Shown: piece by piece, positions 1 to 64,000 of the stretch | How the letters are laid out: each line of letters starts with the position of its first letter | How positions within the stretch are numbered: the first letter of the stretch is position 1 | Assembly (NCBI GenBank): GCA_905116865.2 | Contig: CAJHNH020004557.1 | Span: forward strand, 1,657,677-1,721,676 | Direction of reading: 5' to 3' | Source: Candidula unifasciata | Lineage: Eukaryota > Mollusca > Gastropoda > Stylommatophora > Geomitridae | Length of the DNA: 64,000 nucleotides | Notes under the pieces: model-generated | The model's input: the letters and a program-made list of their open reading frames with translations, nothing else | Database searches by the model: none | What the model was told of the DNA's origin: nothing | Made by a program: the position numbers and the translations under genes

Positions 1-281
1 GATGTGTCCCCCCCCCCCCTCTTTTTTTATGTTCTCGTCGTGGTGGCTCTCCTGAGAGTGAGTGAGAGAGAGAGAAAGGGGGAGGGAGAGGAAGGGAGAG
101 ATGGACAGAGAGAGAGGAAAGATGCTGAAAGACATAGATGGACTCCGAAATTCACAGAAAGTACACAGAAATATGCAAAAATAGAAATACAGAAATGTAA
201 TTTAGAAGGATTCCTCGCGGAAATAAAAAGATATAGAGACCAAAGACTTGGACATACACAGATAGTCAGATATAAATTTTG

Positions 282-284
<3 letters not shown>

Positions 285-341
<57 letters not shown>
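285..341. repeat. (AG)n microsatellite
   Basis: Uninterrupted AG dinucleotides, about 28 copies. Confidence 0.95.
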
Positions 342-345
<4 letters not shown>

Positions 346-878
346 GAGGGAGAGAGAGAAATATACTAAACGTTAAACGAATTGCGAGAAGCACAGACAT
401 CTGCAGAGATAGAGAGTTACAAAGATAAAAAAATACAAAGACAGATGCAGAAATAGAGAGATATAGAAAAATGAAGAGGTCGAGAGATGCGGAGATTTTG
501 AGACGCAGAGATAAGAGAGATACAAAGATAGTGATAAAGAGAAGACATAAACGGAGATAGAGTAAGTAATAAAGCGATAGAAAGATACAAAGATAAAGAA
601 ATGCAGAGATAAATTGATACAGAAATAGAGACACAGACACAAAGATGCAGAGATAGATTCAGAGCGATAAAGAGAAAGATAAATGCATGCATAGAGATAC
701 ATAGGTATATGCAGATGTATATATGTACAGAGATAGAGACATATATGGAGATATGTATAGATAGAAGCTACCCTGCGAAAGAATACTGTTATGAAGAAAC
801 ATATATAAAAAGAGTTAAGAGATACAGATAAAATATTGATATATAAGATACAGAGATACACATATATAAAAGGGGTAC

Positions 879-880
<2 letters not shown>

Positions 881-955
<75 letters not shown>
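881..955. repeat. (AT)n microsatellite
   Basis: Uninterrupted AT dinucleotides, about 37 copies; self-complementary, so it can extrude a cruciform. Confidence 0.95.
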
Positions 956-958
<3 letters not shown>

Positions 959-1374
959 AGATGCAAAGAAACAGAGGTACATAAACATACAGAGATACAG
1001 AGATATGGAGGTACAGATGTAAAGAAAAATTCAGATACTGATATGTGTGTATATGTATGTGTATATATACATAGAGAGAGAAACAGACAGAGAGACAGAT
1101 ATAAAGAGGTGCATAAATAAAGAAATACAGAGATATAGAGGAATGTAGAGGTAAAGAGATATACGTTTTGGGAGATACTGAGATACCCAGACACATTTAT
1201 TGTGAAATACGGGGATACAGAGACGTTTGGAAATATAGAGGAAGTGGGAGATACCTGAATAGAAGGAGGTGGTTCTAACAGCTATTAGAACACATATCCA
1301 TACGATGGAGAAGGAGAGTCAGTGAGAGAGAGAAAAAGAGAGAGAAAGAGAGTGCAAATAGAGAAAGAGTGAGT

Positions 1375-1523
<149 letters not shown>

Positions 1524-1797
1524 AACAAGAACAGAACATAGAAAGAGAAGGCCGGAAAAGTAAAGAACAGGCAGACAGGACAAGGGAAGAAAGAGCATTT
1601 TTGAACCCAGTGAACCAGTGAACTACTTACAGACATACATGCCAGGAAATGACAAACTAAAAATAATTCCTTTTAGTCTCAGTTGTACTTACTTTAGTCC
1701 ACCACCTCCCCCCCCACATTCCCCATCTTTTTTTCACCTCTCGTTCCTACCTGTTTTCCGAACACTCTCCTCTAACGCAACGCACACTCACTCACAC

Positions 1798-1870
1798 CTC
1801 TCTCTCTCTCTCTCTCACTCTCTCTCTCTCTCTCCCATTTATACTCACACACACACCTCCACATCCACAC
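1798..1870. repeat. (CT)n then CA-rich simple repeat
   Basis: CT dinucleotides to about 1834, then ACAC-rich sequence. Confidence 0.85.
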
Positions 1871-2139
1871 CCACATAAATATACACACACGGAGGGTAGA
1901 ATACAAACGGCCATATGCTAGTCACGTGACTCGAGTGAGTCAATGAACAGAATACCTGTATCTTTACTCACCCAGGTTACCTTATCTGGAGGAGGAAGGC
2001 TCAGTCAACTTGGAGTGGGATCAACTCCGCAGCGCAGTACTCACTAGCGAGTCATTCGGCAGGCACGTGTATTGTTGTACATTCAGGTTTCCCGTTACCA
2101 AAATACCGTTCTGAAAAAAGAGGGGGGGGGGGGGGGGAC

Positions 2140-2215
2140 GATGTGTGGCTATATGGACGGATGGGTAGATGAATGGATGGAGGGATGTATGGATGGAGGA
2201 CGGACGGACGGACGA

Positions 2216-2265
<50 letters not shown>
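2140..2265. repeat. (GGAT)/(GGAC)/(ACAG)n tetranucleotide repeat
   Basis: A tetranucleotide array drifts from GGAT through GGAC to a pure ACAG block of about 50 bp. Confidence 0.9.
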
Positions 2266-2269
2266 CCTT

Positions 2270-2625
2270 ACTACTTCTAATACTACTACTACCACCACTA
2301 CTAGTCCCACCACTGCTACAATAACCACCACAACATAAACCACTACTATCACCACTACACCAATATTTTATCATCACTACTACTACCTCTATAATTTCTA
2401 CCACTACTACTATTACCTCTATAACTACCACCACTACTACTACCACTACTACTATCACCACTACTACTGCAATCACCACAACTTTTCCCACTACTACCAC
2501 CACCACCATTACCACCACTATTTTACTACCACTACCTCTACTACTACCACTACTGTTACTGCTATTACTACTACCCCCGCCACTACTGCTACCACCACCA
2601 CCACCACCACTATTACTACTGCTAC
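2270..2625. repeat. (ACY)n trinucleotide repeat
   Basis: ACC and ACT triplets in irregular alternation over about 350 bp. The minus strand reads as Val/Gly-rich peptide and is not coding. Confidence 0.9.
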
Positions 2626-2668
2626 GTACACGGCTTGATCTGAAATGAGTTAACTTGGTTAAAAAGAA

Positions 2669-2670
<2 letters not shown>

Positions 2671-2733
<63 letters not shown>
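2671..2733. repeat. 63-base C homopolymer
   Basis: 63 uninterrupted C residues, preceded by AAAAAGAAAA. This is unusually long for poly(C); the opposite strand could form stacked G-quadruplexes. Confidence 0.95.
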
Positions 2734-2735
<2 letters not shown>

Positions 2736-2782
2736 GTGAGTACTGACAAACAGTTACTCACCTTTCTAATCACACTCTAGTG

Positions 2783-2979
2783 CAACAGTTCTTAACCTAT
2801 GGGTCACGACCCTTTTTTGGGGTCCAGCGACCCTTTCAGAGGAGTCGTCAAAGACCATCGCAAAACACATATTCACTGATGCTATGAAATAGCAACAAAA
2901 GTAATTGTATCGTTAAGAGGTCGCCTCAACGTGAGAAACTATTTAAAGAGTCACTTATTAGGAAGACTGGGAGCCACTG
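2783..2979. mobile_element. SPIN-like non-autonomous hAT element, copy A
   Basis: A 197-bp element starts CAACAGTTCTTAACC and ends GAGCCACTG. It is flanked by CTCTAGTG (2775-2782) and CTGTAGTG (2980-2987), an 8-bp target duplication with one mismatch, as expected for hAT. The interior carries 'AAGACCATCGCAAAACACAT' and 'CGTGAGAAACTATTTAAAG', which match the layout of SPIN miniature elements as I recall them. There is no coding capacity. Confidence 0.82.
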
Positions 2980-2987
2980 CTGTAGTG

Positions 2988-4659
2988 CACACACGCGCAT
3001 ATGCATCCGCACACCTCTGTTAAAAATAGCTTAGTATCGACGTGAAAGTATTCTTCCATTTCTGATGAGTAAATTAATAACTTAATTGTTCTCTTTCTGT
3101 TCTTTTTTATTTTATTTCTCGCCATCTGAACTTAGAAGAAACAGAGCCATGTACCAAATAAACTGATCACAAATAAGACAGACAGAAGAGAAAATGAAAA
3201 TTACATGAGGATACTGGAGAAGCAGGGAGCTGGGCTGTGTAATACATAATCATGGAGTTGAGCGGGACGGCACGGCACTGCAAAGTGGTGTCTTTGAGCT
3301 GTTTGAAAAGTAGGTCGGATCCTGGATAAACGAGAACTGGGAGGGATCGCAAGGCATCAAAACCCACCGGGGGTGGAATGGGTAAAAAAAGAGTCATGGG
3401 TGGGGAGGGTGGATCAACTGTGAGTAGTGGAGATTGTACTGAGGGAAAGAAGGAGGTCACGCGCGGATACACGCGCAGAGAGACTCGCACGCGAGGCCAA
3501 AAAAAAAACTGTGAGTGGGGGGGGGGAGGGGGGAAGAGCGCAGAGCGGGGAGGAAATGAACTGCGATGTTAACCTAGTTTTGTCAAATGGAAAGCAGTTG
3601 TTGTGGAGGAGGTTTTTGGGGAGGGAAGAAAAAACAAACTAGGTCAAGATGAGGAAGTTGGTGGTTACACTCTGGCAGGACGGGTGCTAGCAGTCTTCAT
3701 CTATGTGTGGTAATTCTTAGAATCAATAGTTTCCCTGGGCCCCGTTGTAAACGCCGGCTGTGGATAGATTTAGTAAAAACAGTCAGCACAAGGAAGGGCA
3801 GAGAGACAGATAGGAAGACAAACGGACAGACAGAGGGACGGGTGGATATGCTGGCGCAGGCGGAAGGAAAGAGAGACAAAGGGAATGACGGCTGGTAACG
3901 AGACGAAAACATTTGCAAGCAAACATCCCTTGTTTGTACCGGGCCTAGGTTTAGAAGAAAAAACAAAAAGGGGGGGGGGGGGAATAGACCCGCTGCCCCT
4001 TAACAAGCATTAAGTAAATGAGGGGAAAGAAGCTAATATCGCAGGCTTGTTGTAAACCACCACATAAAGTGTCAACCGTTGTTGCAAGGGTACGGGCAGA
4101 AAAAGAGGAAGTGCCAGCAGAGAGACAGAGACACGCTTAGATACACAGACTAGATAGACAGACAGATATAGCAAGATGGACGAAGAGTGTGCAGACAAAC
4201 GTCTCTGCTCGATTTTGGACAGATCTGCAAAAAAGGTATGTAATTTTTGTGCTCTAACCATTTGTCATTTGATGACTGTTTATCCTCTTCTGACCTGTAT
4301 CTCTCCCTGGAGCATAGGCCCTTAACCAACGCATGCCAAGTTGTCATATCCTTTACTACTGCATGCAGTTCACACCATATCCCTTTTTTTTTAAACTTTA
4401 CTTTCTAGCTCTTTTCTCCGCGTTTTTGTTTCTTGTGTGTGTGTAAGGGTGGGGTTCCGATATTTGTATGCCTCTGTGGGTTCCAGTGCAAAGACATTAT
4501 AGTTACACTGTGTTCAGGTTTTTTCCACATGTCCTATCCAACGTCAACGTCATTTCTGAACCTCCAGACTCACCGGAATCTGTGTAGCTCTTCTTGTCTA
4601 AAGCTGCACATTATTGATTCTAACATACCATTTAATTCCCTCTATTCTGCATAGATTTT
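2988..4659. other. No gene recognised
   Basis: Unique-looking sequence with short G runs (about 3520-3535, 3971-3982). Short open frames on both strands lack recognisable domains or splice context. Confidence 0.5.
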
Positions 4660-4812
4660 TAAATGGTACCTGGTGCAGTCCTGGCAAGTAGAGAGGATTG
4701 GTGGGATGTTGACCACATCATTCACCGAGTGCATATGGTTTATAAAAATATAGGTCTAGCCCCGTGTGCCCAACATGCCTGCAGGCGTGGAAAAAGATCC
4801 TTTAATTTGTCT
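4660..4812 (+). mobile_element. SINE family C, partial copy
   Basis: It shares with the copies at 13155 and 26758 the run 'GACCACATCATTCACCGAGTGC ...', the stretch around 'TATAGGTCTAGCCCCGTGTGCCC' aligned to the family's CCCATATGCCC block, and the GCGTGGAAAAAGATCCTTTA end. Its 5' tRNA-like head is missing. Confidence 0.65.
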
Positions 4813-5146
4813 ACGCAGCAGGCACCAGTTCCTTTATATTTGAAGGTTATCAGTAATTTTCAGTTCTCAACGTTTCAGATGCACACAGCAGTACTGATTT
4901 GATGACAGTCGAGCTGAATATTTTAAGTTCAGTACCATCTTTAAATTCTTTTGATTTCCACTAATTCCCCAGTGCTAAGAAAGGCCTATGGGTGGTATAT
5001 CAGTATTTTAATATATCTATAACTGTCCCTGTCTTTATCCGCATTACTTCCTAAGTACGTGTATTATTCCACATACTGAATTGTGATTTCACTACAAGAA
5101 ACTGGATTACTGTTTGTCTTGTTTATTCTCTTTATCTTTGTCTTTC
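4813..5146. other. No feature recognised
   Basis: AT-rich sequence with no repeat or coding signal that I can support. Confidence 0.5.
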
Positions 5147-5154
5147 CTCTATAG

Positions 5155-5320
5155 CAGCGGTTCTCAACCTGCGGATCACGACACCTTTTGTGGGTCGCCT
5201 AAGACCATCGGAAAACACATACTCATTGAAGTTATGAAGGAAAATAATTGTTTGGGGGTAGCCACAACATGAGGGAACTGTATTAAAGGTTCGTGAAGTT
5301 ATGAGGACTGTGAGCCACTG
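5155..5320. mobile_element. SPIN-like non-autonomous hAT element, copy B
   Basis: A 166-bp element starts CAGCGGTTCTCAACC, the start I recall for SPIN, and ends TGAGCCACTG. Flanks are CTCTATAG (5147-5154) and CTCTATGA (5321-5328), an 8-bp duplication with two mismatches. Inside are 'GGGTCGCCTAAGACCATCGG' and 'CCACAACATGAGGGAACTG', both typical of SPIN non-autonomous copies. It is a deletion derivative without transposase. Confidence 0.85.
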
Positions 5321-6050
5321 CTCTATGAGATGTTAGACCCGGTTGTTGTGATCTCATTCTAGTATGTTTAATTTATCTTGCGTCTAATCTCTTAAGTGGG
5401 GTGGGGGCGAAACAGCCATGTCCAGGTCATCAATATGTTCTGTAGGGGCCTAATGAATTCCACATCTGGTGGTAGCAATAGCTGTCTTCAGAATCCATTC
5501 TATTGCTAATGGCCTCTTCATTCATTTATCCATTTAAAGTTTGTTTTTTCAACCGCTTAAGATAAATATAAAAAAAGAAACATTTCTGGAAAAGGGCTTT
5601 TGTCTTGTTCAAGTTCTTCCAGAGTCTGGAGTTGTCAAGAGTCTGGAGTTGCTTGCACCCCTATTTTACAAATCTGGCTTATTTGTAATCAATATGTTGG
5701 TTGCTCAACTTTCAGCAAGTTGTGTGCAGACTTTGAAGGAAAAAGTCAACCCTATCTATGCTGGCTTGGCTGCCAGTAGAGACCCTGTTTTTATGATGAC
5801 TGGGGAGAAATGTAGATAGGTCCATCGGTGTGAGTCCTGGTCCTGCCGACCCACAAACATGTGGTGACATACTTCTGCGTCCCATTTCCCTCATTCAAGA
5901 TGGGTCAAATAAAAGCGGTTATCGAAACGATGTTTAAACATCTGGAATGAGGAGGAAGTGAAAGCAGTGACTTCTACTTCCGGGTCAAGGATGTCGGCAC
6001 TAGAAAAATCTTGCCTACTTGTGTTTTCTTCTGCATGGAGCATGAGTTGG

Positions 6051-6054
<4 letters not shown>
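5321..6054. other. No gene recognised
   Basis: An open frame at 5541-5819 (plus strand, 92 codons) has no motif that I recognise, and nothing around it suggests an exon. Confidence 0.45.
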
Positions 6055-6119
<65 letters not shown>

Positions 6120-6140
6120 CTCACTCTCTCTCTCTCTTTC
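6055..6140. repeat. (CT)n/(CA)n microsatellite
   Basis: About 47 bp of CT dinucleotides, then a short CA block and imperfect CT. Confidence 0.93.
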
Positions 6141-6299
6141 TCACTGCATACAACCAGCCAATGTTATAAAGCAAGGATATTGAACTGGCGGCCCGCAGAG
6201 ACCTAGCATATGGCCTGCGGATCGTTACCAATGGTATTGTAATAATGATTTGTCTATGATGGGGCTGCGTGGATTTTTATCATGGTATGTGGCGTCCCT

Positions 6300-6640
6300 G
6301 TCGGCTCTGTGGCTAAGTTGATGCGAACGCTTCGTAACGCCGGGATGCCGGGTTCGATCCCAGCTGCGGGCTATGCGCCTTGCGTTGGTTTCGACAGTGG
6401 TATCAAGAAAGCCGACCGTCCAGGAAACAATGGCAAACTTCTTCTTCTTTTTCTTCACTTCCTCTTTTACCGCTGTGGGTGTCGAGGGAGATATAAGGTT
6501 CTGTTTCTAGCTCTTTTGGCTGCCTCGACCATAGGCACATAGTGCTGTTGTAGAGTTTCTCTGATGTTATCCTTTCATCTTGTTCTTGACTGAACGTAAA
6601 TTTGCCTAGAAAAACCATACAACAGCCAGGGGCTGAAAAA
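6300..6640 (+). mobile_element. tRNA-derived SINE family A, split by an insertion
   Basis: The head (6300-6438) carries a polymerase III A-box-like TGGCTAAGTTGATG and a B box GGTTCGATCCC. They are followed by the family body GCGTTGGTTTCGACAGTGG and CCGACCGTCCAGGAAACAATGG. The tail resumes at about 6584 with ACGTAAATTTGCCTAGAAAA. A minus-strand LINE 3' end separates head and tail. Confidence 0.82.
6439..6583 (-). mobile_element. LINE 3'-end fragment with GAA-type tail, inserted in SINE A
   Basis: On the minus strand the fragment reads toward 'GAAGAAAAAGAAGAAG', a GAA-rich tail, at exactly the point where the surrounding SINE A copy is interrupted. Decayed translation includes KDNIRETLQQHYVPMVEAAK. 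The clade cannot be assigned from this length. Confidence 0.55.
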
Positions 6641-7844
6641 CTGAGAGCAATATAGCTATAATGACTTTGCACTGAAACCCACAGGGGCATATAAATAAAG
6701 AAGAACCAGAAAGAAAAAAAAACCACAAGGAGTAGAAATCTAGAGAGTGAAGTTAAAAATATGGGGAGGACATGGGAAGAGCTACACGCGACAGCAAAGG
6801 ATAGAACGACTTGGCGTAAGTTTGTTGAGGGCCTATGCTCCATTGTGGGTTAGAAAGACAAAAAAGAAGAAAAACATATAAGGTCCGCACCTGATGACAA
6901 GTACGATTCAAGTATGCTCTGCGAGCACACTGTACTGGTACAAAGTCTGAACAGTTCTTCCCAACTCCATAACTATGCAGAACACACTACACTCTTGCAC
7001 TCAACGTCCAGATGGCTGCCACGGACACCTCCCGCCCCATCGCGCAGAATCCATCTTTCACTGATGGCCGTGACTGCCCTCAGGTGACTCTCTATGCAAA
7101 AGACTCGACCACCTGAGGACTTGAAGCAGTCGCATTAAACTGGTGAATAAAATCCAGAACATCGTCTGACACCTTGCCACACCTTGAAGTATCCCATGAC
7201 ACCTCCACCATCACAGCCTCATACTGCTCTACACACAGTCAACCAGCGTGACACATAGATGCACCAATGCCGACCCCACGACAAACAGACCAAAACTTTC
7301 TCCGTCCGCTGACGAATATCTACACTGACAATATTCAGAACGCCACTTTCTAATACACCAAATTCATCTAGACAGTTCAGGTGCTCCAAAGAAAAGTAGA
7401 CATATGACTTAAACTGTCACACAACACGAACATGCGTCAGAACTCTTTTACTGACTGAAGACAATTGAATCAGACAACCGAGGGAATGTCTCCCAGCTGT
7501 CACTTTCACATACGTCTGGACATAGCCGTCGGGTCCGTGAATTTCACACAACACATATTGCCCACTTTTCCAGTGGCCCAACAATTTACACTCACATCGG
7601 TCACTCATATCATGAATTTTAATGTACACTTTCACACCTATCTGGCATTCGGGCACACATGCATGTTAGAAGCCAAGTTGGCACACAACAATGGGGAGCA
7701 GCGTTGTGAAAACATTTTGGATTGTACAATGCTGCTGACAGGTCTACCAACATAAAGATAACATGACCTGAAGAACTTTACAGGATCAATGTTCAGTTTG
7801 GAGATGAGAGCATCTTTCCTAATCTCCGCATTTTCATTCAGATA
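6641..7844. other. Unassigned; possible old retroelement remains
   Basis: A minus-strand frame at 7417-7656 (79 codons) contains KVYIKIHDMSDRCECKLL and a Gly/Tyr-rich stretch loosely like the end of a retroelement integrase region. I cannot support an assignment. No splice-flanked exon is apparent. Confidence 0.3.
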
Positions 7845-8045
7845 ATGCTAACCATTGAAGTTTCCATCGTGAGCTGCGAAAGATCTTTCGATAAAATGAA
7901 ATTCAGTCCTGATTATTTAAGAGCTTCAATGGGACAAGGCAGACTGATCTTGCTCGACTCAGCGTAGAAAAGGAGGACACTGAGAAAAATAATTTTGAGC
8001 ACAGAATAGACCAGTTGGCATCAGTAAGAGCAAATATATAAATAT
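7845..8045 (+). pseudogene. hAT transposase C-terminal (dimerisation) fragment
   Basis: Translation gives MLTIEVSIVSCERSFDKMKF, then a stretch containing YLRASMGQGRL and, after a stop, residues resembling the helix that ends hAT transposases. The signature is the (S/C)CERSFSxLK ... YLRSTMGQxRL pattern of hAT transposases related to zinc-finger MYM-type genes. Stops and missing flanking domains show it is a dead fragment. I see no terminal repeats or 8-bp duplication around it. Confidence 0.7.
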
Positions 8046-8284
8046 ATTTATAGTTTTAAATCATGTTTTAATAAACCGTCATGATTTGTTAATTAAAGAT
8101 TTATTAGCCTGTTAATTTAATTTGACATGAAAATGAATTAAAATAATAATGACAATGTATTGGGTGAAAACTTTAACTGCTCCAATATGCAGAGAAAAGA
8201 AAAAAACAATCTTGAATGCACTCTGGAAATAAAGTATACTATGCCCTTTAACGTTTGCTAGAGGTAAAGTCTCTATCTCGCACA

Positions 8285-8775
8285 CAAAGATCATAATACA
8301 TAAAACGCTGATAAGACCAGTCGTTTTATATGGCTCTGAAACTTGGAGCACAACTAAAAGAGATGAAGGCTTATTGCAGGTTTTCAAAAACAGAGTCTTA
8401 CGACGAATCTTTGGACCTATCAAAGATGTAAACAGCGGGGAATGGAGAGTGAGAAGCAGCAACGAAATTTGTGATCTGTTTAAATCACCATTGGTCACTG
8501 GCATCGTAAGAGTTAACAGGTTGAAAAAGCCGGGGCATATTGAGAGAATGTTAAATGACAGAGAAGTAAAAACTATATACAACGGAGATGAAAAGTCGTA
8601 GACCACGAGGCAGACCAAGAAGACGATGGAGAGATAACGTCTAGAAAGACCTGCAAATATTTGGTGTCACTAACTGGAAAGAGAAGGCCAACTAGAGAGA
8701 TGCGTGGAGGCGAGTGATATCTGCAGCAATGAACCTCAAGAGCTCGGAACGCTGAAGACGAAGAAGAATATATAT
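8285..8775 (+). pseudogene. LINE (non-LTR retrotransposon) pol 3' fragment
   Basis: Downstream of the reverse transcriptase core, LINE pol proteins carry a recognisable tail. Here it reads LIRPVVLYGSETWSTTKRDE, then LLQVFKNRVLRRIFGPIK, EWRVRSSNEI and RLKKPGHIERML, followed by decayed RPRRRW, NWK and DAWRRV motifs. At least two frame breaks occur after 8600. The fragment ends in GAAGACGAAGAAGAA, a GAA-type tail. It is 5' truncated and lacks the catalytic domain. Confidence 0.85.
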
Positions 8776-8954
8776 GTCTGCACCAAACGTATTAATTTGT
8801 AACATGCATATGTCCTTAACGCTGATGCCTTGACCAAATTAGCTTATCATTCATCAACACATCACCCAGTGGTACAGAACAGACAATCTTCATTTCCCAG
8901 CACACCTTCATTTCCTGGATAAAGCACCCAAAAGACGCTAGGGACTTCTGAAGA

Positions 8955-9098
8955 TTGTTATTCTTTCATTCACTTGAAATAAAGTATCTATAGCTGGAAT
9001 GTTGTCTCTAATATGAACTTCCCTGTTTGTGACCCACAAATTTGGCTTGCACCGGTGTTTGGTCAAAAAGTTTGCCTTGATATATAAAAAAAAAAAAA

Positions 9099-9141
<43 letters not shown>

Positions 9142-9560
9142 ACAGTCTTGAAGGACGTGATCTGTTGTCTTAGGTGTTAATCCACATGTACCCATGGCTG
9201 ATTCGCCAGTCTTAAATTATGTGTACATGTGGCTACGAGGTCGATTGTGCCCCGTTGTAAGGCGTAGAATAGTGACTTATCAGGGTCTGTCCATTTTATG
9301 GCAATCGTCTGTTGACGGTTTTGGCGGCTCTCTTATTGATCTGATTATTCTCTTCCTTTGTTGATAAGAGACTGTTACGTCAGGTTGTTCTTCATCTGCC
9401 TTAGCTAGTTTATCAGTTCTTTTAATAATTCCTGTAGCGTTTGTGCATGACAACCTGATTTGTGCAGTGCCCCCTTCTAGCTGGTTGCCTCCGACTTCAG
9501 CAGCATAGTTTGACAAGCGATGCTGGCCTCTAAGAGCGGAAAATGCCTTTCTCACACAAG
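8955..9560 (-). pseudogene. LINE pol C-terminal fragment (post-RNase H region)
   Basis: On the minus strand the translation includes TDKLAKADEEQPDVTVSYQQ, a run with RIIRSIREPPKPSTDDCHKM, then TTDHVLQDC from the C-terminal zinc-binding CPCG...EHVLQxC region, and finally IPAIDTLFQVNERI, matching the element end seen at 42960. An A13/G38 homopolymer block (9087-9139) interrupts it. The same family recurs at 42278 (plus strand). Frameshifts make it a pseudogene. Confidence 0.78.
9102..9139. repeat. 38-base G homopolymer
   Basis: 38 uninterrupted G residues directly after A13 and TT, lying inside the LINE relic on the other strand. Confidence 0.93.
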
Positions 9561-10660
9561 AAATAGTTAATAATAAATATATCTGTAATACAACTGAACA
9601 ATCACAAAAATCGTTTATACTGGCAGCAGGAAAATAAGCGCGGTCGCCTTTACCTCATAGAACTGCTGGTTGATGTATTGTCAAGGTGAATTAATTATAA
9701 CTTCTTTGGAGTTTAAATAGGGGGATCTGGGATTTGCAGTGATGGTCTGTCGTCTAGATTTAGATATGTTAACCTCAGGATGACATGGTTAACCTTTTAG
9801 ATAGCAGCGTGGAGGGGACAACCCGATCGATCGATAATGCGAACTGAATACCAACACAGTGATAAGGTGACTGGACGGCAAGGAGAACAATAATTAGTAA
9901 TTAATTAACAACGAACAACAAAAGTGGACACGTCAGAAATCAAGAAAATCTTGTCGCAAAGTTTTATTACCATGATAAGATTATCATAGTGGACAAGATG
10001 TACATACATGCTGCCTTGACTCTACTAAAGCTATTTAACATACATATGTCTTTGATTCACATCTCTGTACCACACTTATTAATGTGTAACATATATATGT
10101 CTGCACCAAAAAAATTATTTGTAACAATCATCTTTCTTTGGCTGAGATGCCTCTACCTAATTGATTTATGTGTAACATATATGTCTGCAACAAACGTATT
10201 AATTTGTAACATAAAAACGCATCTGGCTCAGATGCTCTACTAAACGTATTTAAACGCGCTTTTCAGTTTACAAGTGCAATTGTAATAGGGAAACATGGGG
10301 ATAGTCACTGGAGCTGCAGAGTTCGTGCTTCGTGCGATGTTCTCGGCAGGTAGCTAGCCGTAGAAAGTGACTCGGCTATATGGTATAAAACTAGGTGCAA
10401 TGAAATATTACCTTTTGATTTTAACCGTATTTAGGTGTAACATATACATGCAATTGATTGCCATGCCTCCTGTTGGCACCTTTCCATTGTGCTATATGGA
10501 GGCTCTGAATCACAGCCAATGACGATACAAGGCCACGGATGAAGCTCATCCTCTCCAGAGGGCAAAGCCTGGAGAGTATTGTAGAGATCATGCCTTGCAC
10601 CCCATGCACATACTAAATCTACTTAGTTGTTCCATACATGTGTCTTTGATTCACAAGCCT

Positions 10661-11040
10661 CTAAGATAATGAAGTAAACAGAGGTCATGACAAGACATAC
10701 ACAATACAACAGAAAATGCGATCAGAAAGATCAATATATAAAGTTGGTTATAAAAACTTTGGTTGATCGCTCCGCTGAACTTTCTAGTCACATCTCTCTT
10801 AAATCCTCTAAGTTGTCTGCTATTTTGTTTAACAGTTACCTATTCTAAACTAAACAACAGAATCCCGCTGACCACCTTTACTTCCCAGGACATTACCTTG
10901 TACAAATTCAGGTCTAGGTCGACCTGGGAGCAAGGGTCAGTCATGAAAACCAAAATCCGTATTATTGCGGTTTGGAACTCAAGACCTTCTGATCTCCCTG
11001 TCCTTTTTAATCAAGTTTGTTTCGTGTCCATTACATGATG
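10661..11040. other. No feature recognised
   Basis: A 91-codon open frame at 10763-11038 has no motif that I recognise. Confidence 0.45.
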
Positions 11041-11183
11041 TAGAACCAACACAAGCATTTGTGTGGGTGTGTGTGGCTGTTTTGGTTTTTCTAGGCAAAT
11101 TGTACGTTTAGTAGTTTGCCACTGCTACTAGACGGTCGGCTCACGGTACACCTGTCGACAGCAACGCAAAAGTATCTGCAACA
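11041..11183 (-). mobile_element. SINE family A, tail half
   Basis: The reverse complement matches the family tail: CCGACCGTC, CAAACTACTAAACGT, TTTGCCTAGAAAAACCA and GGTTCTA. The tRNA-like head is absent. Confidence 0.7.
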
Positions 11184-11837
11184 GCTGAATCAAACCAGAT
11201 TCAAAACGCCCAGGCTCCAGACTTTCTTTTATACGTGTCTAAAAAATAACTTTAAAATACGTTGAATTCAAGTTTTAATTCTAATTCTTATACATTTAAC
11301 GCGCGTGTGTGTGTGTGCTTCTAAATTGGTCTCGACCATTGCATGTGTCACTTTTTATAGAAGACATAGATAAGCATTTTGTTTTGTATACAGAAAGATA
11401 TGGTTCTGACATTGAGGCCGCCTTGGTAACACAGGCAGTTACGTTTTATCGTTACTTCAGTCATAAAGGATTCACTTATCTGCTTCATTTATGTATTTGT
11501 TACTGTAATATACACCTGAAGAGATACAGCGAAATATGCCAGGCAGTAAATAGTGCAATCTATTGTTTGAGTCTCCATGTTCAAATTCACAACGGGGAAA
11601 CATTGCTTTGATTTTGTGTTGTGTATTTTAACACCAGATAGGAACATATTTGGGGCGTCTGGCTGCCTCAAAGTTGGAACGAAAACTAATGGCTAATTGT
11701 TTGTAGTGTGTCCATTTCCAGCAACTTCTTTTTCTTGCAGTCCTCAAACTTATGGCCACCAGGTCGGCTGGTCAATGAATATTTTTGTGATACTATTTTA
11801 GAATCAAAAGATACTTATGTCCACTGTACTCGTAATA
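11184..11837. other. No gene recognised
   Basis: A short (GT)n lies near 11305. The open frame at 11309-11611 has no family resemblance. Confidence 0.45.
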
Positions 11838-12260
11838 TAACCTGCTTCTTCCCGCATGTAAACCAGGGCTGCCAATGGGAATTTTTTGAAAAACCCAGCT
11901 TCGCTAAACAAAAACCCAAGCAATACAAAGACAAAGAACAAAAAATAAAAAATAAAAAACCTAGATTGTTAAAATATACAAAATTTATAGTTACGAAACG
12001 AAACATTTACCACTTTTATATAATGACATATAAAAAAAAAAAAAAAGATTTTCCCCAAGACGCCAAATAAAAACCCAGATCTGGGGGGAAAACCCAGGAT
12101 TGGCAGCCCTGATGTAAACTCCGGCGGAAAGTTCAGAATGTTCGTTTCACTTCTGGACTTTTTCAAGAACCTGAATATTGCCCACACGTGCGTTTTACAG
12201 ATCTGGCTATATCTATTGTTGGTTCGCGGCCTTTCAGGGAGATGGACTCCAACTTAGTCA
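11838..12260 (-). mobile_element. SINE family B, interrupted by a hAT miniature element
   Basis: Family B is defined by GTCxGAGTGCATCTGCCTGAG, GGAACCAACAGTCTGCAT, CAGATCTGTAAAACGGATG and AACCAGAACTTTCCGCC, ending in GTGAACGTGAAGAAG. Here the order is reversed, with the terminal piece at 11838-11855 cut from the body by the element at 11864-12111. Other copies lie at 12440, 12972, 35038, 46336, 48545 and 57760. Confidence 0.75.
11864..12111. mobile_element. Miniature hAT element with perfect 8-bp target duplication
   Basis: The 248-bp element starts CAGGGCTGCCAATGG and ends GGATTGGCAGCCCTG, near-perfect inverted termini. It is flanked on both sides by ATGTAAAC (11856-11863 and 12112-12119). 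The A/T-rich interior has no coding capacity. The insertion interrupts a SINE B copy, so it is younger than that SINE. Confidence 0.93.
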
Positions 12261-12439
12261 CACACAAAAAAGACCTCATAATTAGCTTACGGTATGCGAA
12301 CTTAGGAGGCACTGAGTCTATTCTTGTGTTCCCACAATAGGACCCCAGAACCTATACGGCCAGTACCGTTACCTAAACCCGTGGGCATGTTTTGTGGGCT
12401 AGGGTACTATGGCCCGATAGTCCTTGTCACCGCCGCGCT

Positions 12440-12755
12440 GTCTACAGAATCATCAACATCATTCCCCGTGTGGGTTCCAGAGAAGTGTTATAGGGAAAAT
12501 AAAAACAGATCCACTGCCTACCCAAAAGCATGTCGTAAGAGTCGACTAACTGGGAACTTTCTTTAAAGTCAGAGTGCATCTGCCTGAGAGGCAATAAACC
12601 AGCAGTCTGCATACAAATGAGTCAGATCTGTAAAACGGATACACACGCAACACTCAGATTCTGGAACAGGACTGCAGTCCAGAAGTGTATGAACAACCAG
12701 AAATTTCCGCCAGAGTTTACAGATGGTGAACGTGAAGAAGAAAGAAAAGAAGATC
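12440..12755 (+). mobile_element. SINE family B
   Basis: Near-complete: the 5' part (GTGTGGGTTCCAGAG, GATCCACTGCCT, CATGTCGTAAGAGTCGACTAA), the family body with CAGATCTGTAAAACGGAT, and a terminal GTGAACGTGAAGAAGAAAG tail. Confidence 0.78.
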
Positions 12756-12971
12756 AACATCATGTGTACTGACAGGTGTTTTTATCTCTCCACAGATCTT
12801 GGATCTTGGCGTTCTGGGGCAGTTCTATTGATATTCTTCTGTGTTACTGTGCTCGATCATCCATTACCGTTTGTCTCTGTTTGCCCTCCCTGCCGGCAAT
12901 CTTTCCAGTTGTCACCATTTTCTTTTATTTATCTTTGCCCATCACATGGTGATTGTCCCTGACTGTCTTCC

Positions 12972-13153
12972 CATGAAGTCCGAATGCATCTGCCTAAGAA
13001 GCGAGGAACCAACAGTATGTATAACAATAAGACAGATCTGTAAAGCGGATGTGCACGCTCAATTCGAGTACTAGAAGACGACCAACGTTCTGAAGTAGAC
13101 GGACAGACAACAGAACTTTCCGCCGCAGGTCAGAACTGGTGAATGTGAAGAAG
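12972..13153 (+). mobile_element. SINE family B, 3' two thirds
   Basis: Starts at the CATGAAGTCCGAATGCATC block and runs to GTGAATGTGAAGAAGTG. Confidence 0.75.
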
Positions 13154-13154
13154 T

Positions 13155-13411
13155 GGGAGATAGCAGTGTGGTATGACTACATTACCCACCGAGTGCCGAT
13201 TGGTCTGTAAAATATGGGTGCTCTTCCCATATGCCCGATGCGCCTAGGTCGTGTAAAGGGATCTTTACTTTTTTTTTTTTTTTTAATGTTCTGGACGCCG
13301 TGGTTCCGTAGACGCTCCCCTGTGGGTCGTTGTCTGGTTCGAATGCACAACGATACAACAAAACAAAAAAGTGAGACTGACTCCGAAGATCACCTAGCCT
13401 AAAATAGGTAC
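13155..13411 (+). mobile_element. SINE family C, tail piece plus a second head piece
   Basis: 13155-13282 matches the family end (ACCCACCGAGTGCCGATTGG, TCTTCCCATATGCCC, GGGATCTTTAC then T17). 13283-13411 is another copy's head with a B-box-like GGTTCGAATGC and CCTAGCCTAAAATAGGTAC, cut off by SINE A. Confidence 0.7.
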
Positions 13412-13842
13412 ATGGTGATGTCGCGTCTGTGGCTTAGGTATTGCACCACGTAATCTCAGGGTGCCGGGTTTGATCCCAGCTGCGGGCCTTGCGTTGGTTT
13501 CGACAGTGGTATCAAGAAACTGACCGTCCATAAACTAAAGGTTAGTTGCGTATCCTTAACAGGACCAACCCCAACAGCCCCTGGCTGCTGTGTGGTTTTT
13601 CTAGGCAGTAGTTTGCCATTGCTTTCTGTCAGTCGGTTTTCTTGATACCACTGTCGAAACCAACGCGAGGCGCATGGCCCGCAGCTGGGATCGAACCCAG
13701 CATCCCGGCATTACGAGCGTTCGCATCGACTTAGCCACAGAGCCGACTGTCCAGAAACTACTGGACGTAAATTTGCCTAGAAAAACCACAAAAGCCAAAA
13801 GCTGCTGGGGTTGGTTTTGCAGCATCCTGTAAAGGCCGTTTT
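13412..13842. mobile_element. SINE A nested inside SINE A in inverted orientation
   Basis: A plus-strand head (13412-13531, B box GGTTTGATCCC) is interrupted by a complete minus-strand copy (13532-13748). The plus-strand tail continues from TGTCCAGAAACTACTGGACG to about 13842. The junction repeats GTCCATAAACTA / GTCCAGAAACTA, a likely target duplication. The two heads can pair into a hairpin of roughly 115 bp. Confidence 0.8.
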
Positions 13843-15009
13843 TTAAATGTCCTTGTAAAGGTGACCGAAATCACTTATCGCATGCCGACTGGTCTACACA
13901 AAATATGTAGCTAGCTTCATATACCAGATAAACTATTACGTAAAATATTCATTTTACAAACAATTTACTAATTTTATTAGAATTTGTAATTAGTTTTCAA
14001 CAGTAATTTTTATGGTACCTATTTAGGGCGCTATGAAGTCGATAAAATAAATCGTTATAGGTGCTTTCTGTGGTGTCTTAATACTAGACTACCAAGACCG
14101 TAAGTGCATGCCCTAGTCACTGAGCCACCACAAGCTCCTTATCTGAAATATAAAGAGATAAAGAAATAACTAGTTTGAACATTTTAATGTAGTCACTGGC
14201 AGGAATAGACACAGTTTAAACGTGATAGATTTCTTTTTAAAAACATTTTTCACAAACATTCCAGTCAGACATAGTGAATCAGACATCACGAATACATCTC
14301 CAATGAAAGAGATTGCGTTTTTCTTCTCCCATGCAATGACTAGGTCAGGTTGTTTCTTTTGCACCATTGAAAACAAGTTATAATTATTTCAAACAAAAAT
14401 GATAAAACTAGTACACCTAACAACCAAACATTATTACAGAAACCATGCAGAAACAACATCAAAAATATGTCCACATCTTTTGTTCATTATTTACAAGGTT
14501 AAAATCTGGAACTAACTTTTTAAAATGCAGATTCAAATTTTAAAATAAACTGGGGGGAAAAAGGGGGGGGGGGGGAGTGACTAAAAAATAATACAGAACT
14601 TAAGTGAACAAAGTTCACTGAGTACAACACTTTTGGAGGGGGAAAAAAGTTTCATTAGTCAAGGCAAGTTTATACCTGGGTACTTAGGGGGAAAAATAGG
14701 GGGGGGGGGGGTGGTTCGCGGCAATAGCAATTCCAACAAATAAATTCCAGTTGGCAAAAAAATGTGGCACTGGGACAAGCTATACTGGGTCAGATTTGAT
14801 ATAACTGAAAACAACATTGGCATAGTTCTTAATTAAAATATTGGAAGAAGGTTATAAAAACACAAATGAGCAATTAAACAAATACTTAAGAAAATAAAAA
14901 AAGTAGGCAAGTTATATAGAAATAATGAAGACAAAGACTACAAGAAATTATTTCTATATGAAGGCGGGACACCTTTGTACTCCAGTTCTGGTACACTTGC
15001 GCATGCTCC
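13843..15009. other. No gene; SINE C scrap and a weak tRNA-like stretch
   Basis: 13860-13905 resembles the middle of SINE C. The minus strand at about 14060-14135 has a weak A-box-like TGGCTCAGTGACTAG. G runs of 14 and 13 occur near 14563 and 14700. The rest is AT-rich. Confidence 0.45.
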
Positions 15010-15164
15010 TGACAAGAGAGGGAGGGCATCAGTCGAAACTTAACTTCTCATTCAAGAGAGTGCAATCTAATCTCAACTTCTCATACCCGACAGTACAGTC
15101 GAAACTTAACCATTCACATACAAGAGTGCGACAGCTTTTGTATCCAGAAGCCATGAGTTGTTAA

Positions 15165-15350
15165 CCCTTAGGCTCGCTATTATGGATATCGCAACCTTTC
15201 GGCCTTGATTCCATTGTAAATACCGTAAATCTGGGAGAAAATGTAGCTTTTCTGCCTACCCCCGGGAATGAACCCGGATCACAAGGAGTTCGTCACCCGC
15301 TCACCGCGCAATCCGGTTTATCCAACTACGCTAGAGAGACGGGCATGCGA
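15165..15350 (-). mobile_element. tRNA-derived SINE family F
   Basis: On the minus strand there is an A box TAGCGTAGTTGGAT and a B box GGGTTCATTCCC about 50 bp apart, as in a tRNA. The body follows (AATCAAGGCCGAAAGGTTGC) and is shared with 55375-55565. Confidence 0.75.
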
Positions 15351-15774
15351 CAGCTTTAACTTTACTTCTCATACAAGACAGTGCATCAGTTTAATCTTAA
15401 TTTCTTAAAAAAGAGAGTGCATCAGACTTAACATAACGCTTCATCTGTGAGAGTGATCAGTCTAACGGTTAATCTTTACCACAAGAGTACATCACTCTAA
15501 ACTGAACTGCTCATACCAGAGAGTGCAGTCTAAACTCAACTTCTCACACACTAGACAGTGCAATCTAAACATTACCTCTCACACATGAGAGTGCTTGAGT
15601 TTAATGGTAAACATTTTGCATAAAAAAAGTGCATCAGTCTAACATTAACTTCTCACATATAAGAGTGGACTAACCAAACACACACACACACACACACAAA
15701 TTTACATCAATCTAAACCTAACTTTTCACAAAAAGTAGTGCATCAGTATAAATATCTCACACTTGCGAATGTAA

Positions 15775-15892
15775 AAAATTCTTTCGCAGTTTAAAGTTGA
15801 AAAGAGTAGCCTAATAGTACTGCTCAGACAAAATTTGGAGTTTAGAATCTACCCAAAGTATTTTGAGAATCCAGCCCGTGCACAAAAGAGTA
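15775..15892 (+). mobile_element. SINE family E fragment
   Basis: Matches, in order, the central part of the 29225-29640 copy: GTAAAAAATTCTTTCGCAG, GAGTAGCCTA, CAAAATTTGGAGTT, TCTACCCAAAGTATTTTGAG. Confidence 0.65.
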
Positions 15893-16330
15893 TATCAGTC
15901 TAAACTTAACTTCTTACACAATTGATTGCATCGATGTAAACCTAACTTTGTCTACATAAGAGTGCTCCAGTCTAAAGCTTAACCTAGAGCAGAAGAGAGT
16001 GCATCCATCTAAACAAGCTTAACTTTTCATACATGATAGTGACTAAACTTAATATTTGGTACAAGAAAGTAGATCAATCTAAACTTAACCTCTGATGTAA
16101 GATGGTATATCAGTCTAATTTCTTAAATAAGACAGTGCATCAGACTACATTTAACATCTGCCAAAATAATGTATACTAATCTAAAGTTTATTTCTTGCAA
16201 AGGGAAAGAACACTAATATCAACTTAATCCCTGAGAGAATAATAAACATACCAGTCTAAAGTAATCGCAGACATAAAAAAGACAGCATCAGTCTAAACTT
16301 AATCTCTGACATAAAAACATTATTTCTCAT

Positions 16331-16991
16331 GTACTAGTTAAGATGTTTCTCATTTAATAAAGTGCAAAATTACTGGTACAGTGTACAAGTCTTCTCTTGT
16401 ATCTATACTGCTAAATTGTATACTTCTGTACCCTGCTGCAATCACTGCCGGTTGACGTTTTGTAAATTACTGTCCATAATGGACAGCGCTAAAACTTTCC
16501 CTCTCCTTCACCATCTAGCTCTGAGACTTTTGTTTTAAACTACACTCACAAAGACCAGGAATGTATCCCACTCAATCCTGCTGTAAGTAGTTCACCAAGC
16601 TGGCCCAAAGGAGCACTGTACTAAAGATTCAATATTGTAAAAATTATAAAGAAAGTGACAGTCCTAGCAAACATCAGTTGTTAAAAGATGGATGATAAAC
16701 TATTTTGTTTTCAGCTAAGTTAAAATGTTCAAAAGAAACAGCTCAGTAGTTAGTGGACAGCTTGAAGACTCAGTTGGTCCTGGTTTAGTTGCTATCAAAG
16801 ATTTGTTTAAAAACATGTATTGCTTACAATATCAAGGGTCAACACAACTGCAAAATGTGGCTTCCTGAGATTTCCCTGAGAGAGTAGAGATTCTTAACAT
16901 GCACAGACTAGATCATGTTACCATTCAACCTAAAACAATGTCCATAAAATAACTAACTGGTATATACAAAAAAATGTTCATTTCATTTATT
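16331..16991. other. No feature recognised
   Basis: AT-rich sequence with no coding or repeat signal that I can support. Confidence 0.5.
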
Positions 16992-16999
16992 ACCTAAAG

Positions 17000-18079
17000 C
17001 ATGTTTCCCAACCTTTTCTTGGTCGCAGCGCTTTTTTTTTCAGTTAAATTTTTTCCGCGGCGCCCTAACCTTAGTAAAAGTATGACTATTCGTGTCTTGG
17101 TTAACTCTTTTAGGACGGCATTTTTTCTGGGGTTTGGACAGCATTAATTTTAAGCGGAATTTTTTAAGTACAACACGACAAAGCTAAAACTTTCCTGAAG
17201 AAAAAGTATGGGCTGTATCGGGACTTATAATATATCAAATTAAAGATAAATGAGTGCAGAATAAATCTAAACTACTTAAATGTTAGTATAACATCAAAAT
17301 ATTATTAAAATCACACAAAATTCAAGGATGTTAGAGACAAAGGACAATTTTAAACATAAAAAATTGTGTGCTAACCTTATTTTGTACTGGTTCAGCAACA
17401 CTGCTATCCAATTCTAAGAATACACATGCCTTCTCTGTTCAATTATGTATTAGCTAGTCTTTATTTGAAACAATTAATTTAAATACTTTGGATATTATAA
17501 TCATTTTTGTATGACATGTCAATTTTCACTACAACCAAAAATCAGAAAAACAGCTGATCGAAACATTGATCTAATTGAAATATTTTGTGAAATTTTCATA
17601 TCCTTAACTAAATTATCGCTAATAGATGTGTCCCTTAGATATCAATCATAATATCAAGACTGTTGTCATCATCTGGCAGGCATTCATCAACGATAAAGCA
17701 TTATGGACAGTTTTATACGTTTTTCCTTTAGTATAGAAAAATCACGTAAAAATTGTATTCCATCTAAATAATTTTTTTTTAAATCACAAAACAATGCACC
17801 GACCACGATGAACATCGCAAATCAAAGTACATCCTGTTGTTAATCCTAATTGTTGAAAAACTTGTTCAAAAAAGTTCGTTTACCCTACAAACGGAACAAA
17901 ATTAGAGTGTCTCTATCATGAGCCAGTAAACTGGCTTTACGTCTTTAAGGGATAGACTTAATCGCCAGTATACTGGCTAAACGTCCGAAAAGAGTTAAAT
18001 TAATTATGAAGCTTTTACAATATTTCGCGGCGCCTCTGTGAAGAGGTCAGGGAACCGGAGCGCAGTTTAGAAATCACTG
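17000..18079. mobile_element. Non-autonomous hAT element with perfect 8-bp target duplication
   Basis: The 1080-bp element starts CATGTTTCCCAACCTTTT and ends TTTAGAAATCACTG. It is flanked by ACCTAAAG at 16992-16999 and 18080-18087. Subterminal blocks GCGGCGCCC (left) and CGCGGCGCC (right) are also shared. Most of the interior is a separate piggyBac-like element, so the hAT itself is only about 190 bp. Confidence 0.9.
17105..17994. mobile_element. piggyBac-like non-autonomous element nested in the hAT
   Basis: Both ends abut TTAA (17101-17104 and 17995-17998), the obligatory piggyBac target. Termini are CTCTTTTAGGACG and CGTCCGAAAAGAG, inverted with 12 of 13 bases matching. Near the right end are palindromes CCAGTAAACTGG-like and CCAGTATACTGG. 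The 890-bp AT-rich interior has no transposase. Confidence 0.8.
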
Positions 18080-18261
18080 ACCTAAAGGCAATATGCTATT
18101 ACAATAATTGTGTCTACAAGCCGTTTAGACAGGTTGAGATCATATCCTAATTTTAAGATTATGTAAAATTGTTTTGTGTTTTATGTAAAGCTGCTTCATA
18201 TTTCTTCTTTTAACTATAGGATGTAGAGGCATTGTCTTGTGTTGTAACCTGAGGTGTACTT

Positions 18262-18366
18262 TATGTCCTGTTTAGTCTTTCCTCTTCTACTCTGCGGCGT
18301 AGAGGTACCTTACAGTATTGTTTAGTCTTTCTTCTTCTACTCTGGGGTGTAGAGGTACCTTACAAT
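18262..18366. repeat. Two-copy tandem duplication of about 57 bp
   Basis: TGTTTAGTCTTTC, CTTCTACTCTG, GTAGAGGTACCTTACA occurs twice in direct orientation with a few mismatches. Confidence 0.85.
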
Positions 18367-18651
18367 CTTTACCTCTATGTCTTTTGTTCAGTGAAGACAA
18401 CTAAAAGGCTCTGGGATGATCAAACCACTGACATCTATAACTGCAGGTATGTATACACCTGGAGCCATGGTAGAACCGTGGCCCAGCAGGACAAGCGTAT
18501 AACAGAAAAATGGTTTATAAACAGTAGGGCTGTACCGAAAATTCGCTTCGTATTCGCTTCGGAGCCGAATAGTAGACCTAATTACTATTCCGTATTGGAC
18601 GGAATAGTTGCGGTCGGGCCGAATACGAATTGTGGTTACCTTACACCCGTT

Positions 18652-18793
18652 TCTGGACTGGTGGAAAATAAACATTTCAAGATTTCCCACCTTGGTTCAT
18701 ACTGTCAAGCGTTATCTTTGTGCACCACCTACGAGCGAACCAAGTGAACATCTGTTTAGTACAGCTGGAAATACCTTAATGCAGACAACATAA
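18652..18793 (+). pseudogene. hAT transposase C-terminal dimerisation fragment inside its own element
   Basis: Translation gives DWWKINISRFPTLVHTVKRY directly followed by LCAPPTSEPSEHLFSTAGN. This is the hallmark hAT C-terminal dimerisation motif (WWKxN...FPxLxxxAxRYLCxPxTSxPSExxFSTAGN) of BED-finger-type transposases. A stop follows after about 10 residues. The BED finger, the catalytic DDE and the large insertion domain are all missing, so it is a relic left by internal deletion. Its position next to matching hAT termini shows which transposase family made the element. Confidence 0.85.
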
Positions 18794-19065
18794 AACGATT
18801 TTTTTTTTCTTGAAAGCTAATGCCGCTTTCATGGATTAATTAAGCTGTCAGTGACAATTTACAAGTTTAGTTACTTGTTTTAAACTAGGAATACTTTCAT
18901 TCCTAGGTATTAGTTACCACAGACTGACTGACTGAAGGATGCAAAACATGAAATGTTTTTAAATATTTACTATTCTGTACTTCATTTTGTGAAGTAGAAT
19001 TTCAGCGTACATTTGACATTATGGGTGTGTTGTTTTTTTTTTTTCAAGATCTATTTTATACAGAA

Positions 19066-19790
19066 AAGTGGAAGAATGGGCCTCAGTCTGAATAGTGGGA
19101 AGACAGTAGTAATGGTGGTATCAAAGAAAATAATTATTCCTAAATGTGTAATAAAAGTCAATGGTTTTATTTTGGGACAAGTACAGAAATTTAAGTATCT
19201 GGGCACATGGATAACGTCAGATGGAAGATGCATTACTGCAATAAGAAACAGAATAGGACAGGTAAAAACTGCATTTTATAAAACAAAGAACATCTTATGC
19301 AATATATCTTTGCCATTGAAGGTTAGAAAAAGAATTCTTGCTTGCTACATACATCCAGTTTTAACATATGACTTAAGTCCTGGATGATGGGTAGGCAGAC
19401 CAAACAATTTCTTGAGGCCTCAGAGATGTGGTTTTACAGAAAAATACTTAAAATACCTTGGACAGAAAAAAGAAAAAAAAAAAAGCAACCAAGCGGTTTT
19501 GATAGAGGCGGGAGCCTGAAGACAACTACTCACAGACATCAGAAGGAGACAGTCATCGTTTTTCAACCCTGTTATAAGATGATGGAAAATGGAACATGTG
19601 GTGACCACTGGAAAGATCTGTGAAAGGAGTGATAGAGGAAGACAACGAGTGAACATTCTTGAGTCTTGTTGCATGGAATGGAGGTGTGTCAGCACACGAA
19701 CTAATACATGCTGCAGGAGATAGCAGATTGTGGCGAGACATAATCACCTATACCAGTCGGCAAAGCACCTGATGATGATGATGATACACT
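19066..19790 (+). pseudogene. LINE pol 3' half with (GATGAT)n tail, inserted in the hAT
   Basis: It starts within the reverse-transcriptase thumb: LNSGKTVVMVVSKK, then FKYLGTWITSDGR, KTKNILCNISLPLKVRKRIL and a degraded 'TYGCESW' site. After a frameshift come EASEMWFYRKILKIPW, HVTTGKICERSDRGRQR-like sequence and the end GATGATGATGAT. Short 3' tandem tails of this kind are typical of RTE-like LINEs. It lacks the catalytic FADD box, so it is 5' truncated. The 3' junction to hAT sequence (ACACTATTCGTATTCGG) is the same as in the copy at 59070. Confidence 0.83.
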
Positions 19791-19889
19791 ATTCGTATTC
19801 GGCCGCATAGTTGGTCCAGCTATTCGTATTCGGCCGAATAGTGAAAATCACTCTTCGGTACAGCCCTAATAAACAGCATTTTGTCTCAG

Positions 19890-20105
19890 AGCCAAACAAT
19901 TAGAACGCTAGGCCCTCAAGCAGGAGACTTGGGTTCGAATCGTCGGTTAGGATGGGGATTTTTTCTGTCTGGGACACACAAAAATCCTCACCTGCACAGT
20001 TGTGGCGACAGCTCAAGCCATGCGGCTATAAATCCTTAGACTCAAAGACCCCCCCCCCCTCCCCCCTGCCTACACTCCAAAAGTGGTATAAAAAAAGGCA
20101 GTAAT
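19890..20105 (+). mobile_element. tRNA-derived SINE family D
   Basis: The B box is GGGTTCGAATC. The body is GATGGGGATTTTTTCTG, CCTCACCTGCACAGTTG and CATGCGGCTATAAATCC, and it ends in a C-rich tract and CCAAAAGTGGTA. Other pieces are at 25630 and 55655. Confidence 0.72.
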
Positions 20106-21715
20106 TGGCAGTTTTATGTCTCAGAAACTGAAATACTTTGGCCAAATCAAATGTATCTGTAGTTCAGAAATAACAGTATTGTAATTCATGACCTACCAAG
20201 GAAAAGGCGAGAATCAGCAATCCTGATGATGGACAGGGCCATATTTAGGTGCTGTAGATCAGAGGTTCTTAAAGTGGATGCCACTTTTGCGTGGCGTGTA
20301 TGAGTGTGTCATCGTGCATTTTTTTCGTTCCTTTAGGGTCAATTTGCCCAATTCAAATTTGAAGATATTGCTAACGAGAATATGAAGGTGCACTTAAATT
20401 ACATGGAACGAATGGATGAGCGAACGATGATTAAAATGCGAATTCAGTTGCATTTATTTGGCCTTGTTTCAGTTAGGAATGAATAGGCACAGGGAGAACA
20501 GTACTGACATAGAAGTGATCTTAACGGCTGCTTTGTCACATCCAAATTGAAGAGTAATCTGGAATGCCATGATTCTGATTTAGTACATGAATGTTAAGAA
20601 ATGTTCAAACGCTGTGCTATATATCTTCAGGGAGGGTCATCCATAATGGAGAGAATTTTTAAAAATAAAAATGAAAAGGATATAATGACAAATTCATCCA
20701 AACAGTTTCATCAATTGCATTAAAGACAAATGAACATTAAATCTCCACCATTTTCCCCTACACATACCCCCCTCCCCCTTTACCCTAGTGTTTCAACTGC
20801 TTAGAGTGTAGGTGTTTTGAGAACGCCTGCTGCACACCAAGTCAGTCTTACAAGATGGCACAATTTTAAAGGCTGCAAAATTCTGCAATTTACTTTTGCT
20901 TGTCTGTGAATGGACAGTGATGCTTAAGTTATCGTGAGGGGAGAGGGCGTAAAATACACAACCGCAAAGGGGCGTCATACATCCTACATATGGCCCTGGC
21001 AATAGACGTAAAAGATTAAACACACGCTGGGCATGAACATATTTGAAACAGGAGAACTTGAGAATATTTCACTATTTATTAAATTGATATTCTGCATGAT
21101 GAAAATACACTATAAAACTTTTTTGTGTGTGGTAATTATAAGTTTCAAATTTCCCTGTCATATCCAACATATATCTTCAACATAAATTCTAAAAAAAAAA
21201 AATTAGCAGAACTATGCTTTTCATTAAGAGAGTAATTTTTTATATTTTTAAGAGAATATGAAACTCAGTACAAAAATATTGGTATTACAATTAAGCTTCA
21301 TTCAGTGCATCCAAACTGGCATACTCTCAGGTTCACAGAAAAATGCAAGCATTCACTGGTAAGAAATAAAAAAAATAAAAAAACTGACAGTGCGTAATCA
21401 AATAAGCTGACACACCTTTTATTTCAGTATAGTGAAGAACAAGGCTCAGTACAAGAAAACTGTTTCCTTAGATGTCCGTAATGAGGTAGATATTGGTTGA
21501 AGTTGTATGGTGACAATCATGATCAAAAGAATGCACGCAGAATTCCTTCACTGCCAACCAGGTATTGTGGGTTATGTACATTGATGTATACGTTAATGAA
21601 CTCGTGGATGAAAAGACTTACATTCTCTTTTGGCCTCAACGATTTGTTAAATTCTCAAGATATACACAGGGATGCCTTACTTTTGTAGATAAATAAACTG
21701 TTAGGTATTCACTGG
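20106..21715. other. No gene; one segment shared with 59375-59465
   Basis: The plus strand at 20338-20432 (CAATTCAAATTTGAAGATAT, then AACGAGAATATGAAGGTGC) matches the minus strand at 59375-59465. It is an unnamed dispersed repeat. The remainder is AT-rich with no signal. Confidence 0.5.
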
Positions 21716-22150
21716 CAGAAACTGTAGACAAGACTGGAGTCAAGCAGTGTTCTATTCCCAGGACTGGAGTAAAATAGTACTCTGTTTCCAAGACTAGGGT
21801 AAAATAAAAATAGTGATCTATTTCCAACACTGGAGTAGAGCTGAGTGTGCATTTCCAGGAATGGCATGAAATAGTGCTGTTTCCAAAATTTGAGAAAAGT
21901 AGTGACCTATTCCCAATTTAGCCTGGAATAATGTTCTATTTGTAAGACTGGGGTAAAATTCTGTTCTATTTCCAGGTCTGGAATAAAATAGGGTTATATT
22001 TCAAAGATTGTAGTAAAGTAGTTGTTCTGTTCCCAGGATTGGAGTAAATTAGTTTTTGTTAGATTTCATTATTGCTAACTTTCCAAGACTGGAGTGAAAG
22101 AGTGCTTTATTCCTAAGATTGGAGTAAAACTGTGCAGACTGGAGTAAAGT
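21716..22150. repeat. Degenerate minisatellite, unit about 30 bp
   Basis: Variants of AAGACTGGAGTAAAATAGTG followed by TTCTATTTCC recur roughly 13 times with drift. Confidence 0.78.
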
Positions 22151-25100
22151 AGAAGAAAAATATAGTTGTTTTTAACATGTGCACACAAAAAATGATGTCT
22201 CTGTTAACTATTTAAACTGGTTTTAAAAAATGCTGGTAAAAAATTGTGCATATTTTATGTTAATTAGTATGTTGTATTTGCAAGAAAACAAATAAAATGA
22301 GCTTCTGTTATTTAACTCTGAAAATATATTTTCCCAATAAACTTAATAAAACATAAATGACATTGACAATCTTTTTACAGAATATTAAATGAAAATACAT
22401 GGAAATAATTCAACAGATTAATGTATCTGTGGGATTGTGCCTAATTCATCAACTCCACAAACAGCTTTGTTATCATTTGCCTTGCCCAATTTAAACTTTG
22501 CATTTAATCTCGCTTCTTTCACTTGTAAGAACCCCCACCTCGGGGGTCCCCCCGCTCCCCCTCTGGTTTTAATGACAATCCAGTTTGCATTGTCTCTATA
22601 CTGCCTTGTTGAAATGAAAATAGTTGTTTTCCCTCAGAATTCTTTCATATACAGTTCAATGAAATAACATATGACACATTTTTTTAAACAACATATGTAA
22701 CATAGAGTGGATCCAACTTTGTGAATTAGTAATACTTTTGGTTTGGGAAATTGATGTAACTGGAATGTGCAGTAACAATTGTAATGCACATTTGAAAGTA
22801 TTTCAGATAACTCTATAACAGAAAGTCATTCATTTTGTTCAAAAATGCTCACTTGGAAAATATTTAGGGAACAATTGTGATTTGATCTCAAAATTCACAA
22901 TTCTTGGCAAATCTTTGGTTTTCATTTAAACATGAATCTAGCTGTTTAAAGAAGCACTAGAAAAACAAATATTCAAATGATTAATTAAGTGAAAATAACC
23001 AGAGGCATAGCAAGTGCATTAAAATGTAAAACACAGCGAAACAAAACTAAGGATGACATTCACACTCATGGCAAGTACAGCATCAGAGGAAGCATACAGA
23101 TATATATACACACATGCACGCACGCGCACACACACACACAAAGATTGAAAAAAACTACAATTAGAATTTAGAATGGAAGAATAGTTGGGAAATAGATTCA
23201 CTCACAGATTTCATGAATGGATGAACAGGTTTATCACATGTAGTTTGTTATATATTAGCAGTAACTGTTATAAACATGTTATGATTGGAAAGGAATACTT
23301 CAATACTCTTAGAATAAGTGTTCTGCTCTTCATTTATTAACAAATAGTCATGCTTCAACTTTTGTCAATGTACAAATCTGTTCAATACTTTCACCCTGAG
23401 AAGCCTAAATATAGTGACTTCTTGTTGTGCCACGACCTTTTGAATGCCAGATATATGGTTGTCTGCAGTTACCTGTTCTCAAAAAGCATAGTTAAATTTT
23501 ACTGGTCCTATGTGTGACCATACCACGTTTATGAGGCTAGGATATGAATGGGCGGGGACAGTCTGTATGGCCCTAATGGCTTTTTGAAAGCAAGTTTGAC
23601 GACAAATTGACCTATAAGCCCCAATTACAGAGGTCATGGCCTGAGTCATCCGAAAATGTTTTTTAACACCCTAGGAAATTTTTCCATTTGATGCTTCACG
23701 TCTGCTCATGTTTACTGATTAACCCTTTATACATTTTAAAAATTAGTTTGTTAAAATTTAGGTCAAGTAATAAAAATTAAAATTGTATTAGTGACCTGTG
23801 TAATAATGTTGGTTTAGAAGGATTTTATTCCTGAAATTCCTATGGGTTCACGGCCCATTTTTGGTGTTAGTATTCATGAGGACAGGGCGAAAGGGTTTAG
23901 ACGCCTCTCTTCAAAATGTCAGCTGGGTTGAGAAAAAATTCCCTGCTCTGCTCTGGCCACAAAAGACTTAGGCTCTTCTCTGGTGGGGAGGACTATATTA
24001 TTTGAAGTAGTCTTGGAGGATGCACTGCAAAATTTGTATTTCTTTGCCTGCTACATATTTTTTAGTTTTTTAAACAATTATAGTCAACAAAATGAAAGTA
24101 AAGTTGATATCTAAACTCAGAGAAGTAAACAATTTCTAATGAATCAAGAGGTCGACAGAATCAAGAGGTAAGCAAAAGATGCTGGCTGTTGATGGGGCAT
24201 ATAAGAGAAATCATGCTGATAGTGTAAGCTTAAAGTCCTTCTTCTATGGAACCCACATAATTTTTTTTAAAGGAAGACGTAGCAAATGCTGGATTATTTG
24301 TATGAGCAATGTGACTCTCTGGCTGACCTAGCCTTATAAAACAGGTATCAGTGTTCAAAACTTTCTTCAAAGTTTTTGAAAGGGGGAAAGGGAATGAAGA
24401 AGGGAAATGGCACCCCAACCTAATTTATCATTACACACAATATGTTAAGTCTTAACCGTGTCTGCTATAGATCTACCTTTAACTTGCTTGACAAAGCAAC
24501 CAGCTTTCACATTTCTGGTATTTATTTGATAAAACCAGCAGCATTTAATGAGGAAATTTGACATGCATCAAATTTGGAAGCAACTTTTCAGCAAATACTA
24601 CAATTTGTAAAGCCAGTAACATGTTGACAACAAATACAATATTTACATAAACATCTTAGACTTGAAATTCAAGATAATTGAAGTTAATGAACTGTTGGCA
24701 AAAACATTTTCAATATCATGGGTCCCTATGGCAAAATGGTCATTCTGTTTACCTCATGCTCTGCATGAGATGTTTTTTTTTTTTAAAGTAAGGAATCTTT
24801 TCAAACCTTTGGCACATTGAACATATTTATATTTGCTCAACCTATATTTCTATAGACCAATCAGCGCTCAAAGGGTGAGATGGTCAACATCATGATGGCC
24901 GCTTTCAATTCCCATAACTTTGTTTCTAGACTGTACTTGTTTAGTCCAAGTGTGCAATTGTCTAGAGATCTCTGAGGATGGCAGCTGGGGATTTAGAGTT
25001 CATGTTTTGTGGGCTGCTCCCAGCAGGTGGTCAGAAACCAGGCCATTTGGAATAAAACTTGATAAAATGAATTTGATCAACTCAATATTTAACTCTTTAA

Positions 25101-25629
25101 AATGACAAAGCAGTGTTTCCCCACTGTGAGTTTTAACAATGAAGATACACAATATATTGCACAATTTATTGCCTGATATATTTCACTGCATCTTGTCAGG
25201 TTCATACTAAGATAACAATTGATTTAAATAAAGTAAATAAATGAATCCTTCTAACTGAAACATAACATTGACTGCATTCAAAACTAACTGTTTCACCAGG
25301 GAATTGCAAGGTCATGACTATGTCCTTTTCCCTGCATAATTCTGGACTGAAACAGTTTAAAGTTGTTGCTTCAATGAATTGCAATAATTAAATACTACTG
25401 TAGTATGCACCTGGCAAGATACAGCAAAATATACCAGGCAATAAATAGTGCAATCTATTGTTTGTGTCTTTTTTCTTTAAAATGTGTTAGCTAAAAAAAT
25501 ATAAACATATTTGACTTCATTAATTCTTTCAGAACCAGTCAGATGTGACTGAACATTACTTTTAATTTACTAACTTCAGAGTAAGAATCTTGTAAAGAAA
25601 TCAAAATAATTGGGTGGATTTTTCCTGAT
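22151..25629. other. AT-rich, no gene recognised
   Basis: A short CA/GC alternating tract lies at 23107-23140. Open frames are all under 80 codons, without motifs or convincing splice context. Part of it could be distal 3' flank of LIN28, but nothing shows this. Confidence 0.5.
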
Positions 25630-25745
25630 GAGTGCAAAAATAAAAATACTAACCTGCACAGTCCATGGTGACGGTACAGGCCATATAGCTCTAAATGCTC
25701 AGAATCAAGCCCCCCACCCCAAAGTGGTACTTTTAATTATTGCTT
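25630..25745 (+). mobile_element. SINE family D, 3' half
   Basis: Matches 19965-20085: ACTAACCTGCACAGTCC, CAGGCCATATAGCTCTAAAT, a C-rich tract, CCAAAGTGGTA. Confidence 0.65.
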
Positions 25746-26029
25746 AAAAAACAACAATAAAAAACATGCAGTGAGTTGGCTGGAACTGAAAGAATAAAAA
25801 TGTGAAACACATGGACCAAACTGGCAGCCATGCTCTCATTTATTAAATGAATTTCCATAAATCACATTACCATTATTGCCTGCTTTAAAATTATCATATG
25901 GAATTATCTAAACACTGGATCTTTCAATAAAATAATATTTTTGTGCAAACGAAACAAAAAGGACTAAAATAATATATGAATATTTTCTCCAAAACTACAT
26001 TGTAATTTTTGGAGCTAAGTTACTCGAGC

Positions 26030-26575
26030 ACATTTCAGACCCCGAAAATCTGGCTGGAAGATTTTTCTGGAAGTGCAAATTTGAAATATAAGGCATGCAA
26101 GATTTAAACCTTGTAGTTCACACGTAGACATTTTTCAGGAAACAGCAAACTTAACTAGACTGGATATCTATCCTCCAGAGCAAGCAGCAAGAGACACTCA
26201 AGAATTTTTTTTATGTAAAACAACTATTTTTATTTGTCTTCTGTGGTCAGGATTAAAAGAAAACCTGAGAATCTTGAAATAAATTCATTTGTTGTCCCAT
26301 TTTAAAACCTAAACCAAGGTTGACATTAAAACAAATTACTCGTTTTTAAACCCTGGATTAAAATGTCACAAAATGTCTACATTTCAAACCCCCAAAATAT
26401 GGCTGGAAGATTTTTCTGGAAGTACAAATTTTAAAATGAACAAAATTATTTTTAACTTGTCTTCTTTGGCCAGGATTGTGAGAAAACCTGAGAATCTTCA
26501 AATTAATTAATTTGTTGTCCCATTTAAAAACATAAACCAAAGGTTACTTTTTAAAAATTACTAATTTTTAAACCC
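26030..26575. repeat. Direct duplication of about 200-bp blocks
   Basis: ATCTGGCTGGAAGATTTTTC, GGAAGTGCAAATTT, GTCAGGATTAAAAGAAAACC, CTGAGAATCTTGAAATAAAT and TTGTTGTCCCATTT occur in order at 26044-26300 and again at 26396-26526. The first copy holds an extra insertion of about 120 bp. Confidence 0.75.
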
Positions 26576-26757
26576 TAGGTTATTTTATTTTAAAAAATCT
26601 GTCCATTTACTGCAGTTTTTACTTTTTGCTTCTTCTTTCCATTGTTTTATTACCATTTCCCTTATTTTTAATATTAATATTGAATTTTTATTCTGCCCCA
26701 TGTCTACTTGCCCCATGAACTCTTACAACTACTATTTTCTTTCTGCCAGTGACCCTG

Positions 26758-27042
26758 TGTGGCGGCATCCATGGCTTAGGAATTCGGACTCATAATTCCA
26801 ACCTACTGCGACTGAAACACACCACTGGTTGCATGGATTTTTATCATGGTATGGGGTGTCGCAGGCCGACCCAGCCTAAAATGGGTACCAGGATGTACGA
26901 CCTGGGGAAGTAAAGACCGCCGGCGTAATGCTGACCACATTATCCACCTAGTGCAAACTGGTCTGTAAAAATATGGGTGCTTTTCCCATATGCCCAATGC
27001 GCCTAAAGGCGTGAAAAGGGATCTTTACTTTTTTTACCTTTT
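26758..27042 (+). mobile_element. SINE family C, near-complete
   Basis: Head GGCGGCATCCATGGCTTAGG, middle ACCCAGCCTAAAATGGGTACC and GACCTGGGGAAGTAAAG, then TTTTCCCATATGCCCAATGC and GAAAAGGGATCTTTAC followed by a T-rich end. Confidence 0.75.
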
Positions 27043-28383
27043 TTACAGTAATCCTGTGTCATCGGCATTTCTTAGACCAGACAGTTTACTATTCTTCTGT
27101 TGATTGTTAATTCCTGCAGTTATTCCTCTAGTTTCAAATGGTGTTCCGTATACATCCTTGTTGTACTTTATGTTTTATTTTATATTTATGATATATCATT
27201 TTGAAAAATAATTGCTGCTACTTGTTTCTCAGGTTACTATTGCATTTGGTATCTTTATAATCTTTATAATATCATCCTATATTATGAAGGCTCATAATTA
27301 ACTGTTCATGTTGTACTCTGTTAAGCACCATACGTACATGAAAAACAGGAACGTGCACAGATGACAGACAATCTGAGAGACTTATGTACCTAATTAGGTC
27401 AAAAAACTAATTAGTTTATGCAAAATATAAAGAAAACTTTACATTTTAAGAATAGGGACATTTTTGCTCATTAAAACACAAACTGAAAAACCAACATTTT
27501 AAAAATGAAGAAGTATACCAGGAGGTTAAATGAATATCTGAATCATTGATTTATAAAACACCTTATATATGTTTACATTTATCAAATATTTTGTTAGTTT
27601 CTCAATGATGACAACAACAACAAAACCCACATACTTCCAGACTGCTTTAACTACAACTTACTTCTGCACATATTTTACGAATAAATGAAAATTGACAACT
27701 AAACAAACTGCAACCATGCTTTAAGCACAAAAATACAAATTTAAAAAAAAAAAAAATGTCTGACTCAAACAGTGAGGTAGATTATGGAATATAAGGGAGA
27801 TTAGGCATGAGGATCTATTAATATAATTTTTATTTATTACCATCCAAACACAAAAACAACAATCTGCCCCATTTTTTGGTGGCAGCAGCAATTACAACAA
27901 TTAGCTGAAATTAAAAAAAAAAAAAATTAAGCAAACCACAAACCTTAATGAGATATCTCCAACATGATGGCGCACAACAAGGCATTCTGACAATGGATTC
28001 AAACTTGTACCTGATTTATGCCTTAAACAAAATGGGAAACATTTGTGCAGGCTTTCTCTGAACATGAATACTGAATCTGAGATAATGACATAGTACGTCT
28101 TACATCAACACTTCACTAGACACCCTCCCTCAATGTAGAATGATTTTGCATTGCATAAATATGGAAAGTATTTTGACTTAAAATGCACAAAATGACTGGG
28201 TTATAATAAATTATGTAATGATAAGCCAGGATTTGAGTGGTCAAATTCTGCCTAGCTGCTCTTAAATGTGGTCACTATCTGAGTGTGTGTACATTTTTAT
28301 AAGTGTATTTGTGCAGCACGCACAGGAAATCCATCTTTATACTGCTATGAGAGCTGTGTATGAGCATTCCAGTTTTTTTTAAA
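27043..28383. other. AT-rich, no gene recognised
   Basis: Contains short A runs but no supported feature. Confidence 0.5.
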
Positions 28384-28839
28384 TATAATAGTGAGGATGC
28401 AAACTTAACATTCACCCCAAATGATTTCTACTCTTTCTTTTATATTCCAAAATTAACAATCTATATTTTACTCTATATTCAAAATTAGGAGCCAATACTG
28501 CAAACCAACAAGTTATTTCAGAAATGAACAATCTTTATGTAAAACTACTGAAAATACATGAGCAGAATTAGCAGTTGTGCAGAATTAAAAATCTATATAT
28601 GTATTTAAAAAATCTATACGCATTTAAAAACTACAAATCTTTTTATTTAAAACAATTAATACAAATTTCAAACTAACATTTCTGCTTCAAAGTAGCACAT
28701 CTTTATTTTACAATGAAATTCTACATTTTGAAAACTAACAACCTATTGTAATTCATATTTAAAATTACAAGAGTAGAAATCTATCTATAAAGATCAGTAT
28801 TTCTAACCAGAAATATGGATAAATGATTATATATTGACT

Positions 28840-28985
28840 GACTGACTTTCTACCCCACCGTGGAGAGGTCCCAGAGGATCACCGTGGAGAGGTCCCAGAA
28901 ACCGCGTTCAGACAATTGGCCATATTTATGGCCTGCCTATATTGCGGCCCCTGGGTGGGGCTTCAAATAACAACAAATTTCATTC
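28840..28985 (+). mobile_element. Dispersed repeat G, internally deleted
   Basis: Shares TTTCTACCCCACC, GATCACCGTGGAGAGGTCCC, AACCGCGTTCAGACAATTGG, TATATTGCGGCCCCTGG and GGGGCTTCAAATAACAACAA with five other copies in the window. The central part is deleted and a GTGGAGAGGTCCCAGA block is repeated. Confidence 0.8.
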
Positions 28986-29032
28986 TAAAAAGTACATATG
29001 CGATAACTTATTATATATTTTAAACAGTAGCT

Positions 29033-29051
29033 ATATATATATATACTGACA

Positions 29052-29083
<32 letters not shown>

Positions 29084-29085
29084 GC
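29033..29085. repeat. (TA)n/(CA)n microsatellite
   Basis: Two TA blocks, then ACACAC. Confidence 0.9.
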
Positions 29086-29224
29086 AGACACATACAATGG
29101 GCTTTGTTCTGGGGCTATGCACTTTCATCTTTTTTTCTGCCTGAGTTTTTTTTTTTTTTTTTTCAAGTGCTACTACAGCAGTAGACACTGAATGGTGAGT
29201 ACTGACATGTGTTTGCTAGAAGAA

Positions 29225-29640
29225 GAAAATCTCTGGATGTTTGTTTATTTGTTTAAATAACGGATCAACATCACGACACATGGGTGTAACCCATGAGTGC
29301 TCCGTTCTACTTCTAACTCAAGTCTGAGGCTGAAGAATCTCAGCGCAATGCAAGAACTCTGTTGCACCGGCAAGGATCCTGAAATATTTTAGGTAGATTG
29401 TTAACTCAAAATTTTGCCTGGGCAGCGCTTGTAGGCTACTGTTTTCAATTTTCAACTGCCAAAGGATTTTTTACGTTTGCAACAGTACACACGGGTGTCT
29501 GATCTTACTACCCAGAGACCAAGGGGAAATTACTAGAAGTCCACGTGAAAAAATCCCAGACTTCACAGGGGCCTGAACCCAGGACCTTCAGCACTCGATG
29601 TGGACACTATACATCGAGACCACTCAGCACTGTATGTGTG
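29225..29640 (-). mobile_element. SINE family E, about 400 bp
   Basis: On the minus strand a tRNA-like head (GTGCTGAGTGGTCTCGATG, B box GGGTTCAGGCC) is followed by CTGGGATTTTTTCACGTGG, GTAAAAAATCCTTTGGCAG, CAAAATTTTGAGTTAAC, ending CCATGTGTCGTGATGTTGAT. A fragment of the same body is at 15775. Confidence 0.72.
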
Positions 29641-30458
29641 TGTATAAAACTAACTGAAAAATCTATATCTCAAACTAACCACCATAAATAAAACTTTCAG
29701 TCTATATATAAAGCTAGAAACTTACATATAAATTATTTTATATATATAAAACAAATGTCCACATTTAAAACAAACAATCTATTTTTTTAAAAAAAAAAAC
29801 TGTAATGCATAAATAAAAACTCACAATCCATTGCAAATTGATGTTAAGAATAGCAGTTCATATCTGACTAACAATCCACCTTAAAATTAATCTGCATTTT
29901 AAACTAACAAACTATACCAAAATGAACACACCTGACAACATATTAGACAAAGGTAATCCTTATGTTTAATAACATTCTGCACCAAAACAATCTATATAAA
30001 CAATAAAATAATCCATATTTGGAACTAGCAATTTTATATTAACAATGCCTGTAAAAACTTAAATCTACACCAGCAAATGCAGTTTGTGCTAAATTTTGTT
30101 GTTGATTCAAAAGATGAAAGAAGAGATGGACAAAGGCACCAATGAGCTTTCACACTTTTCTTCTATTAACACTGAAAGCAAAAGGCAGACAGACAAAAAG
30201 CACAGGCTGATTAATTCCTTCCCTTTTCTTTGCTCGCTCCCAACTGATAAAAATAGTTTTGACCATCCTGAGATTAAAAAGATTTCCTCCTGGGTGGCAA
30301 GCTAACAAGCCAGTTCCCAGATATGCTATTATACCTATAAAAAAGTTATTATTGGGGCATTTATTATGGCTACTCCAGTCTGGTGTAATGCAATTTTCCA
30401 ATTTCCAATAGTCTACTAATTGCAGTGATAAACTGACTGCACACAAATTATTTCCATC

Positions 30459-30464
<6 letters not shown>

Positions 30465-30526
<62 letters not shown>
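30465..30526. repeat. (AT)n microsatellite
   Basis: About 60 bp of AT dinucleotides. Confidence 0.94.
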
Positions 30527-30530
<4 letters not shown>

Positions 30531-30544
30531 CCATGCTGTACGGC

Positions 30545-30850
30545 ATGACATTTTCCCCCAATATCATTCCAGCCATCTGTCTCATTTGCTACTGATCACA
30601 TATGTTCTTTCATTCCATGATAATAAATCTGTCCCATAACATTGTCTCTTTTGATCTTCCCACTGCTTCTGTTCCTGTTGTCAGTGTGTATTCCAGCTTC
30701 CCCCTTCTCATATGTCCCCAGGACATGTGGATTGTCCCCTTCCGATGCAGGTAACTAGCTATCTTTGCCTTTAAGACATCATTGCCTCTGTTATCTGTCC
30801 ACTGTGTTTTCACATTTCTGCAGCTTCCATAGTTCCCTTTCATACATCAG
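30545..30850 (-). pseudogene. LINE pol C-terminal fragment, decayed
   Basis: On the minus strand the translation includes HMSWGHMRRGKLEYTLTTG. This parallels the FFGHVMRRGKMEYLVTTGK region of the LINE at 59070 and 19600, and is followed by a weak RSKETMLW counterpart of RGRQREKIL. No catalytic part is present and there are no clean ends. Confidence 0.5.
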
Positions 30851-30987
30851 GTTTGTCTGTATATAGTATTTAAAAAGTATTACTGCCTATCCCCCCAGAT
30901 ATGGATGTGTTGCAAGGAATATTTTCACCCTGTGAAATGTTGCTTTTGCTTTTATCCTACAATTAATTTTATGTTGTCAGTTTCATC

Positions 30988-31335
30988 ACTTGTAGTGTAG
31001 ATATCATCACACCTAGTGTAGATATCATCACTTGTAGTGTAGATATCATCACTTGTAGTGTAGATATCATCACTTGTAGTGTAGATATCACCTAGATATC
31101 ATCACTTGTTGATATTATCACTACTAGTGGATATCATCAAGTGAGTACAGACCTAGGTAGATATATCACAGATATCATCACTTTTAGTGTAGATATCATC
31201 ACTTGTAGTGTAGATATCATCACACCTAGTGTAGATATCATCACTTGTAGTGTAGATATCATCACTTTTAGTGTAGATATCATCACTTGTAGTGTAGATA
31301 TCATCACACCTAGTGTAGATATTATCACTACTGGG
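30988..31335. repeat. Minisatellite, 21-bp unit
   Basis: Unit GTGTAGATATCATCACTTGTA with variants ACACCTA and ACTTTTA, about 15 copies. The 21-bp period keeps frames open on both strands (VDIITCS repeats). Each unit holds the palindrome GATATC. Confidence 0.93.
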
Positions 31336-31745
31336 AATAGGAGTACAGACCTTGGAGTATCAGACCACTTGAGCTCCCCCCCCCCCCACCCAATAATTTT
31401 GCTAGGGGGCTAAATGACATCCTAGAACCTACCCACACCCACCACTTATATATGTGTAAGGCACTGGGGGAGGTGTATGGAGGGATGCCAAGGTAACCCC
31501 CAACCCCCCCCCCCCCCCCCAACGTTTTCTTTGTATTGACGCCCTGGCCTAGACATATTAGGACACCCACCCCCTCCAAATTTAAAAAAAAAAACAAAAA
31601 ACTTTTTGATGGGGCTTCCCAATAATTTGTACGGGGACATAAACAAGGATCAAAAGTGCAGGGAGGAATCCACACCTTGAAAAATACAAGGGGACTAAGG
31701 CCACCAAATGATTTCCTCATAGTGAGGCAGCTGCTACTAGCAATG
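31336..31745. other. No gene; short C runs
   Basis: C runs at 31377-31387 and 31505-31520 and an A10 run. Open frames have no motif. Confidence 0.5.
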
Positions 31746-33010
31746 ATCTTTATCATCTAGTGTAGAATGCATCAGCCAGTGTGTATTAAATCACACTTGG
31801 TGCAGCTATTATCAGTGCTAGCATAGATCAAACATTAATAGCACAGATTGAACATTTAGCGTAGATTTTTTCACTTGCAGCACAGATCAAACATATAGTG
31901 TAGATTTTGTTACTTGCAGCATAGATTGTATCATTCATGGAGTCGAGCCTATGATTTGTGTAGACTGGATTTTTAAATCTATGTAAACTGTTGTTCTTTA
32001 GGTAACTACTCTCATCATATGTAAATTCTCTGTAAACTCTACCAGCCCCTTGTGTATATTTGTTAAATCCAGTTAAATCTCTTGTGTGAATTTCCTGTGT
32101 AAATAATAATAGATCCTAATCTTCTAAACTGTTACCAAAATTAGAGCTCTCCCAGGATTCGTAGATATTTTCTAAATGTACATCCCATTGATTATGCAAA
32201 AACCAGTCTCTCCCAGTTTTATCTTTGCATTTGTGGATGAGGCTTCGTAGATATGTTTATAACATTTGTATAGGTGTGGGTGTCACTTGTGTAGATGTTG
32301 GCATGCAGAGGCATTCACACATGTATCATCCCCTTGTGTCAAGGCATCCCTTGGTGTAGTTTTATCTTGCATTTGTGGATGAAGCAAATCACTTTTGCTT
32401 TCATCTTGTTCATGTATGATATGTAGGCATCAAATGTAAGGCATCACTCGTGTTCATGTAGGCATCACTTGTGTTCATGTAGGCATCACTTTTGTTCATG
32501 TAGGCATCACTTTTGTTCATGTAGGCATCACTCATGTTCATGTAGGCATCCCTTGTGTTCATGTAGGCATCCCTTGTGTTCATGTAGGCATCACTTGTGT
32601 TCATGTAGGCATCACTTGTGTTCATGTAGGCATCACTTGTGTAGGCGTGGGCATCTCTTGTATTGTCAGTATCACTTATGTAACTGTAGGCATCACTTGT
32701 TAAGTGTAGACATCATTTGTGTAGACATAAGCTTCATTTGTGTAAATGTAGGCATCACTTGTATAGATGTAGGCATCATCTATGTAGGTGTAGCATAATC
32801 TATGTAGGTGTAGACATCACTTTGTTGATGAAAGCATCACTTGTGTAGATGTAGGCATAACTTATGTAGATGTAGGCATCACTTGTGTAGATCTTTGTCT
32901 GTATATGTAATCTTCACTTGCATAGTTGTAACTATCACTTTATTACAACCTGAGTAGAATATCTTATCACTTTGAGGCGATATCACTTGTATGAAACACT
33001 TACACTTATC
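31746..33010. repeat. Degenerate 21-bp minisatellite with a homogeneous core
   Basis: CTTGTGTAGATGTAGGCATCA-like units drift across the block. The core at 32408-32645 is regular TTCATGTAGGCATCACTTGTG, about 11 copies. It lies 3' of LIN28. Confidence 0.85.
32939..32944 (-). terminator. Candidate poly(A) signal of LIN28
   Basis: AATAAA on the minus strand, about 655 nt past the LIN28 stop. An ATTAAA at 33273-33278 is a nearer alternative. Neither is proven. Confidence 0.3.
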
Positions 33011-33598
33011 ACTAATCATATTACATCAAAAGCATCAGTAAATGAGGCAGATATTCAGCAAAATTACTCACTCAACACCTTCCCAGTATCTTCTAGCAAC
33101 TGACGTTTTTTTTTCCTTTGATCCAAAGATGTCAAATATAATTTCCAGAAATTTGCAAAATGAAAGTGTTCTAGCCAAAAACTTTATATACTACCCCTCA
33201 TTGGTTGATGCTGAGAGGTCATATTCACATCCTACATTTCATAGGTTGATATCAAACAGCTACATAAAACATTTTAATTTTCACTGGTTGATGATGAATG
33301 CTCATATTCACATCTTACTTTTCATTGGTTGATGTCAACTAGTCAGATGAAAACTCAAATTTTCATTGGTTGTTACAAACTGGCTATATTATAATCCTTC
33401 AATTGGCTGATAGCTGAAAAGCAGTCATATGAACTCAATTTCTGACTTGTTGTCTACTGAATAGAAAACTCCTTGATGATCTTTATATCCATTGCCAATG
33501 GTGACATGCCAAAGGTTGCTGCGAATGCTGCAAGGACAGACGCTATAAATTCTGCTGATGTATAGAAGGGCTGCATGAGTTATCCCACTTGACACTCA

Positions 33599-33870
33599 TC
33601 ATACATGATGTGATGACATGCCCCCTGTTGCATGACCAGAACCACTGTAACCATTTTCAGTATTACCGTTGTTGTTGCCGTTTCTCGGCCTGCGCTGCAG
33701 AACTGATGAGGAAGAAGGAGCAGATGCTGATGAAGGGGAGGTAGAGTCCTTAAATGGACAGTCTGCTATCAAATGTTCCTGTGGATTTGCACTGGTGGCA
33801 CCTTTTTGGAAGAGGACCATGAGGGCACTTTGCTGCAATGTGGTTGGCAAAATCTCCGCAATTATAGCAT
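33599..33870 (-). CDS. lin-28: LIN28 homologue, last coding exon (zinc knuckles and C-terminus), with a +1 frameshift
   Basis: LIN28 is an RNA-binding protein that blocks maturation of let-7 microRNA; its two CCHC knuckles bind the GGAG element of pre-let-7. The exon follows the acceptor TTCTTGCAG. Its first A completes an Arg codon begun in the previous exon, giving R-CYNCGDFANHIAAKC, knuckle 1 (C-x2-C-x5-H-x4-C). PKRCHQC then opens knuckle 2. As written, the frame continues KSTGTFDSRLSI and stops. One base less between 33782 and 33790 would place EHLIADCPFKD in frame and give the expected C-x2-C-x4-H-x4-C. That second frame stays open through a Ser-rich, then Asn/Gly-rich tail to a TGA at 33599-33601. 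So this is either a real one-base insertion or a sequence error. The domain assignment is firm; functionality is not. Confidence 0.88.
33738..33744 (-). promoter_or_regulatory. let-7 seed match in the LIN28 coding exon
   Basis: The minus (mRNA) strand reads CTACCTC, complementary to let-7 nucleotides 2-8 (GAGGUAG). It is a 7mer-m8 site, followed by C rather than A. It sits just 3' of knuckle 2. let-7 repression of LIN28 is established in other animals; use of this site is inference. Confidence 0.45.
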
Positions 33871-33934
33871 CTGCAAGAATTCACAAATAATCGATCAATA
33901 TGGAACAAAATAATCAATTAGAGGACATTACACA

Positions 33935-34200
33935 GATGGTGCTATGCTAGCACAGTGGCTAAACGCTTGCCTGCTGGCCCTAGGATCTTGAGCTTTGAAC
34001 CCACATCCAGTCAGATTTTTTTCAAAACCTTTACTCTAAGATCAACTTAGCCTAAATGGGTACCATCTAATTTCGTAAGTAAAGTCGGCCAGCATATTTT
34101 GACCATAACACCCAATAAGTGCTAAAAGGACTATGAATATGAAAATAAGAGTCTAGTTGTACAGTATAGCACTGGTGTAAAAAGGATCCTTACTTTTCAT
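33935..34200 (+). mobile_element. SINE family C, diverged
   Basis: Head AGCACAGTGGCTAAACG with a weak B box (CTTTGAACCC), middle CTTAGCCTAAATGGGTACC and GTAAGTAAAGTCGGCC, end GTAAAAAGGATCCTTACTTTT. It lies in the LIN28 intron, antisense to the gene. Confidence 0.65.
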
Positions 34201-34254
34201 AGCATTAAAAGTATATGGTTAAGCACTAGCAAGGGAATCAAAGTCAATAATTTG

Positions 34255-34990
34255 AGAGCATGCATCTTCCCTGAAAAACCTGCACAAGGTAGGAAAGCTT
34301 GTGAGATACCTGCACAAGATGGGAGAGCTTGCGAGATACCTACACAAGGTAGAAGAGCTTGCGAGACACTTGCACAAGATGCAAGAGCTTGCGAGATACC
34401 TGCACAAGGTGCAAGAGCTTGCGAGATACCTGCACAAGGTGCGAGAGCATGCGAGATACCTGCACAAGGTGTGAGAGATTGTGAAATATCTGCACAAGGT
34501 AGGAGAGCTTGCTAGATATCTGCACAAGGTAGGAGAGCTTGCGAGATATCAGCACAAGGTGTGAGAGCTTGCTAGATATCTGCACAAGGTAGGAGAGCTT
34601 GCGAGATACCTGCACAAGGTGTGAGAGATTGTGAAATATCTGCACAAGGTAGGAGAGCTTGCGAGATATCAGCACAAGGTGTGAGAGCTTGCTAGATACC
34701 TGCACAAGGTAGGAGAGCTTGCGAGACACTTGCACAAGGTGCGAGAGCTCGCAAGATACCTGCACAAAGTAGGAGAGCTTGGGAGATACCTGCACAAGGT
34801 GCGAGAGTTTGCGAGATACCTGCACAAGGTGCGAGAGCTTGCGAGATACCTGCACAAGGTGTGAGAGCTTGCGAGATGCCTGCACAAGGTGCGAGAGCTT
34901 GCAAGATACATGCAAAAGGTAGGAAAGCTTGCGAGATACCTGAACAAGGTATGAGAGCTTGCAAGATACCTGCACATGGTAGGAAAGCTA
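34255..34990. repeat. Minisatellite, 30-bp unit, in LIN28 intron
   Basis: Unit GAGATACCTGCACAAGGTGC plus GAGAGCTTGC, about 24 copies. The period is divisible by three, so long frames stay open on both strands (up to 211 codons on minus), with no start context or conserved substitutions to suggest a protein. Confidence 0.95.
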
Positions 34991-35037
34991 ATCCTCACAA
35001 GCATGTCATAGGAGGCAACTAATTATGGGTGTTTTCT

Positions 35038-35205
35038 TTGAAGTCAGAGTGCATCTGCCTGAAAGGTGAGGAACCAACAGTCTGCATAAAAATAAGCCAG
35101 ATCTGAATAAAAAACTCAAGATCTGGAACAAAAGTATAAAGTGGATGAACAACCAGAACCTGCCACAGAGATTCAGAGCCAGTGAACAATAAGAAAAAGA
35201 AAATA
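35038..35205 (+). mobile_element. SINE family B, 3' part
   Basis: GAAGTCAGAGTGCATCTGCC, GGAACCAACAGTCTGCAT, then AACCAGAACCTGCC and GTGAACAATAAGAAAAAG. It lies between two minisatellites of the LIN28 intron. Confidence 0.75.
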
Positions 35206-35469
35206 TAAAATAGCAAGGTCTGAGATCTTTAGAGAAATACAATGATCGCCTCTGGCATTAAGTAAGTTATTTGGTGATTATTCCAGCTTTGAATCAATGA
35301 ACAGGATATCATTCCTGTGGGTATTTTAATTAAAACATCAAATGCTTTCATAAAGCACTCACTGATTGTTGATGTAGATACATGTTGGAAGCATTAACAC
35401 TGATACAAAAATCTAATTTCGATATAATCTCATCCGTTATTAAAATATTTGTCACACTTTATCATAATC

Positions 35470-36600
35470 TAAACAAATATTAACACACTTGTCCAATCTT
35501 AACCAATACTGAGACACGTGTCCCATCTTAACCAATACTGAGACATGTGTCCCATCTTAACTAATACTGAGACATGTGTCCCATCTTAACTAATACTGAG
35601 ACATGTGTCCCATCTTAACCAATACTGAGACACTTGTCCCATCTTAACCAATACTGAGACATGTGTCCCATCTTAACCAATACTGAGATACTTGTCCTAT
35701 CTTAACCAATACTGAGACACTTGTCCTATCTTAACCAATACTGAGACACCTGTCCAATCTTAACCAGTACTGGGACATGTGTCCCATCTTAACCAGTACT
35801 GAGACATGTGTCCCATCTTAACCAATATTGAGAAACTTGTCCCATCTTAACCGATGCTGAGGCACTTGTCTCATCTTAACCAATACTTAGATACGTGTCG
35901 TATCTTAACCAATACTGAGACACGTGTACTGTCTTAACCAATATTTTGATACGTGTTTCAACTTAACCAATACTGGGACATGTGTCCCATCTTAACCAAT
36001 ACTGAGACAAGTGTCCCATCTTAACCAATACTTAGATATGTGTCCTAACTTAACTAATACTAAGACACTTGTCCTACTTAATCAATACAGAGACACTTGT
36101 CCTATCTTAACCAATACTGAGACACCCGCCCTATCTTAACCAATACTGAGACACCTGTCCTATCTTAACCAATACTGAGACACTTGTCCCATCTTAACCA
36201 ATACTGAGACATTTGTCCTTTCTTAACCAATACTGAGACGCTTGTCCAATCTTGACCAATACTGAGACATTTGTCCTATCTTAACCAATACTGAGATGCT
36301 TGTCCAATCTTAACCAATACTGAGACACTTGTCCCATCCTTACCAATACTGAGACACCTGTCCCATCCTTACCAATACTGAGACACTTGTCCCATCCTTA
36401 CCAATACTGAGACACTTGTCCCATCCTTACCAATACTGAGACACCTGTCCCATCCTTACCAATACTGAGACACTTGTCCCATCCTTACCAATACTGAGAC
36501 ATTTGTCCCATCTTTACCAATACTGAGACGCTTGTCCAATCCTTAACCAATACTGAGACACTTGTCCCATCCTTACCAATACTGAGAAATCTGTCTCACC
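35470..36600. repeat. Minisatellite, 29-bp unit, in LIN28 intron
   Basis: Unit ACTGAGACACTTGTCCCATC plus TTAACCAAT, about 39 copies. Left-hand units carry CTTAACCAAT; a right-hand block (36330-36600) carries CCTTACCAAT, a separately homogenised subarray. Confidence 0.95.
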
Positions 36601-36649
36601 TCAATCAATATGAAAGCTTCAGCAATACTGACCAGTATTCATATCACTG

Positions 36650-38575
36650 TAAAGAATGGCCAAAGTTGTGGTTGTGAGGTTTACCTCACCACAGAGAAAG
36701 AGCCTGATGTGTGGTTCTGAAGGGTTTCTAACTATAGAGTAGTCAGATGTGTAGTTTGTCTCACTATACAGAACAGTCAGATGTGTGGCTATGAGGTTTG
36801 TCATACTGTAGAGGATTGTCAGATGTGTGGTTGTGAGGTCTGTCATACTGTATTGAACAATCACGTGTAGTTAAAAGGTTTGTCTCACTGTAGAGAACAG
36901 TCAGATGTGTGGTTATGAGGTCTGTCTCACTGTATTGAACAATCACGTGTGGTTGTGATGTTTGTCTCACTGTAGAGAATAGTCAGATGTGTGGTTGTGA
37001 GGTTGTTTCACTGTAGAGAACAGTCAGATGTGTGGTTGTGAGGTCTGTCTCACTGTAGAGAACAGTCAGATGTGTGGTTGTGAGGTTTGTCTCACTGTAG
37101 AGAACAGTCAGATGTGTGGTTGTGAGGTCTGTCATACTGTATTGAACAATCACATGTAGTTAAAAGGTTTGTCTCCTCACTGTAGAGAACAGTCAGATGT
37201 GTGGTTGTGAGGTTTGTCTCACTGTAGAGAACAGTCAGATGTGTGGTTGTGAGGTTTGTCTCACTGCAGAGAACAGTCAGATGTGTGGTTGTGAGGTTTG
37301 TCTCACTGTAGAGAACAGTCAAATGTGTGGTTGTGAGGTCTGTCTCACTGAAGAGAACAGTCAGATGTGTGGTTGTGAGGTTTGTCAACCTGTACAAAAC
37401 GGTCAGATGTGTGGTTGTGAGGTCTGTCTCACTGTAGAGAACAGTCAGATGTGTAGTTGTGAGGTTTGTCTCACTGTAGAGAACAGTCAGATGTGTGGTT
37501 GTGAGGTCTGTTTTACTGTAGAGAACAGTCAGATGTGTGGTTGTGAGGTCTGTCTCACTGTAGAGAACAGTCAGATGTGTGGTTGTGAGGTTTGTCTCAC
37601 TGTAGAGAACAGTCAGATGTGTGGTTGTGAGGTCTGTCTCACTGAAAAGAACAGTCAGATGTGTGGTTGTGAGGTTTGTCAACCTGTACAGAACGGTCAG
37701 ATGTGTGGTTGTGAGGTCTGTCTCACTGTAGAGAACAGTCAGATGTGTGGTTGTGAGGTCTGTCTCACTGTATTGAACAATCACGTGTGGTTGTAAGGTT
37801 TGTCTCACTGTAGAGAACAGTCAGATGTGTAGTTGTGAGGTCTGTCTCACTGTAGAGAACAGTCAGATGTGTGGTTTGTGAGGTCTGTCTTACTGTAGAG
37901 AACAGTCAGATGTGTGGTTGTGAGGTTTGTCTCACTGTAGAGAACAGTCAGATGTGTGGTTTGTGAGGTTTGTCTCACTGTAGAGAACAGTGAGATGTGT
38001 GGTTGTGAGGTCTGTCTCACTGTAGAGAACAGTCAGATGTGTGGTTTTGAGGTTTGTCAACCTGTACAGAACGGTCAGATGTGTGGTTGTGAGGTCTGTC
38101 TCACTGTAGAGAACAGTCAGATGTGTGGTTGTGAGGTCTGTCTCACTGTAGAGAACAGTCAGATGTGTGGTTGTGAGGTTTGTCTCACTGTAGAGAACAG
38201 TCAGATGTGTGGTTGTGAGGTCTGTCTCACTGTAGAGAACAGTCAGATGTGTGGTTGTGAGGTTTGTCTCACTGTAGAGAACAGTCAGATGTGTGGTTGT
38301 GAGGTCTGTCTCACTGTAGAGAACAGTCAGATGTGTGGTTGTGAGGTCTGTCTCACTGTAGAGAACAGTCAAATGTGTGGTTGTGAGGTCTGTCTCACTG
38401 TAGAGAACAGATGTGTGGTTGTGAGGTCTGTCTCACTGTAGAGAACAGTCAGATGTGTGGTTGTGAGGTCTGTCCACTGTAGAGAACAGTCAGATGTGTG
38501 GTTTGTGAGGTTTGTCAACCTGTACAGGACGGTCAAATGTGTGGTTTATCTCACTGTAGTGGGAGGTAAGTGTGA
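36650..38575. repeat. Minisatellite, 42-bp unit, in LIN28 intron
   Basis: Unit AGAACAGTCAGATGTGTGGT plus TGTGAGGTCTGTCTCACTGTAG, about 45 copies. Marker variants (AACCTGTACAGAACGG; GTATTGAACAATCACGTG) recur at multiples of 42, such as 294 bp, so a higher-order structure exists. The 42-bp period leaves frames open on both strands (199 codons plus, 238 minus). The array ends about 100 bp from the splice donor at 38680. Confidence 0.95.
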
Positions 38576-38680
38576 GATGAATTTATCTCACAGTGACCAA
38601 CAGCAGCACCCCCTACCCAAACCCATAAGCCACACAAGAATTTACATACGTCTATTACATCTTTAGCAGACACCACATAC

Positions 38681-38853
38681 CTGATTTTCCTGGGTTTCTT
38701 CCGGGACATAGGTCGCCGGTCGCTTCCCTTGCACTCCTGGCCCCCGATCCCGCACACAAAGGTTGCCTCCATCCCTTGGCTGGAGGGCTTACTCTCAAAC
38801 TCCACACGTTCTCCCTCGGCCAGGCTGCGGAAGCCGCTCTTGAAAATGGTGGT
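38681..38853 (-). CDS. lin-28: LIN28 homologue, internal exon (second half of cold-shock domain)
   Basis: The 173-nt exon starts in phase 0 after an acceptor CCCCCAG and ends with AG before the donor GTATGTG; the AG joins A of the next exon to make Arg. Translation starts TTIFKSGFRSLAEGERVEFE, continues SKPSSQGMEATFVCGIGG, and closes CKGSDRRPMSRKKPRKI. GFRSLxEGExVEF ... GxES/T ... GSxRRP is specific to LIN28; Y-box proteins have a different loop here. The final basic stretch corresponds to the linker that joins the cold-shock domain to the zinc knuckles. Reading frame and GC content are clean, with no decay. The acceptor's pyrimidine tract is a C22 homopolymer. Confidence 0.95.
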
Positions 38854-38877
38854 CTGGGGGGGGGGGGGGGGGGGGGG
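38854..38877 (-). other. Splice acceptor whose pyrimidine tract is a C22 homopolymer
   Basis: Sense strand: 22 C residues then AG, directly before the exon at 38853. Homopolymers of this kind vary in length and are poor binding sites for the usual U-rich-preferring acceptor factor. Confidence 0.75.
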
Positions 38878-38899
38878 TGGGAGAAATAATTACCAGATG

Positions 38900-38975
38900 T
38901 CATACGTGTGTGTGTGTGTGTGTGTGTGTGAGCAGAAAAGGGGGGGGGGTGGGGGTGTGTGTGTGTTGGCAAATA
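38900..38975. repeat. (GT)n and G-rich tract
   Basis: A GTGT run at about 38904-38931, a G10 run and a second GT block. It lies just 5' of the LIN28 acceptor in the gene's orientation. Confidence 0.85.
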
Positions 38976-39339
38976 AATTTTACCCTTTTGCAAATGAATT
39001 CACCATTTTGCAGAAGTTTTACTACAACAATACTTTCTTGATCTTTTGCAATTTAAAAAAGAATATGCAATTCAAATTCAAATTCTCTTTCTTTGACCAC
39101 TTTCAGCTAGGTCGGTTCACATTTCTGCTCACTTTCCTTTCAGCTATATTTGTGGTGACGTTTTCTGGTCGCGATCTTATTTGATTCTGGATTGTGTTTA
39201 ATGTTGTCACTTTCTGTTTGTTGTGGTTTCCGCTCTTGCTGTTGTTTTTGTAATCTGGCTGGCCCTGTGCTGCGCTCAAGATGATTGGATGTTGGATCGA
39301 TTTATTGTGGTATTCCTTGGCTGTTTGTTGTTTCCGGTG

Positions 39340-40715
39340 AAAGTAGATTGCCTATCCTAATAAGGACCGGCGGTCGATTGACTTGGGCAGGTACTGATGG
39401 CTATACTGCTGAGGTCTGGTATTATTTGGCGATTTTCTCGTATCCTTGTTGTAAAGTACTGCTCCTACATAGGGTTTCGGTAATTTGGCCTTGGTTGTGT
39501 CGTATCTGGTATTAGTGTTTGGGGTAACGGTGTCGACCTCGTTTGACTTCAAATTTTGGCTGTCGATGTGGTTCTTCTGGTGATGACCAAAAGACATCAT
39601 CATCCTGCAGTTCTGAGTTATAGAAGTTCGGGTCCTCCATCTCCATGATGCGTTGGTTAATTTGGTCAATTGTTGCCAACGGAAACTGTTTCATCAGCGA
39701 TGCCTGAGTTTTCTTATCTGGTGTTTGATGCGGCTTTTTTTCTGGGTCTCGGCTCCCTGTATTTGCTGCCTTCTTGTTGCCTCTTTCCGTGCTTTTCTCT
39801 CTTTCTTCCATCACTCTGTTGGTTGCTTGCAGTTCCCTGTTAAGTCTGTTGTTTTCTTCGTAGCTCTTCGTAACTTTTCCTCTGTTTCAGCCAGTGCCTT
39901 CTTGATCATTGCGACTTCTTTCGCGAGAAGTTGTTGGTTATCCCGCAGATCATTGATGACCGCCTCGTCTTCCCTTGCCTTAGTTGGTTGTTCCTTTTGT
40001 GTCTGGATAGTGGCCAGTGCATTCATGATGTCCTCCTTGAATTTTGTCATCTCTGCTGTCATCCGTTTTCTGGGTGTCAAGAGTCGCCTGCATTATAGCT
40101 CTCAGGCCTGTTATTTCATCTCTGTCTTCATCTCGTTGGGTTTTGGATGCGTCTTTTTCTCGTCTCTGAGAGCTTGGATGTCACTTTTGAGTTGAGCCAC
40201 CTCGTTGCTCAATTTGGTGGTAATGGCTGCAGTTATGCCTTGGGTTGCTTCGTGTCTTCTGCGGGCCTCATGGAATGGAATCTTATCCCGTATGGCCGTG
40301 GTTGCAATTTCTCTACATTGTTGCAGATAGGGGCACCCCAGGTACCTGGTGCTGTGCTGGCCGTAGCAGTTGGCGCACTTTCTGTTCGTATTGGGTGACT
40401 TAAAGTCTGTGTCCAGCTTTGCCAGCGGGCAATTGTTGAAGGCATGGTGTTGTGAACAGTATCGGCATACTTCATGTTCGCTCACACAAGTGGCCCGGGA
40501 GTGCCATGCTTTTTGGCAACGAGAGCACTGGATCACCTGTGGCACGTATTGCTCTGGTCTTTGCATTCTTTGATCTAGGTAGACTTTATCCGGGATGTTT
40601 TCTCCTTCCGATGTTATCACCGCCACTGGCAATGGATGCCGTTTTGAGCCCAGTCTCTCTGCTTGGTTGATGTTGACATTGGAGTTTTCTTTCCTTATTT
40701 GTTGCTATGCAATGA
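39340..40715 (-). pseudogene. LINE ORF1 (CCHC gag-like) relic in LIN28 intron
   Basis: The minus strand encodes VAVITSEGENIPDKVYLDQR, then three zinc knuckles CSRCQKAWHSRATC, CRYCSQHHAFNNC and CANCYGQHSTRYLGC. This is the nucleic-acid-binding ORF1 layout of Jockey/I-type LINEs. After a frame change comes a coiled-coil-like helix (EDEAVINDLRDNQQLLAKEV, MIKKALAETEEKL). Two more frame changes lead to LMKQFPLATIDQINQRI and PKPYVGAVLYNKD. At least three frameshifts and no start make it a pseudogene. No pol follows in the same orientation, so it is not joined to the RNase H relics at 42278 or 43718. Confidence 0.85.
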
Positions 40716-41156
40716 AAGTGGTTGAAATTTAAATACTGCAGACAAGTGTGAATTTGATCTACGAAAAGCAGTTTCATACACGAGGAGAAACAGTCCGGCA
40801 GACAAACCACTGATCTATCTGCAACTTATAGCCCTTTAAATGCTGTCCCAGAACGGACCCACTGTAGAGAGGAACACAAGTTTTTAATAAACATAAAGAC
40901 AAAAATGAAAGGAGTACAGTAGAACCTCGCTTAACGAGCACCTCTCATAACGAGTAATTTGCATTACGAGCAAAACAAATTGTAAAAAAAAATCACTTGC
41001 TTAAAGAGCGACGTTTTGCATAACGAGTGTGAGGAGAGGGGGAGTTCTGAACTGTGGGCATGTTACAACAGTCTGTGTTTAGCACTCGTTCCAGTAGCAT
41101 CGTAGTGTCGCTTGTGATCACACATTTTCTCAAACACTTGTGTTACATTGTGATAT

Positions 41157-41343
41157 ATGTACATGAATCCTCCAGGCCTACAAGATGACCTCCCTGAAGA
41201 ATATAAGTTCATCGAGATCCAGTTTATGCCGCCCAACACCACTCCGTTACTCCAGCCTATGGACCAGCAAGTTATTTCTGACTTTAAGACGCTCTACACT
41301 AAAGGACTCTTCGAGCGTTGTTTTCATCTGACTGAAGGGACCA

Positions 41344-41439
<96 letters not shown>

Positions 41440-41983
41440 GATTTTTGGAAAAATCACTTCCACATTGTTGCCTGTCTCAAGATGATCGACAAGGCGGGCG
41501 ACAGGGTTACAAAGAAAGATCCTAACTTTTGCCTGGAAGAAGCTTTGGCCGGAGAGCGTTGTCGAATGTGACTTTGAAGGGTTCGAGACAGTACCTGAGG
41601 AACCTGTAGTCAACGAGATTGTGTCTTTGGTCACTATCATGGGATTGTAGGTGGATAACAGTGATATCGAAGGCTTGTGGAAGAGCACAGCCAAGAGGCT
41701 GACAACCGAAGAGCTTATGGAGTTGCATTGTGTTTCACAGCAAGATGTTTTGGAGGAAAGTTTGTCAAAAGGGGTAACAGAAAAGCAATAATCTTCTGGC
41801 GAAATAAGAGAAATGCTGAATGCATGGGAAACTGTTGCATCTTACATTGAGAAGCATCACCCTAATAAGGAAGTAGCTATGCGCGTTGCAAATTTATTTA
41901 ATGAAAATGCTGTGTCGCATTTTCGCCAAATTTTGAAGCGTCGGCAAAAACAAATGTCTGGACATCTTTCTAGTAAAAAATAA
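41157..41983 (+). pseudogene. Tigger transposase C-terminal half, split by a CT microsatellite
   Basis: Translation starts near NPPGLQDDLPEEYKFIEIQF, then MPPNTTPLLQPMDQQVISDF, the last part of the DDE catalytic core (the PPxTTxxLQPxDxxVxxxFK motif). A CT repeat (41346-41437) interrupts it. DFWKNHFHIVACLKMIDKA then resumes in another frame. Later, after a frameshift and stops, come CDFEGFETVPEEPVVNEIVS, EIREMLNAWETVASYIEKHH, and AMRVANLFNENAVSHFRQIL, ending at a TAA. Full-length Tigger transposases carry an N-terminal CENP-B-type helix-turn-helix and two earlier catalytic aspartates, which are missing. Dead copy. Confidence 0.9.
41346..41437. repeat. (CT)n microsatellite inside transposase relic
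   Basis: About 45 CT dinucleotides inserted between the residues TEGTN and DFWKNHF of the transposase, where no such tract belongs. Confidence 0.95.
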
Positions 41984-42277
41984 TTAGCTATGTATCATTA
42001 TATTTCGCCTTTTTTTTTATTGAATTCGCATTCCAGGTGGGTACGTTCCGGGGTGGAAGAACAGATGAAGATGATTCACTTTCCTTAACAATATGTAAAT
42101 AGTTTTCTTTGAATAAACATTATACATAACATTTTGTGAGTATTTTTTCGACATGGAACGCATTATCATATTTTACATTAATTTATATGAGAAAATTTTT
42201 TTCGCATAACGAGTGTTTCGCTTTACGAGTATGATTCTGGAACGAATTAATGCTCGTTTAGCGAGGCTCCACTGTAT

Positions 42278-42990
42278 TTGAAAAGGAAGAACAAAATAGT
42301 GTGCAACGTAAAACAGCGGCCCAAGGTCTACCTGATGATGAATGCCCGCTGCATCTTTGGGTTCGTGTTTACATATAGGTCAGCACAAAACGCATGCAGA
42401 AACGGAGGAGCAGGAGTGTACACTGAGAACCCTAATGACGCCAAGGGATATAGCCTAAATAGCCAGGGGAAAGCACTGTCACAACTATGATGCAGAAGTT
42501 CAAGCCATCAAGACAGAAGCTGAGCTACTTCTAAATAACGAGTTTATTTGGACACTACTTTCTGAACTAGGCAGCTGGGCCAGGTAGCTATGCAACTGAT
42601 ACCGTCCTACTGTGGAGTTCCCGGAAATGAAAGAGGAAATAAAACTAGCTAAGGGAGGTGCGACTGAAGAACCTGGCGTTCAAGATCAGCAGAAAAAGAA
42701 TATATCAACTCAATTAGAAAGCCACCAAAACTGGCACAAGAACTTTCCATTTTATGGACAGGCCACGGGGCAGAATCGACTTCGCAGCCATGTGCACAAT
42801 CGGACTGGCACCTCAGGCAACATTTTACATCCTTCAAGACTGTCCCAAATACATTTTGAGGCGAAACTTCTGGCCAAGAGAGACACTAGTGGGAACCCGA
42901 AACTTTACGGGCCGCTTGGTGAATTGCAAAAGACAGGGAAGTTCGTAGTATAGACAGCATTGCAGATATAGATAATTTATTTCAAACGAA
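42278..42990 (+). pseudogene. LINE pol RNase H and C-terminal fragment
   Basis: The plus strand shows FVFTYRSAQNACRNGGAGVY (RNase H first strand; the catalytic Asp of YTDGS is replaced), then QLIPSYCGVPGNER (the HCGVPGNERAD helix), later SIRKPPK, a decayed EHVLQDCPK counterpart and IADIDNLFQTNERRRRR, ending in GAAAGAAGAAGAAGAAG. The last block matches the minus-strand relic at 8955. Several frameshifts. It abuts the Tigger element, which probably inserted near its 5' side. Confidence 0.78.
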
Positions 42991-43204
42991 CGAAAGAAGA
43001 AGAAGAAGATCTGCAAAAGAAAATTTGGCGTGACAATCACGCGCGCACAAAGTCCTCATCTTAAATAAACATCAATAACACACAAACAATGGTTTCAACA
43101 ACAACAAAATGCCAAACTGTGAGATCAATGATTATACTAGAAGAGGAAATTGTCAACCAAAAAGTTCAAATATTTAAGGGGAATAATCATAAAAGGTAGA
43201 GCTG

Positions 43205-43450
43205 CAACAGCATAGTTGCTAGAGGTTGATCTGCCGACCTGATGGTTTAGCAGTTCAAATCTGCATCATTTTGTTTTTCGAAATCAACCGCTGCTCACAG
43301 GTCGACCCCGCCTTAAATAGGCATCAGGTAATGACCTGGGAAGTAAAGGCGACTAGACTGACTTGATTAATGTTTACCACATAAACTACCGATTGGTCTG
43401 TGTAAAATGTCTAGAGCCCGATGGATCAAATACATGAAAAGAGGCCTTTG
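43205..43450 (+). mobile_element. SINE family C, diverged
   Basis: Head with AGTTGCTAGAGG and CAGTTCAAATC (degenerate boxes), middle CCCCGCCTTAAATAGGCATC and GACCTGGGAAGTAAAGGCG, then ACTACCGATTGGTCTGTGTA. Confidence 0.65.
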
Positions 43451-43717
43451 AATTAGTGTTTGAAACAACATCAGAACGAGGCTGAGGCTGTATGACCTAG
43501 ATTTACAACAGACCAGGCCCACCAAAAGCTGCCTTTCAGAAGATGCACAAAATAACGCAAATACATATTAGCCATAATTTCTACAAGATGGGTGTAGCTT
43601 GCGGTACGATCTGTTTTTACCCTATGTTCACGCACATTCTGTTCTTTTCTTTTAGGCGATCACCAAATGTGAACTAAGGACAGATTGATTTGATTTGGTT
43701 CAAGAACCGACATAACA

Positions 43718-44440
43718 TCACTCGGGGCATTCCCATAAGCGCTCTGTCCCTATCTTCAGCAGCCAGCAAAGAGTTCCGATACTAATGGTGCCAGTAGCAT
43801 TCTGATTAAACGTCCGTTTTGCCTTTCCTCTGAGCTTCGAGCATCTGCCAGAACCTCTCGTCACTCCCCCCTGCATCCATCTCACCAGACTGTGGTGATC
43901 CATCTGCTCCTCCGAACTGTACACGCTCTCCCTCAAGGCACTAACCACGTCTGGTTTATCATGTATCAGTATTCCACCAAGTTGTGCAGACCCAGCCAGT
44001 CTGTCCGCTTGTTCATTTTCCAACACACCGGCGTTCCCCGGTAAAAATCCAGACAATACTCCTCAACCGTGTCCTCCGCAGCGAAGCATGCCACTCTGCA
44101 CGAAGCATACCTGTTCTAATCTTCCTCAGCATGCTTTCTTAGTCAGTTACAATAACGATGTGTGTGTGTTGTGTTCTCTAGCCAACGGCAAGCTGCAGTG
44201 ACCGCCTCCACCTCCATTCTTAAGCTGGATGTTGTGGTATCATATGCTAGGTTCTCCTGCACCAAACGTCGACCATAAACTTTTGCTAAGAAGCCCAAGC
44301 ACTTATTTTTGCCTCTTGACACTGAACCGTCTGTGTAAATGATCAAATCCTCTGAGCGAGCATTATCTTGAATTAACTGCTGAATATCCACCTCTGTGGC
44401 ACCTGCTGGCCGGTCTCTGCATTTCCGGCTCAGCGTGATT
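43718..44440 (-). pseudogene. LINE RNase H domain relic, sense with LIN28
   Basis: Minus-strand translation: LIIYTDGSVSRGKNKCLGFL (catalytic Asp in YTDGS), YDTTTSSLRMEVEAVTAACR (catalytic Glu in the helix), then after a frameshift GNAGVLENEQADRLAGSAQL (catalytic Asp in ExADRLA; the usual His is replaced by Asn), followed by GGILIHDKPDVVSALRES and SLVRWMQGGVTRGSGR. The order and motifs are those of the RNase H found in I/Jockey-type LINEs. RT is absent on the 5' side. Confidence 0.82.
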
Positions 44441-44454
44441 CTGACTACACAATT

Positions 44455-44580
44455 AAGGAAAGAGAGATAGACGAAGACAACAACAGAACATTCTCGACAG
44501 CCTTGTATCATGCTACAGTAGAAAGTTCTGGTTGAAGAAGAAGAGGAAAAAGAAGATGAAGACAAAGTTGAAAAAGATGA
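44455..44580 (+). pseudogene. LINE 3' end scrap preceding GAA tract
   Basis: The plus strand reads ERDRRRQQQNILDSLVSCYS, matching RDRGRQREKILDSLV of the LINE at 59070, then runs into GAAGAAGAAGAGG. The large GAA tract that follows may have grown from this element's tail. Confidence 0.5.
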
Positions 44581-44628
44581 CAAAACAGAAGAGGAGGAGG
44601 AGGAAAGAAGTGGAGGAGGAGATAGAGA

Positions 44629-44670
44629 AGTAGTAGTAGCAGTAGTAGCAGCAGTAGTAGCAGCAGCAGC

Positions 44671-44730
<60 letters not shown>
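44629..44730. repeat. (AGT/AGC)n trinucleotide repeat
   Basis: AGT triplets with AGC variants in the left part. Confidence 0.93.
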
Positions 44731-44731
<1 letters not shown>

Positions 44732-44740
44732 AAAGAAAAT

Positions 44741-45153
44741 GAAGAAGAAGAAGAAGAAGAAGAAGAAGAAGAAGAAGAAGAAGAAGAAGAAGAAGAAGAA
44801 GAAGAAGAAGAAGAAGAAGAAGAAGAAGAAGAAGAAAAAAGAAGAAAAAGAAGAAAAAGAAGAAAAGAAGAAGAAGAGAAGAAGAAGAAGAAGAAGAAGA
44901 AGAAGAAGAAGAAGAAGAAGAAGAAGAAGAAGAAGAAGAAGAAGAAGAAGAAGAAGAAGAAGAAGAAGAAGAAGAAGAAGAAGAAAAGGAAGAAGAAGAA
45001 GAAGAAGAAGAAGAAGAAGAAGAAGAAGAAGAAGAAGAAGAAGAAGAAGAAGAAGAAGAAGAAGAAGAAGAAGAAGAAGAAGAAGAAGAAGAAGAAGAAG
45101 AAGAAGAAGAAGAAGAAGAAGAAGAAGAAGAAGAAGAAGAAGAAGAAGAAGAA
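44741..45153. repeat. (GAA)n trinucleotide tract, 413 bp, in LIN28 intron next to the splice donor
   Basis: About 135 GAA triplets with a few A-rich interruptions (44835-44880, 44993). On the LIN28 sense strand it is (TTC)n, beginning about 9 nt after the donor at 45163. Long GAA/TTC tracts form triplexes; the FXN intron repeat is the known parallel, in the opposite orientation. Confidence 0.97.
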
Positions 45154-45163
45154 ACTAACTTAC

Positions 45164-45282
45164 CTGATGTACGAACACATCCATGCCACCATCATCTGGT
45201 GTGATGAACCCCCATCCTTTGGCTACATTGAACCATTTACAAAAGCCCTGTCGTCTCACCGGGCCACCACCTCCTCCCCCGC
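45164..45282 (-). CDS. lin-28: LIN28 homologue, internal exon (first half of cold-shock domain)
   Basis: The 119-nt exon follows the acceptor TTTTTGCAG and is followed by the donor GTAAGTT. It begins with two bases (GC) completing a split codon, then reads [11 protein letters not shown] and [20 protein letters not shown], ending GMDVFVHQ in phase 0. FCKWFN opens the first beta strand. GWGFI is the RNP1 motif and DVFVHQ the RNP2 motif; both contact RNA bases through aromatic side chains. DVFVHQ joins TTIFKSGFRSL of the next exon without a break. The Gly stretch corresponds to the flexible region before the domain. The preceding exon, which must end one base into a codon, was not found in the window. 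Taken alone this exon would also fit a Y-box protein; the next exons fix it as LIN28. Confidence 0.94.
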
Positions 45283-45364
45283 CTGCAAAAATACAATAAC
45301 AAATTCGTCAATCACACATTCATATACAAAGTATTACTGGACATTCATTTATACGTTCCACTGC

Positions 45365-45812
45365 TACAGGACAAGATGGTTGCTAGAAGTTTAGGACAAT
45401 ATGGCTGATAGACGTTTAGGACAATATGGTTGCTAGACGTTTAGGACAATATGGCTGATAGACGTTTAGGACAGGATGGCTGATGGACGTTTATGACAAG
45501 ATGGCTGATAGACGTTTAGGACAGGATGGCTGATAGACGTTTAGGACAAGATGGCTGATAGACGTTTAGGACAAGATGGCTGATAGACGTTTAGGACAAG
45601 ATGGCTGATAGACGTTTAGGACAATATGGCTGACAGACGTTTAGGACAATATGGCTGATAGACGTTTAGGACAATATGGCTGATAGACGTTTAGGACAAT
45701 ATGGCTGATAGACGTTTAGGACAATATGGCTGATAAACGTTTAGGACAAGATGGCTGATAGACGTTTAGGACAATATGGCTGACAGACGTTTAGGAAACG
45801 ATGGCTGACGGA
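45365..45812. repeat. Minisatellite, 25-bp unit, in the next LIN28 intron
   Basis: Unit GACGTTTAGGACAATATGGC plus TGATA, about 18 copies, with a strong alternation of ACAATATGG and ACAAGATGG variants. Confidence 0.95.
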
Positions 45813-46099
45813 CATTAGTGACTTTTCCTTCTTTCTTCTGTGCCTAAGAAGTATCTGAACCGGGTGCATTACCAGTCGAGTGTGTAGCATATAGTGGGTG
45901 GGTCTAACACGGAGGGCTGTAGTGGGGTCGTAGGTACTGAACTCCGACCCAGCAACATCAAAGTCAAGTTTCAAAATCCGCGCTGCACTTATAACACTAA
46001 ACTCCAAAAATGTTTGTCACCATCTATTTGGTTATCTTTCCACCGTCTCTTGGTCTGTCTCATAGTCTACTAGCATTCGATTCTTTTGTGTACGCAGTT
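45813..46099. other. No feature recognised
   Basis: If the LIN28 5' exon lies upstream on the minus strand, this is intron. No donor with a plausible first exon could be supported. Confidence 0.4.
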
Positions 46100-46107
46100 T
46101 CCCCTCT

Positions 46108-46120
46108 CTCTCTTTCTCTT

Positions 46121-46179
<59 letters not shown>

Positions 46180-46219
46180 TGCCATCGTCTCTACGTGGCC
46201 CCCCCCCCCCCCCCCCCCA
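46108..46219. repeat. (CT)n tract followed by C19 homopolymer
   Basis: CT repeats to about 46176, then C residues at 46201-46219. Confidence 0.93.
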
Positions 46220-46227
46220 TTTTCCCA

Positions 46228-46335
46228 CTAAAGTACATTCGTTCCCATGATGCCAGCGATTAGTGGTACCTTAAACTGACCATAAATGTCGTTGTTGCTT
46301 TTCACTCTCCAGATTCGTTGGTCCAAAGATGGGTC
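46228..46335 (-). pseudogene. LINE pol fragment
   Basis: Minus-strand YDPSLDQRIWRVKSNNDIYG then QFKVPLIAGIMGTNVL parallels FGPIKDxNSGEWRVRSSNEI and LFKSPLVTGI of the LINE at 8285. Very short and truncated at both ends. Confidence 0.65.
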
Positions 46336-46600
46336 GTAAAACTTCTTCTTCTGCTTGTTTGCGTTCACCGGCAGTAAACTGTTCTGGTTATTCGTCCACC
46401 TCTGGACATTAGTCTTGTCCCAGATCCCGAGTGTTGCGTGCACATCCGTTTTACAAATCTGACTTACTTGCATGCAGATTGTTGCTTCCCCGCCTCTCAG
46501 GCAGATGCACTCCGACTTTAAAAGAAGCTCCCAATTATTCCGAGTCTTGATGGGGAGGCAGTGAGTCCATTCTAGTTTTCGCCACAATGGAGTCCAGTAG
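46336..46600 (-). mobile_element. SINE family B, near-complete
   Basis: Reverse strand: GACTCACTGCCTCCCCATC, GTCGGAGTGCATCTGCC, CAGATTTGTAAAACGGATG, CGGTGAACGCAAACAAG, then AGAAGAAGAAG directly joined to the LINE fragment at 46335. Confidence 0.75.
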
Positions 46601-46698
46601 CCCAAACGGGAGGTCGTAAAACTGTTTTTAAAGTGTGCAATCTCTTTTGGTCGTACTCCTTGTTTAAGAGGACCATCGAACTAGTATTTTATACATGT

Positions 46699-47839
46699 GT
46701 TCTTGGTACTGGATCTGGAAAAGGCATTTGACAAGGTACCCTGGAACAAGCTCTGGGACTGCTTGGCAGGGAAAAACATCCCAGCACCCCTGATCAGTGC
46801 AATACAGAGTTTCTACAAAAAGTGCAGAAATTATGTAAGATCAGCAGACCAAAAGTCAGAAGAATTTAGGACCACCAGCGGTGTTAGACAAGGTGATATT
46901 CTCTCACCTTACCTCTTCATTCTTATGATGGATGATGTCATCAAGACCTGTAAGGAGAAGACAAAGAAGTACTCTGTAGGGTACTGGAAGATGAGACCAA
47001 TCTGTATATCAGAGCTGGCTTTTGCAGACGATGTGGCCCTGATAGCTAAATCAGAGGCACACCTTCAGTCCAACTTACTTGTCTGGAAGGAAGAGCTTGA
47101 AAAGAAAGGGATGACCATCAGTGTCTCCAAAAACTAAAACCATTGGTGATCTCAAGAGAGGAGAAGAAAACACCAGATCATGATGGGACAGTATGCGTTG
47201 GAGCAGGGTAACCAGTTCAAATACCTTGGAGCTGTATTAGACCAAAATGGAGGCATTAAGACTGAACTGGCTACACGAAAAGCAGCTGCTGGGAGACTCT
47301 TCCAGGCCATAAACCGAGGGTTTCTTAGCAAAAGAGAAATTGGCAAGAGGACGAAAATGGCTGTTTACCGCTCTACCTATGTACCAGTCCTGACCTATGG
47401 GTGTGAGTCATGGGCAATGACAACAGCTCACAGAAGCCAGCTGCAGGCCTCGGAAATGAGATACCTGAGAAAGGTGGTCCAAGTGACAAGAAGGGACAAA
47501 GTCCGCAATTAGACAATACGTCAAGATCTTGATACCCAGCCCTTACTAACCCGAGTGGATCAGTCACAGTTACGATGGTTTGGACATGTGTGCAGAGTGG
47601 GAGAAAATCGGCCACCATGGCAAGCATGGGAGGCTAAGAACTAGGGAACCAGACCTCCGGGACGACCCAGGGTGCGCTGGGAAGACAACATCCGACAGTC
47701 CCTGACTGACAGAGGACTGGAATGGAACAAAGCCAGAAAGAAAACTGCTGATAGAGACGTCTGGCGATCTCTCTGGCAAACCTCTACACCCCAAGGTAGA
47801 AGAGGAGCGACTAAGTAAGTAAGTAAGTTCTTGGTACTG
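46699..47839 (+). mobile_element. 5'-truncated LINE with 13-bp target-site duplication and (TAAG)n tail
   Basis: GTTCTTGGTACTG occurs at 46699-46711 and 47827-47839 and brackets the element. It starts inside the reverse transcriptase: LDLEKAFDKVPWNKL (palm Asp), TTSGVRQGDILSPYLF, ELAFADDVALIA (FADD catalytic box). After in-frame stops near 47137-47150 it continues QFKYLGAVLDQNG, VLTYGCESWAMTTAHRSQLQ, QLRWFGHVCRVGE, GRPRVRWEDNIRQSL and DVWRSLW, all in one frame apart from two more stops. The tail is TAAGTAAGTAAG. A short tandem-repeat tail is typical of RTE-like elements, but the clade is not certain. The intact duplication and near-open frame point to a recent insertion. Confidence 0.93.
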
Positions 47840-48164
47840 AGTGATGGAGTCATTGATTTTAGCAGGTTTTGATGGGCATAATTTTCCTTATTTTCATACT
47901 GTATTTCAAGTGTTATTTCTTCTCTTAGTATGTTGTTGGTCAGGATCAGTTGAAGTACTTGTATGTTTCCGTTTTCTTGTGATTTCCATATTATTTATCT
48001 GTATGTGGCCGGAGTTTTTATCCTTTTTCTGTCTTGTCATTACCATAAATTATACCTTATCTTCACTGATAACTCGCTGCCTTCACTAAGTGAGTCAGTG
48101 TTCCTCTGTGACTTGAGCGTTGCGATTGTGCTTCGTAATTCTTAAATACCCAGTTCTATGGCCG
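47840..48164. other. No feature recognised
   Basis: AT-rich flank of the LINE. Short open frames carry no motif. Confidence 0.5.
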
Positions 48165-48325
48165 CTGCAGCAGATCGCTTTGCGTTGAGTCAGACAGCTT
48201 TATGAAGTGTCCACTGGTTTTTCAAAACAACGACAAACTGCCGAAAATAAAATTGCCCAGTAAAACCAACCAATTAAAATATTCTGGGGATGGTTCTGCA
48301 ACGTCCTGTGAATGATACACTACCA
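48165..48325 (+). mobile_element. SINE family A, diverged
   Basis: AACGACAAACTGCCGAAAAT, AAATTGCCCAGTAAAACC, TTCTGGGGATGGTTCTGCAA, CGTCCTGTGAATGATAC align with the family tail. Confidence 0.65.
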
Positions 48326-48544
48326 TTTTTTGAAAATATCTATGTCATCTACATAAACGGCAATCCCGTTTTCTCGTACTGCATAATCTACATTTACCTT
48401 CCTTGTAATTTCCTATAAGGCCAAATTGAAAACAAGTGGGTACAGAGCACAGCTTTGCTTTAGAGCTAGACGTTTATGAATTACACATACAAAAATACCA
48501 ATAAGAGATTCAATGAACATCACACATTCCTTACGCTGGTGTTC

Positions 48545-48725
48545 GACCTTCCTTCGAAGTCAGAGTGAGTTTGCATAAGAGGCGAGGAACCAACAGAATC
48601 CGCAGAAATAAGCCAAAACTGTAAAATAGATGTTCACGCAAAACTCAAGTCCTGGAACTAGACTACGTTCAGATGTGGGCGAACAACCAGAACTTTCCTC
48701 AGGAGTTTATAGCCGGTCAACGGTT
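48545..48725 (+). mobile_element. SINE family B, 3' part
   Basis: GAAGTCAGAGTGAGTTTGC, GAGGAACCAACAGAATCCGC, AACCAGAACTTTCCTCAGG, GCCGGTCAACGG. Confidence 0.72.
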
Positions 48726-48737
48726 AGTCAACCACAA

Positions 48738-49545
48738 GCGATCATGACACCAGTCCTTTCATCCGCGAGGGATGATGACACCAGTCTTTCATTAGCGGGG
48801 GATGATGACACCAGTCCTTTCATTAGCGGGGGATGATGACACCAGTCCTTTCATTAGCGGGGGATGATGACACCAGTCTTTCATTAGCGGGGGATGATGA
48901 CACCAGTCCTTTCATTAGCGGGGGATGATGACACCAGTCCTTTCATTAGCGGGGGATGATGACACCAGTCCTTTCATTAGCGGGGGATGATGACACCAGT
49001 CTTTCATTAGCGGGGGATGATGACACCAGTCCTTTCATTAGCGGGGGATGATGACACCAGTCCTTTCATTAGCGGGGGATGATGACACCAGTCCTTTCAT
49101 TAGCGGGGGATGATGACACCAGTCTTTCATTAGCGGGGGATGATGACACCAGTCCTTTCATTAGCGGGGGATGATGACACCAGTCCTTTCATTAGCGGGG
49201 GATGATGACACCAGTCTTTCATTAGCGGGGGATGATGACACCAGTCCTTTCATCCACGAGGGATGAAGACACCAGTCCTTTCATCCGCGAGGGATGATGA
49301 CACCAGTCCTTTCATCCGCGAGGGATGATGACATCAGTCCTTTCATCCGCGAGGCGAGGGATGAAGACACCAGTCCTTTCTTCCGCGAGCAATGATGACA
49401 CCAGTCCTTTCGTCCGCGAGGGATGATGACACCAGTCCTTTCATCTGCGAGCTATGATGACACCAGTCCTTTTATCCCGAGCGATGATGACACCAGTCCT
49501 TTTATCCGCGAGCGATGATGACACCAGTCATTTCATCCGCGATGG
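48738..49545. repeat. Minisatellite, 30/31-bp unit, with higher-order order
   Basis: Unit ATGATGACACCAGTCCTTTC plus ATTAGCGGGGG, about 26 copies. Units with GTCTTTC (30 bp) alternate with GTCCTTTC (31 bp) in a short-long-long(-long) rhythm. The outer units at both ends carry CATCCGCGAGGG instead of CATTAGCGGGGG. Confidence 0.95.
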
Positions 49546-49847
49546 TGGGGGAGATGCATGGGTGAACAGATGGCTGATAAGGCAAGGTCAATCCAATTGA
49601 AATCTAAAGTTTGCAACAGGGTACTATCTTTTCATGTTAACATACCTCTCCAACATGTATGTGAACTGCACGTGTGTGTGTGCGCGCGAGCGCCAAGAAT
49701 CAACTGAAAGAAATATTATACACAACGGAAACAGCGACACAAATACAACAGCAGCTTTGCCGTTTTCTTGGGAAACCAAATCTAATAGTATTTTATCATG
49801 ATCGGCCAACTATTTATTCAGTTTTACAACTGCGATAACTGTTCTTT
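49546..49847. other. No feature recognised
   Basis: A short GTGTGTGTGCGCGCG tract at 49673-49690; otherwise no signal. Confidence 0.5.
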
Positions 49848-52472
49848 CGTCGGCGTCTGTGGCTTAGGCGTTGTGAACGCGATTCGTAATGCTGGGGTGC
49901 CGGGTTCGATCTATGCTGCGGCGCAGCAAGAGTCCACCGATCATCAGAAGAAAGATTCCTCGTCGACGACTGTTTCGGCCCATTAGTTCCTATATAATCT
50001 CGGAAGGTGGGCTGACCTGGTTCATGACTCCAGGCCTCGATCTTCCCCTGCTGCACTTTTATCAGACGTTCGGACAGGGACAAGACAACATGGTGACTTT
50101 GCAATAGGTGTCGTGAGATTAGGTGTAATATATTGTAGGTGCATTAGCGAATTAGCCAGCTGCCTTCACGACCAAAGTGACAAACTTACGGTTGGTTCAT
50201 CGAACAAATGTTAGACTTTAGCATTTGGCAGTGACACTGGAAGACATTTATCAGGCACTTTGGCTTTAATAGATGAAAAGCTCTTTTATACTAAAAGCTC
50301 GGACCAGTCTACCAAGGCCTATTCCCTCCCGACGTTCCGTTGTATCCACAGCCAGCCGAAAGCCCCTTCAGCCGCCTTGTCCTGCTGTTTTAGCCACCTT
50401 TTACGCTCTTTTCCTCGCAGGCCTAGCTGCTTTATACATTGTATGTGGAAGCAGAGATAAATCCTCTTGCACCTACCTCAACGGCGAAGATTTTTACTGT
50501 GTACGCTTCATCTTCCTCAGACCGACCACCAGCTCATCGTACTTTTCGAGCCTGTACAGGTGATATTCTTCCATCCGCGTCTTGTACGGCACGGTCAGTT
50601 CTATCAGTATGCCTTAGCATTTTCCCACAGAGTTCAGGACCATGTCTGGTCTCAGGTCGGTCTTTCGAATTGATTTTGGGTACTTTTCGAAACCAGGCAG
50701 GTCAGCTGCCAGTAACCAGCCCCTCACCCAGTCAAGTATTGGAGCGTATGCGACCTTGTTGACTATACCCTTAGAGACCTGCCCAGTGTAGAGGAAACGC
50801 ATGGGGGGGGGAGAGGGGAGACTGGCTCTCGCGTTGGCCCTCATCCTGGCTTGATTCATAATGTTCGCTAGATCTTTCAGGACTTTATTGTGGCGCCATG
50901 TGTTTCGTCCCTGGTCTAGGACTTTTCTGCAAGCGGATAATAGGTGTTCGAGTGTCTGCTTAACTCTGCATAGTGGACCTGTCGGATAAGTGGTCGCACG
51001 ACAACTGACCATGTTGGCGCCAAAGGGCAGATCTTGTGGCAAATCTCAGCAGCAGTGGGACCATACGCCAGATCTCACACCATGTGAGTATTCTAGGTAA
51101 GGTGCTCTCGAGGCTGATTAACTGGCGTTGCTGTGACTGCTACGCGACATTTTTTTTTACCCAAGTCTCTCCCTTATATGCTGTATTACCATGTATCTGC
51201 GTTATTTGGCCGACGCTTTGGACCATCAAGCGACTTTTCCCTGCCCTCGGCCGCGTTGGTCGGTTTGTATGTGACCCATGACTTTCTTCAATTTCAGTGC
51301 TTTCTGGGCAGATTCTATTGCACCCAGGACCTTCCATTTCTTACCTGTCTCAAGAGCGGGTTGGACAGCTGCCACCGTAGGGTTCGAAGACTTGCGTAGC
51401 ATCATCGCAAGTTTTACCTTGCCGACTTTAAACTCTTCGATTACTGATTGAAACGGATGTGCCAGCTTAGCTTGCTGACAATAAAAAGCCACATCGGTTA
51501 GACAAGGCGGTGCGCCAAGCAACTTCCTCATGGCTGTGTTGACTTTTTCCTCCATAGTCCCCACTGCGGTCATGCATAATTCATACATGAGCAGTGGTCA
51601 GAGGAACTTTGGAATCAACATGAACTGGATAAATCAAACTTCGAACTTCATGATCAGCCTGCATTGCTCGATAGCCAGCAGGTCTGTAGCCAGTGACTGA
51701 TGTAAACGCCAGACCGCCGCTCTGTCAGATAACTTCGAATCGTAGACGCGGCCGAGGCACTTCCAGAACCGTTGGGAACCTTTTCCTTGCCACCGTGAAA
51801 CTGATTGCCGCTACTTGACCTTTAAGGATGGACAAACCTCTTGATTTCTGCGGCTCAAACTGCATGCCGCACCATTCGACCACGCTGTTCAGCCTCTGCA
51901 AAATTACGGGGGCATGATCCTTACTGTCAGTTATGATAGTGATGTCATCCATAAATTCACGCAGTGGCGGCATCCAGGGGTCAAAATTTGAAGGCCTCGA
52001 TAATAGCCGGCAGCCGAGTCTAACACGACCTGAAAAGCCATAACGAACAGTTTTTGCGAAATCGTAAATCCCATTGCTATCCCAACCTGGAGCTCTGTCC
52101 ACCTCGTAGTAAACATGGGTGTAGAGAAGCGTATGGCGAACTTTGATAAATATTGCTTGATCATTTCGGCGATCTGTGTCGATACGTGGAACATGCGAAG
52201 GGCCTGCCATAATAGCTTATGGGGTACCGCCCCATTGGCGTTGGGGAGGTCAGACCGTATCACATGCAATTCTGTTCTCTCTGCCTTAGCTCTCTGAATA
52301 GATTCCCAGATCATGGTCGCATGCTCAAGACATGCCGGTGTAAAGAGGCCGACCGTCCAGAAGCAATGACAAACTGCCTTATGTAAATTTGCCGAGAAAA
52401 AAGCCACAACAGCCAAAAAAAAAAAAAATGCTGGGGTTGGTTCTGCAATGACCAGTTAAGGATACGCAAGTA
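49848..52472 (+). mobile_element. SINE family A split by a 2.4-kb LINE
   Basis: The head (49848-49918; TGTGGCTTAGGCGTTG A-box region, B box GGTTCGATC) breaks off after CTGCGG. The tail resumes at 52349 with GCCGACCGTCCAGAAGCAATG and ends GGTTCTGCAATGACC...GGATACGCAAGTAAC. About 45 bp of SINE is missing between. Confidence 0.75.
49920..52348 (-). pseudogene. LINE pol relic: reverse transcriptase plus restriction-like endonuclease
   Basis: Minus strand, 5' to 3': TPACLEHATMIWESIQRAKA, LHVIRSDLPNANGAVPHKLL (palm Asp), IAMGFTISQKLFVMAFQVVL, then REFMDDITIITDSKDHAPVI (the MDD catalytic box in place of FADD), MQFEPQKSRGLSILKGQVA. Further on come TAMRKLLGAPPCLTDVAFYC, TLEHLLSACRKVLDQGRNTW and LRPDMVLNS, followed in another frame by LIELTVPYKTRMEEYHLYRL. 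RPD...ELTVP is the PD-(D/E)XK pattern of a restriction-like endonuclease placed after RT, as in early-branching LINEs. It ends near GPKQSSTRNLSSDDRWTLA at 49930. Many frameshifts; 5' truncated. Confidence 0.8.
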
Positions 52473-52811
52473 ACTTTTTATTTGTTCTCAGTTTTCTATC
52501 TAATGCGTTAATATTTACTATCTACTTTTGGCGCGTCAATTTGTTGATGAAATATTAGCTGTTCCTATACGGTATCGTCTCTTTCTTGTCCTAAATAGTA
52601 TATAATTTTCATGCGTCGATTTTTCATGAAATGTAGTTTTTATACATAAATATATCTTGATCAAATCATCTGGGTTATAACAGGTGGATACAGGAAACAT
52701 GTTTTCAGTATTAGATATTTAAAGTGTATGATCCTAATGAAATGTCAAATAACAATTGATAAGATTATATCCCCCCACCCCCACAGCAGTAAAAGTAATT
52801 GATAATAATCA
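52473..52811. other. No feature recognised
   Basis: AT-rich, without repeats or coding signal. Confidence 0.5.
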
Positions 52812-53032
52812 GACGTCCCCATGTGGAATGCAGTTTCTCGTTATTTGAAGCCCCATCCTGTCTTTTGTCGGGGGCCCTGAATATAGCCGGGGCATAGATA
52901 TGGCCTAGCCATTGATATGGCCTAAAGGCTGAAAGGGACTTCTGGGATCTCTTCATTAGTGATCCACATCCGCATAGTGGAACTTTGTGTCACCGGATGT
53001 TTATTACTTGTGTGATGTCCTGGTTAGGGTTA
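52812..53032 (-). mobile_element. Dispersed repeat G
   Basis: Reverse strand: CCAGGACATCACACAAGTAA, ACATCCGGTGACACAAAG, GGGGCCCCCGACAAAAG-like, GGATGGGGCTTCAAATAACG. Confidence 0.78.
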
Positions 53033-53089
53033 TAAAAAAAAAGTCAGTCAGCAAAAGAAGAATAAGAAGAAGCAGAAGAAGACAAGGTT

Positions 53090-53285
53090 GATTAAACGAT
53101 CCCTTGATGATGAAGCGATCCTTTGATTAAACGATTCCTTGATGATGAAGCGATCCTTTGATTAAACGATCCTTTGATGATGAAGCGATCCTTTGATTAA
53201 ACGATCCCTTGATGATGAAGCGATCCTTTGATTAAACGATCCCTAGTTGATAATGCGACATTAGGCTGATAAAACGATCCTCAGT
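53090..53285. repeat. Minisatellite, unit about 52 bp (two half-units)
   Basis: GATTAAACGATCCCTTGATG and ATGAAGCGATCCTTT alternate four times, then decay into TGATAATGCGACAT. Confidence 0.88.
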
Positions 53286-53339
53286 TAATAACTCAATCCT
53301 TAATGCGTGATACGACAGAAACTTGAACAAGAACATACT

Positions 53340-53640
53340 ACAGTTAGTGAAATGTTCATCATCGGCAAACATCAAAAAAATGCAGATGGCTTGGACATGT
53401 TTGCAGAGTGCCCCCTGACACTTTGGCAAGGACAGAACAGGGAAAAAGAAGCAGTGGACGACCTTGGGAAAGCTGGAGAATGACAGTACAAAGGAAAGTA
53501 AAGAAATGTAAAATGACACGGGATATCATGGGCCGAAAACCAACCGACCAGCAGCAATAGAAATCACTTGTGAATGCCTTTTGTGTTAACAAAGATATGA
53601 AGAGGATACGGATAGAGACAGACTACATTTAATACTAGCT
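53340..53640 (+). pseudogene. LINE pol C-terminal fragment
   Basis: The plus strand reads CRWLGHVCRVPPDTLARTEQ, then GRPWESWRMTVQRKVK and DIMGRKPTDQQQ, a GHVxR ... GRPxxxW ... ADRxxWR-type end. Stops follow. No catalytic part. Confidence 0.68.
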
Positions 53641-54034
53641 AGCATTGTTCACCTCATCAGTAAATGCAAATAAAGTAGGATAACAGCCTGCATTGACATT
53701 AGCATTTCTAATTTGATTGTGATAATGCACCAACGATTTATCCAGTGAGAATGCTCTACGCCAAAAACACGTATGTTCCATTTGCATAGTATATTCACGT
53801 GTGTATTTTATATATCTAGGTTCACTTTCAGTACAGTGTGTCGGTGACTGTCATCACAGCCAGCATTTACTACTTTTTATGTCGGTGTAAAAAAAAAGGG
53901 GCGGGAAGGGGGAAGGGGGCCGGTAACCTGTGAATGCAAGGCCACATGGCTAGTGCATCCGCCAGCAACTGTGCAGCTCAGGGTTGTTTCCGAAACCCCG
54001 AGAGAGAACAACTCCATCTTATATAAAAGCCTGG
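53641..54034. other. No feature recognised
   Basis: Contains A9 and a G-rich stretch near 53890-53925. Confidence 0.5.
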
Positions 54035-54625
54035 CGTTCTACTTGTTCAGTGCAAACCTTTAATTTACTGCTAAAATCTGTCGTCTCAACAGTGCAAACC
54101 CTTAATTTACTGCTAAAATATGGCCTCTCAACAGTGCAAACCCTTAATTTACTGCTGAAATTTGTCGTCTTAACGGTACAAACCCTTAATTTACAGCTAA
54201 AATCTGTCGTCTCAACAGTGCAAACCCTTAATTTACTGCTAAAATCTGTCGTCTCAACAGTGCAAACCCTTAATTTACTGCTGAAATTTGTCGTCTCAAC
54301 AGCGGAAACCCTTAATTTACTGCTAAAATTTGTCGTCTCAACAGCGGAAACCCTTAATTTACTGCTAAAATTTGTCGTCTCAATAGTGCAAACCCTTAAT
54401 TTACTGCTAAAATCTGTCGTCTCAACAGTACAAACCCTTAATTTACTGCTAAAATGTGTCGTCTCAACAGTGCAAACCCTTAATTTAATGTTAAAATTTG
54501 TCGTCTCAACAGTGCAAACCCTTAATTTACTGCGAAAATCTGTCGATTCAACAGTGCAAACCCTTAATTTACTGCTAAAATCTGTCGTCTCAACAGTGCA
54601 AACCCTTAATTTACTCAATATGGGA
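54035..54625. repeat. Minisatellite, 42-bp unit (second, unrelated 42-mer)
   Basis: Unit ACAGTGCAAACCCTTAATTT plus ACTGCTAAAATCTGTCGTCTCA, 14 copies. Frames stay open on both strands (220 plus, 203 minus codons). It ends exactly at a repeat G copy. Confidence 0.95.
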
Positions 54626-54805
54626 CGCAATTTTTCATTATTTTAAAGCCCCGCCCGGGCGGTAGTCGGGAGCCCTAATTTAACCAAACGGTTTAAAAGG
54701 ATTTCTCGAACCTCTCCCCGGGTGATCCCCATCCGTATCATCCGCACTTTGTGTCACCGGGTGTTTATCGCTTGGTGGATGTCCCAGTGAGGTTGGATCT
54801 CAATC
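54626..54805 (-). mobile_element. Dispersed repeat G
   Basis: Reverse strand: TGGGACATCCACCAAGCG, ATAAACACCCGGTGACAC, GGGGATCACCCGGGGAGAGG, GGGCGGGGCTTTAAAATAAT. Confidence 0.8.
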
Positions 54806-55374
54806 ACTTGTTCAGCCATTCCTCAGTGCTATTTGAAGTGGGGATCCCATATATCTCGTTCAACCTCCAAAGAAGTTATAATTATGGCACTAATAACAGC
54901 TATAGCAGTCAGGTATAACCTGCAGTCCTATGCTGGTAAGAATGCAAAAAAAAATCGCCTTTAACTTTCTCAGGAGCTTTTTAGATCGTTAGGAAATCGA
55001 TGGTAGTCAACGGAACTTTTAAAGCGCCCAAATCAGATTTGAGTATATGTTATGCCTAGCTCTTGGAAACAGTCGCACTAATGAATCAGTTAAACGAATT
55101 AGAACCCAAAATATTCCTTCCATTTGATTTCTTTGAACTGCTACTTGAGGGTTGAGGCTACCCGGGATTACAAAATCTCAGTCTGGGTGGCAACCCAAGA
55201 GGCCTATTTCAGGTACCATGTTCGGCCTTTAAAGAAGTTATAATTAGGGCATCCTTAACAGCCACATCAGCCTTGTGCATTCTGTGCCCGTGAGGGGATA
55301 TTTTCTTCTCCCATGATGATTAAGCACTTCCGCTGAGACCCGCAAATCTTCTTCTTCGTTCACGCTTTTTAATA
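54806..55374. other. No gene recognised
   Basis: GAAGTTATAATTAGGGCATC-like wording occurs twice (54867 and 55234), a weak local duplication. Confidence 0.45.
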
Positions 55375-55565
55375 TCCAGAAACCATGAGTTGTAAACCCT
55401 CTGGCTCGGCACAATGGATATCGCAACCCTTCAACCTTGATTCCATGACAGATACCATAAATGTGGGAAATATGTGGCTTTTCTGTCTACCTCCGAATGA
55501 CTCGGACCACAAGGAGTTTGTCACTTGTCGCCGCTGGTTCTACCAACTTAGCTAGCGCGCCGGGC
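55375..55565 (-). mobile_element. tRNA-derived SINE family F
   Basis: Minus strand: A box TAGCTAAGTTGGTAGA matches the consensus exactly, B box GGTCCGAGTC, then the body shared with 15165 (AATCAAGGTTGAAGGGTTGC). Confidence 0.8.
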
Positions 55566-55654
55566 CTGTTTACCCTTAAAGCGGTTGTTAGTACGGCCCG
55601 ACACATCCGATTTCGGCAAACCCCCAAACAGTCACCTCAAACAGGTGTTGAAAA

Positions 55655-55745
55655 GCAGGGGAGCACCTGGCCGGCCGAACGGTTAGGAACTCTAGCATGC
55701 GGGACATCCCGGTTCAATCCCCGATGAGGCTGTGAATTTTTTCTC
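55655..55745 (+). mobile_element. SINE family D head
   Basis: TGGCCGGCCGAACGGTTAGG and B box CGGTTCAATCCC, then GATGAGGCTGTGAATTTTTT, parallel to 19910-19960. Confidence 0.65.
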
Positions 55746-55854
55746 CTGAGAAGGGGCAAAATTAATTCAGAAAGCCTGCACAGATTCCTTGGCTACACTG
55801 CACAAGTGGTAGATAAAGGCAGTATTAGCATTTGGCACATAAAGATAAAGCCTT

Positions 55855-56545
55855 TACTTCTGAATAATGGAAAGACTGGAGTAATGGTGATTTGCAAGAA
55901 AAGAATAGGGCCTAAATGTATAATAAAAGGGCGTTTTTTTAGGACATGTACAGACATTTAAGCACATTAATAACATGCGATGGAAAATGTATCACAGAGA
56001 TAAAGAAGAAAATAGGACAAATCCAAGTCCATGAATAAGAGAATAGGACAGATCAAAACTGCATTCTATGAAATAAAGAACGTTTTGTGCAATAATTCCA
56101 TGTCACTGGAGGTTAGGTGAGATATTCTTGCATGCTATATAGAACTAGTTTTAACATGCGACTGTGAATCCTGAATGATTTATAAACAAGCCGAACAATT
56201 TCTTCAAGCATCGGAGATGTGGTTTTACAGAAAAACACTAAAATTCATTAGACAGCTAAGAAAGTAACCCATATTCCCTGAAAGCGGCGAGTGCTCGAAG
56301 GCAACGAGTCACAACCACCAGAAAGAGATAGTGGTCACTTTCTGATCATGTTATGAGAAGAGGCAAACTGGAACATGCTGAGACCATTGGAAAGATCTAT
56401 GGAAAGAGAGACAGAAGAAGATAAGTATATTCTTGACAGCCTTTTGTCATGACAGGGTGTCAGGACACGAACATACAGGCAGTTGCGGATCGCAGATTGT
56501 GTAGAGGTACGATCGCCCATGCCATCGGCAAGGCACTTGGTGGTG
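55855..56545 (+). pseudogene. LINE pol 3' half, decayed
   Basis: Same family as 19066-19790: NNGKTGVMVICKKRIGPKCI, IGQIKTAFYEIKNVLCNNSM, a CYIELVL region, then QASEMWFYRKTLKFI and TGTC-DHWKDLWKERQKK. Many stops, and it ends in GGTGGTGATAAAG rather than a clean tandem tail. Confidence 0.75.
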
Positions 56546-56827
56546 ATAAAGAAGCCACTTTTTTTTTTTTTTTTTGAGTATTAAAATAGGGGCGCTAAAT
56601 AAGAAAAATTTACAACACGGTGTCCATACTATCTACTGAAATGAAGTTCATAAAGGTTTCGTCTAGCTAAGAATAGGTGTACACAAATATGTGCCCTATA
56701 TTAGAGAACAGGTGTCTACCAAGGTGTGGCCTATATCTTTAGAGATCAGATACAACTGTCGGCCAGGCATCAACATCACGTGCAGGCACCGACTATCAGA
56801 TCTGGTCTCAAATTATCATTGCGGCTG

Positions 56828-57050
56828 ACTGACTGACTTTCTACCCCACTAGGACATCACACAAGCGATAAACACCCGATGACACAAAGTGCCACCATGT
56901 GGATGAGGATCACTGTGGAGAGGTCCCAGAAACCGCGTTCAGACAATTAGCCATATTTATGGCCTGCCTATATTGCGGCCCCTGGCAAAAGCCAGGGTGG
57001 GGTTTCAAATAACAACAAATTACGTCCTGAAAAGGACGTAGGGATATCAT
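56828..57050 (+). mobile_element. Dispersed repeat G, full-length
   Basis: TTTCTACCCCACTAGGACAT, CACAAGCGATAAACACCCG, GACACAAAGTGCCACCATG, GAGGATCACTGTGGAGAGG, CCCCTGGCAAAAGCCAGGG (a perfect hairpin) and GGGGTTTCAAATAACAAC. Confidence 0.85.
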
Positions 57051-57317
57051 TGCGGCGCTGGATCACGTGACTAGAAAGAATGGAAAATTGGCCAGGAGAC
57101 GAGAACATTTTTTTTTTACATTAATATTTGAGATGTAGGCCGCCATTTATTCGGTTTTTAAATGAAAATTACTCGCATGTGAATTACATTTTACGCACAT
57201 TTTAATTATGTTTACGCATAAGTTGACTGCGTAAGGCTCGTGTTTATTAGATTTATACACGTTTTAATTACGTTTTCCCCCGTGTAAGTTCCGGGGCTTG
57301 ATTGTGACGAAAACAAG

Positions 57318-57410
57318 AAAAGGCATACTGCGTCCCCAACAAGCATGTCGTAGGTGTCGAATAATTAGGGGCATCAAATAAGTCAGATCTGTAAAGTGGA
57401 CATACTGTCC
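57318..57410 (+). mobile_element. SINE family B, deleted scrap
   Basis: CGTCCCCAACAAGCATGTCG, then CAAATAAGTCAGATCTGTAA, with the middle missing. Confidence 0.55.
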
Positions 57411-57759
57411 GCGATATGCAAGAGTACGTGGGAAGAGCGGATTTTCTGGCTACAAAAGCGATAGCTACGCCAATACTCGTACTGGACGAGGGAGATAATC
57501 TGGAGACCATATATAAACGAGTGTTTACAGAATACACGAACTGAGATAAAGTAAGATGTGTAATAAAGCATGAAAGAGTAATTGGGAGTGGGCCCAGCAA
57601 CGACAGGCGTATGAGAGAAAGCGAACGACGTGTACACAGTACAATCAGTGTGCTACGGGAACAGTAAGAATCTACAACTTGAGAAAATTTGCTGCAGGAG
57701 ACGGAGCATCTATGGGTATGCCCAGAGTGTTATGATGTCGATTCTTGAATCAGTAATCA

Positions 57760-58190
57760 TATCGTGTGGGTTCCAGGGCCCTGTTGTAGAACATGAACAG
57801 ACTCACTGCCTTCGCCAAAAAGTGTCGACTAAGTGGGTGCACCTTTCGACGTTGCCTGAGAGGCAAGAAACCAACAGTCTGGATTCAAATAAGTCAGATT
57901 TGTAAAACAGATGTGCACACAACACTCAGATTCTGGAACAAAGTCAAGAAGTGAGCGAAAAACCAGAACTCGCCGGGTTCTTTTCTATTTAGCGATCACA
58001 TCACGCGAGATTTAGGGATAGTCCATATTATAGAGGAGGGGGGGGGGTATTAGTAGTAGTCGCCACTCATTTAACACAAACCCTAACCCCCTATAACATA
58101 GGATGTCCCTAAATCTCGCGTGATGTAAGCCCTTTACAGAACAGAACCACTTCCCGTCAGAGTTACAGCCGGTAATGCGAAGAAGTTGTT
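57760..58190 (+). mobile_element. SINE family B, interrupted by a palindromic miniature element
   Basis: GTGTGGGTTCCAGGGCCCTG, CAGACTCACTGCC, GAAACCAACAGTCTGGAT, AACCAGAACTCGCCG. Then comes the insert, and GTCAGAGTTACAGCCGGTAA with GCGAAGAAG resumes after it. Confidence 0.75.
57998..58126. mobile_element. Palindromic miniature inverted-repeat element
   Basis: The 129-bp element has termini ACATCACGCGAGATTTAGGG and CCCTAAATCTCGCGTGATGT, perfect 20-bp inverted repeats that extend imperfectly inward. The centre holds a G9 run. No coding capacity. The superfamily is unclear because no clean target duplication is visible. Confidence 0.82.
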
Positions 58191-58206
58191 TATCCTCCAA
58201 GTTTGT

Positions 58207-58300
58207 GGCAGAACCAACCCCAGCTTTTGTTTTTAACAAGTAAATGAAACGTTCAGTAGTTTGTTACTGCCTCCTAAACGGCCAGCTCTCGTGTTTCACT
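58207..58300 (-). mobile_element. SINE family A, tail
   Basis: The reverse complement gives GGCCGTTTAGGAGGCAGTAA, CAAACTACTGAACG and GCTGGGGTTGGTTCTGCC. Confidence 0.68.
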
Positions 58301-58822
58301 GTGGAAATTACCGCAAAGCGGTCTGCTGTCAAACAGCCGCATTACGTTTAAATTAGAGTACCCCTATGGTTACAAAGTAACCTGCAGTTTAAAGTGGGCG
58401 TGCGATGTAATGTATATGATAAGGATCTTCACCCGTTCAATACACCTTTTATATGGGATATGTCAACCAGAGCTGTTTTTCTGTCTCTTCATACCTTCCC
58501 CGCTGCGATAACCGACAGCCACCACTCATCCATCTGCACAGCCAGTAGAAACATCTAGTCCATGAGAAGGCGGGTAACCACCGTACCCACTGCACCACGC
58601 ATGGCCGGCACACGAATACCCGCGACTGCACAGCACGCGCCACCTGCCCCTCGTGCGAACAGACAGACGGACAGACCAATACAAACGCGCCGCATACCTG
58701 TCGCACCTGCTCTAACTCTAGCCTGCTTGTTCTCTTCCCCCCCCCCCCCCCTGAATAATTCAGTTTTCCTGCAGAGCAATTACTCGCGAGCAACGACCCT
58801 ACCCCGCACAAACCCTTTCAAT
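58301..58822. other. No gene recognised
   Basis: Relatively GC-rich (58560-58720) with a C14 run at about 58738. I looked for a LIN28 5' exon here and could not support one. Confidence 0.4.
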
Positions 58823-58831
58823 TGTGTGTGT

Positions 58832-58871
<40 letters not shown>

Positions 58872-58978
58872 ATGTATGTATGTATGTATGTATGTATGTA
58901 TGTATGTATGTATGTATGTATGTATGTATGTATGTATGTATGTATGTATGTATACATGCATGTATGTATGTATGTATG
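58823..58978. repeat. (GT)n-(TATG)n microsatellite, left part
   Basis: GT repeats to 58854, then about 30 TATG units with one CATGCA break, ending at the hAT composite. Confidence 0.95.
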
Positions 58979-59069
58979 ATTTAGGGCTGTACCGAATAGT
59001 GATTTTCACTATTCGACCGCATACGAATAGTGGGACCAACTATTCGGTCGAATACGAATAGTGTATCAT

Positions 59070-59475
59070 CATCATCATCATCAGGTGCCTTGCCGACTAG
59101 CATGGGCGATCATGCCTCTCCACAATCTACTATCTCCTGCAGCATGTATTAGTTCGTGTGCTGACACACCCCCATGTCATGCAACAAGACTGTCAAGAAT
59201 CTTCTCTCGTTGTCTTCCTCTATCCCTCCTTCCACAGATCTTTCCAGTGGTCACCAAATATTCCATTTTCCCTCTTCTCATAACATGGCTGAAAAATGAC
59301 GACTGTCTCCTTCTGATGTCTGTGATTAGTTGTCTTCGGGCTCCCGCCTCTTTCAAAACCATCGTTCGCTCGGCCGTTCGTTCGATGTAATTTAAACGCA
59401 CCTTTATATTCTCGTTAGCAATATTTTCAAATTTGATTTGGGCGAAGACATCCTGAAAGAACGAAAAATGCATAA
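59070..59475 (-). pseudogene. LINE 3' end within hAT copy 2
   Basis: Minus strand: KEAGARRQLITDIRRRQSSF, FSHVMRRGKMEYLVTTGKIC and GRRDRGRQREKILDSLV. The tail is (ATG)n at the hAT junction. Same family as 19066, shorter. Confidence 0.75.
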
Positions 59476-59569
59476 TCTCTCTCTCCCTCACAAACATATA
59501 CACACACATTGCGGTTATATTTTATGCAGTTTATACCACGCAACCGGGTCGCAGTTTCCTACGCTACGA

Positions 59570-59985
59570 CAGACTTAGGCAACAGCGACTTAACCCACCA
59601 AGAAGAAAACATTAATACAATCCAGTATCCAAGAAAGGTGGCTGGATACCCACACCAGATTTTCTCCCCAAGACTCACTTCATCGCCTCTCTAGAGAGGG
59701 ACAGTGTATTATAATCAGACTAAGGACTGGGCACAACAGATTTCGTCAACATATGTTCAAATTTTTCGGTGTAGGAAATACGGAGAAGTGTCCCTGCAGC
59801 GTGGCACCCGAAAATGCTGAGCATGTGCTCCAACACTGTCAACTGTATGCTGACAACAGAGACGCAATCTGGCCTATTCCAACAACAATGAAGACAAAAC
59901 TGTATGGTACACGAGAGGATATGGATTGCACGATAGCTTTCATAAAGGCTACCGGCCTCCTGACATAAGTTTTCTGACAGAAGGA
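59570..59985 (+). pseudogene. LINE pol C-terminal fragment with GAA tail
   Basis: FFGVGNTEKCPCSVAPENAE then HVLQHCQLYADNRDAIWPI, KLYGTREDMDCTIAFIKATG and a stop. This is the CPC(G)...AEHVLQxC zinc-binding end and helix found after RNase H in Jockey/I-type LINEs. The tail begins at once as GATCGAAGAAGAAG. Confidence 0.82.
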
Positions 59986-59986
59986 T

Positions 59987-60063
59987 CGAAGAAGAAGAAG
60001 AAGAAGAAGAAGAAGAAGAAGAAGAAGAAGAAGAAGAAGAAGAAGAAGAAGAAGAAGAAGAGA
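59987..60063. repeat. (GAA)n tract as LINE tail
   Basis: About 25 pure GAA triplets starting a few bases past the LINE reading frame. Confidence 0.95.
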
Positions 60064-60220
60064 GTTATTTCAGTGCATCACAGTGTATGCAGAAACGGGA
60101 GTAAGGTAACCACTATTCGTATTCAGCCCGACTGCAACTATTCGGCCGAATACCGAACAGTTATTAGGTCCACTATTCGGCCCCAAAGTGAATACGAAGC
60201 GAATATTCGGTACAGCCCTA

Positions 60221-61150
60221 ATATGTATGCATGTATGTATGTATGTATGTATGTATGTATGTATGTATGTATGTATGTATGTACGTACGTATGTGTGTAC
60301 GTATGTATGTATGTACGTATGTATGTATGTATGTGTTCGTATGTGTGTATGTATGTATGTATGTATGTATGTATGTATGTATGTATGTATGTATGTATGT
60401 ATGTATGTATGTATGTATGTATGTATGTATGTATGTATGTATGTGTGTGTGTGTGTGTATGTGTATGTGTGTGTGTGTATGTGTGTATGTGTGTATGTAT
60501 GTATGTATGTATGTATGTATGTATGTATGTATGTATGTATGTATGTATGTATGTATGTATGTATGTATGTATGTATGTACGTATGTACGTATGTACGTAT
60601 GTACGTATGTACGTATGTATGTATGTATGTATGTATGTATGTATGTACGTATGTACGTATGTACGTATGTACGTATGTACGTACGTACGTACGTATGTAC
60701 GTATGTATGTACGTATGTACGTATGTACGTATGTATGTATGTATGTATGTATGTATGTATGTACGTACGTACGTACGTACGTACGTACGTATGTATGTAT
60801 GTATGTATGTATGTATGTATGTATGTACGTATGTACGTATGTACGTATGTACGTATGTACGTATGTATGTATGTATGTATGTATGTATGTATGTATGTAT
60901 GTATGTATGTATGTATGTATGTATGTATGTATGTATGTATGTATGTATGTATGTATGTATGTATGTACGTATGTACGTACGTACGTACGTATGTACGTAC
61001 GTACGTACGTACGTACGTACGTACGTACGTATGTATGTATGTATGTATGTATGTATGTATGTATGTATGTACGTACGTACGTACGTACGTACGTATGTAT
61101 GTATGTATGTATGTATGTATGTATGTATGTATGTATGTATGTACGTACGT
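60221..61150. repeat. (TATG)n microsatellite with TACG blocks
   Basis: About 930 bp of TATG tetramers. Blocks of TACG alternate with TATG, with a GTGTGT island at 60440-60500. The 300-440-codon open frames here (both strands) are Met-Tyr-Val-Cys or His-Thr-Tyr-Ile repeats and not genes. Confidence 0.97.
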
Positions 61151-61284
61151 TCGGTACAGGGTCAGTAAGTGAAGAATCGACACCGTATAACTGGAGACGT
61201 CCCTTCAGTGTCCCGTTGACATGTTCAGTGGCTAGTGAAGAGTTCCAATTCCCATAGTATTGTATATATGTATGTATCCAAGTT

Positions 61285-61490
61285 GTACCCCACCAGGACA
61301 TCACACAAGCGATAAACACCCGGTGACACAAAGTGACACCATGCGGATGAGGATCACCCGTGGAGAGGTCCCGGAAACCCCGTTTAGGCGTTTGGCCATA
61401 TTTCAAGCCCGGCTATATTGAGGCCCCCCCCCCCCCCCCGACAAAAGCCCGGGTGGAGCTTTAAAGTAGCTAACAATTGCATCCCAAAAT
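61285..61490 (+). mobile_element. Dispersed repeat G
   Basis: ACCCCACCAGGACATCACAC, GATAAACACCCGGTGACACA, GAGGATCACCCGTGGAGAGG, C15 run, ACAAAAGCCCGGGTGGAGC and TAACAATTGCATCCCAAAA. Confidence 0.82.
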
Positions 61491-61682
61491 GGAATGACGA
61501 GATCCCGATCTGCAGCAGTTTGAGTATATGGCGTCCTCTCTTTATCCGGAGTGTGACTTTTCTCCACGCCTGGAATGCCTCCAGTGTCAGGTCAGAAAGA
61601 TTTATATGGGAGGAGCGCCTCTGTTCGCTTCGTGTATAAAACTTGTCAGTGTCTCCGATATTTCCGAGGTCCATCTTCTGCG

Positions 61683-61920
61683 GCCGGCGTCTGTGGCTTA
61701 GGCGTTGCGAACGTGCTTCGTAATGCCGGACGACGGGTTCGATCTCAGCTGCAGGTCTTTCGCCTTCCGTTGGTCTCGACAGTGGTGTGGAGAAGCCGAC
61801 CGTCCAAAAAGCAACGGCAAACTACTGGACGTCAGTCATTGTGCTTAGAAAAACCACAACAGCAAAAAAATTCAGGGGTTGGTTCTGCAACGTCCTGTAA
61901 AGGATACGCAACTAACTTAA
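61683..61920 (+). mobile_element. tRNA-derived SINE family A, full-length
   Basis: Complete head to tail: CGTCTGTGGCTTAGGCG, B box GGGTTCGATCTC, TGGTCTCGACAGTGG, GCCGACCGTCC, AAACTACTGGACG, TGCTTAGAAAAACCACAACA, GGGGTTGGTTCTGCAACGTC and GGATACGCAACTAAC. It is a good reference copy for the family, about 238 bp. Confidence 0.85.
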
Positions 61921-62494
61921 CCGTCTTCTGCGTAGTCGACCGTTTCCATTTTATGCGAATACTAAATAAACCATTGTCGGTTTGCTGAACTAGTCACAGT
62001 GTTTCCAAACTTCCAAGAATAGTCAAATTTGAAATAGACTATCACATTCAGATGTGTATTATAAAAGTAGAGTGACTGTCATTGTTTGTGTAAGTTCTAC
62101 TGAGTCACAGTTTAATGAGGTGAGGCCTAGTTATCCTTTTCCCTGACATTTGTTCTCGCTCAAACGTTCCAGAATGTCTGGTTGGTTGTTTGGTACCAGA
62201 TCATTAACATTACACAGATACTCTCATCCAGAAAAGCTAACCCGTGCAACACAACACATTTCGACAGTTGTTGGACGTGTCGGTCGAAAGGTGCAAAATA
62301 CCGCAACCAGGTTGTAAACGGGCGCAACTCGAATTTAAGAACATAAGTGTTTTAGAATTAGAGTATTGATCATAAAGAACGCCAACAAGAGTGTATAAAA
62401 TTAGCAACACCAGTGAGGGCAGCCGAGTTCATAGTAGAAACTTTAATACAGCCACACAACGATTTGGAAAAGAGTGAACTGTATGTAATGGGGA
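61921..62494. other. No feature recognised
   Basis: AT-rich, no supported coding or repeat signal. Confidence 0.5.
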
Positions 62495-62990
62495 ATCTTT
62501 AGCCGTAGCAATACAAAATATCAGCAAGGAAATCAAACATCCAATTTTGAGAGCATGCATTTTCTCTGTAGCAACATACGGATGTGTGTCGTAGACTATC
62601 TCAAAGTCTCTAAAGATATAAAATGAGCTTTTGAGCTGAAATGCTATAGGAATATTCTCAGATAATCATGGACAAAGAAGAGGAGAAATACGGACATTCC
62701 AACAGAAATTTAAAAAATAAATAAATGAATCACAGTTGAAGAAGGAGGAGCAAGGACCCCAAGAAGGTAATGCAAAAACAGAGGCAGTACATCGCGTAAG
62801 ATGTAAAGACATAGAGAAGTCCCCCAAAAAGTTCGCAGAACAATCTAGGAAAGGCCTTAACAAAGTGCACAACTCTTCGAAGTAAACAGCCTGAATAAGA
62901 CATGGAGGAAAGTTTATGGAGGGTGCAAAGGGTTAGAGACCTAGCATGCGTTGGCTGGGGGTCGAAACTCCACTAGGTGATGATGAATAA
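62495..62990 (+). pseudogene. LINE pol 3' fragment
   Basis: NISKEIKHPILRACIFSVAT then YGCVS (the ATYGCESW site), LKCYRNILR-like and KEEEKYGHS-like sequences follow in mixed frames. Frameshifts and stops throughout. Confidence 0.65.
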
Positions 62991-63239
62991 AGATCACGCA
63001 AAGACTAGCGTTTAAAGAACAGAGACAGTGAAGACAGCTAGATAAACGTATACTAAAAATAGAACAGTAAATGCAGCTAAAAGAAGAGACGAATACCACC
63101 AAAAAAAAAATGTATGAATATAAAACAGGATACGCTCGAGAAAAGAGAAGAAACAAGTGGACAACAGCTGGTAGCGACAAAGACGAACACAATTACTAAA
63201 CAGGTCATCATCAACATTATCAATGTGAATGTGTCGCTA

Positions 63240-63545
63240 CCTAGGGAACTAGCCTTTCCCCGACAGCATCAGTTATAATTGTGCCTCCCTTTCATGCTGT
63301 TATTTCAAGGTGTTTCTCAGTATTGGTGGTTCCTGCCTCAGACACTAAAACTGGAGACAGAATTGACTGAGGGACGGACGGCTGAGAGAAACCTTAAAAC
63401 GAACGTTGATGAGAGTGGCCAAAGGTGCTGCACTGGACTACATCCATGACATCAAAAGTATTGCAAAGGATAGAAGGGAATGGAGGAAAATAACAGAGTC
63501 CTATATGCCGTATATTACTGCACAAGTGGATGCTGCTGTTGACTG
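63240..63545 (+). pseudogene. Probable LINE pol C-terminal end
   Basis: TLMRVAKGAALDYIHDIKSI then AKDRREWRKITES resembles the final xAxDRxxWRxxV helix of LINE pol. Weak, and no catalytic part is present. Confidence 0.45.
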
Positions 63546-63547
63546 AC

Positions 63548-63745
63548 TTTGACTTTCTACCCCACCAGGACATCACACAAGCGATAAACACCCGATGACA
63601 CAATTTGCCATCATGCTGATGAGAATCACCGTGAAAAGGTGCCAGAAACCGCGTTCAGCCATTATGCCATATTGCAGCCCCCGGCATGAGCCAGATTAGG
63701 GCTTCAAATAACGAAAAAATTGCATCCTAAAAAGGACGGCAAGAT
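63548..63745 (+). mobile_element. Dispersed repeat G, full-length
   Basis: TTTCTACCCCACCAGGACAT, CACAAGCGATAAACACCCG, AACCGCGTTCAGCC, GCAGCCCCCGGCATGAGCC and GGGCTTCAAATAACGAAAAA. Confidence 0.83.
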
Positions 63746-64000
63746 TAGTTACTGCTGTTAATGACGACAGCCATTTAGGAGAGAACAGTTTGTGTTCTCA
63801 GCGCAGATTGTTATGAGATGATCGACAGACAAACAGCTCTAAAAGTCAAAGGCACCACCTAGACATAATCACCAAAGAAAGAAAGAAAAAAAACTGCAAG
63901 CGTGGAATAGTACAGCACGCGAGGTGATGTTTCAACACATCAAATGTGACACACACTGGCAGACGCAGGCTGTCGGCCATGACACCAACAGTCTGCCAGC
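63746..64000. other. No feature recognised
   Basis: Short terminal stretch without a supported feature. Confidence 0.5.

Follow-up and report, generated by a model that had tools for sequence, protein, structure and literature searches.

The question raised by this locus is whether three exons, lying on the minus strand of a repeat-rich stretch of snail DNA, encode a complete lin-28 protein. When we searched the literature for lin-28 in land snails, no publication on it was found among the titles listed, and lin-28 proteins predicted for Bradybaena and Biomphalaria are present in the protein collection. Within the window (by which we mean the whole stretch of 64,000 nucleotides that was analysed, and which is free of any N), the three exons were inspected directly and then joined by script. 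We are confident that together they make up the bulk of the coding sequence of a lin-28 orthologue, and that the assembled copy of this gene is broken by one base in its second zinc knuckle (Table 1).

Table 1. Positions of the lin-28 exons, of the frame break and of other recognised features in the window.
Feature	Position	Strand	Content or basis
lin-28 coding exon 1	45164..45282 (119 nt)	-	Gly-rich stretch and N-terminal half of the cold-shock domain, with two split-codon bases
lin-28 coding exon 2	38681..38853 (173 nt)	-	C-terminal half of the cold-shock domain, followed by the basic linker (TTIFKSGFRSL...RKKPRKI and 2 nt)
lin-28 last exon, part before the break	33780..33870	-	Knuckle 1, linker and the initial Cys pair of knuckle 2 (CYNCGDFANHIAAKCPHGPLPKRCHQCKST)
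One-base frame break	33778..33780	-	Approximate to the base; 33779 falls in neither tblastn piece; exon translations
In-frame TAA closing the literal reading	33750..33752	-	Translation; stop-to-stop frame ends at 33753
Next-frame continuation	33599..33778	-	Remainder of knuckle 2 (EHLIADCPFKD), tail to HHV, TGA at 33601-33599
Reverse transcriptase fragment	46685-47137	+	PF00078, 1.2e-23
Weaker reverse transcriptase	51725-52455	-	Below Pfam cut-offs
RNase H-like piece	about 44146-44409		Below Pfam cut-off

A sequence-only reading had placed the exons at 45282-45164, 38853-38681 and 33870-33599, with joins in phase 0 following DVFVHQ and in phase 2 within the Arg codon preceding CYNC. Both the borders and the phases were borne out at the splice sites: all three intervals are preceded by AG, the first two are followed by GT (GTAAGT after exon 1 and GTATGT after exon 2), and the same phases were obtained when the exons were joined. 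In exon order, the acceptors are TTTTTGCAG, a tract of 22 C followed by AG, and TTCTTGCAG, the last exon (272 nt) being entered through TTGCAG. The polypyrimidine tract of the exon 2 acceptor (38856-38877) is thus an uninterrupted run of a single base. When the Bradybaena similaris protein BsWGS_27904 was compared with the window by tblastn, 41/44 residues were identical over exon 1 (45283-45152, slightly beyond the exon) and 56/59 over exon 2.

The assignment of these exons to LIN28 was upheld on several counts. The joined product matched the Pfam cold-shock domain (CSD; PF00313) with an E value of 8.5e-23, its nearest relatives among the proteins listed are lin-28 proteins, and its best match among solved structures is LIN28A (chain 8ops_B), at 126.4 bits over the CSD and both knuckles. 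The two proteins have the CSD, the basic linker and two knuckles in common, but the CSD loop of LIN28A is seven residues longer, and its knuckle 1 is CX2CX4HX4C rather than the CX2CX5HX4C of the snail. The possibility that a Y-box or CNBP family would be preferred was checked and LIN28 was favoured, since the best Y-box protein among the solved matches (Y-box-binding protein 2) scored 58.1 bits and no molecule named CNBP occurred among the 53 solved matches. The protein search returned 499 proteins at E ≤ 0.001, the best 120 of which were named either as lin-28 homologues or neutrally (hypothetical, CSD domain-containing, unnamed product etc.); the top eight of these 120 were all gastropod. 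Among the matches listed, identities were 91% and 85% for the two proteins of the land snail Bradybaena similaris, 84% for the "Protein lin-28 homolog" of the freshwater snail Biomphalaria glabrata, and 75% and 81% for sea slugs. Of 36 stretches in prokaryote contigs, checked as possible DNA of relatives, none encoded a lin-28 relative.

The basic linker and the first CCHC knuckle were recognised by alignment (RRPMSRKKPRKIRCYNCGDFANHIAAKC), with 31/31 residues identical to Bradybaena from RCYNC onward. Knuckle 1 itself (33825-33869), which was matched by none of the Pfam knuckle models, has the X5 spacing found in nine other molluscan proteins aligned. The knuckle 2 arrangement, CX2CX4HX4C, is present in all 120 listed homologues (the best 120 of 499), 119 of which were counted by pattern; P0115 was added separately, as its first knuckle, starting CFNC, escaped the pattern.

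The matches to the lin-28 exons are not due to chance. All six-frame pieces no shorter than 12 residues were scored, with no filters, against a profile of 19 lin-28 proteins from molluscs and one brachiopod, the window copy not being among them. The piece from exon 2 scored 107.6 bits, that from exon 1 71.5 bits, the last exon before the break 71.0 bits and the continuation after it 29.6 bits. All four pieces above 7 bits therefore fall in the lin-28 exons, the next-best piece in the window reaching 6.3 bits. When the window was dinucleotide-shuffled 30 times, the top-scoring piece of each shuffle reached 3.5-12.6 bits.

It had also been proposed from the letters that the three exons together give a LIN28 CSD, basic linker and zinc knuckles. 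This is true of the CSD, the linker and knuckle 1, but not of an intact knuckle 2 or C-terminus. The last exon is not one open frame; rather, it shifts by one base after CHQCKST, around 33779. tblastn with BsWGS_27904 accordingly splits the exon into 33872-33780 in frame -3 (31/31 identical) and 33778-33602 in frame -1 (47/60 identical). Read in the frame of the CSD and knuckle 1, the joined exons end in ...CHQCKSTGTFDSRLSI and a stop, 9 codons past the break, and the proposed exon end, 33599, belongs to a stop codon in another frame. The literal product, in which the second CCHC knuckle is not found in one reading frame, is without the metal-binding His and the last Cys of that knuckle; it would retain the CSD, knuckle 1 and, from CHQC, the His. 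The Pfam model for the second knuckle of Lin-28 (PF21890) was matched only when the translation was read across the break (30.1 bits, against a cut-off of 27), and not in the literal frame. No further lesions were seen in the three exons. In ancestry, the gene is a lin-28 orthologue of the ordinary kind, and its literal assembled product is without part of the second knuckle.

We lean towards the view that the break would be an error of the assembly. The rest of these exons shows no decay, which points either to an error or to a very recent break. Before the break (RRQGF to CKST), 116 of 119 residues are identical to BsWGS_27904 and 115 of 119 to Biomphalaria, so that the core barely discriminates between these two relatives. 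The tail does more: after the break, 46/58 residues are identical to BsWGS_27904, and the C-terminal end (HHV) is the same, compared with 35/50 for Biomphalaria and with 39/56 between the tails of the two Bradybaena proteins. On this protein similarity, in the tail more than in the core, we take the window to come from a pulmonate snail, most likely a stylommatophoran land snail or slug. Since three core residues of 119 differ from Bradybaena and the tail is open and conserved, the whole protein would have been fully constrained by selection until very recently, or would be so still if the assembly is wrong. The tail is open to the homologues' own end, and an old pseudogene would hardly have kept such a tail. 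Homopolymer slips are the commonest kind of long-read error; the break lies outside any homopolymer longer than two bases, and this kind of error therefore fits somewhat less well.

A genuine and very recent loss, through a young disabling mutation or allele, is a distinctly weaker candidate, though one that deserves serious consideration. The break would then be genuine, whether fixed or carried by an allele, and might affect one member of a lin-28 pair retained after the land-snail genome duplication; it would leave a truncated protein with the CSD and knuckle 1. The position of the break outside a long homopolymer speaks for this explanation, as does the presence in Bradybaena of two lin-28 proteins, encoded on contigs that differ in length. 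BsWGS_27904, which matches the window copy over 97% of the query, shares its domains, but has a continuous second knuckle. The probable second duplicate, BsWGS_13061, likewise shares these domains, with changes of its own (e.g., LTPYDGG, HVAAK and CHHCK). In Biomphalaria, too, the frame is continuous. Duplication on a larger scale is described in PMC12328838, which reports a genome duplication common to land snails and slugs, with duplicated BUSCO genes at 16-21% in 10 Stylommatophora versus 0.54-1.5% in the other molluscs tested; this duplication is also stated in the Bradybaena genome paper (PMC12042801). Loss of one of two lin-28 copies after the land-snail duplication is thus possible. Against a genuine loss stand the conservation of core and tail described above, which indicates selection until very recently, and the phylogeny, which ties the window copy firmly to neither duplicate. 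By path length, it is nearest to BsWGS_27904 (0.11 vs 0.18), whereas in the best tree its partner was BsWGS_13061, at a weak support of 65/69; a grouping of the window copy with BsWGS_27904 (p-AU 0.155) was not rejected, and the same held for a group confined to the two Bradybaena proteins (p-AU 0.116). No land-snail group was recovered in this tree, in which the Bradybaena proteins and the window copy were not separated from sea slugs.

Because the stop falls within the final coding exon known, nonsense-mediated decay may spare the mRNA should the break be genuine. It is unlikely, in our estimate, that one of two duplicated lin-28 copies has just lost knuckle 2 and survives as a protein of CSD and knuckle 1; were that so, a let-7 regulator would have been caught losing its GGAG-reading half. 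More generally, a real break would offer a natural test of LIN28 without its second knuckle, and of the fate of a heterochronic gene after genome duplication.

Programmed +1 ribosomal frameshifting, for which the antizyme genes provide a parallel, could in principle restore knuckle 2, given that two conserved frames abut at the break. We regard it as very improbable: from KRCH to HLIADC, the protein is continuous in all nine molluscan relatives aligned, RNA folding from the break onward is no better than that of shuffles (z -0.22), and we know of no slippery or stop codon at the break. That the exons belong to another cold-shock protein of the Y-box or CNBP type, or to a processed pseudogene, can practically be dismissed, as the CSD is shared with Y-box proteins but the LIN28A match extends across the CSD and both knuckles, and a processed copy is excluded by the 6.3 and 4.8 kb introns, whose splice sites are intact. 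A short intron hidden at the break was also considered and rejected, since each upstream exon GT paired with an AG there would remove part of the knuckles.

How proteins of this family act is set out in PMC3759924 and PMC6488673, according to which the CSD of LIN28 binds and remodels the let-7 precursor loop, the knuckles recognise the loop's GGAG through the G at positions one and four, and the complex blocks Dicer and recruits the uridylyltransferase TUT4/7, so that let-7 stays low. By analogy with this family mechanism, the intact snail protein would bind let-7 precursors. Reading of GGAG by the literal product should fail, given the missing His and Cys of knuckle 2. In terms of annotation, a well-known developmental regulator is now placed in a repeat-rich snail locus, with the caution that its assembled copy could be recorded as a truncated gene.

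The seed match for let-7 is CTACCTC and that for lin-4 is CTCAGGG. In the 6 kb past the stop, there is one CTACCTC (27780) and no CTCAGGG. Across the whole window, CTACCTC occurs three times on the minus and four times on the plus strand, about as often as length alone predicts (~3.9 per strand), and there is accordingly no case for let-7 or lin-4 feedback sites. One CTACCTC (33738-33744) is located in the coding tail, just past knuckle 2.

The exon carrying the start codon is probably outside the window or codes for a peptide other than that of the relatives. BsWGS_27904 begins with MAT and seven Gly, and one Biomphalaria isoform similarly starts with MAT and Gly residues, while BsWGS_13061 starts MTTLLS. 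With a MAT-Gly start, a Bradybaena-like start exon would hold only about ten coding bases. The start expected from the Bradybaena MAT-Gly sequence, ATGGCNACNGGT, was absent from the 18,718 bases upstream, nor could the first exon of BsWGS_27904 be located in the window. Upstream there are six short ATG frames in phase 1 that end at GTRAG, only one of which starts with Met-Ala (46185-46179). This candidate was attributed to chance; it runs directly into a GA repeat behind a poly-G tract.

The surroundings were surveyed through the 54 stop-to-stop frames of at least 120 residues in the window; 19 of them in full, and part of one more, were compared with Pfam (E ≤ 0.01). Three frames matched reverse transcriptase, two of them below the cut-off, and 16 had no match; the partial frame matched RNase H just below the cut-off. 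No neighbouring host gene was recognised among the scanned frames of at least 120 residues, shorter frames having been searched with the lin-28 profile only. A search with one frame of a likely mobile element gave 63 candidates, none of them at E ≤ 0.001. Neither tRNAs nor Rfam families at the gathering score were found in the window. Tandem repeats are frequent in 30000-64000, the half that was scanned for them. The intron preceding the last exon is made up largely of such repeats (34278-38546), with units of 30, 29 and 42 bases in ~24, 39 and 43 copies, respectively, and some of these repeats are open in frames on both strands. Finally, a TTC/GAA array of ~142 units (44733-45153), with TTC on the lin-28 sense strand, starts 10 bases past the end of exon 1; long intronic GAA-TTC arrays impede transcription of the human frataxin gene.
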